From: Vulcanimicrobiota bacterium
GTDB lineage: Bacteria > Vulcanimicrobiota > Vulcanimicrobiia > Vulcanimicrobiales > Vulcanimicrobiaceae
Assembly: GCA_027315245.1 (NCBI GenBank)
Contig: DAHUYK010000052.1
Location: forward strand, 1-44,928
Length of the DNA stretch: 44,928 bases
Reading direction: 5' to 3'
Shown here piece by piece: positions 1 to 44,928 of this stretch; position 1 is the stretch's first letter; every line of letters begins with the position of its first letter. The notes beneath the pieces are model-generated. The model was not told where the DNA came from, ran no database searches, and saw only the letters and a program-made list of their open reading frames with translations. A program made the translations under genes and the position numbers.

Positions 1-105
1 AAGCGGATCGCCCTCGGCGACGAAGTCGCCCGCCTTCTTGCGCCATTCGACGATCGAACCTTCGGTGACCGACTCGCCCAGCTCGGGGAGGGTCACGCTC
101 ACCAT
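1..105 (-). CDS. sucB: Dihydrolipoyl acyltransferase E2 component, N-terminal fragment
   Basis: Cut by the window edge; only the first 35 codons are present. The translation (MVSVTLPELGESVTEGSIVEW...) is the start of a biotinyl/lipoyl domain of an E2 subunit, and the ELGESVTEG string is typical of the 2-oxoglutarate dehydrogenase E2 (dihydrolipoyl succinyltransferase). The lipoyl-lysine lies beyond the edge. In the family this subunit carries the acyl group on a swinging lipoyl arm in the 2-oxoacid dehydrogenase complex. An in-frame GTG four codons upstream (position 117) is an alternative start. It lies 37 nt downstream of the cytochrome gene on the same strand and might share its transcript. 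A branched-chain or pyruvate E2 cannot be excluded from so short a piece. Confidence 0.8.
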   Translation of the reverse strand, partial: MVSVTLPELGESVTEGSIVEWRKKAGDFVAEGDPL

Positions 106-142
106 CGTATCCGTCACGCCGCCGCTACCGCTTCTCGCACCA

Positions 143-949
143 CTAAAAGTACCCGGCCTGAAGCGGCGGGAACGCGACGATGGCGTGACGCCTGAATGCG
201 GGGCGCTCGTGCGAGAGGACGAACCCGGCGATGTCGTACGCTTCTTGTACGCTCAGCGTGTGCGGTGCATTTTTCGGCATGTTGTAGTAGACGAAGCCCG
301 TCATGAGGCCGATACGCGCCATTCCAGCACCGTTGTTGAACGAGCGGCCTCCCCAAAGCGGCGGGAAGACGCGACCGCCGGCACCCTGCGCACCGTGGCA
401 CATGGCGCAGCGCGCCGCGTAGAGTACGGCGCCGTGCACGCGGTTCGGAGTCCGGGATGGCAACGCTACGTTGAACCGTTGCGATGCCGGCATCGGCCGC
501 ATTGCGGGTGTTCCACGCGACAGCCACGCGATGTACGCAACGACGGCGACCATCTCGCGGCTCGTATAGGGCGGTGGCTTGCCGTTCATACTATAAAGGA
601 AGCACTCCGCGATGCGATCTTGCAGCGTGATGACGCGGTGCGCTCGCTTGTTCCACTGCGGAAAGGCAGAGTAGAGCCCAAGAAAGCTTCCCCCGTGCGC
701 AACAGTGCCGCCGTTGACGTGGCAGGCGGCGCAGTCCATGTTCGCGCGCACGTCCGCGGGAACCGTGTTGCGCGTGTGCATGATGATCGCGCGTCCGTAG
801 CGGATTTCGCCTCCCAGAGGTCCAGCTGGCAGCGTTGCCGTGTCGTACGCGGCGGTCGAGGGCGCGGCAGCGTGCGGCGCGCACGCTGCAAAGGCGAGCG
901 TGCACGCGCTCACCACTGCGAGGATGGGCGCGCGGCCTGTCATCGTCAT
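143..949 (-). CDS. Di-haem cytochrome c, thiosulfate dehydrogenase (TsdA)-like lipoprotein
   Basis: 268 residues with two c-type haem sites, CAACH at residues 73-77 and CAMCH at 181-185. The layout matches TsdA, the periplasmic di-haem enzyme that oxidises thiosulfate to tetrathionate: a Cys at 116 in RIAECFLYSMNG sits where TsdA has the unusual Cys axial haem ligand, and Met224 (YYNMP) is the likely ligand of haem 2. The N-terminus is a signal peptide with a lipobox-like FAAC (Cys23), so the protein is probably lipid-anchored. It lies 29 nt downstream of an exported DsrE-like gene, which supports a sulfur role. ATG codons at 949 and 943 are both possible starts; no clear Shine-Dalgarno is seen. 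A generic di-haem electron carrier is the alternative. Confidence 0.78.
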   Translation of the reverse strand: MTMTGRAPILAVVSACTLAFAACAPHAAAPSTAAYDTATLPAGPLGGEIRYGRAIIMHTRNTVPADVRANMDCAACHVNGGTVAHGGSFLGLYSAFPQWNKRAHRVITLQDRIAECFLYSMNGKPPPYTSREMVAVVAYIAWLSRGTPAMRPMPASQRFNVALPSRTPNRVHGAVLYAARCAMCHGAQGAGGRVFPPLWGGRSFNNGAGMARIGLMTGFVYYNMPKNAPHTLSVQEAYDIAGFVLSHERPAFRRHAIVAFPPLQAGYF

Positions 950-978
950 GAAAACGCGAGCAAGCGTCTACGGTCTCC

Positions 979-1686
979 CTAGAATGCCAGCGTCAAGTAC
1001 GTGTAACGGTAGCGCGCTTGCAGAACCGCAACGGTCGCCACCATCGAAGGCACGACGATCGCACCGGGGATGAGATGTCGCAGTAAGTCATCGGCGACCT
1101 CCGTCGGCGTCGCGCCGGCCGGCGCAAAACCGCCGGCGACGATCTTGCGCGACTGCTCTTCGATTGCCGTGTGACATGCCAGCACGACCGCGCCGCGACG
1201 CTGCAGCATCGCGATCGACGTATCTTGGTACATGCCGCGCTCGTCGTCGGGGCTCGCGTGCGGGTCGAACGCCGCCTTCGACGCGTACGCCGTATTCACG
1301 CTGAGCGGTTTGCCGTGATCGTCGTCGATCTTGTAGAACTCGCCGAGGCGATACTTCGTCCACATCGGCGACGTCAGACCCCACGCCGTGGCGGCGCCAT
1401 GGTTCGCCATGACGAGCGCTATCTCGCCCGCCGCGTAACCGTATCCGAACTGCAATCCGTTGAACGAGTTCTTCACGTTGTTGAGCGTCGTCGCATTGAA
1501 GGCGACGGATTCCACGAGTTGACGTATCTGCGCCGGCCGTCCGACGGCGCGAGCAAATGCCGCCTCGTCGAAGTGGGAGCGCCGCTCGACGAGGCTCGTG
1601 CCCCCGGGAACGGCGGCCTTTGCTGCCGCAGTCGTGGCTCCGGCTGCGAGCGCACTCGAAGAGAGCAAGAAGCTACTACGGTTCAT
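979..1686 (-). CDS. Exported DsrE/F-like protein with Tat-like signal
   Basis: 235 residues from the ATG at 1686. The N-terminus (MNRSSFLLSSSALAAGA) resembles the Tat signal form M-N-R-R-x-F-L, but one Arg is replaced by Ser, so export may be Tat or Sec. The mature part looks like the DsrE/DsrF sulfur-relay fold: near the C-terminus a single Cys (residue 171, VVLACHTAIEEQ) is followed by a segment resembling the family pattern LxPGxxVVPSGVAxLxxLQxxGYxY. DsrE proteins usually carry persulfide on Cys in the cytoplasm; an exported form next to a TsdA-like cytochrome suggests extracytoplasmic sulfur handling (inference). An upstream in-frame GTG at 1722 would add 12 residues before the signal and is less likely. 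Confidence 0.6.
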   Translation of the reverse strand: MNRSSFLLSSSALAAGATTAAAKAAVPGGTSLVERRSHFDEAAFARAVGRPAQIRQLVESVAFNATTLNNVKNSFNGLQFGYGYAAGEIALVMANHGAATAWGLTSPMWTKYRLGEFYKIDDDHGKPLSVNTAYASKAAFDPHASPDDERGMYQDTSIAMLQRRGAVVLACHTAIEEQSRKIVAGGFAPAGATPTEVADDLLRHLIPGAIVVPSMVATVAVLQARYRYTYLTLAF

Positions 1687-1770
1687 GCGAGGCTCGTTCT
1701 CCGCACCGGCGCGCCTCTCCACCTGCGCACGCGAGGACCGGTGCGACGAAAGTCAAACCTTTGGCCGCAG

Positions 1771-2961
1771 ATGGTCTCGGCAACGGTCGCGCTCCTCATC
1801 CTCGTCGTGGGCGTTCTCGGCGGCGCCGCGGCGGCATGGCTTGCGGCGGAGCGCCGCGTCGAACGCGTTCGCACCCGTGCCGAGGCGGCCGAGCGCGAGC
1901 TCGCCGCGACGCGCGCGGAGCTCGGTGCGACGGCGAAAACCGGGGAACAAGCGCTGACGGCGCTGCTCGAGCGCGCGAAGAACGAACTCGGGGATGCCAC
2001 GGCGGCGCGCGCGGGCCAACGCGTGGGCGATCTCGTCAAGCCGATGAGCGAACAGCTCACGCAGTTCAATACGCTCGTCGGAGGGCTCTTGGCGCGCACC
2101 AAACTGCTCGAGTCGGCCGCGAGCACGCTATCGTCGCAGACCTCATCGCTCGTCAGCGCGCTGCGCAATCCCACGACGCGCGGCAAGTGGGGCGAGATGC
2201 AGCTGCGCAACGTCGTCGAGCGCGCCGGGATGCTCGAGCACTGCGATTTCGACGAGCAGCAGACGATCGCCGTCGAGGGTGCGCGCGTGCGTCCGGACAT
2301 GACGGTGAACTTGCCGGGCGGTCGCTGCGTGTACGTCGATGCAAAAGCCCCGCTCGACGCAATGCAGGCCGCGTTCGACGCAGCCGACGACGCGATGCGT
2401 CACGAGCTCGTGCGCAAGCACGCAAAGGCGCTGCAAGAGCACGTCGACGCGCTCGCAAGACGCGGCTACCACACGGCGAAGGGCTCGGTGGATTTCGTCA
2501 TCATGTTCGTCCCCGGAGAGTCGTTTCTCAGCGCGGCATGCAACGAGAACCCGATGCTTACCGAGTACGCACTCGACAGAGGGGTCATCGTCACGGGGCC
2601 CGTGCAGCTCATCAGCCTGCTGCGGATGTTTGCCACGGGCTGGCAGGCGGTGCGGCAGGAAGAGAACGCAAAGCGTATCGCCGCCATCGGCAAGGAACTC
2701 TACGAACGGGCGCAGCGCTTCGCCGAACACCTGCTCAAAGTCCGCAAAGGCCTCGAGGGAACGGTCGAGGCGTTCAACAATGCCGTGGGCTCGTACGAGA
2801 CGCGGCTCCTACCCCAAGGGCGCAAGCTCAAAGACGAAGCCGCGCTACCCGCAGACGATCTTCCGGAGATCGCAGCCATCGACACGGGGCCTCGCCCCAT
2901 AACGGCGCTCGACGCGGCTCCCGAGCCGACGCGCATTCCGCGCCGCCAAGAACTGTTCTAG
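1771..2961 (+). CDS. rmuC: DNA recombination protein RmuC
   Basis: 396 residues. An N-terminal transmembrane segment (about residues 5-22, rich in V, L, A, G) is followed by a charged helical stretch and then the conserved RmuC nuclease-like domain: TRGKWGEMQLRNVVERAGM, the RPDMTVNLPGG block, YVDAKAPLDA, and the FVPGESFLSAA / GVIVTGPVQLISLLR region. RmuC restrains inversions and repeat-associated rearrangements in E. coli; its restriction-endonuclease-like fold suggests a nuclease. The reading frame is open far upstream, but the ATG at 1771 gives the usual membrane-anchored start. It is followed 20 nt later by the phosphofructokinase gene on the same strand. Confidence 0.9.
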   Translation: MVSATVALLILVVGVLGGAAAAWLAAERRVERVRTRAEAAERELAATRAELGATAKTGEQALTALLERAKNELGDATAARAGQRVGDLVKPMSEQLTQFNTLVGGLLARTKLLESAASTLSSQTSSLVSALRNPTTRGKWGEMQLRNVVERAGMLEHCDFDEQQTIAVEGARVRPDMTVNLPGGRCVYVDAKAPLDAMQAAFDAADDAMRHELVRKHAKALQEHVDALARRGYHTAKGSVDFVIMFVPGESFLSAACNENPMLTEYALDRGVIVTGPVQLISLLRMFATGWQAVRQEENAKRIAAIGKELYERAQRFAEHLLKVRKGLEGTVEAFNNAVGSYETRLLPQGRKLKDEAALPADDLPEIAAIDTGPRPITALDAAPEPTRIPRRQELF

Positions 2962-2981
2962 GGGCCCTGGAGAAGCCAGCG

Positions 2982-4223
2982 ATGCGCGACACGCTTGCGA
3001 TTCTCGTCGGCGGCGGACCGGCACCCGGTATCAACGGCGTCATCGCGTCGGCTGCGATGGAAGCGTTCGGCTGTGGGCTGCGCGTCATCGGAATATACGA
3101 CGGCTATCGAGACCTTGCAGCGGGTCGAGAGCCTCGCGTCGTCGAGCTGACGTTCGATCACGTCTCGCGCATTCATACAGCGGGCGGCTCGATATTGCGA
3201 ACGTCGCGTACGAATCCCGCGCAAGACGAACTCACACTCGAACGCTCGATCGCGGCGCTCGTCGCACTGCACGTCCGCTACCTCGTCTGTATCGGCGGCG
3301 ACGATACGACGTACGGTGCGGCGCAGATCGCACAGCGCATGCACGGGCACATCGGTGTTGCTACCGTTCCCAAAACGATCGACAACGATCTTCCGTTGCC
3401 CGACAACGCGCCGACCTTCGGTTTCGAAACGGCGCGCTCGGTCGGTGCAGGCATCCTCGAAAGCCTCATGGAGGACGCGCGCACGACGGCGCGATGGTAC
3501 GTCGTCGTCTGCATGGGGCGAAAGTCCGGAGCGCTGGCACTGGGCATGTGCAAAGCGGCCGGATCGACGCTCGCCGTTTTGCCCGAAGAGTTCGGCGAAC
3601 GTACCGATCTGCAAGCGGTCGTCGACACGGTCGTCGGCGCGATCGTCAAACGCAGGTCGCTGGGGAGAGAGCACGGCGTCGCCGTCGTCGCCGAAGGAAT
3701 CGCCGAACGCCTTGCCTCCGATGCGTTCGCCGGCTCCGAGAACGTCGGGCGGGACTCGTTCGGAAACATTCGGCTGGCCGATATTCCACTCGGTACGATG
3801 CTCCGCGACGGCATACGCCGGCGCCTGGACGAGATCGGCGTCGACTCCGCCGTCCATGCGAAGGACATCGGCTACGAACTGCGCTGCGCCAAGCCCGTAC
3901 CGTTCGACGTCGACTACACGCGGACGCTCGGCTACGGCGCGGTACGGTACCTCGTGGACGGCGGGAGCGGCGCTCTCATCGCGCTCTCGGGCGGCAACGT
4001 CCGTCCCATCGCGCTCTCCGACCTTGCCGACCCGAGAACGGGCCGCATCCGCACACGCTGCGTCGACACGGCGACGGAAGCGTATCACGTCGCGCGCGAC
4101 TACATGGTCCGCCTGGAGCCCGCAGACTTCACGGATGCCGAAAGGCTTGCGTCTCTCGCCGCCTGTACGAACCTCGATCCGCGGTCGTTTCGAGCGACCT
4201 TCGAGCGCGTCGCTCTGCCGTAG
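2982..4223 (+). CDS. pfp: 6-phosphofructokinase, pyrophosphate-dependent type
   Basis: 413 residues, phosphofructokinase family, interconverting fructose 6-phosphate and fructose 1,6-bisphosphate in glycolysis. GGGPAPGIN (residues 10-18) is the phosphate-binding loop, PKTIDND (130-136) holds the catalytic Asp, and MGRKSG (178-183) helps bind the sugar phosphate. Two residues mark the PPi-using branch: Asp at the second position after GGD (GGDD, 105-108), where ATP enzymes have Gly, and Lys in PKTIDND where ATP enzymes have Gly. Donor choice is inferred from these signatures. The ATG at 2982 follows rmuC by 20 nt. The gene converges on the peroxiredoxin gene with only 6 nt between stops. Confidence 0.88.
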   Translation: MRDTLAILVGGGPAPGINGVIASAAMEAFGCGLRVIGIYDGYRDLAAGREPRVVELTFDHVSRIHTAGGSILRTSRTNPAQDELTLERSIAALVALHVRYLVCIGGDDTTYGAAQIAQRMHGHIGVATVPKTIDNDLPLPDNAPTFGFETARSVGAGILESLMEDARTTARWYVVVCMGRKSGALALGMCKAAGSTLAVLPEEFGERTDLQAVVDTVVGAIVKRRSLGREHGVAVVAEGIAERLASDAFAGSENVGRDSFGNIRLADIPLGTMLRDGIRRRLDEIGVDSAVHAKDIGYELRCAKPVPFDVDYTRTLGYGAVRYLVDGGSGALIALSGGNVRPIALSDLADPRTGRIRTRCVDTATEAYHVARDYMVRLEPADFTDAERLASLAACTNLDPRSFRATFERVALP

Positions 4224-4229
4224 CGCGCC

Positions 4230-4787
4230 CTACCGATGCGTGTGGTGCTGCGACTGCTCCCAGCTTCGAAGCGCGGCGAGCGTGTTCTTCACGTGGAATG
4301 CCGGGTCCATGTTCGTGTACGTGTAGACGATCGTTCCGTCGGGTGCGATGACGTACGAGGTGCGGTTGGCGTATTGCGTGTTCTGCGGCAGCACTGCGTC
4401 GTACGCCCGCGCAACGCGCAGGCTCGGATCGGCCGCGACCGGGAACTTCTTACGGCACGCGCTCACGGAGAAGCGATTGAGCGTGCCGATCGTGTCGTGC
4501 GAAACCCCGATGACGGTCGCCCCCAACGCGTGATACTGGCCGATGGCGGCGGCAAAATCGTGTGCTTCGATCGTGCAGCCTGGCGTGAACGCTGCGGGAT
4601 AAAAGTAGAGGACGACCGGGCCTTTCTTCAGCGCGGCGGCGAGATCGAACTGAAAGACCGTGCCGCCGAGCGATGCTTGGGCGGTGAACTGCGGCGCTTT
4701 CGCGCCGACGGGCAACGACGCGCTCGCGGGAGCGAGCATCGATATCGAAGCCGCTGCAAACGCAGCTAAGATGACGGAGTGACGCAT
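4230..4787 (-). CDS. Exported peroxiredoxin (AhpC/TSA, Bcp-like)
   Basis: 185 residues beginning with a Sec signal peptide (cleavage probably near residue 24, ASAS). The thioredoxin-fold peroxidase core has FTPGCTIEA with the peroxidatic Cys71, as in Bcp/PrxQ enzymes that reduce peroxides. The usual Bcp resolving Cys five residues later is absent; the only other Cys is 111 (SACRKKFP), a candidate resolving residue. The signal peptide places it in the periplasm, unusual for a family that is mostly cytoplasmic. A strong ribosome site (AGGAGG, about 8 nt before ATG) fixes the start at 4787. Confidence 0.85.
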   Translation of the reverse strand: MRHSVILAAFAAASISMLAPASASLPVGAKAPQFTAQASLGGTVFQFDLAAALKKGPVVLYFYPAAFTPGCTIEAHDFAAAIGQYHALGATVIGVSHDTIGTLNRFSVSACRKKFPVAADPSLRVARAYDAVLPQNTQYANRTSYVIAPDGTIVYTYTNMDPAFHVKNTLAALRSWEQSQHHTHR

Positions 4788-4895
4788 GACCGGACCTCCT
4801 GAAACGAACGTAGAAGACGGTACGGACGTACGCGGCGGCCTCGCGATGCGCCTGCAGCCGGCGGCAGTGCGCTCGGTTGCCTCCAGTCCGAGGCG

Positions 4896-6044
4896 TCACA
4901 GCCCGATGAGCTTGGCGAGGATCATGCGCTGGACTTCGTTCGTTCCCTCGCCGATCTCGTTGATCTTTTGGTCTCGGTACATGCGAGAGACCGGGTACTC
5001 CTCGATGAAGCCGTAACCCCCATGAATTTGCACGGCGTCGTTGACGACACGATGCGAGACCTCTCCGGCATAGAGCTTCGCAAGGCTCGCGCTGTAGACG
5101 TAGTCGCGGCCGTTGTCCTTCTCCCATGCAGCCCGCAGGACCATGAGCTTTGCGTGCTCGATCTGCGAGATCATGTCGACGAGCTTGAACTGGATCGCCT
5201 GAAAGGACGATATCGTCTGCCCGAAAGCGCGCCGCTCCTTGGCATAGGCGATCGCTTCGTCGTAGGCGCCGAGCGCGAGACCGACGGAGAGCGCGGCAAC
5301 GGAGATGCGGCCGCCGTCCAAGATCGTCAGGAACTGACGAAAACCTTCTCCGCGCTCGCCGAGCAGGTTCTCTTGCGGCACCGCTGCATCGGCGAACGAG
5401 AGTTCGCGCGTATCGGAGGCGCGCCAGCCCATCTTGCGATACGTGCGGCTGCGCGTGAACCCGAGGGTGTCCTGCGGCACGATGAGATTCGAAATCTCCG
5501 GCTTTCCGTCGGGGCGTGTGCCGGTGACGGCGGTGATCGTCGTACCTGCGCTAATATCGGTACCCGAGTTCGTGATGAAGGCCTTGGTGCCATTGATCGT
5601 CCACGTTCCGTCTGCAAGGTGAGCGCGCGTCTTGCAGTTGCCCGCGTCGCTTCCCGCTTCGGGCTCCGTCAAGCCGAAGCCCCAGAGCTGCTTGCCCTGT
5701 GCAAGCGGTACGAGGTAGCGCTCCTTCTGCTGCGTCGTTCCGAAGAGATAGAACGGCATCGCTCCCAGCGAGACGCCTGCAGCAAGCGTGATTGCGGTCG
5801 ACGCGTCGGCACGCGCGATCTCCATGACGGTCAGGGCGTAGCTCATCGTGTCCCCGCCGGCGCCGCCGTACTCTTCGGGAAATGGCAGACCGAAGAAGCC
5901 GAGTTCGCCCATAGCAGCCACCAATTCGTAGGGGAAGCGCTCCTGAGCGTCCATCGCCTCGGCCCGTGGTCGCACCTCGTCGTGCGCGAACTCTCGCGCG
6001 AGACTCTGGATCGCTCGCTGCTCCGGTGTGAGGTCGAAGTCCAT
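4896..6044 (-). CDS. Acyl-CoA dehydrogenase
   Basis: 382 residues from the ATG at 6044 (MDFDLTPEQ), the normal family start; 16 further codons upstream are open but unlike the family. Acyl-CoA dehydrogenases use FAD to introduce the alpha-beta double bond of acyl-CoA in fatty acid or branched-chain amino acid breakdown, passing electrons to ETF. Visible signatures are the FAD/substrate block GFGLTEPEAGSDA, the helical C-terminal domain with RRAFGQTISSFQAIQFKL, and QIHGGYGFIEEYPVSRMYRD. Glu366 in GEGTNEVQR is at the catalytic base position. It stands alone, divergent from ftsE with 49 nt between starts. Chain-length preference cannot be read from the sequence. Confidence 0.92.
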   Translation of the reverse strand: MDFDLTPEQRAIQSLAREFAHDEVRPRAEAMDAQERFPYELVAAMGELGFFGLPFPEEYGGAGGDTMSYALTVMEIARADASTAITLAAGVSLGAMPFYLFGTTQQKERYLVPLAQGKQLWGFGLTEPEAGSDAGNCKTRAHLADGTWTINGTKAFITNSGTDISAGTTITAVTGTRPDGKPEISNLIVPQDTLGFTRSRTYRKMGWRASDTRELSFADAAVPQENLLGERGEGFRQFLTILDGGRISVAALSVGLALGAYDEAIAYAKERRAFGQTISSFQAIQFKLVDMISQIEHAKLMVLRAAWEKDNGRDYVYSASLAKLYAGEVSHRVVNDAVQIHGGYGFIEEYPVSRMYRDQKINEIGEGTNEVQRMILAKLIGL

Positions 6045-6093
6045 GGTCTCGAAGGTATAGGTCCGGCCGCTGCGCAAAACCCTCCCTTCCACA

Positions 6094-6804
6094 ATGATCT
6101 CTCTGCGGGGCGTCTCGCTACTCTATCCAAACGGCGTCCGCGCTCTAGACCACGTGAGTCTCGAGATCGGAAAGGGCGAGTTCGTCTTTCTCGTCGGCCA
6201 CTCCGGTACGGGCAAATCGAGTCTGCTGCGCCTCCTGTACCGCGAAGCGCTGCCGTCGTCGGGTGACATTACTGTCGACGGCATTCGTGTCAATCGGCTC
6301 CCGTCGCGTCGCGTTCCCGCACTTCGTCGACATCTCGGCGTCGTCTTCCAAGACTTCAAGCTGCTCGCCGACAAGACGGTCTGGGAGAACGTCGCCTTCG
6401 CGATGCAGGTTACCGGCGCGCCGACGAAAGACATTCTGCGACAAGTTCCACGCGCGTTGGATCTCGTCGGGCTTTCGCATCGCAGCCGCATGTATCCCGA
6501 CGAACTATCCGGCGGCGAACAGCAGCGCACCGCCATCGCACGCGCACTCGTCAACAATCCGAAAATTCTTCTCTGCGACGAGCCGACGGGGAATCTCGAT
6601 CCGGCGAACACGACCGAGATCGTCGATCTTCTCCTACGCATCAATCTCAAAGGAACGACCGTCGTCGTCGCGACGCACAATCAGGCAGTCGTAGACCGTA
6701 TGCGCCGGCGCGTCGTGCGGCTCGAAAACGGCAAGGTCGTCACCGACAAGGAGCGGGGCTACTACTATCTTGGACTGGGGCAGGGTCAAGTTCTTTCTGG
6801 GTGA
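6094..6804 (+). CDS. ftsE: Cell division ATP-binding protein FtsE
   Basis: 236 residues, an ABC ATPase with Walker A GHSGTGKSS (about residues 35-43), Q-loop VVFQDF, signature LSGGEQQR and Walker B ILLCDEPTGNLD. FtsE pairs with FtsX at the inner membrane and gates peptidoglycan hydrolases at the division site rather than transporting a substrate. The gene overlaps ftsX by 35 nt and heads a five-gene operon with an M23 peptidase and two S41 proteases. The C-terminal ~20 residues (GYYYLGLGQGQ) lie in the overlap. Confidence 0.95.
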   Translation: MISLRGVSLLYPNGVRALDHVSLEIGKGEFVFLVGHSGTGKSSLLRLLYREALPSSGDITVDGIRVNRLPSRRVPALRRHLGVVFQDFKLLADKTVWENVAFAMQVTGAPTKDILRQVPRALDLVGLSHRSRMYPDELSGGEQQRTAIARALVNNPKILLCDEPTGNLDPANTTEIVDLLLRINLKGTTVVVATHNQAVVDRMRRRVVRLENGKVVTDKERGYYYLGLGQGQVLSG

Positions 6805-7651
6805 GGTTGCGCGAAGCTTCACGCGCAACACCCTCATGCAAATCACGGCTATCGGCACCGTCGCAATGACGTTGATGCTGCTGGGAGCATTTCTCTACGT
6901 CCGCACGACCCTCGCCGACCTCGGAAACGGCATGCTGGCACAGATCGAGATATCGGCGTACCTCGAGCCCAACGTCACGCCCCATCAAATCAACGCCCTG
7001 CGCGCAGCGTTCAAGGTGGATCCGCGCATCTCGTCGGCCGAGTTCGTGCCGAAGAGCGAAGGCCTCAAGGAGTTGCGCGCGCGGATGCGTGGCATCATCG
7101 ACACGTCGCTGCTCACCGAGAACCCGCTTCCGGACAAGTTTCGCATTCGCGTGCGCGCACCGCAGCTCGTACCGGCGGTCGCCAAAGACGTCGCGCGGCT
7201 GTCGGGAATCCAACGCGTCTTGTACGGGCAGCAGGTCGTTACGCGTCTGCTCCAACTGGGCGAGGTGTTGCGCCGCGTCGGCATGGCGCTCATCGCCCTG
7301 TTCCTCGTCGTCGCGGGCATCATCATCTCGAACACGACACGGCTAGCCGTCTATGCGCGCCGGCGAGAGATCGGCATCATGCATCTCGTCGGAGCGACGA
7401 ACGCCTACATCAGAATGCCGTTCATCGTCGAAGGCCTCGTCGTCGGCATCCTGGGAGCGGTTGCAGCAATCGTCTTGCTCGTCGCCGCACACGCGATGTT
7501 CTGGCCTCGCATTCTCGAGGCGCTGCCGTTCGTCCGGTTCAACACGGCCGTCGTGGACGTGCCGAGCCTCATCCTGCAGCTCTTTCTCGTGGGCGCCATC
7601 ATCGGGTCCGCCGCCGCATGGGTCGCGGTCGGGCGCTACCTGCAGACGTGA
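6770..7651 (+). CDS. ftsX: Cell division protein FtsX
   Basis: 293 residues, membrane partner of FtsE. One transmembrane helix near residues 22-44, a periplasmic loop (about 50-165; ISAYLEPNV..., FRIRV...) that in this family contacts an EnvC/PcsB-type hydrolase, then three helices in the C-terminal half, matching FtsX topology. The start is a TTG at 6770 inside ftsE (MDWGRVKFFLGEVARSF); no ATG or GTG in frame lies before the first membrane helix. Its stop overlaps the GTG of the next gene in a GTGA tetranucleotide, indicating tight co-translation with the M23 peptidase it probably controls. Confidence 0.93.
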   Translation: MDWGRVKFFLGEVARSFTRNTLMQITAIGTVAMTLMLLGAFLYVRTTLADLGNGMLAQIEISAYLEPNVTPHQINALRAAFKVDPRISSAEFVPKSEGLKELRARMRGIIDTSLLTENPLPDKFRIRVRAPQLVPAVAKDVARLSGIQRVLYGQQVVTRLLQLGEVLRRVGMALIALFLVVAGIIISNTTRLAVYARRREIGIMHLVGATNAYIRMPFIVEGLVVGILGAVAAIVLLVAAHAMFWPRILEALPFVRFNTAVVDVPSLILQLFLVGAIIGSAAAWVAVGRYLQT

Positions 7652-8862
7652 TACGCCGCGTCACGGCGCTCGCACTGCTCGGACTGCTCGTGCTGCCGCT
7701 CTCCGCCGCAGCCGCCGCGCCGCACGGTCAGCATACGCGCTTGCATCGCGAGCATCTCATGACGCTCGAACAACGCATCGCTGCGCAGCGCCGCCGAACG
7801 GAGGACCTCCATCGGACGCTGCACTTCAAGCGATTGCAGCTGCACGCGGCGGTCCTGCGGGTCAGCGACCTGCAAGGGCAGCTCGAGGAAACGAATGCAG
7901 CAATCTCCGGCGTGAACGTGCAGCTTGCGCGCCTCGGGGACCAGCAGCACGAGATGGAGCGCCGGCTGAACTGGTATTCGCGTCAGCTCGCTGCCGCCCA
8001 GCGCTCCTTAGCATTGCACGACGCGCTGCTGCGCGAGCGGCTCGTGCAAATCTACGAATACGGCGAGCCGAACTACGTGAGCGTACTCCTCGCAGCCAAG
8101 TCGTTCAGCAACTTCGTTGAATCATGGAGCGATCTTCAACTGCTCGTCGCTTCGAACCAGCGCGTCGTACGGGAGCGGCGGGACGCGGCGAATCGGGTGC
8201 TCGCCACCGAGCGCGCAGTCGAGGCGACGGAAGTCTCCATCCAAGACGAGCAGCAGCAGCAGGCGCAAGAGCGCACCCAGCTCGGCGCGCTTGCCTCGGA
8301 ACGAAGTAATCTCGTTGCGCTCGCCGACAGCAACCGGCGGCGTATCGCGACCCAGGTCACGAACATGGAGGACCTGACCGCCGCGCAAGAAGCCCAGCTC
8401 GAAGCGCTCATTCGGCAGCGTGCGCGAGAGATCGGTCAAGCGGTCGGCATCGCCGGCGCACCGATCAGCTCGAACGGGACCTTCTCCTGGCCGCTCACCG
8501 GGCCGATCACGTCGCCCTTCGGGTGGCGTGAAAACCCGTTCGGCGGCGGGCCCGATTTCCACCCTGGCCTAGACATCGGCGTGCCGGTCGGCACGACGGT
8601 CTGTGCGGCCGCGGCAGGAACCGTCATCATGGCGCAGTGGTATGGTGGGTATGGGAACTACATCTTGATCGACAACGGAAACCACTACTCGACCGGCTAC
8701 GGCCATCTGTCCGCGTTCTATGTGACCGTCGGGCAGGTCGTCCGCCGCGGGCAAGCCATCGCGGCATCGGGAGACACCGGCTACTCGACCGGCCCGCATC
8801 TGCATTTCGAGATTCGCTACAACGGAAAGCCGATCGACCCGGCGCCGAGGCTCGTCCATTGA
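7648..8862 (+). CDS. EnvC-like M23 murein peptidase with coiled coil
   Basis: 404 residues from a GTG at 7648 overlapping the ftsX stop (GTGA). Signal peptide (1-23), a long coiled coil (about 38-255, rich in Gln, Arg, Glu, Ala), then a LytM/M23 domain (about 285-400). The zinc and catalytic residues look intact: His305 and Asp309 (HPGLD), His353 (GHLS), His384 and His386 (HLHFE). In E. coli, EnvC has a degenerate LytM domain that only activates amidases; here the enzyme could itself cut peptide crosslinks (inference). The coiled coil and the gene order after ftsEX fit an FtsX-gated hydrolase. Confidence 0.88.
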   Translation: MIRRVTALALLGLLVLPLSAAAAAPHGQHTRLHREHLMTLEQRIAAQRRRTEDLHRTLHFKRLQLHAAVLRVSDLQGQLEETNAAISGVNVQLARLGDQQHEMERRLNWYSRQLAAAQRSLALHDALLRERLVQIYEYGEPNYVSVLLAAKSFSNFVESWSDLQLLVASNQRVVRERRDAANRVLATERAVEATEVSIQDEQQQQAQERTQLGALASERSNLVALADSNRRRIATQVTNMEDLTAAQEAQLEALIRQRAREIGQAVGIAGAPISSNGTFSWPLTGPITSPFGWRENPFGGGPDFHPGLDIGVPVGTTVCAAAAGTVIMAQWYGGYGNYILIDNGNHYSTGYGHLSAFYVTVGQVVRRGQAIAASGDTGYSTGPHLHFEIRYNGKPIDPAPRLVH

Positions 8863-10262
8863 AGAGGCCCGCGCTCACCCTCGCTTTGGCCATTGCCGTC
8901 GTTCTCGCTGCGGCCGCTCTGCTGTTGACGCATCGCGCCTCCGCACCGCAAGCAAGCCTCTCGCTTCCCCTTGCGGACGCCGGGTTCGGCGATCTCTTCG
9001 GCGGCGGAACGGCGGCAAGCGATCGCGTCGTCGGCGTCGCACTCGAGCAACTCGAGCAGGACTACTACAAACCGGTGAGCGCGCAAGCGGCGTTCCGCGG
9101 CGTTTCGGCGGCGCTCGTATCGTATCTGCACGCCAAGCACGTGACGCCGAGGCTTCCGGTGGAGCGCGCGACGGGCAATCTGAGCGCCGATGCGTCGCAC
9201 CTCGAAAGCGAGGTCGCCTACGCACAGCAGCATTACGGAAGGATCGCCGGCAGCAACGCGCTCTTGGAAGCGGCGTTGCGCGGCATGATGAACTCGGTCG
9301 ACGACCCGTACACCGTCTACTTGTCGCCCGAAGAGATCGCGCAGCTCACCGAAACGCTGAACGGCGGCAACTTCGGCGGCATCGGCGTGTACATACTTCC
9401 CCTGCGCAACCACGACATTCTCGTCGAACCCATCGAAGGGCTGCCGGCAAACCACGCCGGCATGCACGAGCCGCTCATTCTCCAAAGCGTCAACGGCACA
9501 CGCACCGACGGCCTATCCGCCGATTCCGTGCAAGCACTCATTCGCGGCGCCGCCGGAACCGTCGTGCGCATTCGCGCCTATCCGATCGACAAGCCGAAGC
9601 AAGCGCACACCTACCGCATCGTTCGCGAGATCATCCACGTCCCGACCGTCTTCGCAAAAATGGAGAACGGGATCGATTACATCCATCTTTCCGAGTTCGG
9701 CGAGACCTCGGCGCGAGAGATTCACGCCGCGCTGCTCGACGGTAAGGCGCGCGGCGCGAAGGGATACATTTTGGATTTGCGCGACAACGGCGGAGGCCTC
9801 GTCAACAGTGCGGTCGACATCGTCAGTTATTTCGTTCCGCGGGGCGCCGTCGTCGTCTCCGAGGTCGACCGCGCGGGCACCGTCTCGCCGCAGGTTGCCG
9901 ACGGCCAGACGATCCCAGGCCTCGAACCGTTAGTGATCCTCGTGAACAAGTACACGGCGAGTGCCTCCGAGATCACAGCCGGCGCATTGCAGGACTACCA
10001 TCTCGCCACCCTCATCGGCACGCAGACGTTCGGGAAAGGCGTCGTGCAGAGCATCTACCAGATGCCCAACGGCGAGGGAGCGCTCAAGATCACGGTAGCG
10101 CGTTACGTCACGCCGCGCGGGCGCGACATCGAGCACATCGGGATTCGGCCGAACGTCGTCGTGAACATGAATCCGCGGCTCATCGACACCCCGCAAGACG
10201 TTCAGCTCAAAGCCGCCAAAGCGCGCATAACGCAACTGTTGCACGCGTCAGGGCGTTCTTAG
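8859..10262 (+). CDS. S41 C-terminal processing protease, first of tandem pair
   Basis: 467 residues from a TTG at 8859 overlapping the previous stop as TTGA. N-terminal membrane or signal segment (6-24), a PDZ region (about 165-260; GGNFGGIGV) and the S41 protease core. The Ser/Lys dyad is Ser368 (TASASE) and Lys393 (TFGKG), spaced 25 residues apart as in Prc. Members trim C-terminal tails of periplasmic proteins, including murein hydrolases and their regulators, so the place after ftsEX-envC suggests control of hydrolase levels (inference). The PDZ region differs from that of the next gene (longer, with an extra N-terminal segment), so the two are old paralogues. Confidence 0.9.
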   Translation: MKRPALTLALAIAVVLAAAALLLTHRASAPQASLSLPLADAGFGDLFGGGTAASDRVVGVALEQLEQDYYKPVSAQAAFRGVSAALVSYLHAKHVTPRLPVERATGNLSADASHLESEVAYAQQHYGRIAGSNALLEAALRGMMNSVDDPYTVYLSPEEIAQLTETLNGGNFGGIGVYILPLRNHDILVEPIEGLPANHAGMHEPLILQSVNGTRTDGLSADSVQALIRGAAGTVVRIRAYPIDKPKQAHTYRIVREIIHVPTVFAKMENGIDYIHLSEFGETSAREIHAALLDGKARGAKGYILDLRDNGGGLVNSAVDIVSYFVPRGAVVVSEVDRAGTVSPQVADGQTIPGLEPLVILVNKYTASASEITAGALQDYHLATLIGTQTFGKGVVQSIYQMPNGEGALKITVARYVTPRGRDIEHIGIRPNVVVNMNPRLIDTPQDVQLKAAKARITQLLHASGRS

Positions 10263-10269
10263 GGGGACC

Positions 10270-11622
10270 ATGAAACGTCAATCCGCTTTGCTCGCCTGCG
10301 GCCTGGCAGCCGTACTCTTGGCACAGTCCGCCGCCGGCGCGGCTTCGCTCGCGCTGTCGAACACCGATCGAAGCGAGATTGCCGCGAGCTACGGGTACCT
10401 CGTCTCGAACTACTACAAACACTTAACGCCGCAGGCAATCTTGCAGTCGGTGCGCGGCGATTTGCTCACCACGTTGCACTCCAAGGGGATTCGGAACGCG
10501 CATCTCCCCGCGCTGCGCGCCATCGGCCTGGCGGGGGCGAACGTCAATGCGATCGATTCCGAGGTGCTTCAGGCAGCCCGTCAAGCGCACGGGCGCACCT
10601 CGGTGCATCACCTCAGCTACGTTGCCATCGACGGAATGATGCGTGCGGCACACGATCGTTACACCGTGTTCCTGACGCCGCGTGAGTTCGCGCAGCTCAA
10701 CGCAGGGCTCGACGGCGGCAACTTCGGCGGCATCGGCGTCGTCATTCAACAGGATCCGGCGTCGCATTACATCACGGTGGAGAACGTGATCCCGAACGGG
10801 CCCGCCGACAAGGCCGGCGTTCAGCAGGACGACGTGATCCTGGCCATCGACGGCACGACGACGAAGGCCATGTCGCTGCAGCAAGCGAGCACGCACCTTC
10901 GCGGAAAAGCGGGCACGAGCGTGCACCTGACCATAGCCCGCGACGGCAGGACGCTTGCGAGCCCGCTTGCCATAACGCGTGCCGAGATCCACGACGTCAG
11001 CGTCATCGAAAAGATGCTTCCCGGCAAGATCGGTTACGTGCAGCTCATGGTCTTCGGAGCCGATACCGGACAAGAGCTCACCGCAGCACTGAATCGTTTA
11101 GAGCAGCAGGGCGTACGAGCGATCGTGCTCGATCTGCGCGACAACGGCGGCGGCTATCTCGACGCTGCGATTGCAGTGAGTTCAAAGTTCATCCCGAGCG
11201 GACCGATCGTATCCGTCGAGCACGCGTCGGATGTTACGACCGAAGAGGCCGATGACACGGCCATCCCACCCGTCCCGCTTGCAGTGCTCGTCAACGGCTA
11301 CACCGCCTCGGCGTCGGAGATCACCTCGGGTGCCATTCAAGACAGCGGCGTCGGCACGATCATCGGCACGCGTACGTTCGGCAAGGGCGTCGTCCAAACG
11401 ATCTACCCGCTGGGGGACGGCTCGGCGGTGAAGATCACCACCGCTCGCTACCTCACGCCGCACAATCGCAACATCAACCATTTGGGAATCATGCCAGACA
11501 TCCCGGTCGCCGAAAACAAGGACCCGCGCTTCGGCGACCCCGCCCACGACGCGCAGCTCGCCCGGGCGATCGAGTTTCTTCAGAGCCGGCTCGCCGCTCT
11601 TAATACTCGCGACAACGGCTGA
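10270..11622 (+). CDS. S41 C-terminal processing protease, second of tandem pair
   Basis: 450 residues with a signal peptide (1-25), a PDZ domain (about 150-240; GGNFGGIGV, then NGPADKAGVQQDDVILAIDG, a canonical PDZ) and the S41 core with Ser347 (TASASE) and Lys372 (TFGKG). It starts 7 nt after its paralogue behind a strong AGGGGG site. PDZ loops differ between the two copies, which points to different substrates. It converges on the RNase E/G gene with 17 nt between stops and no visible hairpin terminator in the gap. Confidence 0.91.
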   Translation: MKRQSALLACGLAAVLLAQSAAGAASLALSNTDRSEIAASYGYLVSNYYKHLTPQAILQSVRGDLLTTLHSKGIRNAHLPALRAIGLAGANVNAIDSEVLQAARQAHGRTSVHHLSYVAIDGMMRAAHDRYTVFLTPREFAQLNAGLDGGNFGGIGVVIQQDPASHYITVENVIPNGPADKAGVQQDDVILAIDGTTTKAMSLQQASTHLRGKAGTSVHLTIARDGRTLASPLAITRAEIHDVSVIEKMLPGKIGYVQLMVFGADTGQELTAALNRLEQQGVRAIVLDLRDNGGGYLDAAIAVSSKFIPSGPIVSVEHASDVTTEEADDTAIPPVPLAVLVNGYTASASEITSGAIQDSGVGTIIGTRTFGKGVVQTIYPLGDGSAVKITTARYLTPHNRNINHLGIMPDIPVAENKDPRFGDPAHDAQLARAIEFLQSRLAALNTRDNG

Positions 11623-11639
11623 CCGGCAGGCTCCTCGCG

Positions 11640-14015
11640 TTACGTTGCTTTCTTCCGCGTTCGGCGCTGCGCGGTCGTCGTCGCCTTCGCGGACCCCTTT
11701 TTGCGGCTCCGCTTCTCACCCGAAGGTATTGCGACTAACTCGGCCGTCTCGACTGCCGGCGCGGCGGGCTCGGTCTGCGCGGTCGCACGCGTGCGCCGCC
11801 GCCGAGCCGGTTTCGCGATTGCAGGCTCCTCCGGCGGCAGGCTGAGGCTCGGCGGGGGCGGCGCTACGGCCGGGGCTACTGCAGGGGATACCGGTGCGAT
11901 CGCGCCGCCTCCGCGTCCCCGGCGGCCGCGCCGGCGCCGGCGCCGGCGGCCCTGAGCCTCGCGCTCCTGCGGCGGAGCTTCGCTCTGCACCTCTGCGCTC
12001 TGCGGCGGAATGCCAGCTGCCGGCGCAACCTCCAGGCCATGACCGCGACCCCGGCCGCGACGTCCGCGCCGACGGCGGCGCTTACGCTGGCCCGTCTCTT
12101 GCCCAGCGTCCTGACGCTCGCCGATGACGATCGCTTCGGGACGCTGCTGCGCCTTGTTTTGGGCGACCAACGCCTTGTCTTGCGCCTCTTCCTCTTCGGT
12201 GACCGTCGTAATGCCGATCGGTGGGCGCGCCTGCGCCTGTTGCGCCGCTTCCTGCGCCAGCTCGCGCAGCGCCTTCGTTTGCTCGGCGGCGGTCGGCGCG
12301 CCCTTGCGCTTGCGACGACGCGTCTTCTTTGCGCCCGCGGTTACCACGGTTTCGGCGATCACTGCGTCGGTTTCATCGTCAACGTCGATGATCCGCACGC
12401 GCGCCGGGCCGCCGGCGTTGTTGGCACCGTTTTCTACCTCGACCACGCGTCCCGCGATAACGGCGGCGGCTGAGGTTCCGTTCGGCAAGCGTCCCGGCAG
12501 CAGTTCGACGTCGTGCTCGTCGCCGACGCGCACCGCGCCGGCGTCTTTGAGCGACGCGATGCGCTCGATCCGCCAGCGTTCGGGATGCAGCATCGGATCG
12601 ACGCGTACGTGAATAGAACGCTGCAGCTGCTGCGCGAGCGCCTTGCATTCGTCTTCGAACCAGAACTCCATTTGGGCGGCCACGGTCGGGGCAGTATAGA
12701 CGACGATCTCGGCCGCTCCGTCCGCGCCGCGATCGCGAATGCCGCGGAACGCTTCGATGGCGACCGACTCCGGCGACATGACGTTGCCAAGGCCGTCGCA
12801 GGAAGGGCACGCTCCCTGCAGTTGGGCCCCGAGATCCTTGCCAATGCGCTTGCGAGTGAACTCGAGCAGACCAAGATTCGAAAACGATTGGATCGTCGAA
12901 CGCGTCCGATCGCGGCGCAGGCCGTCTTCGAGCGTTTTGATGACGCGATTGCGCGATGCTTCGCTCGACATGTCGATGAAATCGACGACGATGATGCCGC
13001 CGATGTCGCGCAGGCGAACTTGACGCGCAATCTCGGCTGCCGCTTCGACGTTCGTCTTGACGATCGTGTCCTCGAGGTTCTTGCCGCCCGTGAACTTGCC
13101 GGAGTTGACGTCGACGACGGTGAGCGCCTCGGTCGTCTCGATGACGATGGAGCCTCCCGACGACAGATTGATCTTCGGCCGCAGCAGCTTGCGCAGCTCC
13201 TCGTCGACCTTGAAATCCGCAAAAAGGTCGTGGCCGCCTTGGTAGTGCTGCACGCGATCGAGGTACTGCGGACCGAGCAACTGCAAGAACTCGCGCACGC
13301 GCCTGTACTCCGTCTCGTCGTCGATGAGCACGCGCTCCACGTCGGCGGTGACGAAGTCGCGCGCGGCTTTGTAGACGAGGTTCATGTCTTTGTGCAGGAG
13401 AGCGGGAACTGCCGCGCGCTTGTACGTTTCGAGAATGCCGTGCCACATGCGAATGAGCACGCCGAGGTCCGCGATGAGCTCCGCCTCGCTCACGTCCGCC
13501 GCCGCCGTCCTGACGACGGTGGCCATCCCCTCGGGGCGGATGCGCTTCATGACGGATTTGAGGCGATCGCGCTCTTGCACCGACTCGATCTTGCGCGAAA
13601 CGCCCGAGAACCGCCCGGTGGGCATGAGGATGAGGTAGCGTCCCGGGAGCGAGATGTTCGTCGAGATGCGTGCGCCTTTGAGGCCGCGCGGCTCCTTGAC
13701 GATCTGAACGAGCACTTCGTCGCCGCGTTTGACCTTCTCGCCGATCGTGAAGCCGCTGTGGCCGTGCGTGATCTCGACCTCGCCGATGTTCAGAGGCTGC
13801 TTGTTGATGTCGTCGACATAGAGAAAGGCATTTCGCCCAAGTCCGATGTCGACGAACGCTGCGCCCATCCCAGGCAGTACGTTCTGCACTTTGCCCTTGT
13901 AGATGGACCCGATAACGCGCTCTTCGCGTTCGATGTAGAGTTCGGCGAGTGAGCCGTTCTCCAGTATGGCGACCCGGTTCTCCCAGGGGTCGCTCGAGAT
14001 CAAAATCTCGTTCAA
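11640..14015 (-). CDS. rng: Ribonuclease E/G with Arg-rich C-terminal tail
   Basis: 791 residues. An S1 domain (about 35-125) is followed by the RNase E/G catalytic core with the metal-binding Asp302 (VDVNSG) and Asp345 (VVDFIDM), and the zinc-link cysteines 403 and 406 (CPSC), nearly the same numbers as E. coli RNase E. After residue ~520 comes an OB/TRAM-like segment, then a disordered tail with two Arg-Gly-rich tracts (about 644-658 and 689-703) and Pro/Ala linkers ending in a Lys/Arg cluster. Single-strand endonuclease of mRNA decay and rRNA processing. The start is TTG at 14015 behind AGAGGA; an ATG nearby is out of frame. Last gene of the min-rodA operon, 119 nt after rodA. The long tail makes it closer to RNase E than RNase G in architecture. 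Confidence 0.92.
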   Translation of the reverse strand: MNEILISSDPWENRVAILENGSLAELYIEREERVIGSIYKGKVQNVLPGMGAAFVDIGLGRNAFLYVDDINKQPLNIGEVEITHGHSGFTIGEKVKRGDEVLVQIVKEPRGLKGARISTNISLPGRYLILMPTGRFSGVSRKIESVQERDRLKSVMKRIRPEGMATVVRTAAADVSEAELIADLGVLIRMWHGILETYKRAAVPALLHKDMNLVYKAARDFVTADVERVLIDDETEYRRVREFLQLLGPQYLDRVQHYQGGHDLFADFKVDEELRKLLRPKINLSSGGSIVIETTEALTVVDVNSGKFTGGKNLEDTIVKTNVEAAAEIARQVRLRDIGGIIVVDFIDMSSEASRNRVIKTLEDGLRRDRTRSTIQSFSNLGLLEFTRKRIGKDLGAQLQGACPSCDGLGNVMSPESVAIEAFRGIRDRGADGAAEIVVYTAPTVAAQMEFWFEDECKALAQQLQRSIHVRVDPMLHPERWRIERIASLKDAGAVRVGDEHDVELLPGRLPNGTSAAAVIAGRVVEVENGANNAGGPARVRIIDVDDETDAVIAETVVTAGAKKTRRRKRKGAPTAAEQTKALRELAQEAAQQAQARPPIGITTVTEEEEAQDKALVAQNKAQQRPEAIVIGERQDAGQETGQRKRRRRRGRRGRGRGHGLEVAPAAGIPPQSAEVQSEAPPQEREAQGRRRRRRRGRRGRGGGAIAPVSPAVAPAVAPPPPSLSLPPEEPAIAKPARRRRTRATAQTEPAAPAVETAELVAIPSGEKRSRKKGSAKATTTAQRRTRKKAT

Positions 14016-14134
14016 ACCATCCTCTATTTGGATCGCGTGGATCCGGGGGTGAAGTGGTGCGGCACGCCATCCAGCGGCTTGTACAGCGTCGCGCGGCGCA
14101 GCCGGAACCCCTTCGAAAGCTTTCGTGCCCTCTT

Positions 14135-15274
14135 CTACGCGTTCCCCAGGACGTCCCTGTCGCGTTGCCCGTAGATGTTGAGCAGTATCCCGAGCGCCGC
14201 GAAATCGGTCAGCAGCGCCGAGCCCCCGTACGACATGAACGGCAGCGGAATCCCCGTAATCGGCATGATGCCGACGGTCATGCCCACGTTGACGAGGACG
14301 TGGAAGAAGATCATGGCCGTCAACCCACCCGCAAGCAGGTAGCCGAAGCGGTCACGTGCAGCAAAGACGGTCCTGATGCCACCGTAGAGCATCGCTCCGT
14401 AGAGCGCAACGAGCAGTAGGCCGCCGACGAAGCCCATCTCCTCTGCGAGCACCGTAAAGACGAAGTCTCGCGAGTGGAAGGGTACGAAGTTCAACTGCGT
14501 CTGCGTGCCGTGATGAAGCCCGCGTCCGAACCAGTCGCCGTTGCCGACCGCGATCTTTGCTTGGTCCAAGTTGTAACCGGCGCCTTGCGGATCCGCTTGC
14601 GGGTTGAGGAAGCTGAAGAGCCGCGCCTTCTGAAACGGCTTCAGGAGCACGTTCGTGCCGAGCGCGACGGCGGCGGCGAGTAAGACGCTCATACCGTAGA
14701 TGGCGAAATCGCCGATCTTCGGAAGCGAGAAGAAAAGCTGCACGGTGAGAATCGCGAGCAGGACGAGCGCGGTACCGAGATCGGGCTGCTTGAGGATGAG
14801 CAGCGTGGGAATACCGACGACGATCAGCGGTTTCCAGAGATCGCTTAGGCGATCGTACGCGCCACGCGAAAGAACGGATGCAAGCGCGATCGCCACGACG
14901 ACCTTCGCGGGCTCCGACGGCTCGAAGGTCCCCAGTGGCCCGAGCGATATCCAGCGCTGCGCCCCGAAGGCCGCGTGGCCGCCGCGAAGGATGAAGAGCA
15001 ACAGCGCGAGGTTGAGACCGTAGAGAGGGACGGCCCATCGCGCCCAGGCGCGGTAGTCCACGAAAGACAGCGCGACCATGAGCGGAAGGCCGAGCGCAAC
15101 GTAGAGTATCTGCCGGCGGTACTCGCCGGCCGACTGCGGATCGTGCAGACCCGCCGACTGAATGCAGAGAATGCCGAGCAGCGATATTGCGATGCACGGC
15201 ACGGCGAGAGCCCAGTTGAAGTTACGCAGATAGCGGCGAACGGCGCTGTTGCTGCGCAAGACGAGGGAGGCCAT
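14135..15274 (-). CDS. rodA: Rod shape-determining SEDS glycosyltransferase RodA
   Basis: 379 residues, about ten transmembrane helices. The SEDS signature is clear: the FEPSEPAK block, the large loop with LNFVPFHSRDFVFTVLAEEMGFVGG and the final GIPLPFMSYGGSALL. RodA polymerises glycan strands from lipid II together with a class B PBP, driving rod elongation. Start at 15274 behind an AGGAGG that is rather close. It follows minE by 14 nt and precedes the RNase gene, an order that links elongation to division-site placement. FtsW is the alternative; the length and the min neighbourhood favour RodA. Confidence 0.92.
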   Translation of the reverse strand: MASLVLRSNSAVRRYLRNFNWALAVPCIAISLLGILCIQSAGLHDPQSAGEYRRQILYVALGLPLMVALSFVDYRAWARWAVPLYGLNLALLLFILRGGHAAFGAQRWISLGPLGTFEPSEPAKVVVAIALASVLSRGAYDRLSDLWKPLIVVGIPTLLILKQPDLGTALVLLAILTVQLFFSLPKIGDFAIYGMSVLLAAAVALGTNVLLKPFQKARLFSFLNPQADPQGAGYNLDQAKIAVGNGDWFGRGLHHGTQTQLNFVPFHSRDFVFTVLAEEMGFVGGLLLVALYGAMLYGGIRTVFAARDRFGYLLAGGLTAMIFFHVLVNVGMTVGIMPITGIPLPFMSYGGSALLTDFAALGILLNIYGQRDRDVLGNA

Positions 15275-15288
15275 TGCCTCCTCTCGTT

Positions 15289-15651
15289 CTACGTCGCTGC
15301 GGCGGGTTCCGCAGCCGAAGCCGTCGTTCGACGCCGGCGGCTGCGTTTGCGGCGCGGGCGCACCGCAGGCGGAGCGGGGGGAGCCGGCGGCTCGGGCCGG
15401 CGCACCGAGAGGATTGGGATGTTCGCGAGCAGCGCGATCGCGCGATCCTGACGCTCGAACGTCACTTCGATCTTCTCGCGGTCCACCTCGACGTGGCGAG
15501 ATATAACGTCGACGAGATCGCGCTTCATCGCATCAACGATCTCCGGACCGAGCGCAAGGTGGTCGGTCATGAGGACGAGCCGCAAGCGTTCTTTCGCCGT
15601 GCTCGCACTCGGCGAAGCCGCTGAGAGGAACCGCCGTAGGAACTCGATCAT
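15289..15651 (-). CDS. minE: Cell division topological specificity factor MinE with basic tail
   Basis: 120 residues. The first ~82 are standard MinE: amphipathic membrane-targeting start (MIEFLRRFLS), the MinD-contacting stretch TAKERLRLVLMTDH, and the dimer domain ending ALLANIPIL. MinE stimulates MinD ATPase and drives Min oscillation. Beyond it is an unusual extension of ~38 residues: a Pro-Ala linker and a very basic run (98-108, mostly Arg) before an Ala-rich end. The ATG at 15651 overlaps the minD1 stop (ATGA) with GGAGG upstream. The basic tail recalls that of the RNase gene in the same operon; its role is unknown. Confidence 0.92.
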   Translation of the reverse strand: MIEFLRRFLSAASPSASTAKERLRLVLMTDHLALGPEIVDAMKRDLVDVISRHVEVDREKIEVTFERQDRAIALLANIPILSVRRPEPPAPPAPPAVRPRRKRSRRRRTTASAAEPAAAT

Positions 15652-16502
15652 GCGCGGCCTCCTCGAAAGAGCCGCTCGAAGAGCGTCGGCTTTGGCATTT
15701 CCACGCGCGGCGCGGGGACGTCTTCGCCGGCGATGCGCGCTGCGATTGCGTGGTACGCGTTCGCCGTTTGACCGTCGCGGCTCAGCGCGAGCGGCTCTCC
15801 TCGATTCGTCGTCACGATGATCTGCGGTTCGTCGGCGATGACGCCGAGAAGCGGAAGCCGCAAGAAGGCGTCGACGTCCTCGACCGAGAGCATCGTGCCC
15901 TTCTTCACGAGTTGCGGACGAACGCGGTTGATGACGAGCTGCGGCCGAAAGCGATTGCCCAACAGGCCGACGACGCGATCGACGTCGCGAACGGCCGAGA
16001 CCTCAGGCGTACAGACGACGATTGCCTCCTGCGCGCCGGCAACGGCGTTCTTGAACCCTTTTTCGATGCCGGCGGGCGAGTCGATGATGACGTAGTCGAA
16101 ACGTTCGCGCAATGACGCGACGAGCGCGCGCATCTTCTCGGTGTCCACCTCTTCCTTTTCGCGTGACTGCGCGGCAGCGAGAAGATAGAGACCGTCGCTG
16201 TGCTTGTCGGCAACGAGAGCGTCGTCGAGCGACGCGTTCTCGTCGAGCACGTCGAGCACGTGGTACTGCACTCGATTCTCGAGCCCGAGCAGGATGTCGA
16301 GATTGCGCAGGCCGATGTCCGCGTCAACGAGAGCGACGCGCGCTCCTCGTTGCGCAAGCGCCGTGCCGAGGTTTGCCGTCGTCGTCGTCTTGCCGACCCC
16401 ACCCTTGCCCGACGTCACGACGATCGCCCGGCCGAGCTTCGTCGTTTCGCCTCTGGTGACGGCAGGCTCGGTCGCAGTCGCGGTGTGCGTGAGCGCATGC
16501 AT
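15648..16502 (-). CDS. minD: Septum site-determining ATPase MinD, copy 1
   Basis: 284 residues from the ATG at 16502, chosen because GGAGG lies 8 nt before it; an ATG at 16517 directly after the previous stop would add five residues. An N-terminal extension of ~25 residues precedes the ParA/MinD core with deviant Walker A SGKGGVGKTTT (Lys33, Lys38), VDADIGLRNLD and DSPAGIE. The C-terminus LFERLFRGGRA can form the amphipathic membrane-binding helix of MinD. It directly follows a second minD gene and directly precedes minE (4-nt overlap), so this copy has the classic minDE arrangement. MinD recruits MinC to the membrane to block FtsZ near the poles. Confidence 0.93.
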   Translation of the reverse strand: MHALTHTATATEPAVTRGETTKLGRAIVVTSGKGGVGKTTTTANLGTALAQRGARVALVDADIGLRNLDILLGLENRVQYHVLDVLDENASLDDALVADKHSDGLYLLAAAQSREKEEVDTEKMRALVASLRERFDYVIIDSPAGIEKGFKNAVAGAQEAIVVCTPEVSAVRDVDRVVGLLGNRFRPQLVINRVRPQLVKKGTMLSVEDVDAFLRLPLLGVIADEPQIIVTTNRGEPLALSRDGQTANAYHAIAARIAGEDVPAPRVEMPKPTLFERLFRGGRA

Positions 16503-16517
16503 GGGCGGTACCTCCAT

Positions 16518-17318
16518 CTATCCTGTGGTGAGGCCGGCAAAGAGCCGGCCGAGCAGCCCGTGGCGATAGCCATTGCCGAATCTCGTGAAGGGAACGATCT
16601 CGCCTTCCAGCCGGCGCACGATCTTGTGAAAAATCGCTGCAAGCCGCTTCGAATCGTCGAGCACGAGCGGTTCGCCACGATTCGTCGTATCGATGATCTC
16701 CTCGTCGTCGGGGATGACGCCGAGCAGCTCGACCCCAAGCACTTCGCAGACGTCTTCGACGGAGAGCATGTCGCCGGTGTGCACCATCTCGGGCCGCAAG
16801 CGATTGACGATGAGCCGAATCGGCAGCGCTCGATCCGAGAGCTTTCCAACGACGCGATCCGCGTCTCGTATGGCGCTGACCTCCGGCGTCGTGACGACGA
16901 TCGCCTCGGTCGCACCTGCAATCGCGTTGCGGAAGCCGCCTTCGATACCGGCCGGCGAATCGACGAGCACGTAATCGGCCGCCTCCGCGGCTTGATCGAC
17001 GATCGCGGCGAACTGTTCTTGGGTCACAGCGTCTTTGTCGCGGGTCTGCGACGCCGGAAGCAGCGAAAGCGCAGGGAACCGCTTGTCGCGGATCAGGGCT
17101 TGGCGCAGCTGGCAACGTCCCTCGGCGACCTCCACGAGGTCGACGACGATGCGCTTCTCCAAGCCGAGCACGAGGTCGAGATTGCGCAGCCCGATATCCG
17201 CGTCGACGAGGATGACACGCTTGCCTGCCGTCGCGAGCGCGGCGCCGAGATTCACGGTGGTCGTCGTCTTTCCGACGCCTCCCTTCCCGGACGTGACGAC
17301 GATTTTACGTGCGCTCAG
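16518..17318 (-). CDS. minD: Septum site-determining ATPase MinD, copy 2 (CTG start)
   Basis: 266 residues if translation begins at a CTG at 17318. That start restores the full N-terminus with the deviant Walker A SGKGGVGKTTT (Lys12, Lys17). The first in-frame ATG/GTG/TTG is the GTG at 17255, which would delete the nucleotide-binding loop. GGAGG lies exactly 7 nt before the CTG, and CTG overlaps the minC stop as CTGA. The rest has VDADIGLRNLDLVLGLE, DSPAGIE and a C-terminal GLLGRLFAGL membrane-binding helix, so both copies look functional. It sits between minC and minD1 (15 nt to the minD1 ATG). It may form heterodimers with copy 1 or have its own partner (inference). Confidence 0.88.
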   Translation of the reverse strand: MSARKIVVTSGKGGVGKTTTTVNLGAALATAGKRVILVDADIGLRNLDLVLGLEKRIVVDLVEVAEGRCQLRQALIRDKRFPALSLLPASQTRDKDAVTQEQFAAIVDQAAEAADYVLVDSPAGIEGGFRNAIAGATEAIVVTTPEVSAIRDADRVVGKLSDRALPIRLIVNRLRPEMVHTGDMLSVEDVCEVLGVELLGVIPDDEEIIDTTNRGEPLVLDDSKRLAAIFHKIVRRLEGEIVPFTRFGNGYRHGLLGRLFAGLTTG

Positions 17319-18088
17319 TTGGGAACCTCCATGCGATGAAACGGTACGATGACAATATGCGCTTCGCGCACGAATGCAACCTCCGGCTCCTGCGCGCCCC
17401 GCGCAGCACCGTCGTCGTCGGCTGCAATGCGGCTGGCGATGCGCAACTGGACGGGCCGCAGCGCTATCGCGTAGACACGCGCGACCTCGTCGCCCTGCGC
17501 GCCTGCGTGGGCGACGCCGCAGAGGCGCCCGAAGACGAGGATGTCACCGGTCGCGACGACTTCCGCTCCCGGGTTGACGTCTCCGACGACGACGAGATTG
17601 CCGACGTGATGGAGCGCTTGCCCCCCGCGAAGCGTGCCTGCATGGTAGAGGGTCGTTACGGCTTCGGCGAGCCGTAACTGTGGAGCCTCGCCCGTCGACG
17701 CGCGACGGACTCTCGACTCGCCGCGCTTGCGGCGCCCGGCGATGTCGTTGCGCGCGCCGGCAAAGTCCGCGACGAGCGAACGTGCTGCGGGTGAAAGGCG
17801 CTCCTGCGTCGCGACCGAGAACTCGACGTTTTCCTCGCGCGCACGCCGCTCGACGTCAGCGCCGCCTTGCAGCGCCCGCAAGGTGATCCCCCGCACGTCC
17901 AGGATACCGCGCAAGCGTGCGAACTGCTCGTCCGTCGGGACCGCAGATCCGAAGAGCACGGTCGCCCCGCTGCCGCGGTAAAAGTCGCGCTGCTCGGCGA
18001 ACCGAGCATCGAGCGCGTCGAGTGACGCAGTAAGGTCGTCTTCGGACAGGACGATCTCGAGGCCAAGACCTCTCCCGCGGACGACCAT
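17315..18088 (-). CDS. minC: Septum site-determining protein MinC
   Basis: 257 residues from the ATG at 18088 (MVVRGRGLGLEIVLSEDDL). The N-terminal domain (about 1-100) has the FtsZ-inhibiting MinC fold; a linker of ~40 basic residues follows; the C-terminal beta-helix (about 145-225) shows the diagnostic RGGQ, VVVGDVNPGAEVVATGDILVFG and GVAHAGAQGDE with LRIA. It binds MinD and is carried to the membrane to depolymerise FtsZ near the poles. The frame stays open upstream for over 500 codons, which is GC-driven and not coding: the opposite strand carries the M48 gene. First gene of the min operon, divergent from the protease gene. Confidence 0.88.
   Translation of the reverse strand: MVVRGRGLGLEIVLSEDDLTASLDALDARFAEQRDFYRGSGATVLFGSAVPTDEQFARLRGILDVRGITLRALQGGADVERRAREENVEFSVATQERLSPAARSLVADFAGARNDIAGRRKRGESRVRRASTGEAPQLRLAEAVTTLYHAGTLRGGQALHHVGNLVVVGDVNPGAEVVATGDILVFGRLCGVAHAGAQGDEVARVYAIALRPVQLRIASRIAADDDGAARGAQEPEVAFVREAHIVIVPFHRMEVPN
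17326..17330 (-). promoter_or_regulatory. Shine-Dalgarno site of minD2 supporting a CTG start
   Basis: GGAGG on the minus strand, 7 nt before the CTG at 17318. It lies inside the end of minC (Met-Glu-Val codons) and is the best ribosome site near either possible start of minD2. The minD1 start is preceded by an almost identical arrangement (GGAGGTACCGCCC then ATG), which suggests that both duplicated genes carried their initiation region with them. Confidence 0.7.
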
Positions 18089-18158
18089 GCTTCGCCGCTT
18101 GGAGTAGCCGTCAGCGCTCTCCCGCCTTCGTCCACAGACGTTCGCAGGTTTCTTGCTC

Positions 18159-18167
18159 TTATCCACA
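18159..18167. promoter_or_regulatory. Perfect DnaA box between minC and the M48 protease
   Basis: TTATCCACA, identical to the consensus DnaA box, in the 114-nt divergent gap between minC and the protease gene. A weaker match (TCGTCCACA, 7 of 9) lies at 18128-18136. No dnaA, dnaN or AT-rich unwinding region is near, so an origin is unlikely; DnaA-linked control of either gene is possible. A chance match to one 9-mer is also possible. Confidence 0.45.
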
Positions 18168-18202
18168 CGGAATTCACAGCGTCCCGCGAATAGTCTTCTC
18201 TC

Positions 18203-20245
18203 ATGGAGACGCTTCGCCGCGCCGCGCTGCTCCTCGTCGCTCTCTCGCTCGCACTCTGGAGCGCTCCTTCGCCGAGCCGCGCCGTCACGACGCAGCAAGA
18301 GATTCGCGCCGGTCAAGCGGAGGACGAGCAGATCACGGGCAGTCAAGTGGTCGAGACCGATCCACTGCTCAACGCATACGTGCGTTCGATCGCGGAAAAG
18401 CTCTGGACCGAAGTCGCTCGCAAAGACCTCCCTTACAACGTCAAGATCATCAAGGCGAGCGACATCAACTCGTTTGCCACCGAGGGGGGCTTCATCTACA
18501 TCGACGAGGGTCTCGTCGACTTCGTTCAGTCGGACGACGAACTCGCGAGCGTCATCGGTCACGAAACCGGTCACATCGAGCGCCGCCACGTCATCACGTT
18601 GAACTCCAAGGCCGAGGTCATCGAGATCCTTGCGGGCCTCGCGTCCATCTTCTCGCCCTTTCTCATGCCTGCGACCAGCCTCTTGGGCCAGACCGTGATC
18701 ATGAAGATGTCTCGCGAGGACGAGCTGGAAGCGGATCGCTACGGCCTGCAGCTCATGGCGCGTGCCGGTTACGATCCGGAAGCGATGGTCACGATGATGC
18801 AGCACATGACCGTCCTCGCCGGCGATCAGAGCCAACTCGTCGACAAGTACTTGCAAGACCATCCCGATCCGCAAGATCGCGTCGCGCATCTCGTCGGTTA
18901 CCCCGAACTCGACCCAAAGCGAGTGACGCCCGCCGAATTGCTCGTGCGCGCCGACTCCGACGCGGAGCGCGCGCGCTACTCGTACGCCGCGGTCGCGCTG
19001 CGCAACGTGCTGCGCAAAGAACCCGGTGATCTCAACGCGCTTCTGAAGCTGGCGCACGTCGAGATCGCGCTCGGCCTCTTCAGCAAGAGTGAGCAGCGGC
19101 TCGCGCAAGCCGAACGAGTTGCGTCCCCGCAGGCACGCGCTCTCGTCGCGCTGCGCGAACGGGAGCTGCGCGGCATCGAACGTCGCCAAGTCGCCGTGCT
19201 CGGCGCCGACCCCGACTACGGCCGCTTGAGCGCCGGCATCGCCGCGGCGCGCACCGAACTCTTCGCGGCGGCTGCGCAGATCGAAACGCAGCGGCACGAC
19301 GCGCATCGGCGCCTGCAGAGCCTGGAGTCGCGTCTGAACGACGTCAGTCAGGACATTCCGAACGTCGGTAACCCGCAAGCGAACTCGCCGCTGGGCGGCG
19401 TGATGACGAATCTCACCGCGATCTCGCGCGCCGTCAATAGCGCGTTCGACGATATGTCGCAAGTCGTTGACAACGTCGGGTCGCTCGCCCCCGGAAAGAG
19501 CGGCGGTTTGCTCTCCGACACGCGGGAGCTGCTCGACGAGATGGCCGCACCGCTCGCGATGCGGCCCGTGCCGGCTGACGCGGAGGCGCTTCTCAGTTCG
19601 TACCCGCAGATGACCGCACGCGTCGCACGATCCGAACACGACGCGCTGCGAGGCGTTGAGATTGCCGAGAGCGCCATGGTGCAGATGGAGAGCGGCCTGG
19701 AGGATCTCGAAGCATCGATGCGGGCCCTTACCGCCGCATCCGAAGGCTTCGGTCCGCCGGATCCGCAAGAGATCGGTGCGATTGCGCCGCGCATGCAGCA
19801 GGCGCTGGCGAGTTTCGACGCGGCCGCAACGACGGCGTCGCAGGCGGCGCAGCTCTACAACATGGCGCGCGCGCGGCAGCTCTCCGCCCGCATCACGCTG
19901 CTGGGCGTCGGAACCTCACCGGAGCGCTACGCGACGCTGCAATACGCGCTGCAGCAGCGATTCGGGATGGACGGCATCGACTACGCCACCATGGTACACG
20001 ACCGCCTGACGCCCGGCGACGTCACGGCGGCAACCATCCTGGCGGCCGACGTCCAGGGCACCCCGCAGGCAATCATCGACGAGGCGTTGCGGACGAGGAC
20101 GCCGATCGTCGACCTCGCGAACGAACATGGCATGCACGCCTGGCCGCTCGAAATCTTCATGCACCTCGTCTACCTCGACTACACGGACGACCCCGTTCGC
20201 GAGATGAGCGTCAAGGCACCGGCCGGATCCGCCGGCGGCGGCTAG
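18203..20245 (+). CDS. Exported M48 metalloprotease with long helical C-terminal region
   Basis: 680 residues. Signal peptide (1-27), then an M48 peptidase domain (about 35-235) with the zinc motif HETGH (120-124) and the third ligand Glu174 in DELEAD. This resembles periplasmic BepA/YfgC and Oma1-like proteases that check outer-membrane protein assembly. The remaining ~440 residues are helical: first TPR-like (about 250-330, YAAVALRNVLRKEPGDLNALLKLA), then a long Ala/Gln/Arg-rich region possibly coiled, with no motif I recognise. The family is usually ~480 residues, so the tail is an extra. It starts 114 nt from minC on the other strand and is followed 14 nt later by a membrane protein gene. 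Confidence 0.85.
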   Translation: METLRRAALLLVALSLALWSAPSPSRAVTTQQEIRAGQAEDEQITGSQVVETDPLLNAYVRSIAEKLWTEVARKDLPYNVKIIKASDINSFATEGGFIYIDEGLVDFVQSDDELASVIGHETGHIERRHVITLNSKAEVIEILAGLASIFSPFLMPATSLLGQTVIMKMSREDELEADRYGLQLMARAGYDPEAMVTMMQHMTVLAGDQSQLVDKYLQDHPDPQDRVAHLVGYPELDPKRVTPAELLVRADSDAERARYSYAAVALRNVLRKEPGDLNALLKLAHVEIALGLFSKSEQRLAQAERVASPQARALVALRERELRGIERRQVAVLGADPDYGRLSAGIAAARTELFAAAAQIETQRHDAHRRLQSLESRLNDVSQDIPNVGNPQANSPLGGVMTNLTAISRAVNSAFDDMSQVVDNVGSLAPGKSGGLLSDTRELLDEMAAPLAMRPVPADAEALLSSYPQMTARVARSEHDALRGVEIAESAMVQMESGLEDLEASMRALTAASEGFGPPDPQEIGAIAPRMQQALASFDAAATTASQAAQLYNMARARQLSARITLLGVGTSPERYATLQYALQQRFGMDGIDYATMVHDRLTPGDVTAATILAADVQGTPQAIIDEALRTRTPIVDLANEHGMHAWPLEIFMHLVYLDYTDDPVREMSVKAPAGSAGGG

Positions 20246-20259
20246 GAAGCACCTACAGT

Positions 20260-21258
20260 ATGTCGGCGGCAGCGATCGCAGCAAAGGACCTCTTCGCGCT
20301 CGTCCGCAAGGGCGTCGATACCGACGCCGTGGGCGCGGCGGCGCGCAAGCCGTTTCGGTTTTTGCTGTGCGGAGATCCGGGACTCGTCGCCGAGATGCGT
20401 ACGCTGCTGCTGCGCGGACATCCCGGTGTGATTCCGCCAGGCGCCGCAGCGACGCTCGAAACGATCGCTGCGCAAGGAACGATCGCGACGCCCGATGCGC
20501 GCGCCGTGCTCTTCATGGGCAGAGGCCGCGACGTCGCCGGGGCGCAGCTCTCGCTCCTGCAGCCGCTCGGGCTGCCGATCCTGTGCATCACCGTCGACGC
20601 CGGCGCCGCTCCGAGCGGGCCCGTGACGGTACCGCTCGGCGGAGCATGGGCGGAGTACGTCGTTCCCGAGCTAAGTGTGAGCGCGCTGCGAACGCGCGTC
20701 TTCGCTCACCTCGTGGAGTGCGCGCGCGGTGCCGAGATCGCCGTAGGGCGTGCGTTGCCGCCGCTGCGCGAGTTCGTCGCAGCGAAGCTGACGCGCGACG
20801 CCGCCGCAACCTCGCTGAAGGTTGCCATTGCAAGCGCAGTCTTCGACCACGTCCCGATCGTCGGACTCGTGCTCGGCGCGATGGCCTCTGCAGGCGACAT
20901 CGTCGCCATCACCGGCATACAGATCGTCCTCCTCATGCACGTCGAGGCCGCGTACGGACGCGAGCCCGACGTGCAGCGCATCTGGCGCCTTCTGCCGGTT
21001 ATCGGCGGCGGTTTGGGATGGCGTGCGCTCGCACGCGAGCTGGCGGGGTTCGTCCCCGTCGCGGGGATCGCCATCAAGGGTGCGATCGCGTACGCCGGCA
21101 CGATCGTCGTCGGTGAAAGCGTCGCGTTCTTTCTCGAGCATGGCGACCACATGACCAAACAAGACGCGGCGCTGCTCTACGAGCAGACGAAAGCGGATGC
21201 GATGCGGTTCGCGCGAGAGGTCGTCACGAAGCTGCGCCCGGGAGGAGCAAAAGGCTAG
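20260..21258 (+). CDS. DUF697-like membrane protein
   Basis: 332 residues. The N-terminal ~150 residues form an alpha/beta domain with FLLCGDPGLVAEMRTLLLRG near residues 33-53, like a degenerate nucleotide-binding fold without a clear P-loop. The C-terminal half has hydrophobic helices around HVPIVGLVLGAMASAGDIVAITGIQ and FVPVAGIAIKGAIAYAGTIVVGESVAFF, a pattern close to DUF697 (GTPase-associated membrane domain, with a P-x-x-D then Q-x-x-L-x-x-x-V-x-x-x-YG arrangement; HVEAAYG is visible). Function is unknown. It lies 14 nt after the M48 gene, so the two probably share a transcript. Its TAG stop overlaps the opposing gene's TAG in the palindrome CTAG. Confidence 0.55.
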   Translation: MSAAAIAAKDLFALVRKGVDTDAVGAAARKPFRFLLCGDPGLVAEMRTLLLRGHPGVIPPGAAATLETIAAQGTIATPDARAVLFMGRGRDVAGAQLSLLQPLGLPILCITVDAGAAPSGPVTVPLGGAWAEYVVPELSVSALRTRVFAHLVECARGAEIAVGRALPPLREFVAAKLTRDAAATSLKVAIASAVFDHVPIVGLVLGAMASAGDIVAITGIQIVLLMHVEAAYGREPDVQRIWRLLPVIGGGLGWRALARELAGFVPVAGIAIKGAIAYAGTIVVGESVAFFLEHGDHMTKQDAALLYEQTKADAMRFAREVVTKLRPGGAKG

Positions 21259-22148
21259 CGAGGCTCGGGTTCGGCGGCCGCCTCACGATCGACGATGTCG
21301 CAGAAGTAGACGGCGTAGAAGACGGCGACGAGGCTCATGGCAACGAGCTCGGCAGCGAGATAGGCGGCGCCTGCGGCAGCTAAGCTCCCGACGGCAAGAA
21401 ACGCCGCCACGGCGAGCTCTCCGGCGAACGCGATGAGCATGGCGACGACACCGAGAACGGCGGTGAGCAGCAGAATGCGTTTCCATTCGCCACGCGCGAA
21501 GACGCGCGTGAAGCTCGTTGCAACCGCGTCGACGACGCGTCGCCGTTCGAGGACGGTCGCAAACTCCGCAAAGATAAGGGCCGCATTCAAGAGCATGAAG
21601 ATGGCGAGGATCGCAGCAAAGAGAAAGATTGCAGCCGTAATGCAAGCGCTCAGCGCAAGCGCGGAGTGCATCCCCAAACGATACCACTCGACGATCGCCA
21701 AAACGACGAGAACGGCGACACCGCCGAACAGGATGGTCGCACCGAGGCCGATGAGAAAGCCGAGCCCGAAGACCCCCAGCGTCTGTGGAGCACGCGCAAA
21801 CGCCCGGCCGGTGCTGTGTGAAAACGACGGCGGCGCGTCCGAGAGGATTGCCGCAACGTTGAGGGCGACGGCGTTCGCACCGATCGACCCAAGCGCGCCT
21901 ACAATGAAGAACGCCGCGTCAGCGACGCCGATCTGCCAAAGCGGCGATGCCGCCGGCGAGAGGTTGGGCACGGTACGAGCACCGTGCTCGATCGCGCGGA
22001 TGATCGCTTCGATCTGCGCGCCTTCGCCAGCAAAGGTGGCGTAGAGCGCCACGGCCAGCGGAATGGCGACGAACGCGCCGATCGTGCCCGTAAAGAGGAA
22101 AAAGTGACGCACGCCGAGCGTCACCGCCCGGTCGATGATCGAGCCCAC
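21255..22148 (-). CDS. Multi-pass membrane protein, unknown function
   Basis: 297 residues from a GTG at 22148. About six hydrophobic segments (near 14-38, 72-100, 118-145, 155-190, 222-250, 255-285) separated by short polar loops; a cytoplasmic-looking loop near 190-215 carries basic residues (TVLERRRVVDAVATSFTRVFARGEWKR). The plan, with amphipathic pre-helix stretches before the TM pairs, resembles the glycerophosphodiester phosphodiesterase membrane-domain/DUF7544-type integral proteins, but I see no diagnostic motif. Monocistronic, divergent from the MOSC gene (51 nt between starts). Confidence 0.7.
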   Translation of the reverse strand: MGSIIDRAVTLGVRHFFLFTGTIGAFVAIPLAVALYATFAGEGAQIEAIIRAIEHGARTVPNLSPAASPLWQIGVADAAFFIVGALGSIGANAVALNVAAILSDAPPSFSHSTGRAFARAPQTLGVFGLGFLIGLGATILFGGVAVLVVLAIVEWYRLGMHSALALSACITAAIFLFAAILAIFMLLNAALIFAEFATVLERRRVVDAVATSFTRVFARGEWKRILLLTAVLGVVAMLIAFAGELAVAAFLAVGSLAAAGAAYLAAELVAMSLVAVFYAVYFCDIVDREAAAEPEPR

Positions 22149-22199
22149 GCCACCATCTTACGGGAGCCTTCGGACCCGCTCCTCGCGAAGAGAACTGCA

Positions 22200-22832
22200 A
22201 TGCTCTTGGGAACGCTCGGCGCCATTCGCCGCTATCCCGTGAAGAGTCTGGGCGGTGAAGAGCTCGGGAGCGCGGAGGTATGGGAGGGTGGCGTGCGCGG
22301 CGACCGCGTGCGGCGCCTCGTCGTGGAGGCTGGGCACGTTCGGATCGGGCGCGCCTACCGAGGCATGGAGCACGAGCGCCTCCACCTCGCGCGGACCGTC
22401 GAAGACGCGCGCGAGCTCGCACACGAGCGCGGCGTCGCCGTGTGCGTCGAGGACGGCGAGCGCTTCTACTACAGCGGCGCGATCTCGCTCATCTTCGACC
22501 GGTGGATCGACGAGGTGAGCGCGCACGTTGGGTACGCGGTGGAGGCGGAGCGATTTCGCCCGAACTTCCTGGCGGCGGCAGCCCCCGGCTTCACGCTGCG
22601 CGAGACCGATCTCCTCGGTGCCGCGATCGACGTCGGCGACGTGCGCCTCGTTGCGCGCGGTCCGATCTCGCGCTGCGTTACGATCACGTACGACCCGCAT
22701 GGCGGCGACGCCGACCCGCGCATTCTGCGCTACGTCGCGCAAAAGCGCGGCGCGACGATGGGCCTCTACTGCGACGTGCTGCGCGCGGGCACGGCACGCA
22801 GCGGCGACTCCGTCCGCTTGGTCGAACGCTGA
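22200..22832 (+). CDS. MOSC domain protein
   Basis: 210 residues. The start (LGAIRRYPVKSLGGEEL) is the beta-barrel N-terminal motif of MOSC proteins, and the core shows FRPNFLAAA and ISRCVTITYDPHGGDADPRILRYVAQKRGATMGLYCDVL, where the Cys after Arg is the expected metal/sulfur-binding residue. MOSC domains bind molybdenum cofactor or carry sulfur (MoCo sulfurase, mARC, YiiM). With no reductase or aminotransferase domain attached, its substrate is unknown; the related mARC/YcbX proteins reduce N-hydroxylated compounds. Its last 67 nt overlap the convergent regulator gene. Confidence 0.82.
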   Translation: MLLGTLGAIRRYPVKSLGGEELGSAEVWEGGVRGDRVRRLVVEAGHVRIGRAYRGMEHERLHLARTVEDARELAHERGVAVCVEDGERFYYSGAISLIFDRWIDEVSAHVGYAVEAERFRPNFLAAAAPGFTLRETDLLGAAIDVGDVRLVARGPISRCVTITYDPHGGDADPRILRYVAQKRGATMGLYCDVLRAGTARSGDSVRLVER

Positions 22833-23122
22833 ACGTCACGCACGATCGCCTCGAGCGCGTCGATGTACTCGAGGAACCTCAGGCGGCCCGCGTCGGTAAT
22901 GTGCAGGATCGTCTGCGGTCGCCCGTTTCCCGTGCGGCGCTCCGTCGCGACGATGCCCTCCTCCATCAAAGCGTGGAGGTGCCGGTTCAAGTTGCCGTCG
23001 GTGAGATCGCACGCATTCTGCAACCGCGTGAACGACATGCCCTCCGTGCGCGCGACGAGCGTTGAACAAATTGCGAGGCGGCCGCGTTCGTGGAAGACGC
23101 GATCGAGCTTTGCGGCGCTCAT
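22766..23122 (-). CDS. Winged-helix transcriptional regulator
   Basis: 118 residues. A single winged-helix domain: FHERGRLAICSTLVARTEGMSFTRLQNACDLTDGNLNRHLHALMEEGIV (helices 1-3) then the wing ATERRTGNGRPQTILHITDAGRLRFLEYID. This matches the HTH_27/MarR-like group of small regulators commonly encoded with an integral membrane partner. The ATG at 23122 overlaps the stop of the membrane protein (ATGA), so the two form a unit. The C-terminal ~20 residues (TKRTESPLRAVPARSTSQ) lie over the 3' end of the MOSC gene and look unconserved. Likely controls its own operon; no ligand domain is present. Confidence 0.82.
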   Translation of the reverse strand: MSAAKLDRVFHERGRLAICSTLVARTEGMSFTRLQNACDLTDGNLNRHLHALMEEGIVATERRTGNGRPQTILHITDAGRLRFLEYIDALEAIVRDVQRSTKRTESPLRAVPARSTSQ

Positions 23123-23727
23123 CGCTTCACCACCGATTCACGCCGGATGAGCATGCCGATGACGCACTGACCGACACCGAATCCCAGTGGAAGCATCCAC
23201 CACGACAGTGCGATCGACGCGGGGATGAAGAGCAGCGCGATGCCCAGTGCGAGAAACGCCGCCGAGATCGGAAGCGCGCCGTTCGGCAGCATCGTACGCG
23301 ACGCGAAGAGGCCGACGCCGTAGCAACCGTACCAAACGCCAGGCAGAAGTGCGATCTCGCCGTGAGCGAGCAGCCCGAATGAGAACCCCGCCCCGAGCAG
23401 CAGCGCGGGCAGAATCGCGAGGCCGACGGTTCGCGTCTGCCAGCGGTCACGCAGGCTCGCATCGCTTCGGAACCAGTTGAGGATCGCACCGTAGTTCACG
23501 AGCGCGGCTATTGCGGCGCAGCTGAACCAGATCGCGAAGTAGAGATGCTTCTCGGCAACGCTCGACGGCACGGCGATGAGCGCACGCTGCACGAACCCAG
23601 CGAGCACCGCAAGGGCGCCCGAGATCATCGCTGCAACGCCCGAGTACCCCTTGAAGCGCTGCGCCATCGCGAGGCGCTCGCGCACCTCCGCGATGTCGGA
23701 GAGGGCCCGGTCTAGCTCGGTCATCAC
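23119..23727 (-). CDS. Membrane protein paired with winged-helix regulator
   Basis: 202 residues. N-terminal amphipathic charged helix (ELDRALSDIAEVRERLAMAQRFKGYSG) followed by five to six hydrophobic segments (about 28-50, 62-84, 96-120, 124-142, 148-165, 170-192). No catalytic motif is visible. Proteins of this shape, followed by a small winged-helix regulator with a 4-nt overlap, occur widely as a two-gene unit of unknown role, often discussed as membrane stress modules. Start may be GTG at 23727 or ATG at 23724; a TACAAA lies about 5-8 nt before them, so the message may have almost no leader. Confidence 0.7.
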   Translation of the reverse strand: MMTELDRALSDIAEVRERLAMAQRFKGYSGVAAMISGALAVLAGFVQRALIAVPSSVAEKHLYFAIWFSCAAIAALVNYGAILNWFRSDASLRDRWQTRTVGLAILPALLLGAGFSFGLLAHGEIALLPGVWYGCYGVGLFASRTMLPNGALPISAAFLALGIALLFIPASIALSWWMLPLGFGVGQCVIGMLIRRESVVKR

Positions 23728-23783
23728 CCACTTTGTACCACAGAGTAGTCCTCGAATCCAGCCTGGCGGGCACTCTCACGCTC

Positions 23784-24443
23784 GTGGGAGGCCCAGGAGC
23801 CCGTCGGCTCCGCCAGCGCGGCGCGGCACTGCTCGACCTCGTCGTCAGTGCCGCCGCCGCGCTGATGATCTTCAGCCTCCTCGTAGCGGCGCTGCACGCG
23901 CTCGTGCTCGCCGCAGCGACGCGCCACGCGGTAATGACCGCACGCACGCAGACCGATGCATTCTTGGAGCGCATGCGCAGCGACACGAGCAGCGCGTGGA
24001 GCGTCTTCGTTCCGCCCAGCGATCTTCGCGGCTCGGCGAACACCGACGGGCACGAGGTCGACATGGTCCTTCAAGACGCAACGCGGCGCGTCTTCCACGT
24101 CGCGTATCTCTTCGATGCGAACGCAGACAGCGTGACGCGATACCTGCTCGCGCCCGGCGTGCCGCCGGAGCCCGGTGACGCAGCGACCGGCATCACCCGA
24201 TTTACGGCGGTATCCTATCCCGCAACCGCCGTCACCGATGCATCGAGCGAGGTCTACGATCCCCTCTTCGCCGGCGTAGCCGTAACGCCGGTCGCGTATA
24301 CATTGCCCGACGGCACCGTCGCAGGCAACGCAGTCGTGTCGGTGAACGTGCGTGCCGCGGGCACGCTACGCAGCGAGCTGCTCGAAACGACGATCGCGCC
24401 GACGCAGTTCACGATCGTCGTACAGTATACGCCGCCGCCGTAG
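23784..24443 (+). CDS. Prepilin-like exported protein
   Basis: 219 residues from the GTG at 23784. The N-terminus has a short basic leader ending RRLRQRG, then AALLDLVVSAAAALMIFSLLVAAL, which is the form of a type IV prepilin: cleavage after Gly and a single hydrophobic helix. Position +5 is Asp rather than the usual Glu. The rest is a small globular domain with FLERMRSDTSSAWSVFVPP, a pattern common in GspJ/PilW-like minor pseudopilins. No other pilus or secretion gene is near, so it is an orphan. A TTG at 23733 would give a longer leader. Its stop lies 4 nt from the RES gene stop. Confidence 0.55.
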   Translation: MGGPGARRLRQRGAALLDLVVSAAAALMIFSLLVAALHALVLAAATRHAVMTARTQTDAFLERMRSDTSSAWSVFVPPSDLRGSANTDGHEVDMVLQDATRRVFHVAYLFDANADSVTRYLLAPGVPPEPGDAATGITRFTAVSYPATAVTDASSEVYDPLFAGVAVTPVAYTLPDGTVAGNAVVSVNVRAAGTLRSELLETTIAPTQFTIVVQYTPPP

Positions 24444-24447
24444 GAGG

Positions 24448-25116
24448 CTACACCGCGCCGATCGTGATCGCGCCTTCGAACTCGTAGTTGCGAAAGCGAT
24501 ACTCGAGGTGATGCGCCACGACGCAGTTCGATAGGCGCTTCGGCCGAAATGCGGCGACGCACTCGCCGCCGCGCCGGCGGACACTTCGAAAAACGATCCC
24601 GTCGAGGGTATCTCCTTGATAGACGCTCAGGCCGTATGCTTGCGCAGTGCCGTAGCGTGCAGGATCGGGATCGTAGAGCGCGTCAGAGAGCGGGCGGCGG
24701 CGCAGGTCGTCGTAGCGCCCTGCGACGTCAACGCCGTACGCTCGCATGTCGAGCCGTTCGTTCGGCAAGTGCGCGTCTCTGAGAAAGCGTCCGCGATGAA
24801 ACGCCGTCTCAGCGATCGCCGTGCGTTCGTCGAACGCGGCATAGTAGATGCCGAATGCGCCGTTGCCGAAGCGGCTTGGCTTCGCGTGTGTGAACGCCGC
24901 CATGATCGGTGTGGCGCCCGGCCCCGTCATGCGATCGCGGTCGCGCACGAGGTGCAAGTCACCGGCCTCTTCGAGGACGCGCGGATTCGTCACCGCCGCG
25001 AGCGCGACGATCGCCTCCAGGTCGTCTGCATCCGCTACGTCATCGAAGATGGCGACGGCCGGGTAGCGCGACGGAATGATGTGAAAAGCGCCGCGACGGC
25101 GGAGCGTCGCTACCAC
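24448..25116 (-). CDS. RES domain toxin
   Basis: 222 residues from a GTG at 25116 that overlaps the antitoxin stop by 7 nt. RES-domain features are visible: R-F-G-N-G-A-F-G-I-Y-Y-A (about residues 82-93, the Arg and Tyr of the fold), ERTAIAETAFH with the conserved Glu, and YGTAQAYGLSVYQGDTLDGIVFRSVRRRGGECVAAF near residues 150-190. RES toxins (MbcT, ParT type) degrade NAD+ or ADP-ribosylate targets, stopping growth when the antitoxin is lost. The longer open frame upstream is arginine-rich and overlaps the antitoxin, so it is not used. Which activity applies here cannot be read from the sequence. Confidence 0.87.
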   Translation of the reverse strand: MVATLRRRGAFHIIPSRYPAVAIFDDVADADDLEAIVALAAVTNPRVLEEAGDLHLVRDRDRMTGPGATPIMAAFTHAKPSRFGNGAFGIYYAAFDERTAIAETAFHRGRFLRDAHLPNERLDMRAYGVDVAGRYDDLRRRPLSDALYDPDPARYGTAQAYGLSVYQGDTLDGIVFRSVRRRGGECVAAFRPKRLSNCVVAHHLEYRFRNYEFEGAITIGAV

Positions 25117-25511
25117 CCGCGTTCGCCATCGAGGTAGCGGCGCACGACAAAGAGATCGCTCACCTTCCCTGCGAGCATGACGTCGAGAGGCGCATGCCCC
25201 TTGAAGAGCTCGTGATCGTTCGGCATATGAACCCATGCATCCGCGGCCTCTTTGCGTGGGAGCAGAATCTGCAAGGCGCCGTAGATGCCGAAGATGTACG
25301 ACAGCCGTTCGAGCGTGTCGCGCGAGAGACGCGCCGCGCTTGGGTCGCGAACCACTTTGAAGAACGTCGAACGCGGCAAACCCAAGAGCACCTGACGCTG
25401 CCCTGAGGTGAGTTTCCAGCGATCCGCGATGCGCTTGAACGTTCGCAGAGCGGGGCCCGAGGCTCCAGCGTCACTGAGCATTGAACGCGCGTTCCGTACG
25501 GCGACCGCCAT
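25110..25511 (-). CDS. Xre/MbcA/ParS-type antitoxin
   Basis: 133 residues from the ATG at 25511. It has the N-terminal helical DNA-binding part (FKRIADRWKLTSGQRQVLLGLPRSTFFKVV) and the C-terminal toxin-binding DUF2384-like part (LERLSYIFGIYGALQILLP ... PLDVMLAGKVSDLFVVRRYLDGERGW). Such proteins neutralise RES toxins and repress their own operon. The start is set by a promoter whose -10 box ends 6 nt before the ATG, giving a leaderless message; an upstream ATG at 25547 would lie inside the promoter. It comes before the toxin, the normal order for this family. Confidence 0.85.
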   Translation of the reverse strand: MAVAVRNARSMLSDAGASGPALRTFKRIADRWKLTSGQRQVLLGLPRSTFFKVVRDPSAARLSRDTLERLSYIFGIYGALQILLPRKEAADAWVHMPNDHELFKGHAPLDVMLAGKVSDLFVVRRYLDGERGW

Positions 25512-25555
25512 AGTCTCATTATAGACTATCCTACATCGAATGTCCATTATGAGAC
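25511..25555 (-). promoter_or_regulatory. Paired operator repeats over the toxin-antitoxin promoter
   Basis: An 18-bp interrupted palindrome, TAGTCTATAATGAGACTA on the minus strand (25511-25528), covers the -10 box. A related copy (GTCTCATAATGGAC, 25542-25555) covers the -35 box, 29 bp away centre to centre. Read on the plus strand the copies are GTCTCATTATAGAC and GTCCATTATGAGAC, sharing GTC, CATTAT and AGAC with a one-base shift. Binding of antitoxin or toxin-antitoxin complex here would block polymerase, as expected for autoregulation (inference). Confidence 0.6.
25518..25546 (-). promoter_or_regulatory. Leaderless promoter of the toxin-antitoxin operon
   Basis: On the minus strand TGGACA (25541-25546) and TATAAT (25518-25523) are separated by exactly 17 nt, an excellent sigma-70-type promoter. 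Only 6 nt (GAGACT) lie between TATAAT and the antitoxin ATG, so the expected transcription start falls on or within a base or two of the ATG. This makes the message leaderless. It is the clearest promoter I see in the window. Confidence 0.75.
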
Positions 25556-25572
25556 CAACCCGGCTGCTTTTT

Positions 25573-26178
25573 CTACAGGGGCGTTCTTCCCTCGAGGGAC
25601 TTCGCGAGCGTGATCTCGTCTGCATAGTCGAGATCGCCGCCGATGGGAAGTCCGTAGGCAAGCCGCGTCACAGGGATGCCGAGCGGCGCAATCGTCCGCG
25701 ACAAGTAGAGCGCCGTCGCTTCACCTTCAGCGTTGGGATTCGTCGCCACGATGACTTCGGGCGGTCCTTCTCCTTCGGCGCGCGCGAGCAGTTCGCGCAC
25801 GTGCAGCTGCGCCGGGCCGATGCCGTCGATCGGCGAGATGAGCCCACCGAGCACGTGATAGCGTCCTTTGTACACGCCCGTCCGTTCGATTGCGTAGACG
25901 TCTTTCGCCTCGGCCACGACGCAGATCGTGTTCTCCCGGCGCTCGTCGGTGCATAGATCGCACGGGTCGTCTTGCGTGAGAGCGAAGCAGCGCGAGCAGA
26001 AGCGCAGCGTATCCTTGACCGCGAGCAGCGCTTGCGCGAGCGCTTGCGCTTCGTGACGCGGGCGCGACAGCACGAAAAAGGCGAGCCGTGCCGCGGTCTT
26101 CGGCCCAACGGTCGGAAACTTGCTGAACTCGTCGATCAGCGCTTGCAGCGGACCGGCAACGGAACCTGCGGCGGGCAC
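25573..26178 (-). CDS. recR: Recombination mediator RecR
   Basis: 201 residues from a GTG at 26178, 1 nt after the ybaB stop. Helix-hairpin-helix (FPTVGPKTAARLAFFVL, about 21-37), a four-Cys zinc finger (Cys61, 64, 73, 76; FCSRCFALTQDDPCDLC), then the Toprim domain with VVAEAKDVYAIERTGVYKGRYHVLGGLISPIDGIGP and ATNPNAEGEATALYL. RecR works with RecF and RecO to load RecA on gapped DNA. Last gene of the dnaX-ybaB-recR operon, an order conserved across bacteria. Confidence 0.96.
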   Translation of the reverse strand: MPAAGSVAGPLQALIDEFSKFPTVGPKTAARLAFFVLSRPRHEAQALAQALLAVKDTLRFCSRCFALTQDDPCDLCTDERRENTICVVAEAKDVYAIERTGVYKGRYHVLGGLISPIDGIGPAQLHVRELLARAEGEGPPEVIVATNPNAEGEATALYLSRTIAPLGIPVTRLAYGLPIGGDLDYADEITLAKSLEGRTPL

Positions 26179-26179
26179 G

Positions 26180-26485
26180 CTACATTCCCGGCAGGCGAAT
26201 CCCGCCGGTCACGGCGCTCATGCGCTTTTGCGACTCTTCGGTGACGCGGCCGAGCGCATCGTTCATCGCAACGACGAGGAGGTCTTCGAGCGTCTCGACA
26301 TCATCGGGCAAGACGGCCTTCGGATCGATTCTTACCGACACGACGCGGTGATCGCAGGTTATCTCCACGCGCACCATGCCGTTCCCGGCGCTTCCCGCAA
26401 CGGTCGTCGCAGCAAGCTCCTCCTGTACGCGGAGCATCTCTGCTTGCATCTTCTTGACTTGAGCCATCATCGCAGCCGGATTCAT
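26180..26485 (-). CDS. ybaB: YbaB/EbfC nucleoid-associated protein
   Basis: 101 residues, the usual family size. MMAQVKKMQAEMLRVQEELAATTV is the N-terminal helix, followed by the three-strand sheet (GMVRVEITCDHRVVSVRIDPKAVLPDDVETLEDLLVVAMNDAL). The protein forms tweezer-like dimers that bind DNA without strong sequence preference. Its ATG overlaps the dnaX stop (ATGA) and its stop is 1 nt from the recR start, the standard context. Confidence 0.94.
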   Translation of the reverse strand: MNPAAMMAQVKKMQAEMLRVQEELAATTVAGSAGNGMVRVEITCDHRVVSVRIDPKAVLPDDVETLEDLLVVAMNDALGRVTEESQKRMSAVTGGIRLPGM

Positions 26486-28029
26486 TGCTTCTCTCGTATC
26501 ACTTCCGTCGCATAGGTGAAGAGTTCGTCGGGGTCTTCGGCTTGTGGAGCAGTCATCTTCCCCCGCACGGCGCCGTCGACGCGCAGCCGCACGGCAAGGC
26601 GCACCCCGAGAACGTCTGCGACGGCGTGCTCGAGGAGCGCCGTATGCGGTTTGAGGAGGTCGGCGAAGACGTGCTCGGGCAGCCCGAGCGTAATTGCTCC
26701 CTCGTCGACTGCCTCCACGACGGCGCGCGAAAGAGGCGTTCGCAGCGGCTGCCGTTCGCCCTCGACCTTGGCGCGAATGCTCTGCCAGGCAGCACGCACG
26801 CGCTGGAGCGACGCGCCGCCGCCTGACGGCGCAGCGCGTGCTGACACGGCTGGCACCTCCGCGGAACTCGCGGGCGGCGGTACGGCTGCAGCGCGTTCTT
26901 CGAGCACGGCGACGCGAGCGGCAAGCCCCTCGAGCGTCGGGTCTTCACGTGCAAGCACGAGGCGCAGCAGCGCCGTCTCGAGCTCGAGCCGCGGATGTCC
27001 GCCCGCTCGGGCGAGTGCGAGTGCGTCCGAGAGCGCGCGCAGGGCGCGCACGATGCGCGCCTGTGGAACTCCCGGAGCGCGTTCGACGGTGCGCCGCGCA
27101 TCCTCCGGAGCGAGATCGCGCGCGAGCAGTGCCGGGTCGATCCGCGCAACGAGCAGGTGACGAAACCCTTCGATGAGCGCGCGTGTGAGCGTCACGAGGT
27201 CCGCACCGCCGTCGCTCGCCTCTTCGACGATGCGCAGCATCCCTGCCGCGTCGCCGTTCAGCACAGCATCGAGCAGCGCGGCAGCCTGTTGGCGGCCCGC
27301 AGAGCCGAAGGCGAGCTCTACCGTTTCAGCGTGGATCGCGCCGCCCGTCGCCGCGGCGTAGGCCGCCGCCTGCTCGAGCATCGTGAGCGCGTCGCGCAGA
27401 CCTCCGTCGGCACGGTACGCAATGGCCGCGAGCGCCGCATCGTCGATTGCGATGCCCTCGGCCGATGCGATCTCGCGCATCCGCGCGATCATGACCGGGA
27501 TCGCGATGCGGGCGAAGGCATACCGCTGGCAACGCGAGAGAATCGTAACGGGAAGGCGTTCGGGCTCGGTCGTCGCGAGGATGAAGACGACGTGTGACGG
27601 GGGCTCCTCGAGGGTCCGCAAAAAGGCGTTCGCGCCTTCTTTCGTCAGCATGTGCGCCTCATCGATGATGTAGACTTTCATGCGCATCGCGGACGGTGCG
27701 AACTTCACCGCGTCGCGGAGCGCGCGGATTTCATCGATGCCCCGATTGCTCGCCGCATCGATCTCCAATACGTCCAGTGCGGCCCCGTCGAGGATCGCGC
27801 GGCAGTTTTCACACGTGTTGTCGGGCTGCGGCGTCGGGCCGGCGACGCAATCGATGCAGCGCGCCAGTATCTTCGCAGCCGACGTCTTTCCGCTTCCGCG
27901 CGGCCCTGAGAAGAGGTACGCATGGGCCAGACGCCCGGCCGCGAGCGCGCTCGTCAGCGTCTTGACGACGGCATCCTGTCCGACGAGCTCTGAAAAGCTC
28001 TTCGGCCGCCACGTGCGATAGAGGGACAT
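26482..28029 (-). CDS. dnaX: DNA polymerase III subunit gamma/tau
   Basis: 515 residues. AAA+ clamp-loader ATPase: Walker A GPRGSGKTS near residues 43-51, a zinc-binding Cys set (CIDCVAG ... CENC, about 57-80), Walker B IIDEAH and sensor 1 ATTEPERLP. The middle carries clamp-loader domain III (about 245-370), and a Pro/Ala-rich linker leads to a C-terminal domain (about 410-515). It joins core polymerases to the clamp loader at the fork. I see no obvious slippery A-run for a gamma-form frameshift. Start ATG at 28029 with a weak ribosome site. First gene of the operon with ybaB and recR. Confidence 0.95.
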   Translation of the reverse strand: MSLYRTWRPKSFSELVGQDAVVKTLTSALAAGRLAHAYLFSGPRGSGKTSAAKILARCIDCVAGPTPQPDNTCENCRAILDGAALDVLEIDAASNRGIDEIRALRDAVKFAPSAMRMKVYIIDEAHMLTKEGANAFLRTLEEPPSHVVFILATTEPERLPVTILSRCQRYAFARIAIPVMIARMREIASAEGIAIDDAALAAIAYRADGGLRDALTMLEQAAAYAAATGGAIHAETVELAFGSAGRQQAAALLDAVLNGDAAGMLRIVEEASDGGADLVTLTRALIEGFRHLLVARIDPALLARDLAPEDARRTVERAPGVPQARIVRALRALSDALALARAGGHPRLELETALLRLVLAREDPTLEGLAARVAVLEERAAAVPPPASSAEVPAVSARAAPSGGGASLQRVRAAWQSIRAKVEGERQPLRTPLSRAVVEAVDEGAITLGLPEHVFADLLKPHTALLEHAVADVLGVRLAVRLRVDGAVRGKMTAPQAEDPDELFTYATEVIREKQ

Positions 28030-28196
28030 CGCCGTTGCTCTACGGAGCGGCGTTTGGGGGTGCCTGCCGGAGGGTAGACCCAGGACAGCGCAACCTTCTC
28101 GCTCGACGGTACGTAGTATAGAGAGAGCGGGGGGTTGACCACTCTGCCGCCTTTGAATTATTGCATCGCAGGATGTCTAGCGTAAGATTGAGCTAC
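28030..28196. other. Divergent dnaX/recQ gap with GC-rich hairpins
   Basis: 167 nt between dnaX and recQ starts. Two inverted repeats are visible on the plus strand: GCTC-TACG-GAGC flanked by GCC/GGC (28031-28051), and a longer one at 28058-28081 in which GGGT pairs with ACCC and CTGCC with GGTAG around a GGAG loop. TTGACC (28135-28140) could be a -35 box toward recQ, but no good -10 box lies at the right distance; TATACT (minus strand, about 28116-28121) could be a -10 box toward dnaX. I could not assign the element to a known RNA family. Confidence 0.3.
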
Positions 28197-29843
28197 ATGA
28201 ATAGGGTGGACTTGCGAAAAGCGCTCTCTGAGCGCTTTCGGTTCGACCGTTTCTATCCGGGCCAAGAAGAGGTCGTTCTTCGCGTTTTGGGTGGCAAAGA
28301 CACGCTCGCGATCCTCGCGACCGGCGCCGGGAAGAGCCTAACGTACCAGCTTCCAGCCCTCATTCTCGAGGGGACGACGGTCGTCGTCAGCCCGCTCATC
28401 GCGCTCATGAAGGACCAAGTCGACATGCTGCGCGAACGCGGCATCACCGACGTCGTCGCGTTGAACTCCACGCTCTCGGAGGACCAGGAGGCAGCGGCAC
28501 GCGAGCGTATCAGGAGCGGCGCCGTGAAGATCGTCTACACGACGCCCGAAAAGCTCGAAGACGAAGGATTTCTGAGCCTGCTGCGCTCGATCACGGTGCC
28601 TCTCTTCGTCGTCGACGAAGCGCACTGCATCAGTCAGTGGGGCCACGACTTTCGCCCGGCGTACCTCGCGCTCGGGCACGTGATCGACCGGCTGGCGCGG
28701 CCCACGGTGCTCGCGCTGACCGCCACCGCGACGCCGGCCGTGCGGGAGGACATCCTGCACCAGCTCGACATCGAGCACGTCAAGCCGATCGTGAAGGGTT
28801 TCGACCGGCCGAACCTCGTGTACGAGGCGAGTAAGGCCGACAAAGAGATCGACAAGCTCAAGGCGCTCTCGCGTCTCTTCTCGGGGCCAGAGGCGCTCGA
28901 CGGCACCGGCATCATCTACACCGCGACGATCAAAAACGCACTCGAGGTTCAGCGTTACCTCATGCACGAGATGCACGTTCCAGCGGCGGTCTATCATTCG
29001 AAGCTGCATAAGGAAGAACGCACCGCCGTGCACGAGCTCTTCATGGACGAAAAGATCCGCGCCGTCGTGGCGACGAACGCTTTCGGACTCGGCATCGACA
29101 AGCCGAACATCCGCTTCGTCGTGCACTACGATCTGCCGGGCTCCATCGAAGCGTACACGCAAGAGGCGGGACGCGCTGGTCGCGACGGTGAGCCCTCTCG
29201 CTGTATCCTCATCTATCGCATGAGCGATACGCGCGTGCAAAACTACTTCCTCACCGGCAAATACCCCGATATCGAGGAAGTGCAGCGTGTCTTCGGAACC
29301 ATCGAAGTCTTCAGCGACCAAAGCACGGGCGTGTCGATGACCGACTTGCGCAAGATCCTTCAGTTGCCGCTCACGAAGTTGAAAGTCGTCCTCGCTCTCT
29401 TAAAGAAATCCGGCTACATCGAGCCGGTGGGACGGTCCGCGTACGGCCTCACCGAGGCGGTGCGCAAGAACCGCGAGTTGGTCTTGAGCCTCGCGAACTA
29501 CGAGACGAAGAAGTCATACGACCAGTCGAAGCTTGCGATGATGCTGCAGTACGCAGAATCGGCGGTCTGCCGGCGGCGCTTCATCCTGAACTACTTCGGC
29601 GAGGATTTCGAGCGGGCGAACTGCGGCGCGTGCGACAACTGCCTGCGGGCCGAGGCGCAGGGGATCGACGAGGGCTTGATAGCCGGGCCGTTCAAGATAG
29701 CCGACGTCGTCGTACACCGGAAGTTCGGCATTGGGACCGTCGAACGCATGGAGCGCGACCTTGTGACGGTGCTCTTTCCGAGCTTCGGCTACAAGACGCT
29801 GTTGGTATCGGCGGTGTCGCCACAGGAGCCGAAGATCGCGTAG
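28197..29843 (+). CDS. recQ: RecQ-family helicase with UvrD/PcrA-like C-terminal domain
   Basis: 548 residues from the ATG at 28197; an ATG at 28173 is possible but poorly placed. Superfamily 2 helicase: Walker A ATGAGKS (41-47), DEAH (140-143) with [11 protein letters not shown], and motif [15 protein letters not shown] winged-helix-like segment (about 370-430) precedes the zinc site Cys458, 476, 479, 482 ([25 protein letters not shown]). Instead of an HRDC domain the C-terminus (about 498-545) is a small beta domain, [33 protein letters not shown]. That matches the Tudor-like C-terminal domain of UvrD/PcrA, which in PcrA contacts RNA polymerase. It unwinds DNA 3'-5' in repair and replication restart. 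No other repair gene is adjacent apart from divergent dnaX. Confidence 0.92.
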
Positions 29844-29850
29844 ACACGCG

Positions 29851-29872
29851 GCCGCTTCCCGGCGGCTCTTCT
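29851..29872 (+). terminator. Possible weak terminator after recQ
   Basis: Inverted repeat GCCGC-TTCCCG-GCGGC (29851-29866), 8 nt after the recQ stop, followed by TCTTCT. The stem is only 5 bp and the T-run is interrupted, so it may be a weak intrinsic terminator or chance. The next gene starts 33 nt beyond it. Confidence 0.28.
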
Positions 29873-29898
29873 CGCTTGCGGGCCACACGGAGTAGGTA

Positions 29899-31548
29899 GT
29901 GAGACCGTTTTTCGTCGGGAGTCTTCTCACGTGCGCAATCGTCGCGTTGTCGGCGCACGCATTCGGACAGGCAACGCCTGCTCCGTCGCCGACGGCTACG
30001 CCGCTCACGACGGCAACGCCGTTGAGCGCCCCTGTGCCCAGCGTCTCGCCCACGCCCACGCCGACGCCAACCCCAACGCCCGCGCCGACTCCCCCTCCGA
30101 TCATCGTCTCGCCGGCAGCGGCGCAGGCGCCCGTCGGTGTTCCGCGGCAGCTCAGCGTAAGCAGCGCAATCTCGCCGATTACCGCCGTTGCCAACGACCC
30201 GTCGATCGTCGACGTCGCGGTCGATCAAGCGGCGATGACCGTCACGCTCACCGGCAAGCTTCCCGGAACGACGACGATCGTCATCAGCGACGCGCGTGGG
30301 CTCACGAAAGACGTTCCGGTGACCGTTGCCTACGAAGCGGGCACGATCGCGCCATCGTTGGACCTGCGCATCACCGGCAATCCGGCGTCCGCGGACTTCG
30401 TGCGTGAAACCGTTGCTGGCGCGGTCGCGGCCGCGACGCGCGTGCTGCCCGGCGCACAGGTCATCGTCGGCCCCGACGACGTTGCGTTCAGCGGAACGCT
30501 CGGTGAAGACGATGCCGCCGACGTCGCGACAAACGTCTTGGTGCAAGGCGAGCAGTACTTCAGCGTCAGCGGCACGACGCACGTGCGCGTCGAGAATCTG
30601 GCGGTGCCGCGCATAGCGCCGGACCGCCTCATGGTGAGCGATTATCCGGAGCAGCTCACCGAGAACGGCGTGCTCTTTACGGCGACCCTTCGCCCGCAAG
30701 CCCCGTCACGGTTTTTGTTCTTTCACTATGATCCGCCGTCACAACCCGATCGCCGCATCGTGCTGCGCGCGCAGAACGACAGCGATGAGCCCGCGCTCGT
30801 GCAGCTCACCTCCGGAACCGGACCGGCGACGACGAACGAGATGGAGACCGGACACGATGCGGATCGCATCTTTCTCGTGCGCACGATTCAAAACGAAGGC
30901 CGCCTCATCACGATCGGACCGCACGCCGCAACGAACCTCGTCCAAGCCGACCTTCCGCACGGAACCGTCATCAGCTCACTCCTGCAGCTGCGCGTGCTCT
31001 CCGGCGACGCAATCGGGTTGACGCTCTTCGCGCAGGGCGAGAATGAAGATCCTAACGCCCCCGTCACGCAGACGGAGCTGCTCGCCGGCGTCTCACATCA
31101 CGCCCGCGGAATCTACAGCGTGCCCGAGTTTCATCAGGAGGTGTCGTGGTCCGTCAACGATCCGTACCTCGACCTGCGCGTCGGGCAGCTTCCGCTGCAG
31201 AACAGCCTGCAAGGCGAAGCGCTCTCGGGCGATTACGGCGTTCTCCAGTCGTTCGTCATCACGATCGAGAATCCGAACGCGCAACCGCAGCGTGTGGCAC
31301 TCTACGAGAACCCACGCGGCGGACGCGCCACCGGCACGTATCTCATCGACGGCGTCCTCGTCCAGTCGCACCAGGTTCCTGCGTTTTCACGCTACAAAAT
31401 TCGCCAGTACGTCGTTCCGGCGCGGGGCTTCGTTCGCGTCACGCTCGAAACGATGCCCGAAGGCGGGTCGAGCTATCCGCTCGACATCATCGTCGCACCC
31501 GACGACGGCAGCGTTCCCCCGGGTGCGCCCGGCTCACCCGTGTACTGA
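29899..31548 (+). CDS. Exported protein with Thr/Pro linker and Ig-like region, unknown function
   Basis: 549 residues from a GTG at 29899 preceded by GGAG. Signal peptide (1-24, cleavage near AFG-QA), then a low-complexity Thr/Pro/Ser/Ala linker (about 25-68, with TPTPTPTPTPAPTPP). Residues ~68-145 look like a bacterial Ig-like (Big2/CpaC N-terminal type) beta sandwich: DPSIVDVAVDQAAMTVTLTGKLPGTTTIVISDARG. A BON-like alpha/beta segment may follow (about 150-205), and the rest is a large beta-rich domain without a motif I know. The layout suggests a surface or periplasmic structural protein. Its last 15 nt overlap the convergent glycosyltransferase gene. Confidence 0.6.
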   Translation: MRPFFVGSLLTCAIVALSAHAFGQATPAPSPTATPLTTATPLSAPVPSVSPTPTPTPTPTPAPTPPPIIVSPAAAQAPVGVPRQLSVSSAISPITAVANDPSIVDVAVDQAAMTVTLTGKLPGTTTIVISDARGLTKDVPVTVAYEAGTIAPSLDLRITGNPASADFVRETVAGAVAAATRVLPGAQVIVGPDDVAFSGTLGEDDAADVATNVLVQGEQYFSVSGTTHVRVENLAVPRIAPDRLMVSDYPEQLTENGVLFTATLRPQAPSRFLFFHYDPPSQPDRRIVLRAQNDSDEPALVQLTSGTGPATTNEMETGHDADRIFLVRTIQNEGRLITIGPHAATNLVQADLPHGTVISSLLQLRVLSGDAIGLTLFAQGENEDPNAPVTQTELLAGVSHHARGIYSVPEFHQEVSWSVNDPYLDLRVGQLPLQNSLQGEALSGDYGVLQSFVITIENPNAQPQRVALYENPRGGRATGTYLIDGVLVQSHQVPAFSRYKIRQYVVPARGFVRVTLETMPEGGSSYPLDIIVAPDDGSVPPGAPGSPVY

Positions 31549-32568
31549 CGCGCCGGCGACGCTGGCGTACAGGCCTGCGACGGCGCGCGCGGCGACCGTC
31601 CACGAGAAACGTGCGCCGGCTGCGCTGCGAACGTCCGCAGCGAATGCGTCGCGCTCGCCGGCAAGCACCGCGCGCAGTGCCTCCACCCAAGCCGGCACAT
31701 CATCGAGTGCGACGACGTGAGCATCGCCCGCTGCGACCTCCGGAAGAGATGCGCGGTCGCTGGCGACACACGGGAGACCGGCGCACAGCGCCTGCGCGAC
31801 GGCGTAGCCGAAGCCCTCGTATGTCGACGGCACGACCGCAGCAGCAGCGGTCGCATAGAGATCGAGCAGACGGTCGCGTTCCACGTATCCGAGAAACTCG
31901 ACGCGCCCGTCTACCCCCAAGGAGCGCGCGCGCGCGCGACACGCATCAAGGTATGGCGTCGAAGGTCCAACGCTCACGATGCGCGCGCCCGGAAGCCGTG
32001 CGAGCAACTCTATGGCGAACGTGAGGTTCTTACGCGGCTCGACCGTGCCGGCGACGAGCAGCGTTCGCCCGTCAGGACGGCGCTCGCGCAGTGCGAATGC
32101 CCTGTCGACGCCCGGTGCGACGACGTGCACGCGCGCTGGCTCGAGCGACGGCTGCACCGCTAGGAGTTCTCGTTTAGAGAAGTCGGAGTCGGCGATCACG
32201 AGATCGGCTTTCGCGTACTGCGTGAGAGCAACGGAACCGAAATAGCGTTGCGCGTACCACGGGGCATGCTGTTGCACGCGCGACCACGCGACGTCGTGCA
32301 CCGTCACGATCGTGGGGAGGGACCGGCGCAATGGCATCGTCCCCGACGCGCAGTGCAGCAGCGCAGCGCCGCTGCGCGCGGCGCGGCGACCGAGCAGGAA
32401 CTGGTCCCAAAGGAGCCGCCGGTCGAATCGCCACGGATCGAGCGCCGGTTCAGCGAGTTCGACGACGTCGACGCCCGCTGCGCGCAAGGCGGGCGCGAGA
32501 CCGCGAACGTACTCGCCGATTCCCGTCGGCGTGCCGATCGCCAACTGCGCATCGAGCGCGACCTTCAT
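31534..32568 (-). CDS. Glycosyltransferase family 4 (GT-B fold)
   Basis: 344 residues. N-terminal GT-B domain begins MKVALDAQLAIGTPTGIGEYVRGLAPAL, with the TGIGEY donor/acceptor-loop form common in GT4. C-terminal domain has LLVAGTVEPRKNLTFAIELL and STYEGFGYAVAQALCAGLPCVAS. In the EX7E motif the second Glu is Gln (EGFGYAVAQ), an uncommon change in a residue that helps bind the nucleotide-sugar. No membrane helix. It starts in ATGA overlap with the upstream gene at the end of the long envelope operon, so a role in polysaccharide or LPS sugar assembly is likely (inference); the sugar is unknown. Confidence 0.85.
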   Translation of the reverse strand: MKVALDAQLAIGTPTGIGEYVRGLAPALRAAGVDVVELAEPALDPWRFDRRLLWDQFLLGRRAARSGAALLHCASGTMPLRRSLPTIVTVHDVAWSRVQQHAPWYAQRYFGSVALTQYAKADLVIADSDFSKRELLAVQPSLEPARVHVVAPGVDRAFALRERRPDGRTLLVAGTVEPRKNLTFAIELLARLPGARIVSVGPSTPYLDACRARARSLGVDGRVEFLGYVERDRLLDLYATAAAAVVPSTYEGFGYAVAQALCAGLPCVASDRASLPEVAAGDAHVVALDDVPAWVEALRAVLAGERDAFAADVRSAAGARFSWTVAARAVAGLYASVAGASVHG

Positions 32569-33278
32569 GGAAGCAAAGCGCTAGGATCGACGGCACGGAC
32601 GCGGCGGTAGTACCGGCGCGCGGTCTTAAGTTCACCGGCGTGGCTCGCAGCAGCGGCGGCCGCAAGCAGATATTTCACCGAGAGCGGCGCGAGACGGGCT
32701 GCTGCGCTCGCGTCCCGCAAAGAGCGGCGGAGCCACGAACGCCGAGCCGGGCCGCCGCGCAGCGCGCAGCGCGCTGCGAACGTGCTCATCGTCCAACTCG
32801 CCTCGGCAACGGAGTCGGGATGCGTGCGCAACGCGACGAAGCGATCGCGCACGCGGCGCTCGAAGGCGTACGCCTGTGCCGGATCGTCGCGGGCGATGCG
32901 GTGCGCCTCGTGCTGCAGCGCGACGAAGTCCGGAGCTGCAAAAAAGTATTCGCGAGCGAGAACCGGATCGCCGGAGCGCAACGCGATGCGGCCGAGCAGT
33001 TCGTTGCGTACGGCGCGCGGTGGAAGGCGGAGCGCGTACCGCTGCGCTGCCGCAAGATGACCCCGATCGAGCTCGTAGGTGGCTAGGCTGGCTTCGACGT
33101 ATTCGGCCGGCGCGACGCGGTCGAGAAAGCGATAGACGCGAAGTCCTATGCCGGTCGGCACGCGAGACGCAAGCGAGAACGGCGCCGCTGCGCCGGCATA
33201 GAGCGCGTCCGATGCCGCCTGCACGACCCCGAACGCGAGCAGCACGACGCCGATAATCGCGTAGATGACGATGCGCAC
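32565..33278 (-). CDS. Membrane-anchored helical-repeat protein, unknown function
   Basis: 237 residues from a GTG at 33278. One N-terminal hydrophobic helix (3-23), then a soluble region made almost only of Ala/Arg/Leu-rich helices with TPR-like pairs (ATYELDRGHLAAAQRYALRLP; LAREYFFAAPDFVALQHEAHRIA; AAASHAGELKTARRYYRRVRAVDPSA). TPR domains usually serve as protein docking scaffolds; here the partner is unknown. The stop overlaps the glycosyltransferase ATG (ATGA), so the two are co-translated. A MITE lies 19 nt upstream of the start and separates it from the rest of the operon. Confidence 0.6.
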   Translation of the reverse strand: MRIVIYAIIGVVLLAFGVVQAASDALYAGAAAPFSLASRVPTGIGLRVYRFLDRVAPAEYVEASLATYELDRGHLAAAQRYALRLPPRAVRNELLGRIALRSGDPVLAREYFFAAPDFVALQHEAHRIARDDPAQAYAFERRVRDRFVALRTHPDSVAEASWTMSTFAARCALRGGPARRSWLRRSLRDASAAARLAPLSVKYLLAAAAAASHAGELKTARRYYRRVRAVDPSALLP

Positions 33279-33297
33279 GCCTCGCGGAGGGTTCCTA

Positions 33298-33460
33298 GGA
33301 GCCTGTAGGGCTATGGCCGTTTTCGGATTTGGTGCCGCATTTTGTTCGGAGGGGAGGCGCGAAGAGGGAGTGAAGCCGTAGCTTCATGACCGATGAGCAA
33401 CGAAGTATTCGGATAAAGGGCGGCCCAAAGACGGAACTGTGCCATAACCCTACAGGCTCC
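33298..33460. mobile_element. MITE-like non-autonomous element, 163 bp, TA duplication
   Basis: The ends are inverted repeats: GGAGCCTGTAGGGCTATGGC (33298-33317) and the complement of GGAGCCTGTAGGGTTATGGC (33441-33460), one mismatch in 20. Weaker similarity runs on to about 41 bp (TTTGGnGCCGC shared). A TA flanks each side (33296-33297 and 33461-33462), inside CTAG on both sides, the target and duplication used by IS630/Tc1-mariner elements. The 120-bp interior has no open frame, and holds a hairpin GAAGC-CGTA-GCTTC (about 33382-33395). It is most likely a MITE moved by a transposase elsewhere in the genome. Confidence 0.72.
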
Positions 33461-34404
33461 TAGAACTTGACGGTGAGGTTCAGGTCTTCGCGCAGTTGCG
33501 TGAACTCCGCCGGTACGAGGTTATCTTGGTACCTGTACTGTTGGGCGGAGAGGGAAAGCGCGCTCGAGAGTCGCGGAAACAGAAATGTGAGATTCCCGGA
33601 GTACGTGTCGTTGCGCGCATCGAGGCCGGCGAGCGTCGACGGCATTCCATATCCCGTCACGAGGCGTTCGGTATTGTAACCGAGCCCGACGAGCAAGCGC
33701 GGCGCGATCGGCACTGCAATGTGCGCGCCGAGCGACGAGCGGTTGACCGCGGCATACGGCGGGATGAAGACGGGAAGCGTATCGTCGATGCCGCTCGCCG
33801 TCGTTGCCAGCCCGGCATCGAATCCCGCGATGAGCCGAAGGTTGCCGACACGAAGCGCGACGGGCAACTGCACGCTGGAGCCGAGGTTCGGCACGGCATC
33901 ACCCCCGCTCTGGAGAGCACTCTGCACGACGAAGGCGGGAACGGTAGGACGCGGAGCGCGCATGAAGGAGAAGGCATCCGAACCAATCCCGCCCGAAAGG
34001 AATGCCGGCGCCGCCGGCTCGTACGACGACGTCACGGATTCGGCGCTCGCTCCAACGAACGCAGGCGCCGCGACCCGAGGCGGAGCGGGAGCGGCGGCAA
34101 ACGCAGTGCGCGATGGGAGCGCGAGGCGCGCGATCGTCACAGAGCGCATTGGCGTCGCCCGACCCTCGCAGCACGAACTCGCCGTATCGATGCGAACGAC
34201 GAACGCAGCCTGGCGCAAGGGAGAGTCGAAGCCGGCGTGCCAACCGGCGAACGTGAGCGGCGTTTGGGCGTCGGAGACTTCGCCGAAGAGGCGCAGCATC
34301 AACAGCCTTGGGACGTTGGGCGCCGCAGGCAAACGCGCAGCGGTCGCCGTCACCGGGACGGCAATGAGAACCGCGGCAAAAAACCACCCGACGTAGCGGC
34401 GCAC
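33460..34404 (-). CDS. Probable outer-membrane beta-barrel protein
   Basis: 314 residues from a GTG at 34404 with AGGAGG 4-5 nt upstream. Signal peptide (about 1-24), a Pro/Ala-rich variable region with two adjacent Cys (SSCCEG), then alternating hydrophobic/polar strands in the second half (LRLIAGFDAGLATTASGI; LGAHIAVPIAPRLLVGLGYN; YSGNLTFLFPRLSSALSLSAQQYRYQDN) and a terminal Phe (LNLTVKF), the usual barrel C-terminal signal. Its role is unknown; the position at the end of the lpt block suggests an envelope function. The stop codon TAG consists of the TA target duplication of the MITE plus the first base of the element. The end of the protein therefore appears intact. Confidence 0.55.
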   Translation of the reverse strand: MRRYVGWFFAAVLIAVPVTATAARLPAAPNVPRLLMLRLFGEVSDAQTPLTFAGWHAGFDSPLRQAAFVVRIDTASSCCEGRATPMRSVTIARLALPSRTAFAAAPAPPRVAAPAFVGASAESVTSSYEPAAPAFLSGGIGSDAFSFMRAPRPTVPAFVVQSALQSGGDAVPNLGSSVQLPVALRVGNLRLIAGFDAGLATTASGIDDTLPVFIPPYAAVNRSSLGAHIAVPIAPRLLVGLGYNTERLVTGYGMPSTLAGLDARNDTYSGNLTFLFPRLSSALSLSAQQYRYQDNLVPAEFTQLREDLNLTVKF

Positions 34405-34429
34405 ACGCCCTCCTCTCCGAAACGAACCT

Positions 34430-34846
34430 CTACGACAGGTACCCCGTTTTGCCTTCATGGCAGGCGAGCCATCGCCGCGCGATGATCTCGGCGGCGTAGT
34501 CGTCGATGGGCCGAGGAGGAAAGCGAAGCCCGACGGGAATCAGCCGGCCGAGGCCGCGTGGCGGATTTTCGGCATAGTAGAGACGCCGGGCGTGGAGGGT
34601 CGTCTCGCGCTCGTCGACGAGGTGGGTCGGCAGATCGAGGCTGACGAGGCGACGGGCAACGGAGGTCGCATTGGTGCCTGAGCCGAGGGCAAGCGCTCGC
34701 GCGGGGTGCCGATCGAGCAGCGCCCGCAGACGCTCGGGTAGTGCTTCGATGCCTTCGATGCCTCGGGCGACGACGTTGCCGTTCTCGTCGAGGAACGCAT
34801 AGCCGGCCTTGCGCATACCGGGATCGACGCCGAGAACGCCGCTCAC
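34430..34846 (-). CDS. ruvX: YqgF/RuvX RNase H-fold nuclease
   Basis: 138 residues, the family's usual size. GVDPGMRKAGYAFL (6-19) holds the first catalytic Asp of the RNase H-like fold; VDERETTLHARRLYY carries the conserved Glu (DERxTT), and IDDYAAEIIARRWL supplies the C-terminal Asp. YqgF processes the 5' end of pre-16S rRNA, and was named as a putative Holliday junction resolvase. The GTG at 34846 overlaps the upstream DUF3084 stop (GTGA). It is 25 nt before the barrel protein gene. A dedicated link between ruvX and the LPS genes is not implied. Confidence 0.85.
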   Translation of the reverse strand: MSGVLGVDPGMRKAGYAFLDENGNVVARGIEGIEALPERLRALLDRHPARALALGSGTNATSVARRLVSLDLPTHLVDERETTLHARRLYYAENPPRGLGRLIPVGLRFPPRPIDDYAAEIIARRWLACHEGKTGYLS

Positions 34847-35790
34847 CGTTGACTCCTGGGGACGAGCACGATCGCGATCGAGATCGCTCCCGTGTGCGGA
34901 TAGATGTCGTCCGCCGCGTAGGCGGTGAGATAGTAGAGACCGCTGCGCGAGAGCATCGTCTGCATTTCGCGGATGTCGGGCACGAGTTCGGTCGGCTGCA
35001 CGTACGTCGCGAGGTATGGCGGCATGTGCGCGTACTCGGCATTGATCGTCACGTGTGCCAGAAGCTCGCGTAGGGCGATGTTGATATTGGCGCCGCTGTT
35101 TCCCGGAATGTCAATCTGGGCAACGAGTTGACCGCGCGAGAGCACGCGGACGTCGGGAACGGCTGTGAGCGAAAAGTGAAACGCGTCGTTGACGAAGAGG
35201 TTTTGGTCGGACACGGCCGTCACCATGACGTTCGACTGCGCAAGCTCGGACTGCATCGCCGGATCGTTCAAAAACGCGCGCAACGTTTTGTCGACGTTTC
35301 GCGGTACGACGTACGGGCGCAAGCCCAAGCTCGGATACGTGCCGTTGATGTAGCGGACGACCTCGCGGTAGAAGGCTTTGAGCTGCTGCTCGCGCCGTTC
35401 CTGGGACTGCGTCTGCTCCAGTATCAAGCGAAAGGGCGTGATGAGCTCGCCGGGAGGCAGGACGATGCGCCCGGTCGTGACCTTTGCCTGAAGCTGCTGC
35501 TCGCGCTGCTGCAGTGCGACGATTTGAGAGTTGAGCGCCGAGAGCCGAAAGAACGCCGTCTTCACCTGCGCCGAAGCGAGGATCGCAACGAGCGTGACGA
35601 CGAGCGCGATGACGACGCCGGTCGCGACGGCCACGATCGTCGACGTGTATCGGGGCCGCATGCCGAAGAGCGTCAACCTACGCCGCCCCACTTGATGCCC
35701 GACGCGATCTCCGACGTATGCAACCGCGCCCGCAATAACGAGGATGATGAGCACGTTCCCCGTGCCCCGCAGGATGTCGACGAAACTCAC
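34843..35790 (-). CDS. DUF3084 family membrane protein
   Basis: 315 residues from a GTG at 35790, 5 nt after the permease stop. Two transmembrane helices (about 9-27 and 50-72) flank the strongly recognisable basic loop GDRVGHQVGRRRLTLFGMRPRYTSTIVAVATG, typical of DUF3084 proteins known mainly from cyanobacteria and Deinococcus-type bacteria. A coiled coil (about 80-150; QIVALQQREQQLQAKV) follows, then a periplasmic beta-rich domain. The coiled coil and the place after lptB/lptFG suggest an envelope-assembly role, but function is unknown. Confidence 0.82.
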   Translation of the reverse strand: MSFVDILRGTGNVLIILVIAGAVAYVGDRVGHQVGRRRLTLFGMRPRYTSTIVAVATGVVIALVVTLVAILASAQVKTAFFRLSALNSQIVALQQREQQLQAKVTTGRIVLPPGELITPFRLILEQTQSQERREQQLKAFYREVVRYINGTYPSLGLRPYVVPRNVDKTLRAFLNDPAMQSELAQSNVMVTAVSDQNLFVNDAFHFSLTAVPDVRVLSRGQLVAQIDIPGNSGANINIALRELLAHVTINAEYAHMPPYLATYVQPTELVPDIREMQTMLSRSGLYYLTAYAADDIYPHTGAISIAIVLVPRSQR

Positions 35791-35795
35791 GGCAC

Positions 35796-36902
35796 CTAGA
35801 CCGCCGCTGCTCGCCGCAAGCGCGCGATACCGATTGCGATGAAGATGAGATTCGGCATCCAGGCCCAGAGCGGAGCAAGTGCCACGAGCGACTCACCCAC
35901 GAACGAGAATATGGTCGTGACGACGTAATAGATGAAAACGATTGCGACGGCGAGGCCAAAGCCGAGACTCGTACTGCCCCCGCCGCGAAACGAACGCAGC
36001 CCGAACGGAATTGCGATGAGGACGAATACGAAGCACGCGAATGGCTGAGCCAGCTTCTCTTGATAAACCGTCACGTATTTCCTGAGCTCCGTCTCGGTCA
36101 ACTGGCCCGTGGCGACGATCGCGGCAATCTGCGCGCGGCTCATCTGCTGAGGGTCGTCGTGGGAAATTCGCTTCACGATATCGGTTGGCTTCTCTCCGAG
36201 ATCGACCTCCTGTTCGGCGACGTTGGGCTCGGAAATCGTCGTGCCGTCGCCGTTGAAGCGATAGGCGCTCGCGTTGCGCAGCACCCACCGATTGGCAGTG
36301 AACTCCGCTTCCTGCGCAAAGATGATCTGCGTCGCCGCTCCCGACCGATCGTACTGGACGAGCGTGACGTGCATGAGGGCGCGAGAACCGGGCTCGTACG
36401 CGCTGGCGATCGTCACCTGCCGACCGCCGCCCGGTAAGGGAGCCGAAACCGTCAGATCCCGATTGAAGGCACTCGTGCGGTCGAGTGCCACGTTCTCGAG
36501 GCCCGAGACCTGGTCGTTGGCAAAAGGAACGACGCCTTCTTGCAGCGCGTACATGACGATGGAGGTCGCCATTCCGGCGACGAGGAGAGGGGCGACGATA
36601 CGCACGAACGTGATGCCGGCCGTCTTCATCGCGTTGATTTCGCTCTCGCCGGAGAGCCGCTGCATCGCGAGCAGCGTCCCAAGCAGCAGCGCCATCGGAA
36701 TGACGAGGACGATTTCGCCGGGCAGATCCCAAAGAAAGATGGCGATCGCCGTCCACAGGGCGACGCCGTCTTCGCTGACGAGGCGCCCGATCTCGAGCAT
36801 GTTCGTCGCGGCGAAGATGACGGTGAACGCGAACAAGCCAAATGCAAACGGGCCCGCAAGTTCTGTGAGCATGTAGCGGTCGAGGATCGTGATGCGCCTC
36901 AG
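35796..36902 (-). CDS. LPS export permease, LptF/LptG family (CTG start)
   Basis: 368 residues starting at CTG 36902, which overlaps the lptB stop as CTGA and gives MRRITILDRYMLTELAGPFAFGL, the normal family opening; the first ATG (36872) would lose the conserved ILDRY. Six transmembrane helices: three near 12-125 and three near 270-365 (FACFVFVLIAIPFGLRSFRGGG is the typical motif after TM4), with a periplasmic beta-jellyroll between (about 135-265). With LptB it extracts LPS-type lipid from the inner membrane. Only one F/G gene is in this cluster, so it may form homodimers or pair with a second gene elsewhere. The open frame continues into lptB but those residues are its shadow. Confidence 0.88.
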   Translation of the reverse strand: MRRITILDRYMLTELAGPFAFGLFAFTVIFAATNMLEIGRLVSEDGVALWTAIAIFLWDLPGEIVLVIPMALLLGTLLAMQRLSGESEINAMKTAGITFVRIVAPLLVAGMATSIVMYALQEGVVPFANDQVSGLENVALDRTSAFNRDLTVSAPLPGGGRQVTIASAYEPGSRALMHVTLVQYDRSGAATQIIFAQEAEFTANRWVLRNASAYRFNGDGTTISEPNVAEQEVDLGEKPTDIVKRISHDDPQQMSRAQIAAIVATGQLTETELRKYVTVYQEKLAQPFACFVFVLIAIPFGLRSFRGGGSTSLGFGLAVAIVFIYYVVTTIFSFVGESLVALAPLWAWMPNLIFIAIGIARLRRAAAV

Positions 36903-37639
36903 AGCCGAAAGCTCTCCCCGAGGTAAAACTTGCGCGCAATCGGCGAGTCCAACACGTCCTGCGCGCTTCCGGATACCTCGATGCGTCCGTTGTTCATGAT
37001 GTATGCGCGATCGACGATCGCGAGCGTCTCGCGCACTTGGTGATCGGTAATGAGAATGCCGATCCCACGATCGCGCAGCTGCCGTATCATCGCCTGAATG
37101 TCGGCGACGGCGATCGGGTCGATGCCCGTGAAGGGCTCGTCGAGCAGCAGGAACGTCGGATCGATCGCGAGGGCCCGGGCGACCTCGACGCGCCGCCGCT
37201 CGCCCCCCGAGAGCGCGTCGCCGCGTGCGTCGACGAAGGCCCGCAAGCCGAACTCCTCGAGCAGCTCGGGGAGGCGCCGCTCCTGTTCTTGCGGCGGCAC
37301 GCCGTTCTGCTCCCAGATAAGGCGTACGTTGTCTCCGACCGAGAGCCGCCTGAAGATCGAGTTCTCTTGCGCCAAATAGCCGATCTTGTTGCGCGCGCGT
37401 TCGTACATCGGTCGATTCGTGAGGTCGATCTCGCGCTCGCCGTCGAAGAGCACGACGCTTCCTCCGTCGGGCTTCACGAGACCGACGGTCATGTAAAACG
37501 TCGTCGTCTTTCCGGCTCCGTTGGGCCCGAGCAAACCGACGACTTCCCCGACGTGCACCTCGGCGCTCACGCCGTTGACGACGGTTCGCTCGCCATAACG
37601 TTTGACGAGACCGCGGATGTGAATCGTTCTGCCGCTCAT
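36899..37639 (-). CDS. lptB: LPS export ATP-binding protein LptB
   Basis: 246 residues, ABC ATPase with Walker A GPNGAGKTT (about 38-46), Q-loop YLAQENSIFRRLSVGDNV, signature LSGGERRR, Walker B FLLLDEPFTGIDPIAV and the H-loop TDHQV. IGYLAQENSIFR and DEPFTGIDP are typical of LptB (YhbG) rather than other ABC ATPases. It powers transfer of lipopolysaccharide from the inner membrane to the Lpt bridge. The ATG overlaps the lptC stop (ATGA). It directly precedes lptF/G, the conserved order. Confidence 0.95.
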   Translation of the reverse strand: MSGRTIHIRGLVKRYGERTVVNGVSAEVHVGEVVGLLGPNGAGKTTTFYMTVGLVKPDGGSVVLFDGEREIDLTNRPMYERARNKIGYLAQENSIFRRLSVGDNVRLIWEQNGVPPQEQERRLPELLEEFGLRAFVDARGDALSGGERRRVEVARALAIDPTFLLLDEPFTGIDPIAVADIQAMIRQLRDRGIGILITDHQVRETLAIVDRAYIMNNGRIEVSGSAQDVLDSPIARKFYLGESFRL

Positions 37640-38184
37640 TGCATCCTCGCGCGCGAAAGGGCAAGATCGGCGTCGACGCTGTTTCCCGTCGCGCGCATGC
37701 CGTGTGGGTCGGTGATCACCACGTGTCCTCTACCATGGATCATCTGTGTCGAGCGATCGTAGCGCAGCGTATCGCAGTCGAGTGTCATACCCGAGCCGGT
37801 GCGGGACCGCACGTTGCCGGAAAGAGTGATCGTATTCGTCGCTTCGTCAACGACGGCTTGCGCCGCGTCGGCAAAGAGCCTCCCGCCTCGTTTGCCGTAG
37901 AACGTCACGTGCGCGTCGAAGAACGTCGTCACCGCGCTCCCCTGCGCGCCGCTGCTCTCGTACGACCTGGCGATGAGATCGTACTGCACGCGATTGCCAG
38001 CCTTCCAGACCCACCGCACCGGCTGCCGTGCGCTTCCCTTGCCGGTAATGTGCAGCCAAGGACCGTGGGCGCGGTGCGATGTGGAACGCGAGGGCGACGG
38101 CCTCGGAGCCGGAGCCCGCGGACTGCAGGCCGTAAGCAGTCCAGCGGTGCCGAACGCCGCGACGAGGAGCAGCTTCCTAGGCAT
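37636..38184 (-). CDS. lptC: LptC/LptA-like periplasmic LPS transport protein
   Basis: 182 residues. The N-terminus is a lipoprotein signal with lipobox LLTAC (Cys20), then a Pro/Ser linker (22-45), then an OstA/LptC jellyroll (about 48-175) with the repeated strand pattern VTFYGKRGGRLFADAAQAVVDEATNTITLSGNVRSRTGSGMTLDCDTLRYD. LptC is usually held by a transmembrane helix; here it would be lipid-anchored. It accepts lipid from LptBFG. Its ATG at 38184 overlaps the O-antigen ligase gene by 8 nt. LptA is an alternative, since both share the fold; no other copy is in the window. Confidence 0.8.
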   Translation of the reverse strand: MPRKLLLVAAFGTAGLLTACSPRAPAPRPSPSRSTSHRAHGPWLHITGKGSARQPVRWVWKAGNRVQYDLIARSYESSGAQGSAVTTFFDAHVTFYGKRGGRLFADAAQAVVDEATNTITLSGNVRSRTGSGMTLDCDTLRYDRSTQMIHGRGHVVITDPHGMRATGNSVDADLALSRARMQ

Positions 38185-39385
38185 CTCGCTCCATCAGTCC
38201 GTCGCGCGCGCTCGCAAGTGCGAACGCCATGGTCGGCAGCCACAAGCCGAAAATTACGATGCTCACCGTGTCGATCAGCCCTTGCACGAGCGTCCCGACG
38301 AGTCCCGCCGTCGCAGCGAGCGCGATGACGGCGTGCCGGTCGTCGGCAGCGATGCGGCGCACGAGTTCACGCGCAAATCGCCACCAGGTCCATGCGGCCG
38401 CACCGACGCCGACGACGCCCGTCTCGGCCAGCAAGGTGAGATAGACGCTGTGAGCGTGGAATGCCGTTGCGTCCCCGTCCGGCACGCGGACGAGCGCGTA
38501 GAGGCGTGAGAACTCGAATGGTCCGACACCGGTCAACGGAAACCGGTCGATGATCGCGAGCGCAGCCTGCCAGATCGACAGTCTCGTGTAATCCTCGCTC
38601 GGATTATGGGCGACGTTGAACAAGGCCAGTACCGCGGCGAGGCCGGCGCCGACGATCGCTCCTGCCGCAAGCATGCCGGTGCCCCGAGCGCGCGTTCGCG
38701 CAAGAACGAAGAACGCGATGCCGGCCGCGAGCGCCACCCATCCCGCACGAGAGAACGTCAGAAAGAACGCGACGCCTCCGCACGCGATCGCCGCATAGGC
38801 GACCGCACGCAAACCGCGTTGCCTCGTCGTCACGGCGATGCCGTAGGCGATCGGAAGCAGCACGACGAGATATCCGGCAAGCTCGCCTGGCAGAACGAAC
38901 GTTCCGATCGCGCGTCCGTGCCCGATGACGTACTGGGCAGCTGGCGATCGCAGCAGCACCATGACGGTTGCAGCGAGCGACGCTCCGATGCACGCGAGCA
39001 TCATGGACCATGCGACGGCGCTCGCAACGCCGGGATCGCGGTAGTAGCGTACCGTGCCGACGTGCCAAACGATGCCGAGCGCGAAGATCGCGATGAAGAC
39101 CGCTCCGGCGCGAGGATCGAACCCCAGGAGTGCAGAGAGCAGCGCTGCGCCGAGCCATGCGAGCAGCGGGACGAGCGTGGGTGGAGCACTGCGCGGCGGC
39201 AAGAAGAGAGCGAGCGCGAACAACAGCGCGAGGGCGCCGAAGAAAGAGAGCAGCACGACGCAGACCGGCGCCGGAACGAGTGCGACGCCAGGGGGCTGTA
39301 CGTTCGTGAGCATGATGAACGACGGAAAGAGCGGCACCGCGAGGTTCGTCATCGCAAGCGCCGCGGGCGAAAGCCGGCTGCCCAC
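38177..39385 (-). CDS. O-antigen ligase/polymerase-like membrane protein (Wzy/WaaL)
   Basis: 402 residues from a GTG at 39385 overlapping the previous stop by one base (TAGTG). About eleven transmembrane helices; the periplasmic loop near 275-310 carries LSIWQAALAIIDRFPLTGVGPFEFSRLY and TAFHAHSVYLTLLAETG, the Wzy_C pattern in which the His and Arg are needed for catalysis. Family members polymerise O-units or ligate glycan to the lipid A-core at the periplasmic face. The lpt/lpx setting favours a LPS ligase or glycan polymerase; the two cannot be told apart here. Confidence 0.85.
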   Translation of the reverse strand: MGSRLSPAALAMTNLAVPLFPSFIMLTNVQPPGVALVPAPVCVVLLSFFGALALLFALALFLPPRSAPPTLVPLLAWLGAALLSALLGFDPRAGAVFIAIFALGIVWHVGTVRYYRDPGVASAVAWSMMLACIGASLAATVMVLLRSPAAQYVIGHGRAIGTFVLPGELAGYLVVLLPIAYGIAVTTRQRGLRAVAYAAIACGGVAFFLTFSRAGWVALAAGIAFFVLARTRARGTGMLAAGAIVGAGLAAVLALFNVAHNPSEDYTRLSIWQAALAIIDRFPLTGVGPFEFSRLYALVRVPDGDATAFHAHSVYLTLLAETGVVGVGAAAWTWWRFARELVRRIAADDRHAVIALAATAGLVGTLVQGLIDTVSIVIFGLWLPTMAFALASARDGLMERDA

Positions 39386-40557
39386 TATACGCGCTCCCGT
39401 TCCGAGCGTACGAACGCGGCGATACGCACGGCGATGCGGCGAGCGCCGCCTGCAGGACCCATCCGCTCTTGCCCGATCGCGCCGCGCGCGCAGCGCGCCG
39501 CGGGATCATCCAAGAGCGCTCCAAGCTGCTCCGCCGCTGCGTCGACGCTGGGCTCGAGGGCAACGAGTGCCTCTCCTAACAGCTTCGTCTGACGGCGCCG
39601 GTACCATCCGTGTGCCCGGCCGGCGCCTTCGACGACCGCGAGTACGGGCAGCCCCGCTGCCGCCGCCGCTTCGTTTGCCGTTCCCGCCTGACCGAGAGCC
39701 AGCACGCTGCACGCTAGCAACGGGCCGATGTCGCCGTTCCACGCACGCACGATCACGCGCTCGCCATCGGTGATCTCAAACGGCGTCTGGGCTGCGTCGA
39801 GGATCGTGACGGGGTGCGCGCGTGCAAGCAACGCCGACAGACGCGTCGCGTCGATACCCGGTGCGATGGAGAGTACGGCGCCGATCCCCGCGCGTCCGCG
39901 GGCGGCGCATGCGACGACGTCGACGAGAAACGCAGCATCGGCATAGGCGTTCTCGCGACTCCCCGGCAGCACTGCCAAGACGGTCTCGAAGCCGGCCGCT
40001 GCGGGTGCGATCGCCGCCGATTCTCCTGCGGCAAAAAGATCGACGATGACGTTTCCCGGCGCCTGCGCGGGAATACCGCGCCGACGCAGGGCAGCCGCCG
40101 TTACGTCGTCGCGCACGAAGATCTCTCGAGCGCGGCGCAACAAAGCGCGCTCGCCGGGGCCGTACGGCGCCACGAGTTCGCTCTTCGCAGTTCCCACGAA
40201 GAGCGCCGGCGCTTTTACGCGGCGCGCCATCCACAGCGCGTACGAGTCGCCGACAGCGACGACGGCGGCGTAACGACCCCGAGCCGCGCGCAGCATCGCG
40301 AGCTGCTGCAACGTCAGGCGCAACAGGCCGCCGCGCACGTCGCGCAGGATGTTGCGTGCGTTTCCCATCGCGACGATCCCGCCACTTGGCATGCGCCGGC
40401 GCGGCCCGACGTCCCTCGCGTTGCGCGTCGGAACGTCGCCGACGAGCGCAAGGTGATCGATATCGATCTCCGGCGCCAGATTCCGCAGCTCTGCGGCAAC
40501 GCGATCCGCAATGGCGATCTCACCGTGACCGTTGCTGACGAACAGCACGCGCATCAT
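39385..40557 (-). CDS. LpxB-like lipid A disaccharide synthase-related protein
   Basis: 390 residues from the ATG at 40557 (ATGA overlap with the phosphoesterase stop). Opens MMRVLFVSNGHGEIAIADRVAAEL, and has GDSYALWMARRVKAPALFVGTAKSE, LPGSRENAYAD and GQAGTANEAAAAAGLPVLAVVEGAGRAHGWYRRRQTKLLGEAL. This matches the group of LpxB-related proteins (TIGR03492-like) found in cyanobacteria and plants beside the true LpxB. GT-B fold, probably a nucleotide-sugar-dependent enzyme; the true substrate is unknown. It sits two genes after lpxB, so a second lipid glycosyltransferase step is likely (inference). Confidence 0.78.
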   Translation of the reverse strand: MMRVLFVSNGHGEIAIADRVAAELRNLAPEIDIDHLALVGDVPTRNARDVGPRRRMPSGGIVAMGNARNILRDVRGGLLRLTLQQLAMLRAARGRYAAVVAVGDSYALWMARRVKAPALFVGTAKSELVAPYGPGERALLRRAREIFVRDDVTAAALRRRGIPAQAPGNVIVDLFAAGESAAIAPAAAGFETVLAVLPGSRENAYADAAFLVDVVACAARGRAGIGAVLSIAPGIDATRLSALLARAHPVTILDAAQTPFEITDGERVIVRAWNGDIGPLLACSVLALGQAGTANEAAAAAGLPVLAVVEGAGRAHGWYRRRQTKLLGEALVALEPSVDAAAEQLGALLDDPAARCARGAIGQERMGPAGGARRIAVRIAAFVRSERERV

Positions 40558-41285
40558 CCGTCGAGCAAGGGCAGCAGATCGAAGCGCGAGACGGCATAGC
40601 GCCGGCGCGACGCATCGTACGTCATCTCGGTGCGGGACACGTACCGTCCGTACGGCCCCGCATGCACGATGGGAACCCCGTTGACGTACTCCGGCGCAAA
40701 GAGCGTGTCGTGGCTGTGCCCGCCGAGAATGAGGTCGATGCGGGGTACGTCCTGTGCGAGCCGCCGATCGAGGCGCAGCCCGACGTGTGACAGCACGACG
40801 AGCACGTCCTCGTTCGGAACGCTTGCAGCATAGGATTTTACGGTATCGATGGGGTCCAGAAAGCGCCACCCGAAAACGCGTTCCCAGGGACTTCGGGCGG
40901 GATATTGCACGACGAGTAGCCCGGCGACGTGGACGATCGGGCCTGCCGCTCCAGCCGGAATGGCGAGGGACGATACGAACGGCAGACGCCGTCCTTTCGT
41001 GTCGACGAGATTCGTACAGACGAGCGGGTGCGCCATGGCGCGCGCGCGCGCCGCCAGAAGAGGAAAGAGATAGTGGAACTCGCGGTTGCCGATGGCCTGA
41101 GCATCGTAGCCGGCGCGGTCGATTTCGGACGAGATCGGCTCGTGGCGATGGTAGACGCTTTGGCTTCCCCGCAAGGAATCGCCGCAATCGAAGAGCAGTC
41201 CGGGCTCCGCTGCGCGCAACGTCCGCAGGCGTGGCGCGAAACCACGATGGTCGTGCAGATCCGAGGTGTGGTAGAAGCGAATCAT
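40554..41285 (-). CDS. 5'-nucleotidase-like metallophosphoesterase with GNRE motif
   Basis: 243 residues from the ATG at 41285 (ATGA overlap with the lpxB stop). Calcineurin-like fold of the UshA type: Asp9 and His11 (SDLHDH), Asp33/Asp36 (FDCGD), a GNxE motif at 66-69, His167 (LSHVGL), and His190/His192 (GGHSH). The usual GNHE has His replaced by Arg68 (GNREF), an unusual change at the residue that protonates the leaving group. No signal peptide is seen, so it acts in the cytoplasm, unlike UshA. Sitting between lpxB and an LpxB-like gene, it may hydrolyse UDP-2,3-diacylglucosamine in place of LpxH/LpxI (inference). Confidence 0.72.
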   Translation of the reverse strand: MIRFYHTSDLHDHRGFAPRLRTLRAAEPGLLFDCGDSLRGSQSVYHRHEPISSEIDRAGYDAQAIGNREFHYLFPLLAARARAMAHPLVCTNLVDTKGRRLPFVSSLAIPAGAAGPIVHVAGLLVVQYPARSPWERVFGWRFLDPIDTVKSYAASVPNEDVLVVLSHVGLRLDRRLAQDVPRIDLILGGHSHDTLFAPEYVNGVPIVHAGPYGRYVSRTEMTYDASRRRYAVSRFDLLPLLDG

Positions 41286-42412
41286 GCGCACTCCTTCGTC
41301 GCGACGTCGACTGCGAGATCCGCGCATTGCTCCATCGCACCGCGCGGTCCAAGCCGTTCTCGCAACCGCGCAATGCCTTCGAGGGCACGAGCCGGGTCGG
41401 TCAGCACGCGATCCATCGCACGCGCAAGCGCCTCCGGCGTCGCGTCGTCCTGAAGATACTCAGGAACGATCTCTTCTTGCGCGACGAGATTGGGAAGCGT
41501 GATGAACCTTCCACCGTAAATGCGCCGCTGCATCCGCCTCCCGTACCACACGACGCTGCGCGAGACGACGAAGACGGCAATCGCGGGGACGCCGAGCAGC
41601 AGGGACTCCAAGACGGCCGTCCCCGAGGCAACCCACGCCGCATCGGCATCTTCCACCGCATCGCGCACGCCCACGGCGACGCTCACGTCGCCCGCACCGT
41701 GCTGCCGTGCGGCCTCTCGCAAGACCGGCACGAAGCGCCCCTGCGCTGCGGCCAGCGTCGCGCGCACGCGCGGACGCCGGCGGCGCAGTTCCGTTAGCGC
41801 CTGCAGCAGGAGCGGAACGTGATAGCGTAACTCTTGCGCTCTGCTCCCCGGAAGAAGCGCGACGCAGCCTGCGTCCGTCTGCGGCGCGGCGCGCGACGGC
41901 CGCTGCGTGTAGCGGTCCAGCAGCGGATGCCCGAAGTAGTGGACGTGCAATCCGCGCTCGCGATAGAACTCCGCCTGATGAGCGAAACCGCTCACGGGGA
42001 GCGCGAGACGGCTCACCGCCCGCGCCGTACGATCGCTGTCGAGCCACGCCGACGGCGGAAAGAGATAGAGGATTGCGCCGCGGTAGTGCAGCCGTTCGCG
42101 TAGCGTCCGCGCGAGCCGCACGTTAAAGACGCCGAAGTCGACGAGCACGACGAGGTTCGGTTTCGTTGCGGCTACGTGCAGCGCCGTACGCCACATCTGC
42201 AGCAAGAGCGAAGGTATTCGCGGGATGGCGGCAATCGGGCCCATCGACGCCCAGCCGGTGTGATCTCGCCACAGGAGTATGCCGGCGTCGCGCATGGCGC
42301 CGGCGCCGATACCTTCAAAGGCAGCGGCAGGATCGCGCTCGCGAATCGATCGCGCGAGCAGTACGGCGGTCATTTCGCCCGACGGTTCACCGGTCGAGAG
42401 AAAGTAGTTCAA
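41282..42412 (-). CDS. lpxB: Lipid-A-disaccharide synthase LpxB, divergent
   Basis: 376 residues. STGEPSGEMTAVLLA (6-20) corresponds to the family's AGEASGD opening, ASGTAVLESLLLGVPAIAVF to the ASGTATLE block, and ITLPNLVAQEEIVPEYLQDD to the PNLLA..VPE..Q motif. The usual DFPDFN is DFGVFN (92-97), so a normally strong Pro-Asp is lost, and PPSAWLD replaces the common VWAW. It condenses UDP-diacylglucosamine with lipid X. It starts 4 nt after lpxA. LpxB is the best call from order and motifs, though the divergence makes a related transferase possible. Confidence 0.84.
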   Translation of the reverse strand: MNYFLSTGEPSGEMTAVLLARSIRERDPAAAFEGIGAGAMRDAGILLWRDHTGWASMGPIAAIPRIPSLLLQMWRTALHVAATKPNLVVLVDFGVFNVRLARTLRERLHYRGAILYLFPPSAWLDSDRTARAVSRLALPVSGFAHQAEFYRERGLHVHYFGHPLLDRYTQRPSRAAPQTDAGCVALLPGSRAQELRYHVPLLLQALTELRRRRPRVRATLAAAQGRFVPVLREAARQHGAGDVSVAVGVRDAVEDADAAWVASGTAVLESLLLGVPAIAVFVVSRSVVWYGRRMQRRIYGGRFITLPNLVAQEEIVPEYLQDDATPEALARAMDRVLTDPARALEGIARLRERLGPRGAMEQCADLAVDVATKECA

Positions 42413-42416
42413 CCCG

Positions 42417-43184
42417 CTATTTCAGGATGCCGCGCTGCGACGGCGCTTCCAGGAAAGCAACGATTTCCCGGCCGCGATCCGTCTCAGCAGTCGCCTTCAT
42501 CGCTTCGATCGCGCGCGAGACGTTCATCTTGGGATCGTACAGCAGCTTGTAAAAGCGCTTGATCTCGTTGCGTTCGGCAGCCGTGAAGCCCGCGCGGCGC
42601 AGCCCGACGCTGTTGAGCCCGTACGGGCGGGCCGGGTTCCCCTCGACTAAGAAAAACGGCGGCAGATCCTTGTTGATCTTGCTCATGCCGCCGACCATGG
42701 CATACCTGCCGACGCGGGTGAACTGGTGCACGCCCGACATACCGCCCAGCAACGCATAGTCTCCGATCTCCACGTGACCCGCGAGCTGTGCGAGATTGCT
42801 CATCGTCACGCCGTTCCCGATGATACAGTTGTGAGCGACGTGAACGTACGCGAGGAGAAGGCAGTCGTCGCCGACCGACGTCACCTCGTCGACACCCGTC
42901 GCCCGCTGAATCGAAACGTATTCGCGCAGGATCGTGCGGCTGCCGACGCGCGTGAAGGCGCGCTCGCCTGCGTACTTCCTATCTTGGGATGCCGCGCCCA
43001 CGGTCGCAAAGGGATAGACGATGCAATCCTGACCGATCTCCGTCCAACCGTTCACCACGACGTTCGCCTGCAGCACCGTGCGCGCCCCGAGGGCGACGCT
43101 TTCGCCGATGATGCAGTACGGCCCAATCTCTACGTCGGGTCCGACGCGCGCGCTCGGATGGACGATGGCCGTCGCATGAATCAC
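42417..43184 (-). CDS. lpxA: UDP-N-acetylglucosamine acyltransferase LpxA
   Basis: 255 residues from a GTG at 43184 overlapping the fabZ stop (GTGA); 25 codons upstream are open but not LpxA-like. A left-handed beta-helix of hexapeptide repeats (about 1-185: IHATAIVHPSARVGPDVEIGPYCIIG), catalytic His118 (HVAHNC), GAASQDRKYAGE near 63-74, and the C-terminal helical domain (RPYGLNSVGLRRAGFTAAERNEIKRFYKLLY). First step of lipid A synthesis: adds the 3-O-acyl chain. Chain length cannot be read with confidence. Adjacent to fabZ and lpxB, the typical order. Confidence 0.95.
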   Translation of the reverse strand: MIHATAIVHPSARVGPDVEIGPYCIIGESVALGARTVLQANVVVNGWTEIGQDCIVYPFATVGAASQDRKYAGERAFTRVGSRTILREYVSIQRATGVDEVTSVGDDCLLLAYVHVAHNCIIGNGVTMSNLAQLAGHVEIGDYALLGGMSGVHQFTRVGRYAMVGGMSKINKDLPPFFLVEGNPARPYGLNSVGLRRAGFTAAERNEIKRFYKLLYDPKMNVSRAIEAMKATAETDRGREIVAFLEAPSQRGILK

Positions 43185-43645
43185 GTGTTGAGGACCGAAG
43201 CTTCGCCGCCGATCACCCGATCGTTCGAGTTGATCGAGAACATCAGCTCGGCGATGCACGCGATCTGACCGTCGACGGAAGCCTCACCGCGCACCCATCC
43301 AATGCTGCGCTTGTGGCGCAGCATGCGAATCTCCATATCGAGCCGGTCTCCCGGAATGACGGGTCTGCGGAACTTCGCATTGTTGATGCCGACGAGGTAC
43401 GGAATCTTCCGAGCGAACTCACCGCGGCGCAGCACGACCGCACCGCCCATCTGCGCCATCGCCTCGATTTGGTAGACGCCGGGGAAGACCGGATAGTTGG
43501 GAAAGTGTCCCGTGAAGATCGGTTCGTTGAACGTGATGTTTTTGTAGCCCCGCACCATGACCATCGGCTCCAGATCGATGATGCGGTCGACGAGCAGCAT
43601 CGGGTACCGGTGCGGCAGAATGTCCATGATCTGGCGGATGTCCAT
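43181..43645 (-). CDS. fabZ: 3-hydroxyacyl-ACP dehydratase FabZ
   Basis: 154 residues from the ATG at 43645. MDIRQIMDILPHRYPMLLVDRI is the classic FabZ start; the catalytic His47 (TGHFPNYPVFPG) and Glu61 (VYQIEAMAQ) are in place. It removes water from 3-hydroxyacyl-ACP, using the same pool that LpxA draws on, which explains the common lpxC-fabZ-lpxA order. It follows lpxC by 11 nt. The upstream frame is open but overlaps lpxC. Separate here, whereas some bacteria fuse LpxC with FabZ. Confidence 0.95.
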   Translation of the reverse strand: MDIRQIMDILPHRYPMLLVDRIIDLEPMVMVRGYKNITFNEPIFTGHFPNYPVFPGVYQIEAMAQMGGAVVLRRGEFARKIPYLVGINNAKFRRPVIPGDRLDMEIRMLRHKRSIGWVRGEASVDGQIACIAELMFSINSNDRVIGGEASVLNT

Positions 43646-43656
43646 TTCAGCCACCG

Positions 43657-44490
43657 CTACACACTCCCCGCGGGAACTCCCGCAGCCATGCGCCTGCGCA
43701 TCTCCAACAACGCGCGAACGTGGAGTGCGTGCCCGCTCTTGAGCGCGATGACGTCGCACCGCGGCCACGCTCCGGCGAGCGCGAGATCGCCCAGCAGGTC
43801 GAGCACCTTGTGCCGGACGACCTCGTCCGGCCAGCGCAGCTCCTGCAGCGCACCGTGCGGACCGAAGACAAGCGCGTTCTCGAGCGTGCCGCCGCGCGCG
43901 AGGCCGCGCGCGCGAAGCGCCTCCACCTCGTGCAAGTAGCCGAACGTGCGCGCCGGAGCGATCTCGGTTCGATAACGTTCGGGGTCGATGCACGTGTCGA
44001 GGTACTGCACTCCGACGGGCGGCGGAAAATCCGCAACGAACCGTACGCGAAACGCATCGCTGGGCAGCAGCACGATCGCACGCTCACCGTCGCGCGCAAC
44101 GAAGGGCTCATCGAGTACAAGCAGCGCACGTTCTCGCGGCTGTTCGACGACGCCCGCGGCATGGAATGCATCGGAGAACGCCTGAGCGCTCCCGTCGACG
44201 ATCGGAACTTCTGGTCCGTCCACGGCGATTTCCGCATTCGCCACGCCTGTTCCGAGCAGCGCCGAGAGGAGGTGTTCGACCGTCGAGACCGTTACCGCGC
44301 CGACGCCGACCACCGTTGCGCGCGAGGTGTCCACGACGTGTTCCGCGATCGCCGGGACGTACGTGCCGGCGCGCACGAACTGCAGGCCGAAGTCGACCGG
44401 TGCGGGGCGCACGTCGACCGTCACCTGCGCGCCTGTATGCAAGCCGACGCCGGCAAAGCGCACGGCGTCGCGCAGCGTCGTCTGCTTCAC
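43657..44490 (-). CDS. lpxC: UDP-3-O-acyl-N-acetylglucosamine deacetylase LpxC
   Basis: 277 residues, a little shorter than E. coli (305). Starts at GTG 44490 immediately after the lpxD stop, behind AAGGAG. Zinc ligands His73 (STVEHLLSAL), His227 and Asp231 (RHKVLDLLGDL) and the catalytic His254 (SGHALH) are all present; Glu72 is the general base. It is the committed step of lipid A synthesis. The zinc set indicates an active enzyme. In operon order lpxD-lpxC-fabZ-lpxA. Confidence 0.95.
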   Translation of the reverse strand: MKQTTLRDAVRFAGVGLHTGAQVTVDVRPAPVDFGLQFVRAGTYVPAIAEHVVDTSRATVVGVGAVTVSTVEHLLSALLGTGVANAEIAVDGPEVPIVDGSAQAFSDAFHAAGVVEQPRERALLVLDEPFVARDGERAIVLLPSDAFRVRFVADFPPPVGVQYLDTCIDPERYRTEIAPARTFGYLHEVEALRARGLARGGTLENALVFGPHGALQELRWPDEVVRHKVLDLLGDLALAGAWPRCDVIALKSGHALHVRALLEMRRRMAAGVPAGSV

Positions 44491-44928
44491 TTACTCCTTC
44501 GGGCGCCCGCGCTCCAGCGCTTCCACACGAGCGACGAGCTTTGGCAGCCTTCGCAGCATGACCTCCGTCTTGAGGTGTTCGCGATGCTCCCGGCCAGGCA
44601 TACCAGAGAGGACGATCCCGTCAGGCACGTCTCCCCAAACGCCCGTTTGACCGGCGATCGTCACGCCGGAGCCGACCGTGATATGTCCTTTGAATCCGAC
44701 CTGACCGCCCACTTTCACGTCGTCGCCGACGATCGTCGAACCCGCCAGGCCGGTGAGTGCCGCAAACACGCAGTTGCGCCCGATGCGGCAGTTGTGACCG
44801 ATTTGCACGAGGTTGTCGATCTTCGTGCCTGCGCCGACGACGGTGCTTCCCGTCTGCGCGCGATCGACGCAGCTGTTCGCGCCGATCTCCACGTCGTCTT
44901 CGAGCACGACGTCGCCCGTTTGCGGAAT
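44491..44928 (-). CDS. lpxD: UDP-3-O-acylglucosamine N-acyltransferase LpxD, C-terminal part
   Basis: Cut by the window edge; the last 145 residues are visible. [23 protein letters not shown] is the LpxD form of kIPQxGxVxIexDVEIGAxTxIDR, followed by [20 protein letters not shown] and further hexapeptide repeats ([25 protein letters not shown]), then a C-terminal helix ([27 protein letters not shown]) as in LpxD trimers. It adds the N-linked acyl chain. The His in VQIGHN is the probable catalytic base. First visible gene of the envelope operon. Confidence 0.93.

Follow-up and report, generated by a model that had tools for sequence, protein, structure and literature searches.

The genome of a Vulcanimicrobiota bacterium carries a 163-bp foldable repeat exactly at the stop codon of a gene, and the question raised by this locus is whether such a sequence is a mobile element that landed there or an RNA structure belonging to the surrounding operon, and why it should be found at a stop codon. 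The window, by which we mean the whole stretch of 44,928 nucleotides analysed, corresponds to contig C133 in a draft assembly of 2.12 Mb; its features are collected in Table 1. Direct reading agreed with the original prediction of an element with inverted ends and TA duplications, placed directly after the last Phe codon of the gene so that the TAG stop consists of the TA duplication and the element's first base. Across the insertion the plus strand reads GGTTC-C-TA-[GGAGCCTGTAGGGCTATGGC ... GCCATAACCCTACAGGCTCC]-TA-G-AACTT, both flanking TA dinucleotides sit in CTAG, and the inverted ends differ by a single C/T mismatch at base 14 of the first 20. The plus strand of the element is predicted to fold with an energy of -91.7 kcal/mol (z = -10.35 relative to 200 shuffles), and the transcribed minus strand with -70 kcal/mol.

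Table 1. Features at and around the insertion, in positions of the window
Feature	Position	Strand	Remarks
Left TA target duplication	33296..33297	.	within CTAG 33295-33298; TA-only inferred from copies with unlike outer bases
MITE1 element, 163 bp	33298..33460	+	+ denotes the strand with the G/A-rich core
Left terminal inverted repeat	33298..33317	+	
Right terminal inverted repeat	33441..33460	-	19/20 identical to left
Right TA target duplication	33461..33462	.	first two stop-codon bases on the minus strand
TAG stop of barrel-like gene	33460..33462	-	TA duplication plus element's first base; TAG judged ancestral from G002
Conserved core (model R1)	33355..33404	+	79.8 bits; apical 6-bp stem, three tandem G-A motifs, covarying pairs
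Upstream 'barrel-like' gene, 332 aa	33460..34458	-	conserved C-terminal LTVKF; no Pfam match
Downstream gene, 237 aa	32565..33278	-	similar gene next in most relatives printed
Glycosyltransferase gene	31534..32568	-	Pfam Glyco_trans_1_4, Glycos_transf_1

The label 'barrel-like' for the 332-aa gene comes from the original prediction. The 3′ end of this gene reads GTC AAG TTC TAG on the minus strand, and the next start, a GTG read directly at position 33278, lies 19 nt past the element, as had been stated; the glycosyltransferase placed beyond it is borne out by its Pfam matches. The gap from stop to start measures 184 nt in the window versus about 10-60 nt in most relatives. The barrel-like gene was present in 45/60 relatives, and wherever its 3′ end was printed (19 relatives) the protein ended in Lys-Phe, in accordance with the claim that the C-terminal Phe is kept; no insert was detected at the stop in any of these 19, whose stop codons were TAG in 9, TGA in 9 and TAA in 1. 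A relative with an empty CTAG site, the comparison that the original prediction had proposed, was found within the same genus: in G002 (L086) the sequence is AAGTTC-TAG-GAAGTCCC-ATG, with the TAG already there. Because of this empty site we rejected the possibility that the element brought its own stop. Judging from the same comparison, the TAG of the barrel-like gene is ancestral and was preserved by the insertion, so that the earlier statement that the TA duplication supplies the stop is right as to its composition and wrong as to its origin. In another relative, G007, the sequence after the stop, TAG-AGGCTCCCTA, resembles a remnant of a MITE end, which we regard as suggestive.

The number and location of further copies were determined with blastn in 383,322 bases of the same genome (20 contigs including the window, 18% of the genome, picked largely for carrying copies). 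The window family, MITE1, and a second family with other ends, MITE2 (CTAGTGGCCTGTAAC), occupied 22 dispersed, non-homologous places in these bases: 14 copies flanked on both sides, 7 truncated at contig ends and 1 short fragment. The window element used as a query against the whole genome gave 45 matching pieces, it was matched in 13/60 relatives, and its bases from about 43 to 112 also matched MITE2 despite the different ends. The original prediction had named a repeat without other copies that is conserved in distant relatives as the mark of a structure that does not move; the opposite was found on both counts, with many copies in the genome and no repeat at the barrel-gene stop of 19 relatives, and the prediction of a mobile element with copies elsewhere is upheld. 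In the same genome (G000) MITE2 copies with CTAGTGGCCTGTAACA ends and the same core were seen on contigs C18, C11, C117 and C47 (1452-1620); C18 has them at both of its ends, so that the assembly seems to have been interrupted by MITE2. Directly after stops at L034, L055, L387 and L402, remnants with a single end were observed, about 7-20 bp long and enclosed by two TA, the third adjoining ClpX in G007 and the fourth MoaA in G004. Such remnants look as though an element had gone and one of its ends had stayed behind, and they suggest repeated use and loss.

All complete copies in the own genome have CTAG on both sides, and for that reason a 2-bp and a 4-bp duplication cannot be told apart there. 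In relatives the outer bases of copies are unlike, for example TTAG/CTAG, CTAG/CTAA or TTAG/TTAA (L137, L139, L142, L062, L081), which indicates that the duplication is TA with a preference for CTAG; the outer pair was C/C in 65 of 96 distinct elements. On the evidence of these copies we rejected a duplication of the four bases CTAG and an IS5-type origin. The expected IS630/Tc1-type transposase with matching ends was found for the sister family, and for MITE1 there are the ends of a longer element. L175 (G007:C189, locus 1381-2478) spans 1098 bp, has the ends of MITE2 (TAGTGGCCTGTAACA) and encodes a PF13358 (DDE_3) transposase; this IS630-type element is likely the parent of MITE2. Seven other DDE_3 elements with recognisable ends start with TAGTG, their outer pairs being C/C in six and T/C in one. 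A longer MITE1-like element is represented by its two ends at ten contig ends of G024 (L200-L209), where it is multi-copy and ends in CTAGGAGCCCGTCGGGGTT; its interior was searched for and not found, and a scan of 25 loci detected no MITE1-like ends. PF13358 was present in 6/60 and 10/99 genomes, with none found in the own genome. At L208 one copy of the longer element adjoins a third MITE family (CTAGCAGCTTGCGG), with one CTAG between both. Terminal inverted repeats, TA duplication with CTAG preference and further copies are all as expected of the predicted IS630/Tc1 class, and the window feature is very probably a MITE of IS630/Tc1-mariner type that entered at the TA of a CTAG already in place, a site formed by the end of the Phe codon and the TAG stop.

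The position of the window copy is shared by most others. Stop assignments rest on a home-made codon-model gene caller, which called 361 genes covering 93% of the own sequence. Among own-genome copies with both flanks, 11/14 lie exactly at TAG stops and 3/14 lie off stops; at four of the 11, two convergent genes both stop in one palindromic CTAG. The seven cut copies comprise three at a stop on the readable side, one with a stop 8 nt off and three with none. The genes flanking own copies, named by reading, include ClpX, MoaA (with an EIGG end), AroB and RecX, besides others. Where the end could be read in genus relatives, ClpX finishes at an identical residue in 7/7 and MoaA at GG in 5/5, with TAG, TAA or TGA as stops, and the C-termini at the barrel-like gene, ClpX and MoaA are unaltered compared with relatives.

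Similar results were obtained in a wider count of distinct core-bearing elements, defined as inverted repeats between TA, with up to 3 mismatches allowed in 14 and at least 350 bp on both sides, in the collected loci with Bacteroidota left out (n = 96). Of these, 61 are at one stop, 5 at two stops, 18 intergenic and none inside a gene; in the other 12, a gene runs into the element (6) or the element overlaps a called gene start (6). The 325 native CTAG sites of these loci are at one stop in 49 cases, at two stops in 2, intergenic in 65 and in genes in 209. Fisher tests of elements versus native CTAG gave p = 2e-22 for stops versus all other positions and p = 1.2e-6 for stops versus intergenic positions, both values being optimistic because copies with common descent are not independent. 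A stricter count in seven relatives, restricted to CTAG, had placed 21/48 copies at a stop (8/14 in G026, 8/14 in G033, 2/12 in G007 and 3/8 in the rest) and 1 within a called gene. TA+G stops outside CTAG escaped this count, which the count of 96 supersedes. Among autonomous IS630 elements 1/8 was at a stop.

A simple sequence of events would produce this pattern. An IS630-type MITE, moved in trans by a putative IS630-type transposase, would enter the TA of the CTAG made by the Phe codon end and TAG of the barrel-like gene. Each end of the element contributes a G next to the duplicated TA, so that a TAA or a TAG stop that receives an insertion reads TAG afterwards. The stop would thereby be re-created on both sides, serving one gene or two convergent genes, and stop codons would act as safe sites at which surviving copies pile up.

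The part that MITE1 and MITE2 have in common contains a core of roughly 38 nt, for which we predict stacked tandem G-A pairs with covarying pairs between them. An alignment was built from 47 of 65 distinct 50-mers; left out were 8 near-duplicates of kept rows, L330 from Myxococcota (by eye a chance match) and nine divergent or shifted cores (L150, L152, L158, L159, L160, L161, L163, L164 and L310), omissions that tilt the following pairing figures somewhat in favour of pairing. In the 47 aligned cores 97.3% of 517 cells can form the proposed pairs, both partners are changed in 73 cells (24.0 when shuffled, at most 4 when slid), and the covariation is 0.421 versus at most 0.08 when slid. Pair 9-40 is A-U in 33 cores and U-A in 11, and pair 12-37 is G-C in 33 and A-U in 10; both stand between tandem G-A motifs. 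The columns G7, G10, G13, G14, A15, G34, A35, G38, A39, G41 and A42 are invariant, and A8 and A11 are conserved at 90% or more. Folded with RNA parameters, the window core has a minimum-energy structure close to the proposed one; DNA parameters yield the inner part alone, and the opposite strand lacks the proposed fold. A comparison of window positions 33000-33800 with Rfam (release 15) gave 0 matches at E up to 1.

The core is not restricted to the two families. A motif scan of the loci placed it between at least eight kinds of ends, several of them based on one locus apiece: TAGGAGSCTGTMGG, TAGTGGCCTGTAAC, TA(A/G)CAGSTTGCGGA, TAGTGTCCCGAGCC, TAGTGTCTCGCAAG, TAGTGTCATGAACC, TAGGGTGCCRAGCG, TAATGCGCCGCGCC and single others. 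A scan with a 38-base pattern, in which partners were not forced to agree, covered one genome per species and returned at least 106 stretches, mostly from Eremiobacterota and other MAGs; judging by the labels of these carriers, the window genome probably belongs to the Eremiobacterota (phylum Vulcanimicrobiota). Among the matches listed were one from Myxococcota, which looks like chance, and five from Bacteroidota (Paramuribaculum intestinale DSM 100749, Paramuribaculum, Muribaculum, another Muribaculaceae and a Saprospiraceae bacterium). Model R1 detected the core in 53/149 Vulcanimicrobiota genomes (E up to 1e-6). At E up to 0.001 the five Bacteroidota genomes gave 52, 7, 33, 13 and 12 matches, of which the weaker ones are uncertain, the 33 being those of the cultured Paramuribaculum intestinale; in 296 evenly drawn Bacteroidota genomes 2 matched R1 (E up to 1e-6, stricter filters), one of them the centre itself. 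The Muribaculaceae core elements (L338-L375) have ends such as GAGATTGTCTAAA and GAAACTGTTTAAA, which we take to be IS5-like, with TTA-like flanks; in 9/15 examined, an end lies no more than 12 nt from a called stop. None of 27 loci that carry DDE_3 or adjoin such loci was matched by R1 at E up to 1, though IS elements beyond this sample may have cores; the core was not found in viral contigs, and plasmids, phages and E. coli gave none or short chance-level matches. At L065, L067 and L076 the core was observed in long intergenic hairpins close after stops, without clear TA ends; these may be decayed elements or elements of a different type.

The original prediction also suggested that the element might act as an attenuator or processing site. 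A regulatory RNA structure of the operon, be it an attenuator, a terminator or a processing site, that separates the barrel-like gene from the genes beyond it would fit the very stable fold and the location between co-oriented genes in a widened gap. We nevertheless consider it highly improbable: the element is absent at the barrel-gene stop in the relatives described above, copies adjoin unrelated genes, the transcribed strand in the window is the weaker-folding one, and no terminator- or promoter-like site was seen, a GC-rich hairpin followed by a T run being found 0 times in positions 33200-33560. Over the 61 single-stop copies, moreover, the G/A core lies on the coding strand of the stop gene 30 times and on the other strand 31 times; this scripted count of distinct elements replaces an earlier hand tally of 21 same versus 14 opposite. 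On the strength of the orientation balance and the lack of a terminator-like site we rejected the attenuator or terminator. The wider gap would possibly allow a mild change in coupling between the two genes, and this would not be the element's reason for being. For an inserted MITE, the enrichment at stops could in principle be wholly a matter of target choice without selection, if CTAG is wanted and rare and TAG stops after C are its main reservoir. CTAG is indeed scarce in the 383,322 own-genome bases (204 versus 339 expected from a second-order and 1265 from a zero-order model), TAG is the commonest called stop there (150/352), and the 168 native CTAG include 49 at stops (4 of them double) and 26 in intergenic positions. 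The remaining 93, however, are inside genes, as against none of the 96 elements, and the contrast between stops and intergenic positions remains. The autonomous IS630 elements have the same target, and because so few of them are at stops a purely target-driven account is insufficient, and selection or a MITE-specific factor adds to the CTAG preference. Target choice by itself is thus an unlikely explanation, and we conclude that CTAG preference, G at both ends and selection against damage jointly account for the placement.

The balanced orientation also bears on the core, as it speaks for selection acting on the element itself and against selection through the mRNA of the neighbouring gene. 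We infer that the core is selected at this level, through mobilisation or persistence. Arm-to-arm copying in palindromes is a general possibility, and with the whole element being a long inverted repeat, covariation in the core might instead be a by-product of repair in which one arm is copied from the other, with no selection on the fold. Such copying would turn G-A into Watson-Crick pairs, yet the G-A positions are the best conserved; single pairs between the G-A motifs covary, and the core is retained among elements with unlike arms and ends. Repair is for these reasons an unlikely source of the pattern. As a tentative reading, slightly less likely than not, the core, folded on one strand, may be a portable functional module acquired by MITEs whose ends are of eight or more kinds and belong to two or more transposase classes (a TA type in Eremiobacterota and, by eye, a 3-bp-target type in Muribaculaceae). 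Selection would keep it because it promotes the movement or persistence of its carriers; a host or transposase factor might, for instance, be bound by it in the form of RNA or of single-stranded DNA.

Parts of this picture are familiar from known systems. IS630 reportedly prefers CTAG as its target, a finding attributed to Tenzen and Ohtsubo in 1991. ISY100, an IS630/Tc1-mariner element reported to move by cut-and-paste, shares with the window MITE the TA duplication, the CTAG preference and the terminal inverted repeats; the window element differs from it in having no transposase, and stop placement is unmentioned in the part of the ISY100 paper used here (PMC2170065). RUP of Streptococcus pneumoniae, a 107-bp MITE, likewise has IS630-type ends and TA-containing targets, but is reported near or in IS elements, and the portions of the two sources drawn on describe no common core (PMC2229807, PMC3049150). 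The pneumococcal BOX repeat overlaps the extreme 3′ end of 36 annotated genes and encodes their stop, according to the relevant section of PMC3049150; there the stop is within the repeat, whereas the window stop combines TA with the first base of the element, and the protein keeps its C-terminus. Neither a BOX-like stop inside the repeat nor an altered C-terminus was observed at the copies compared, where C-termini are the same as in relatives. MITEPsy1 of Pseudomonas syringae inserted after CTAG or YTAA, and differs by a 4-bp duplication and a possible IS5 origin; the excerpted account gives no stop-codon pattern (PMC3189936). In a literature search of open-licence PMC papers neither a stop-codon rule for IS630-type MITEs nor this core was recognised. 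The core matched nothing known with the tools used, and the window MITE itself is of a known kind with unusually clean placement.

If the reading of the placement is true, TA-targeting elements with ends that start in G would generally be safe at stops, and this would provide a simple, testable survival rule in dense genomes that includes the palindromic CTAG of two convergent genes. MITEs are usually seen as mere deletion products of their parent elements. A core common to families with unlike ends and absent from the examined transposase-bearing elements would mean that MITEs own a selected part, for which a binding partner could be searched, and the core of about 38 nt would then be a new kind of common part among otherwise unrelated bacterial mobile elements.
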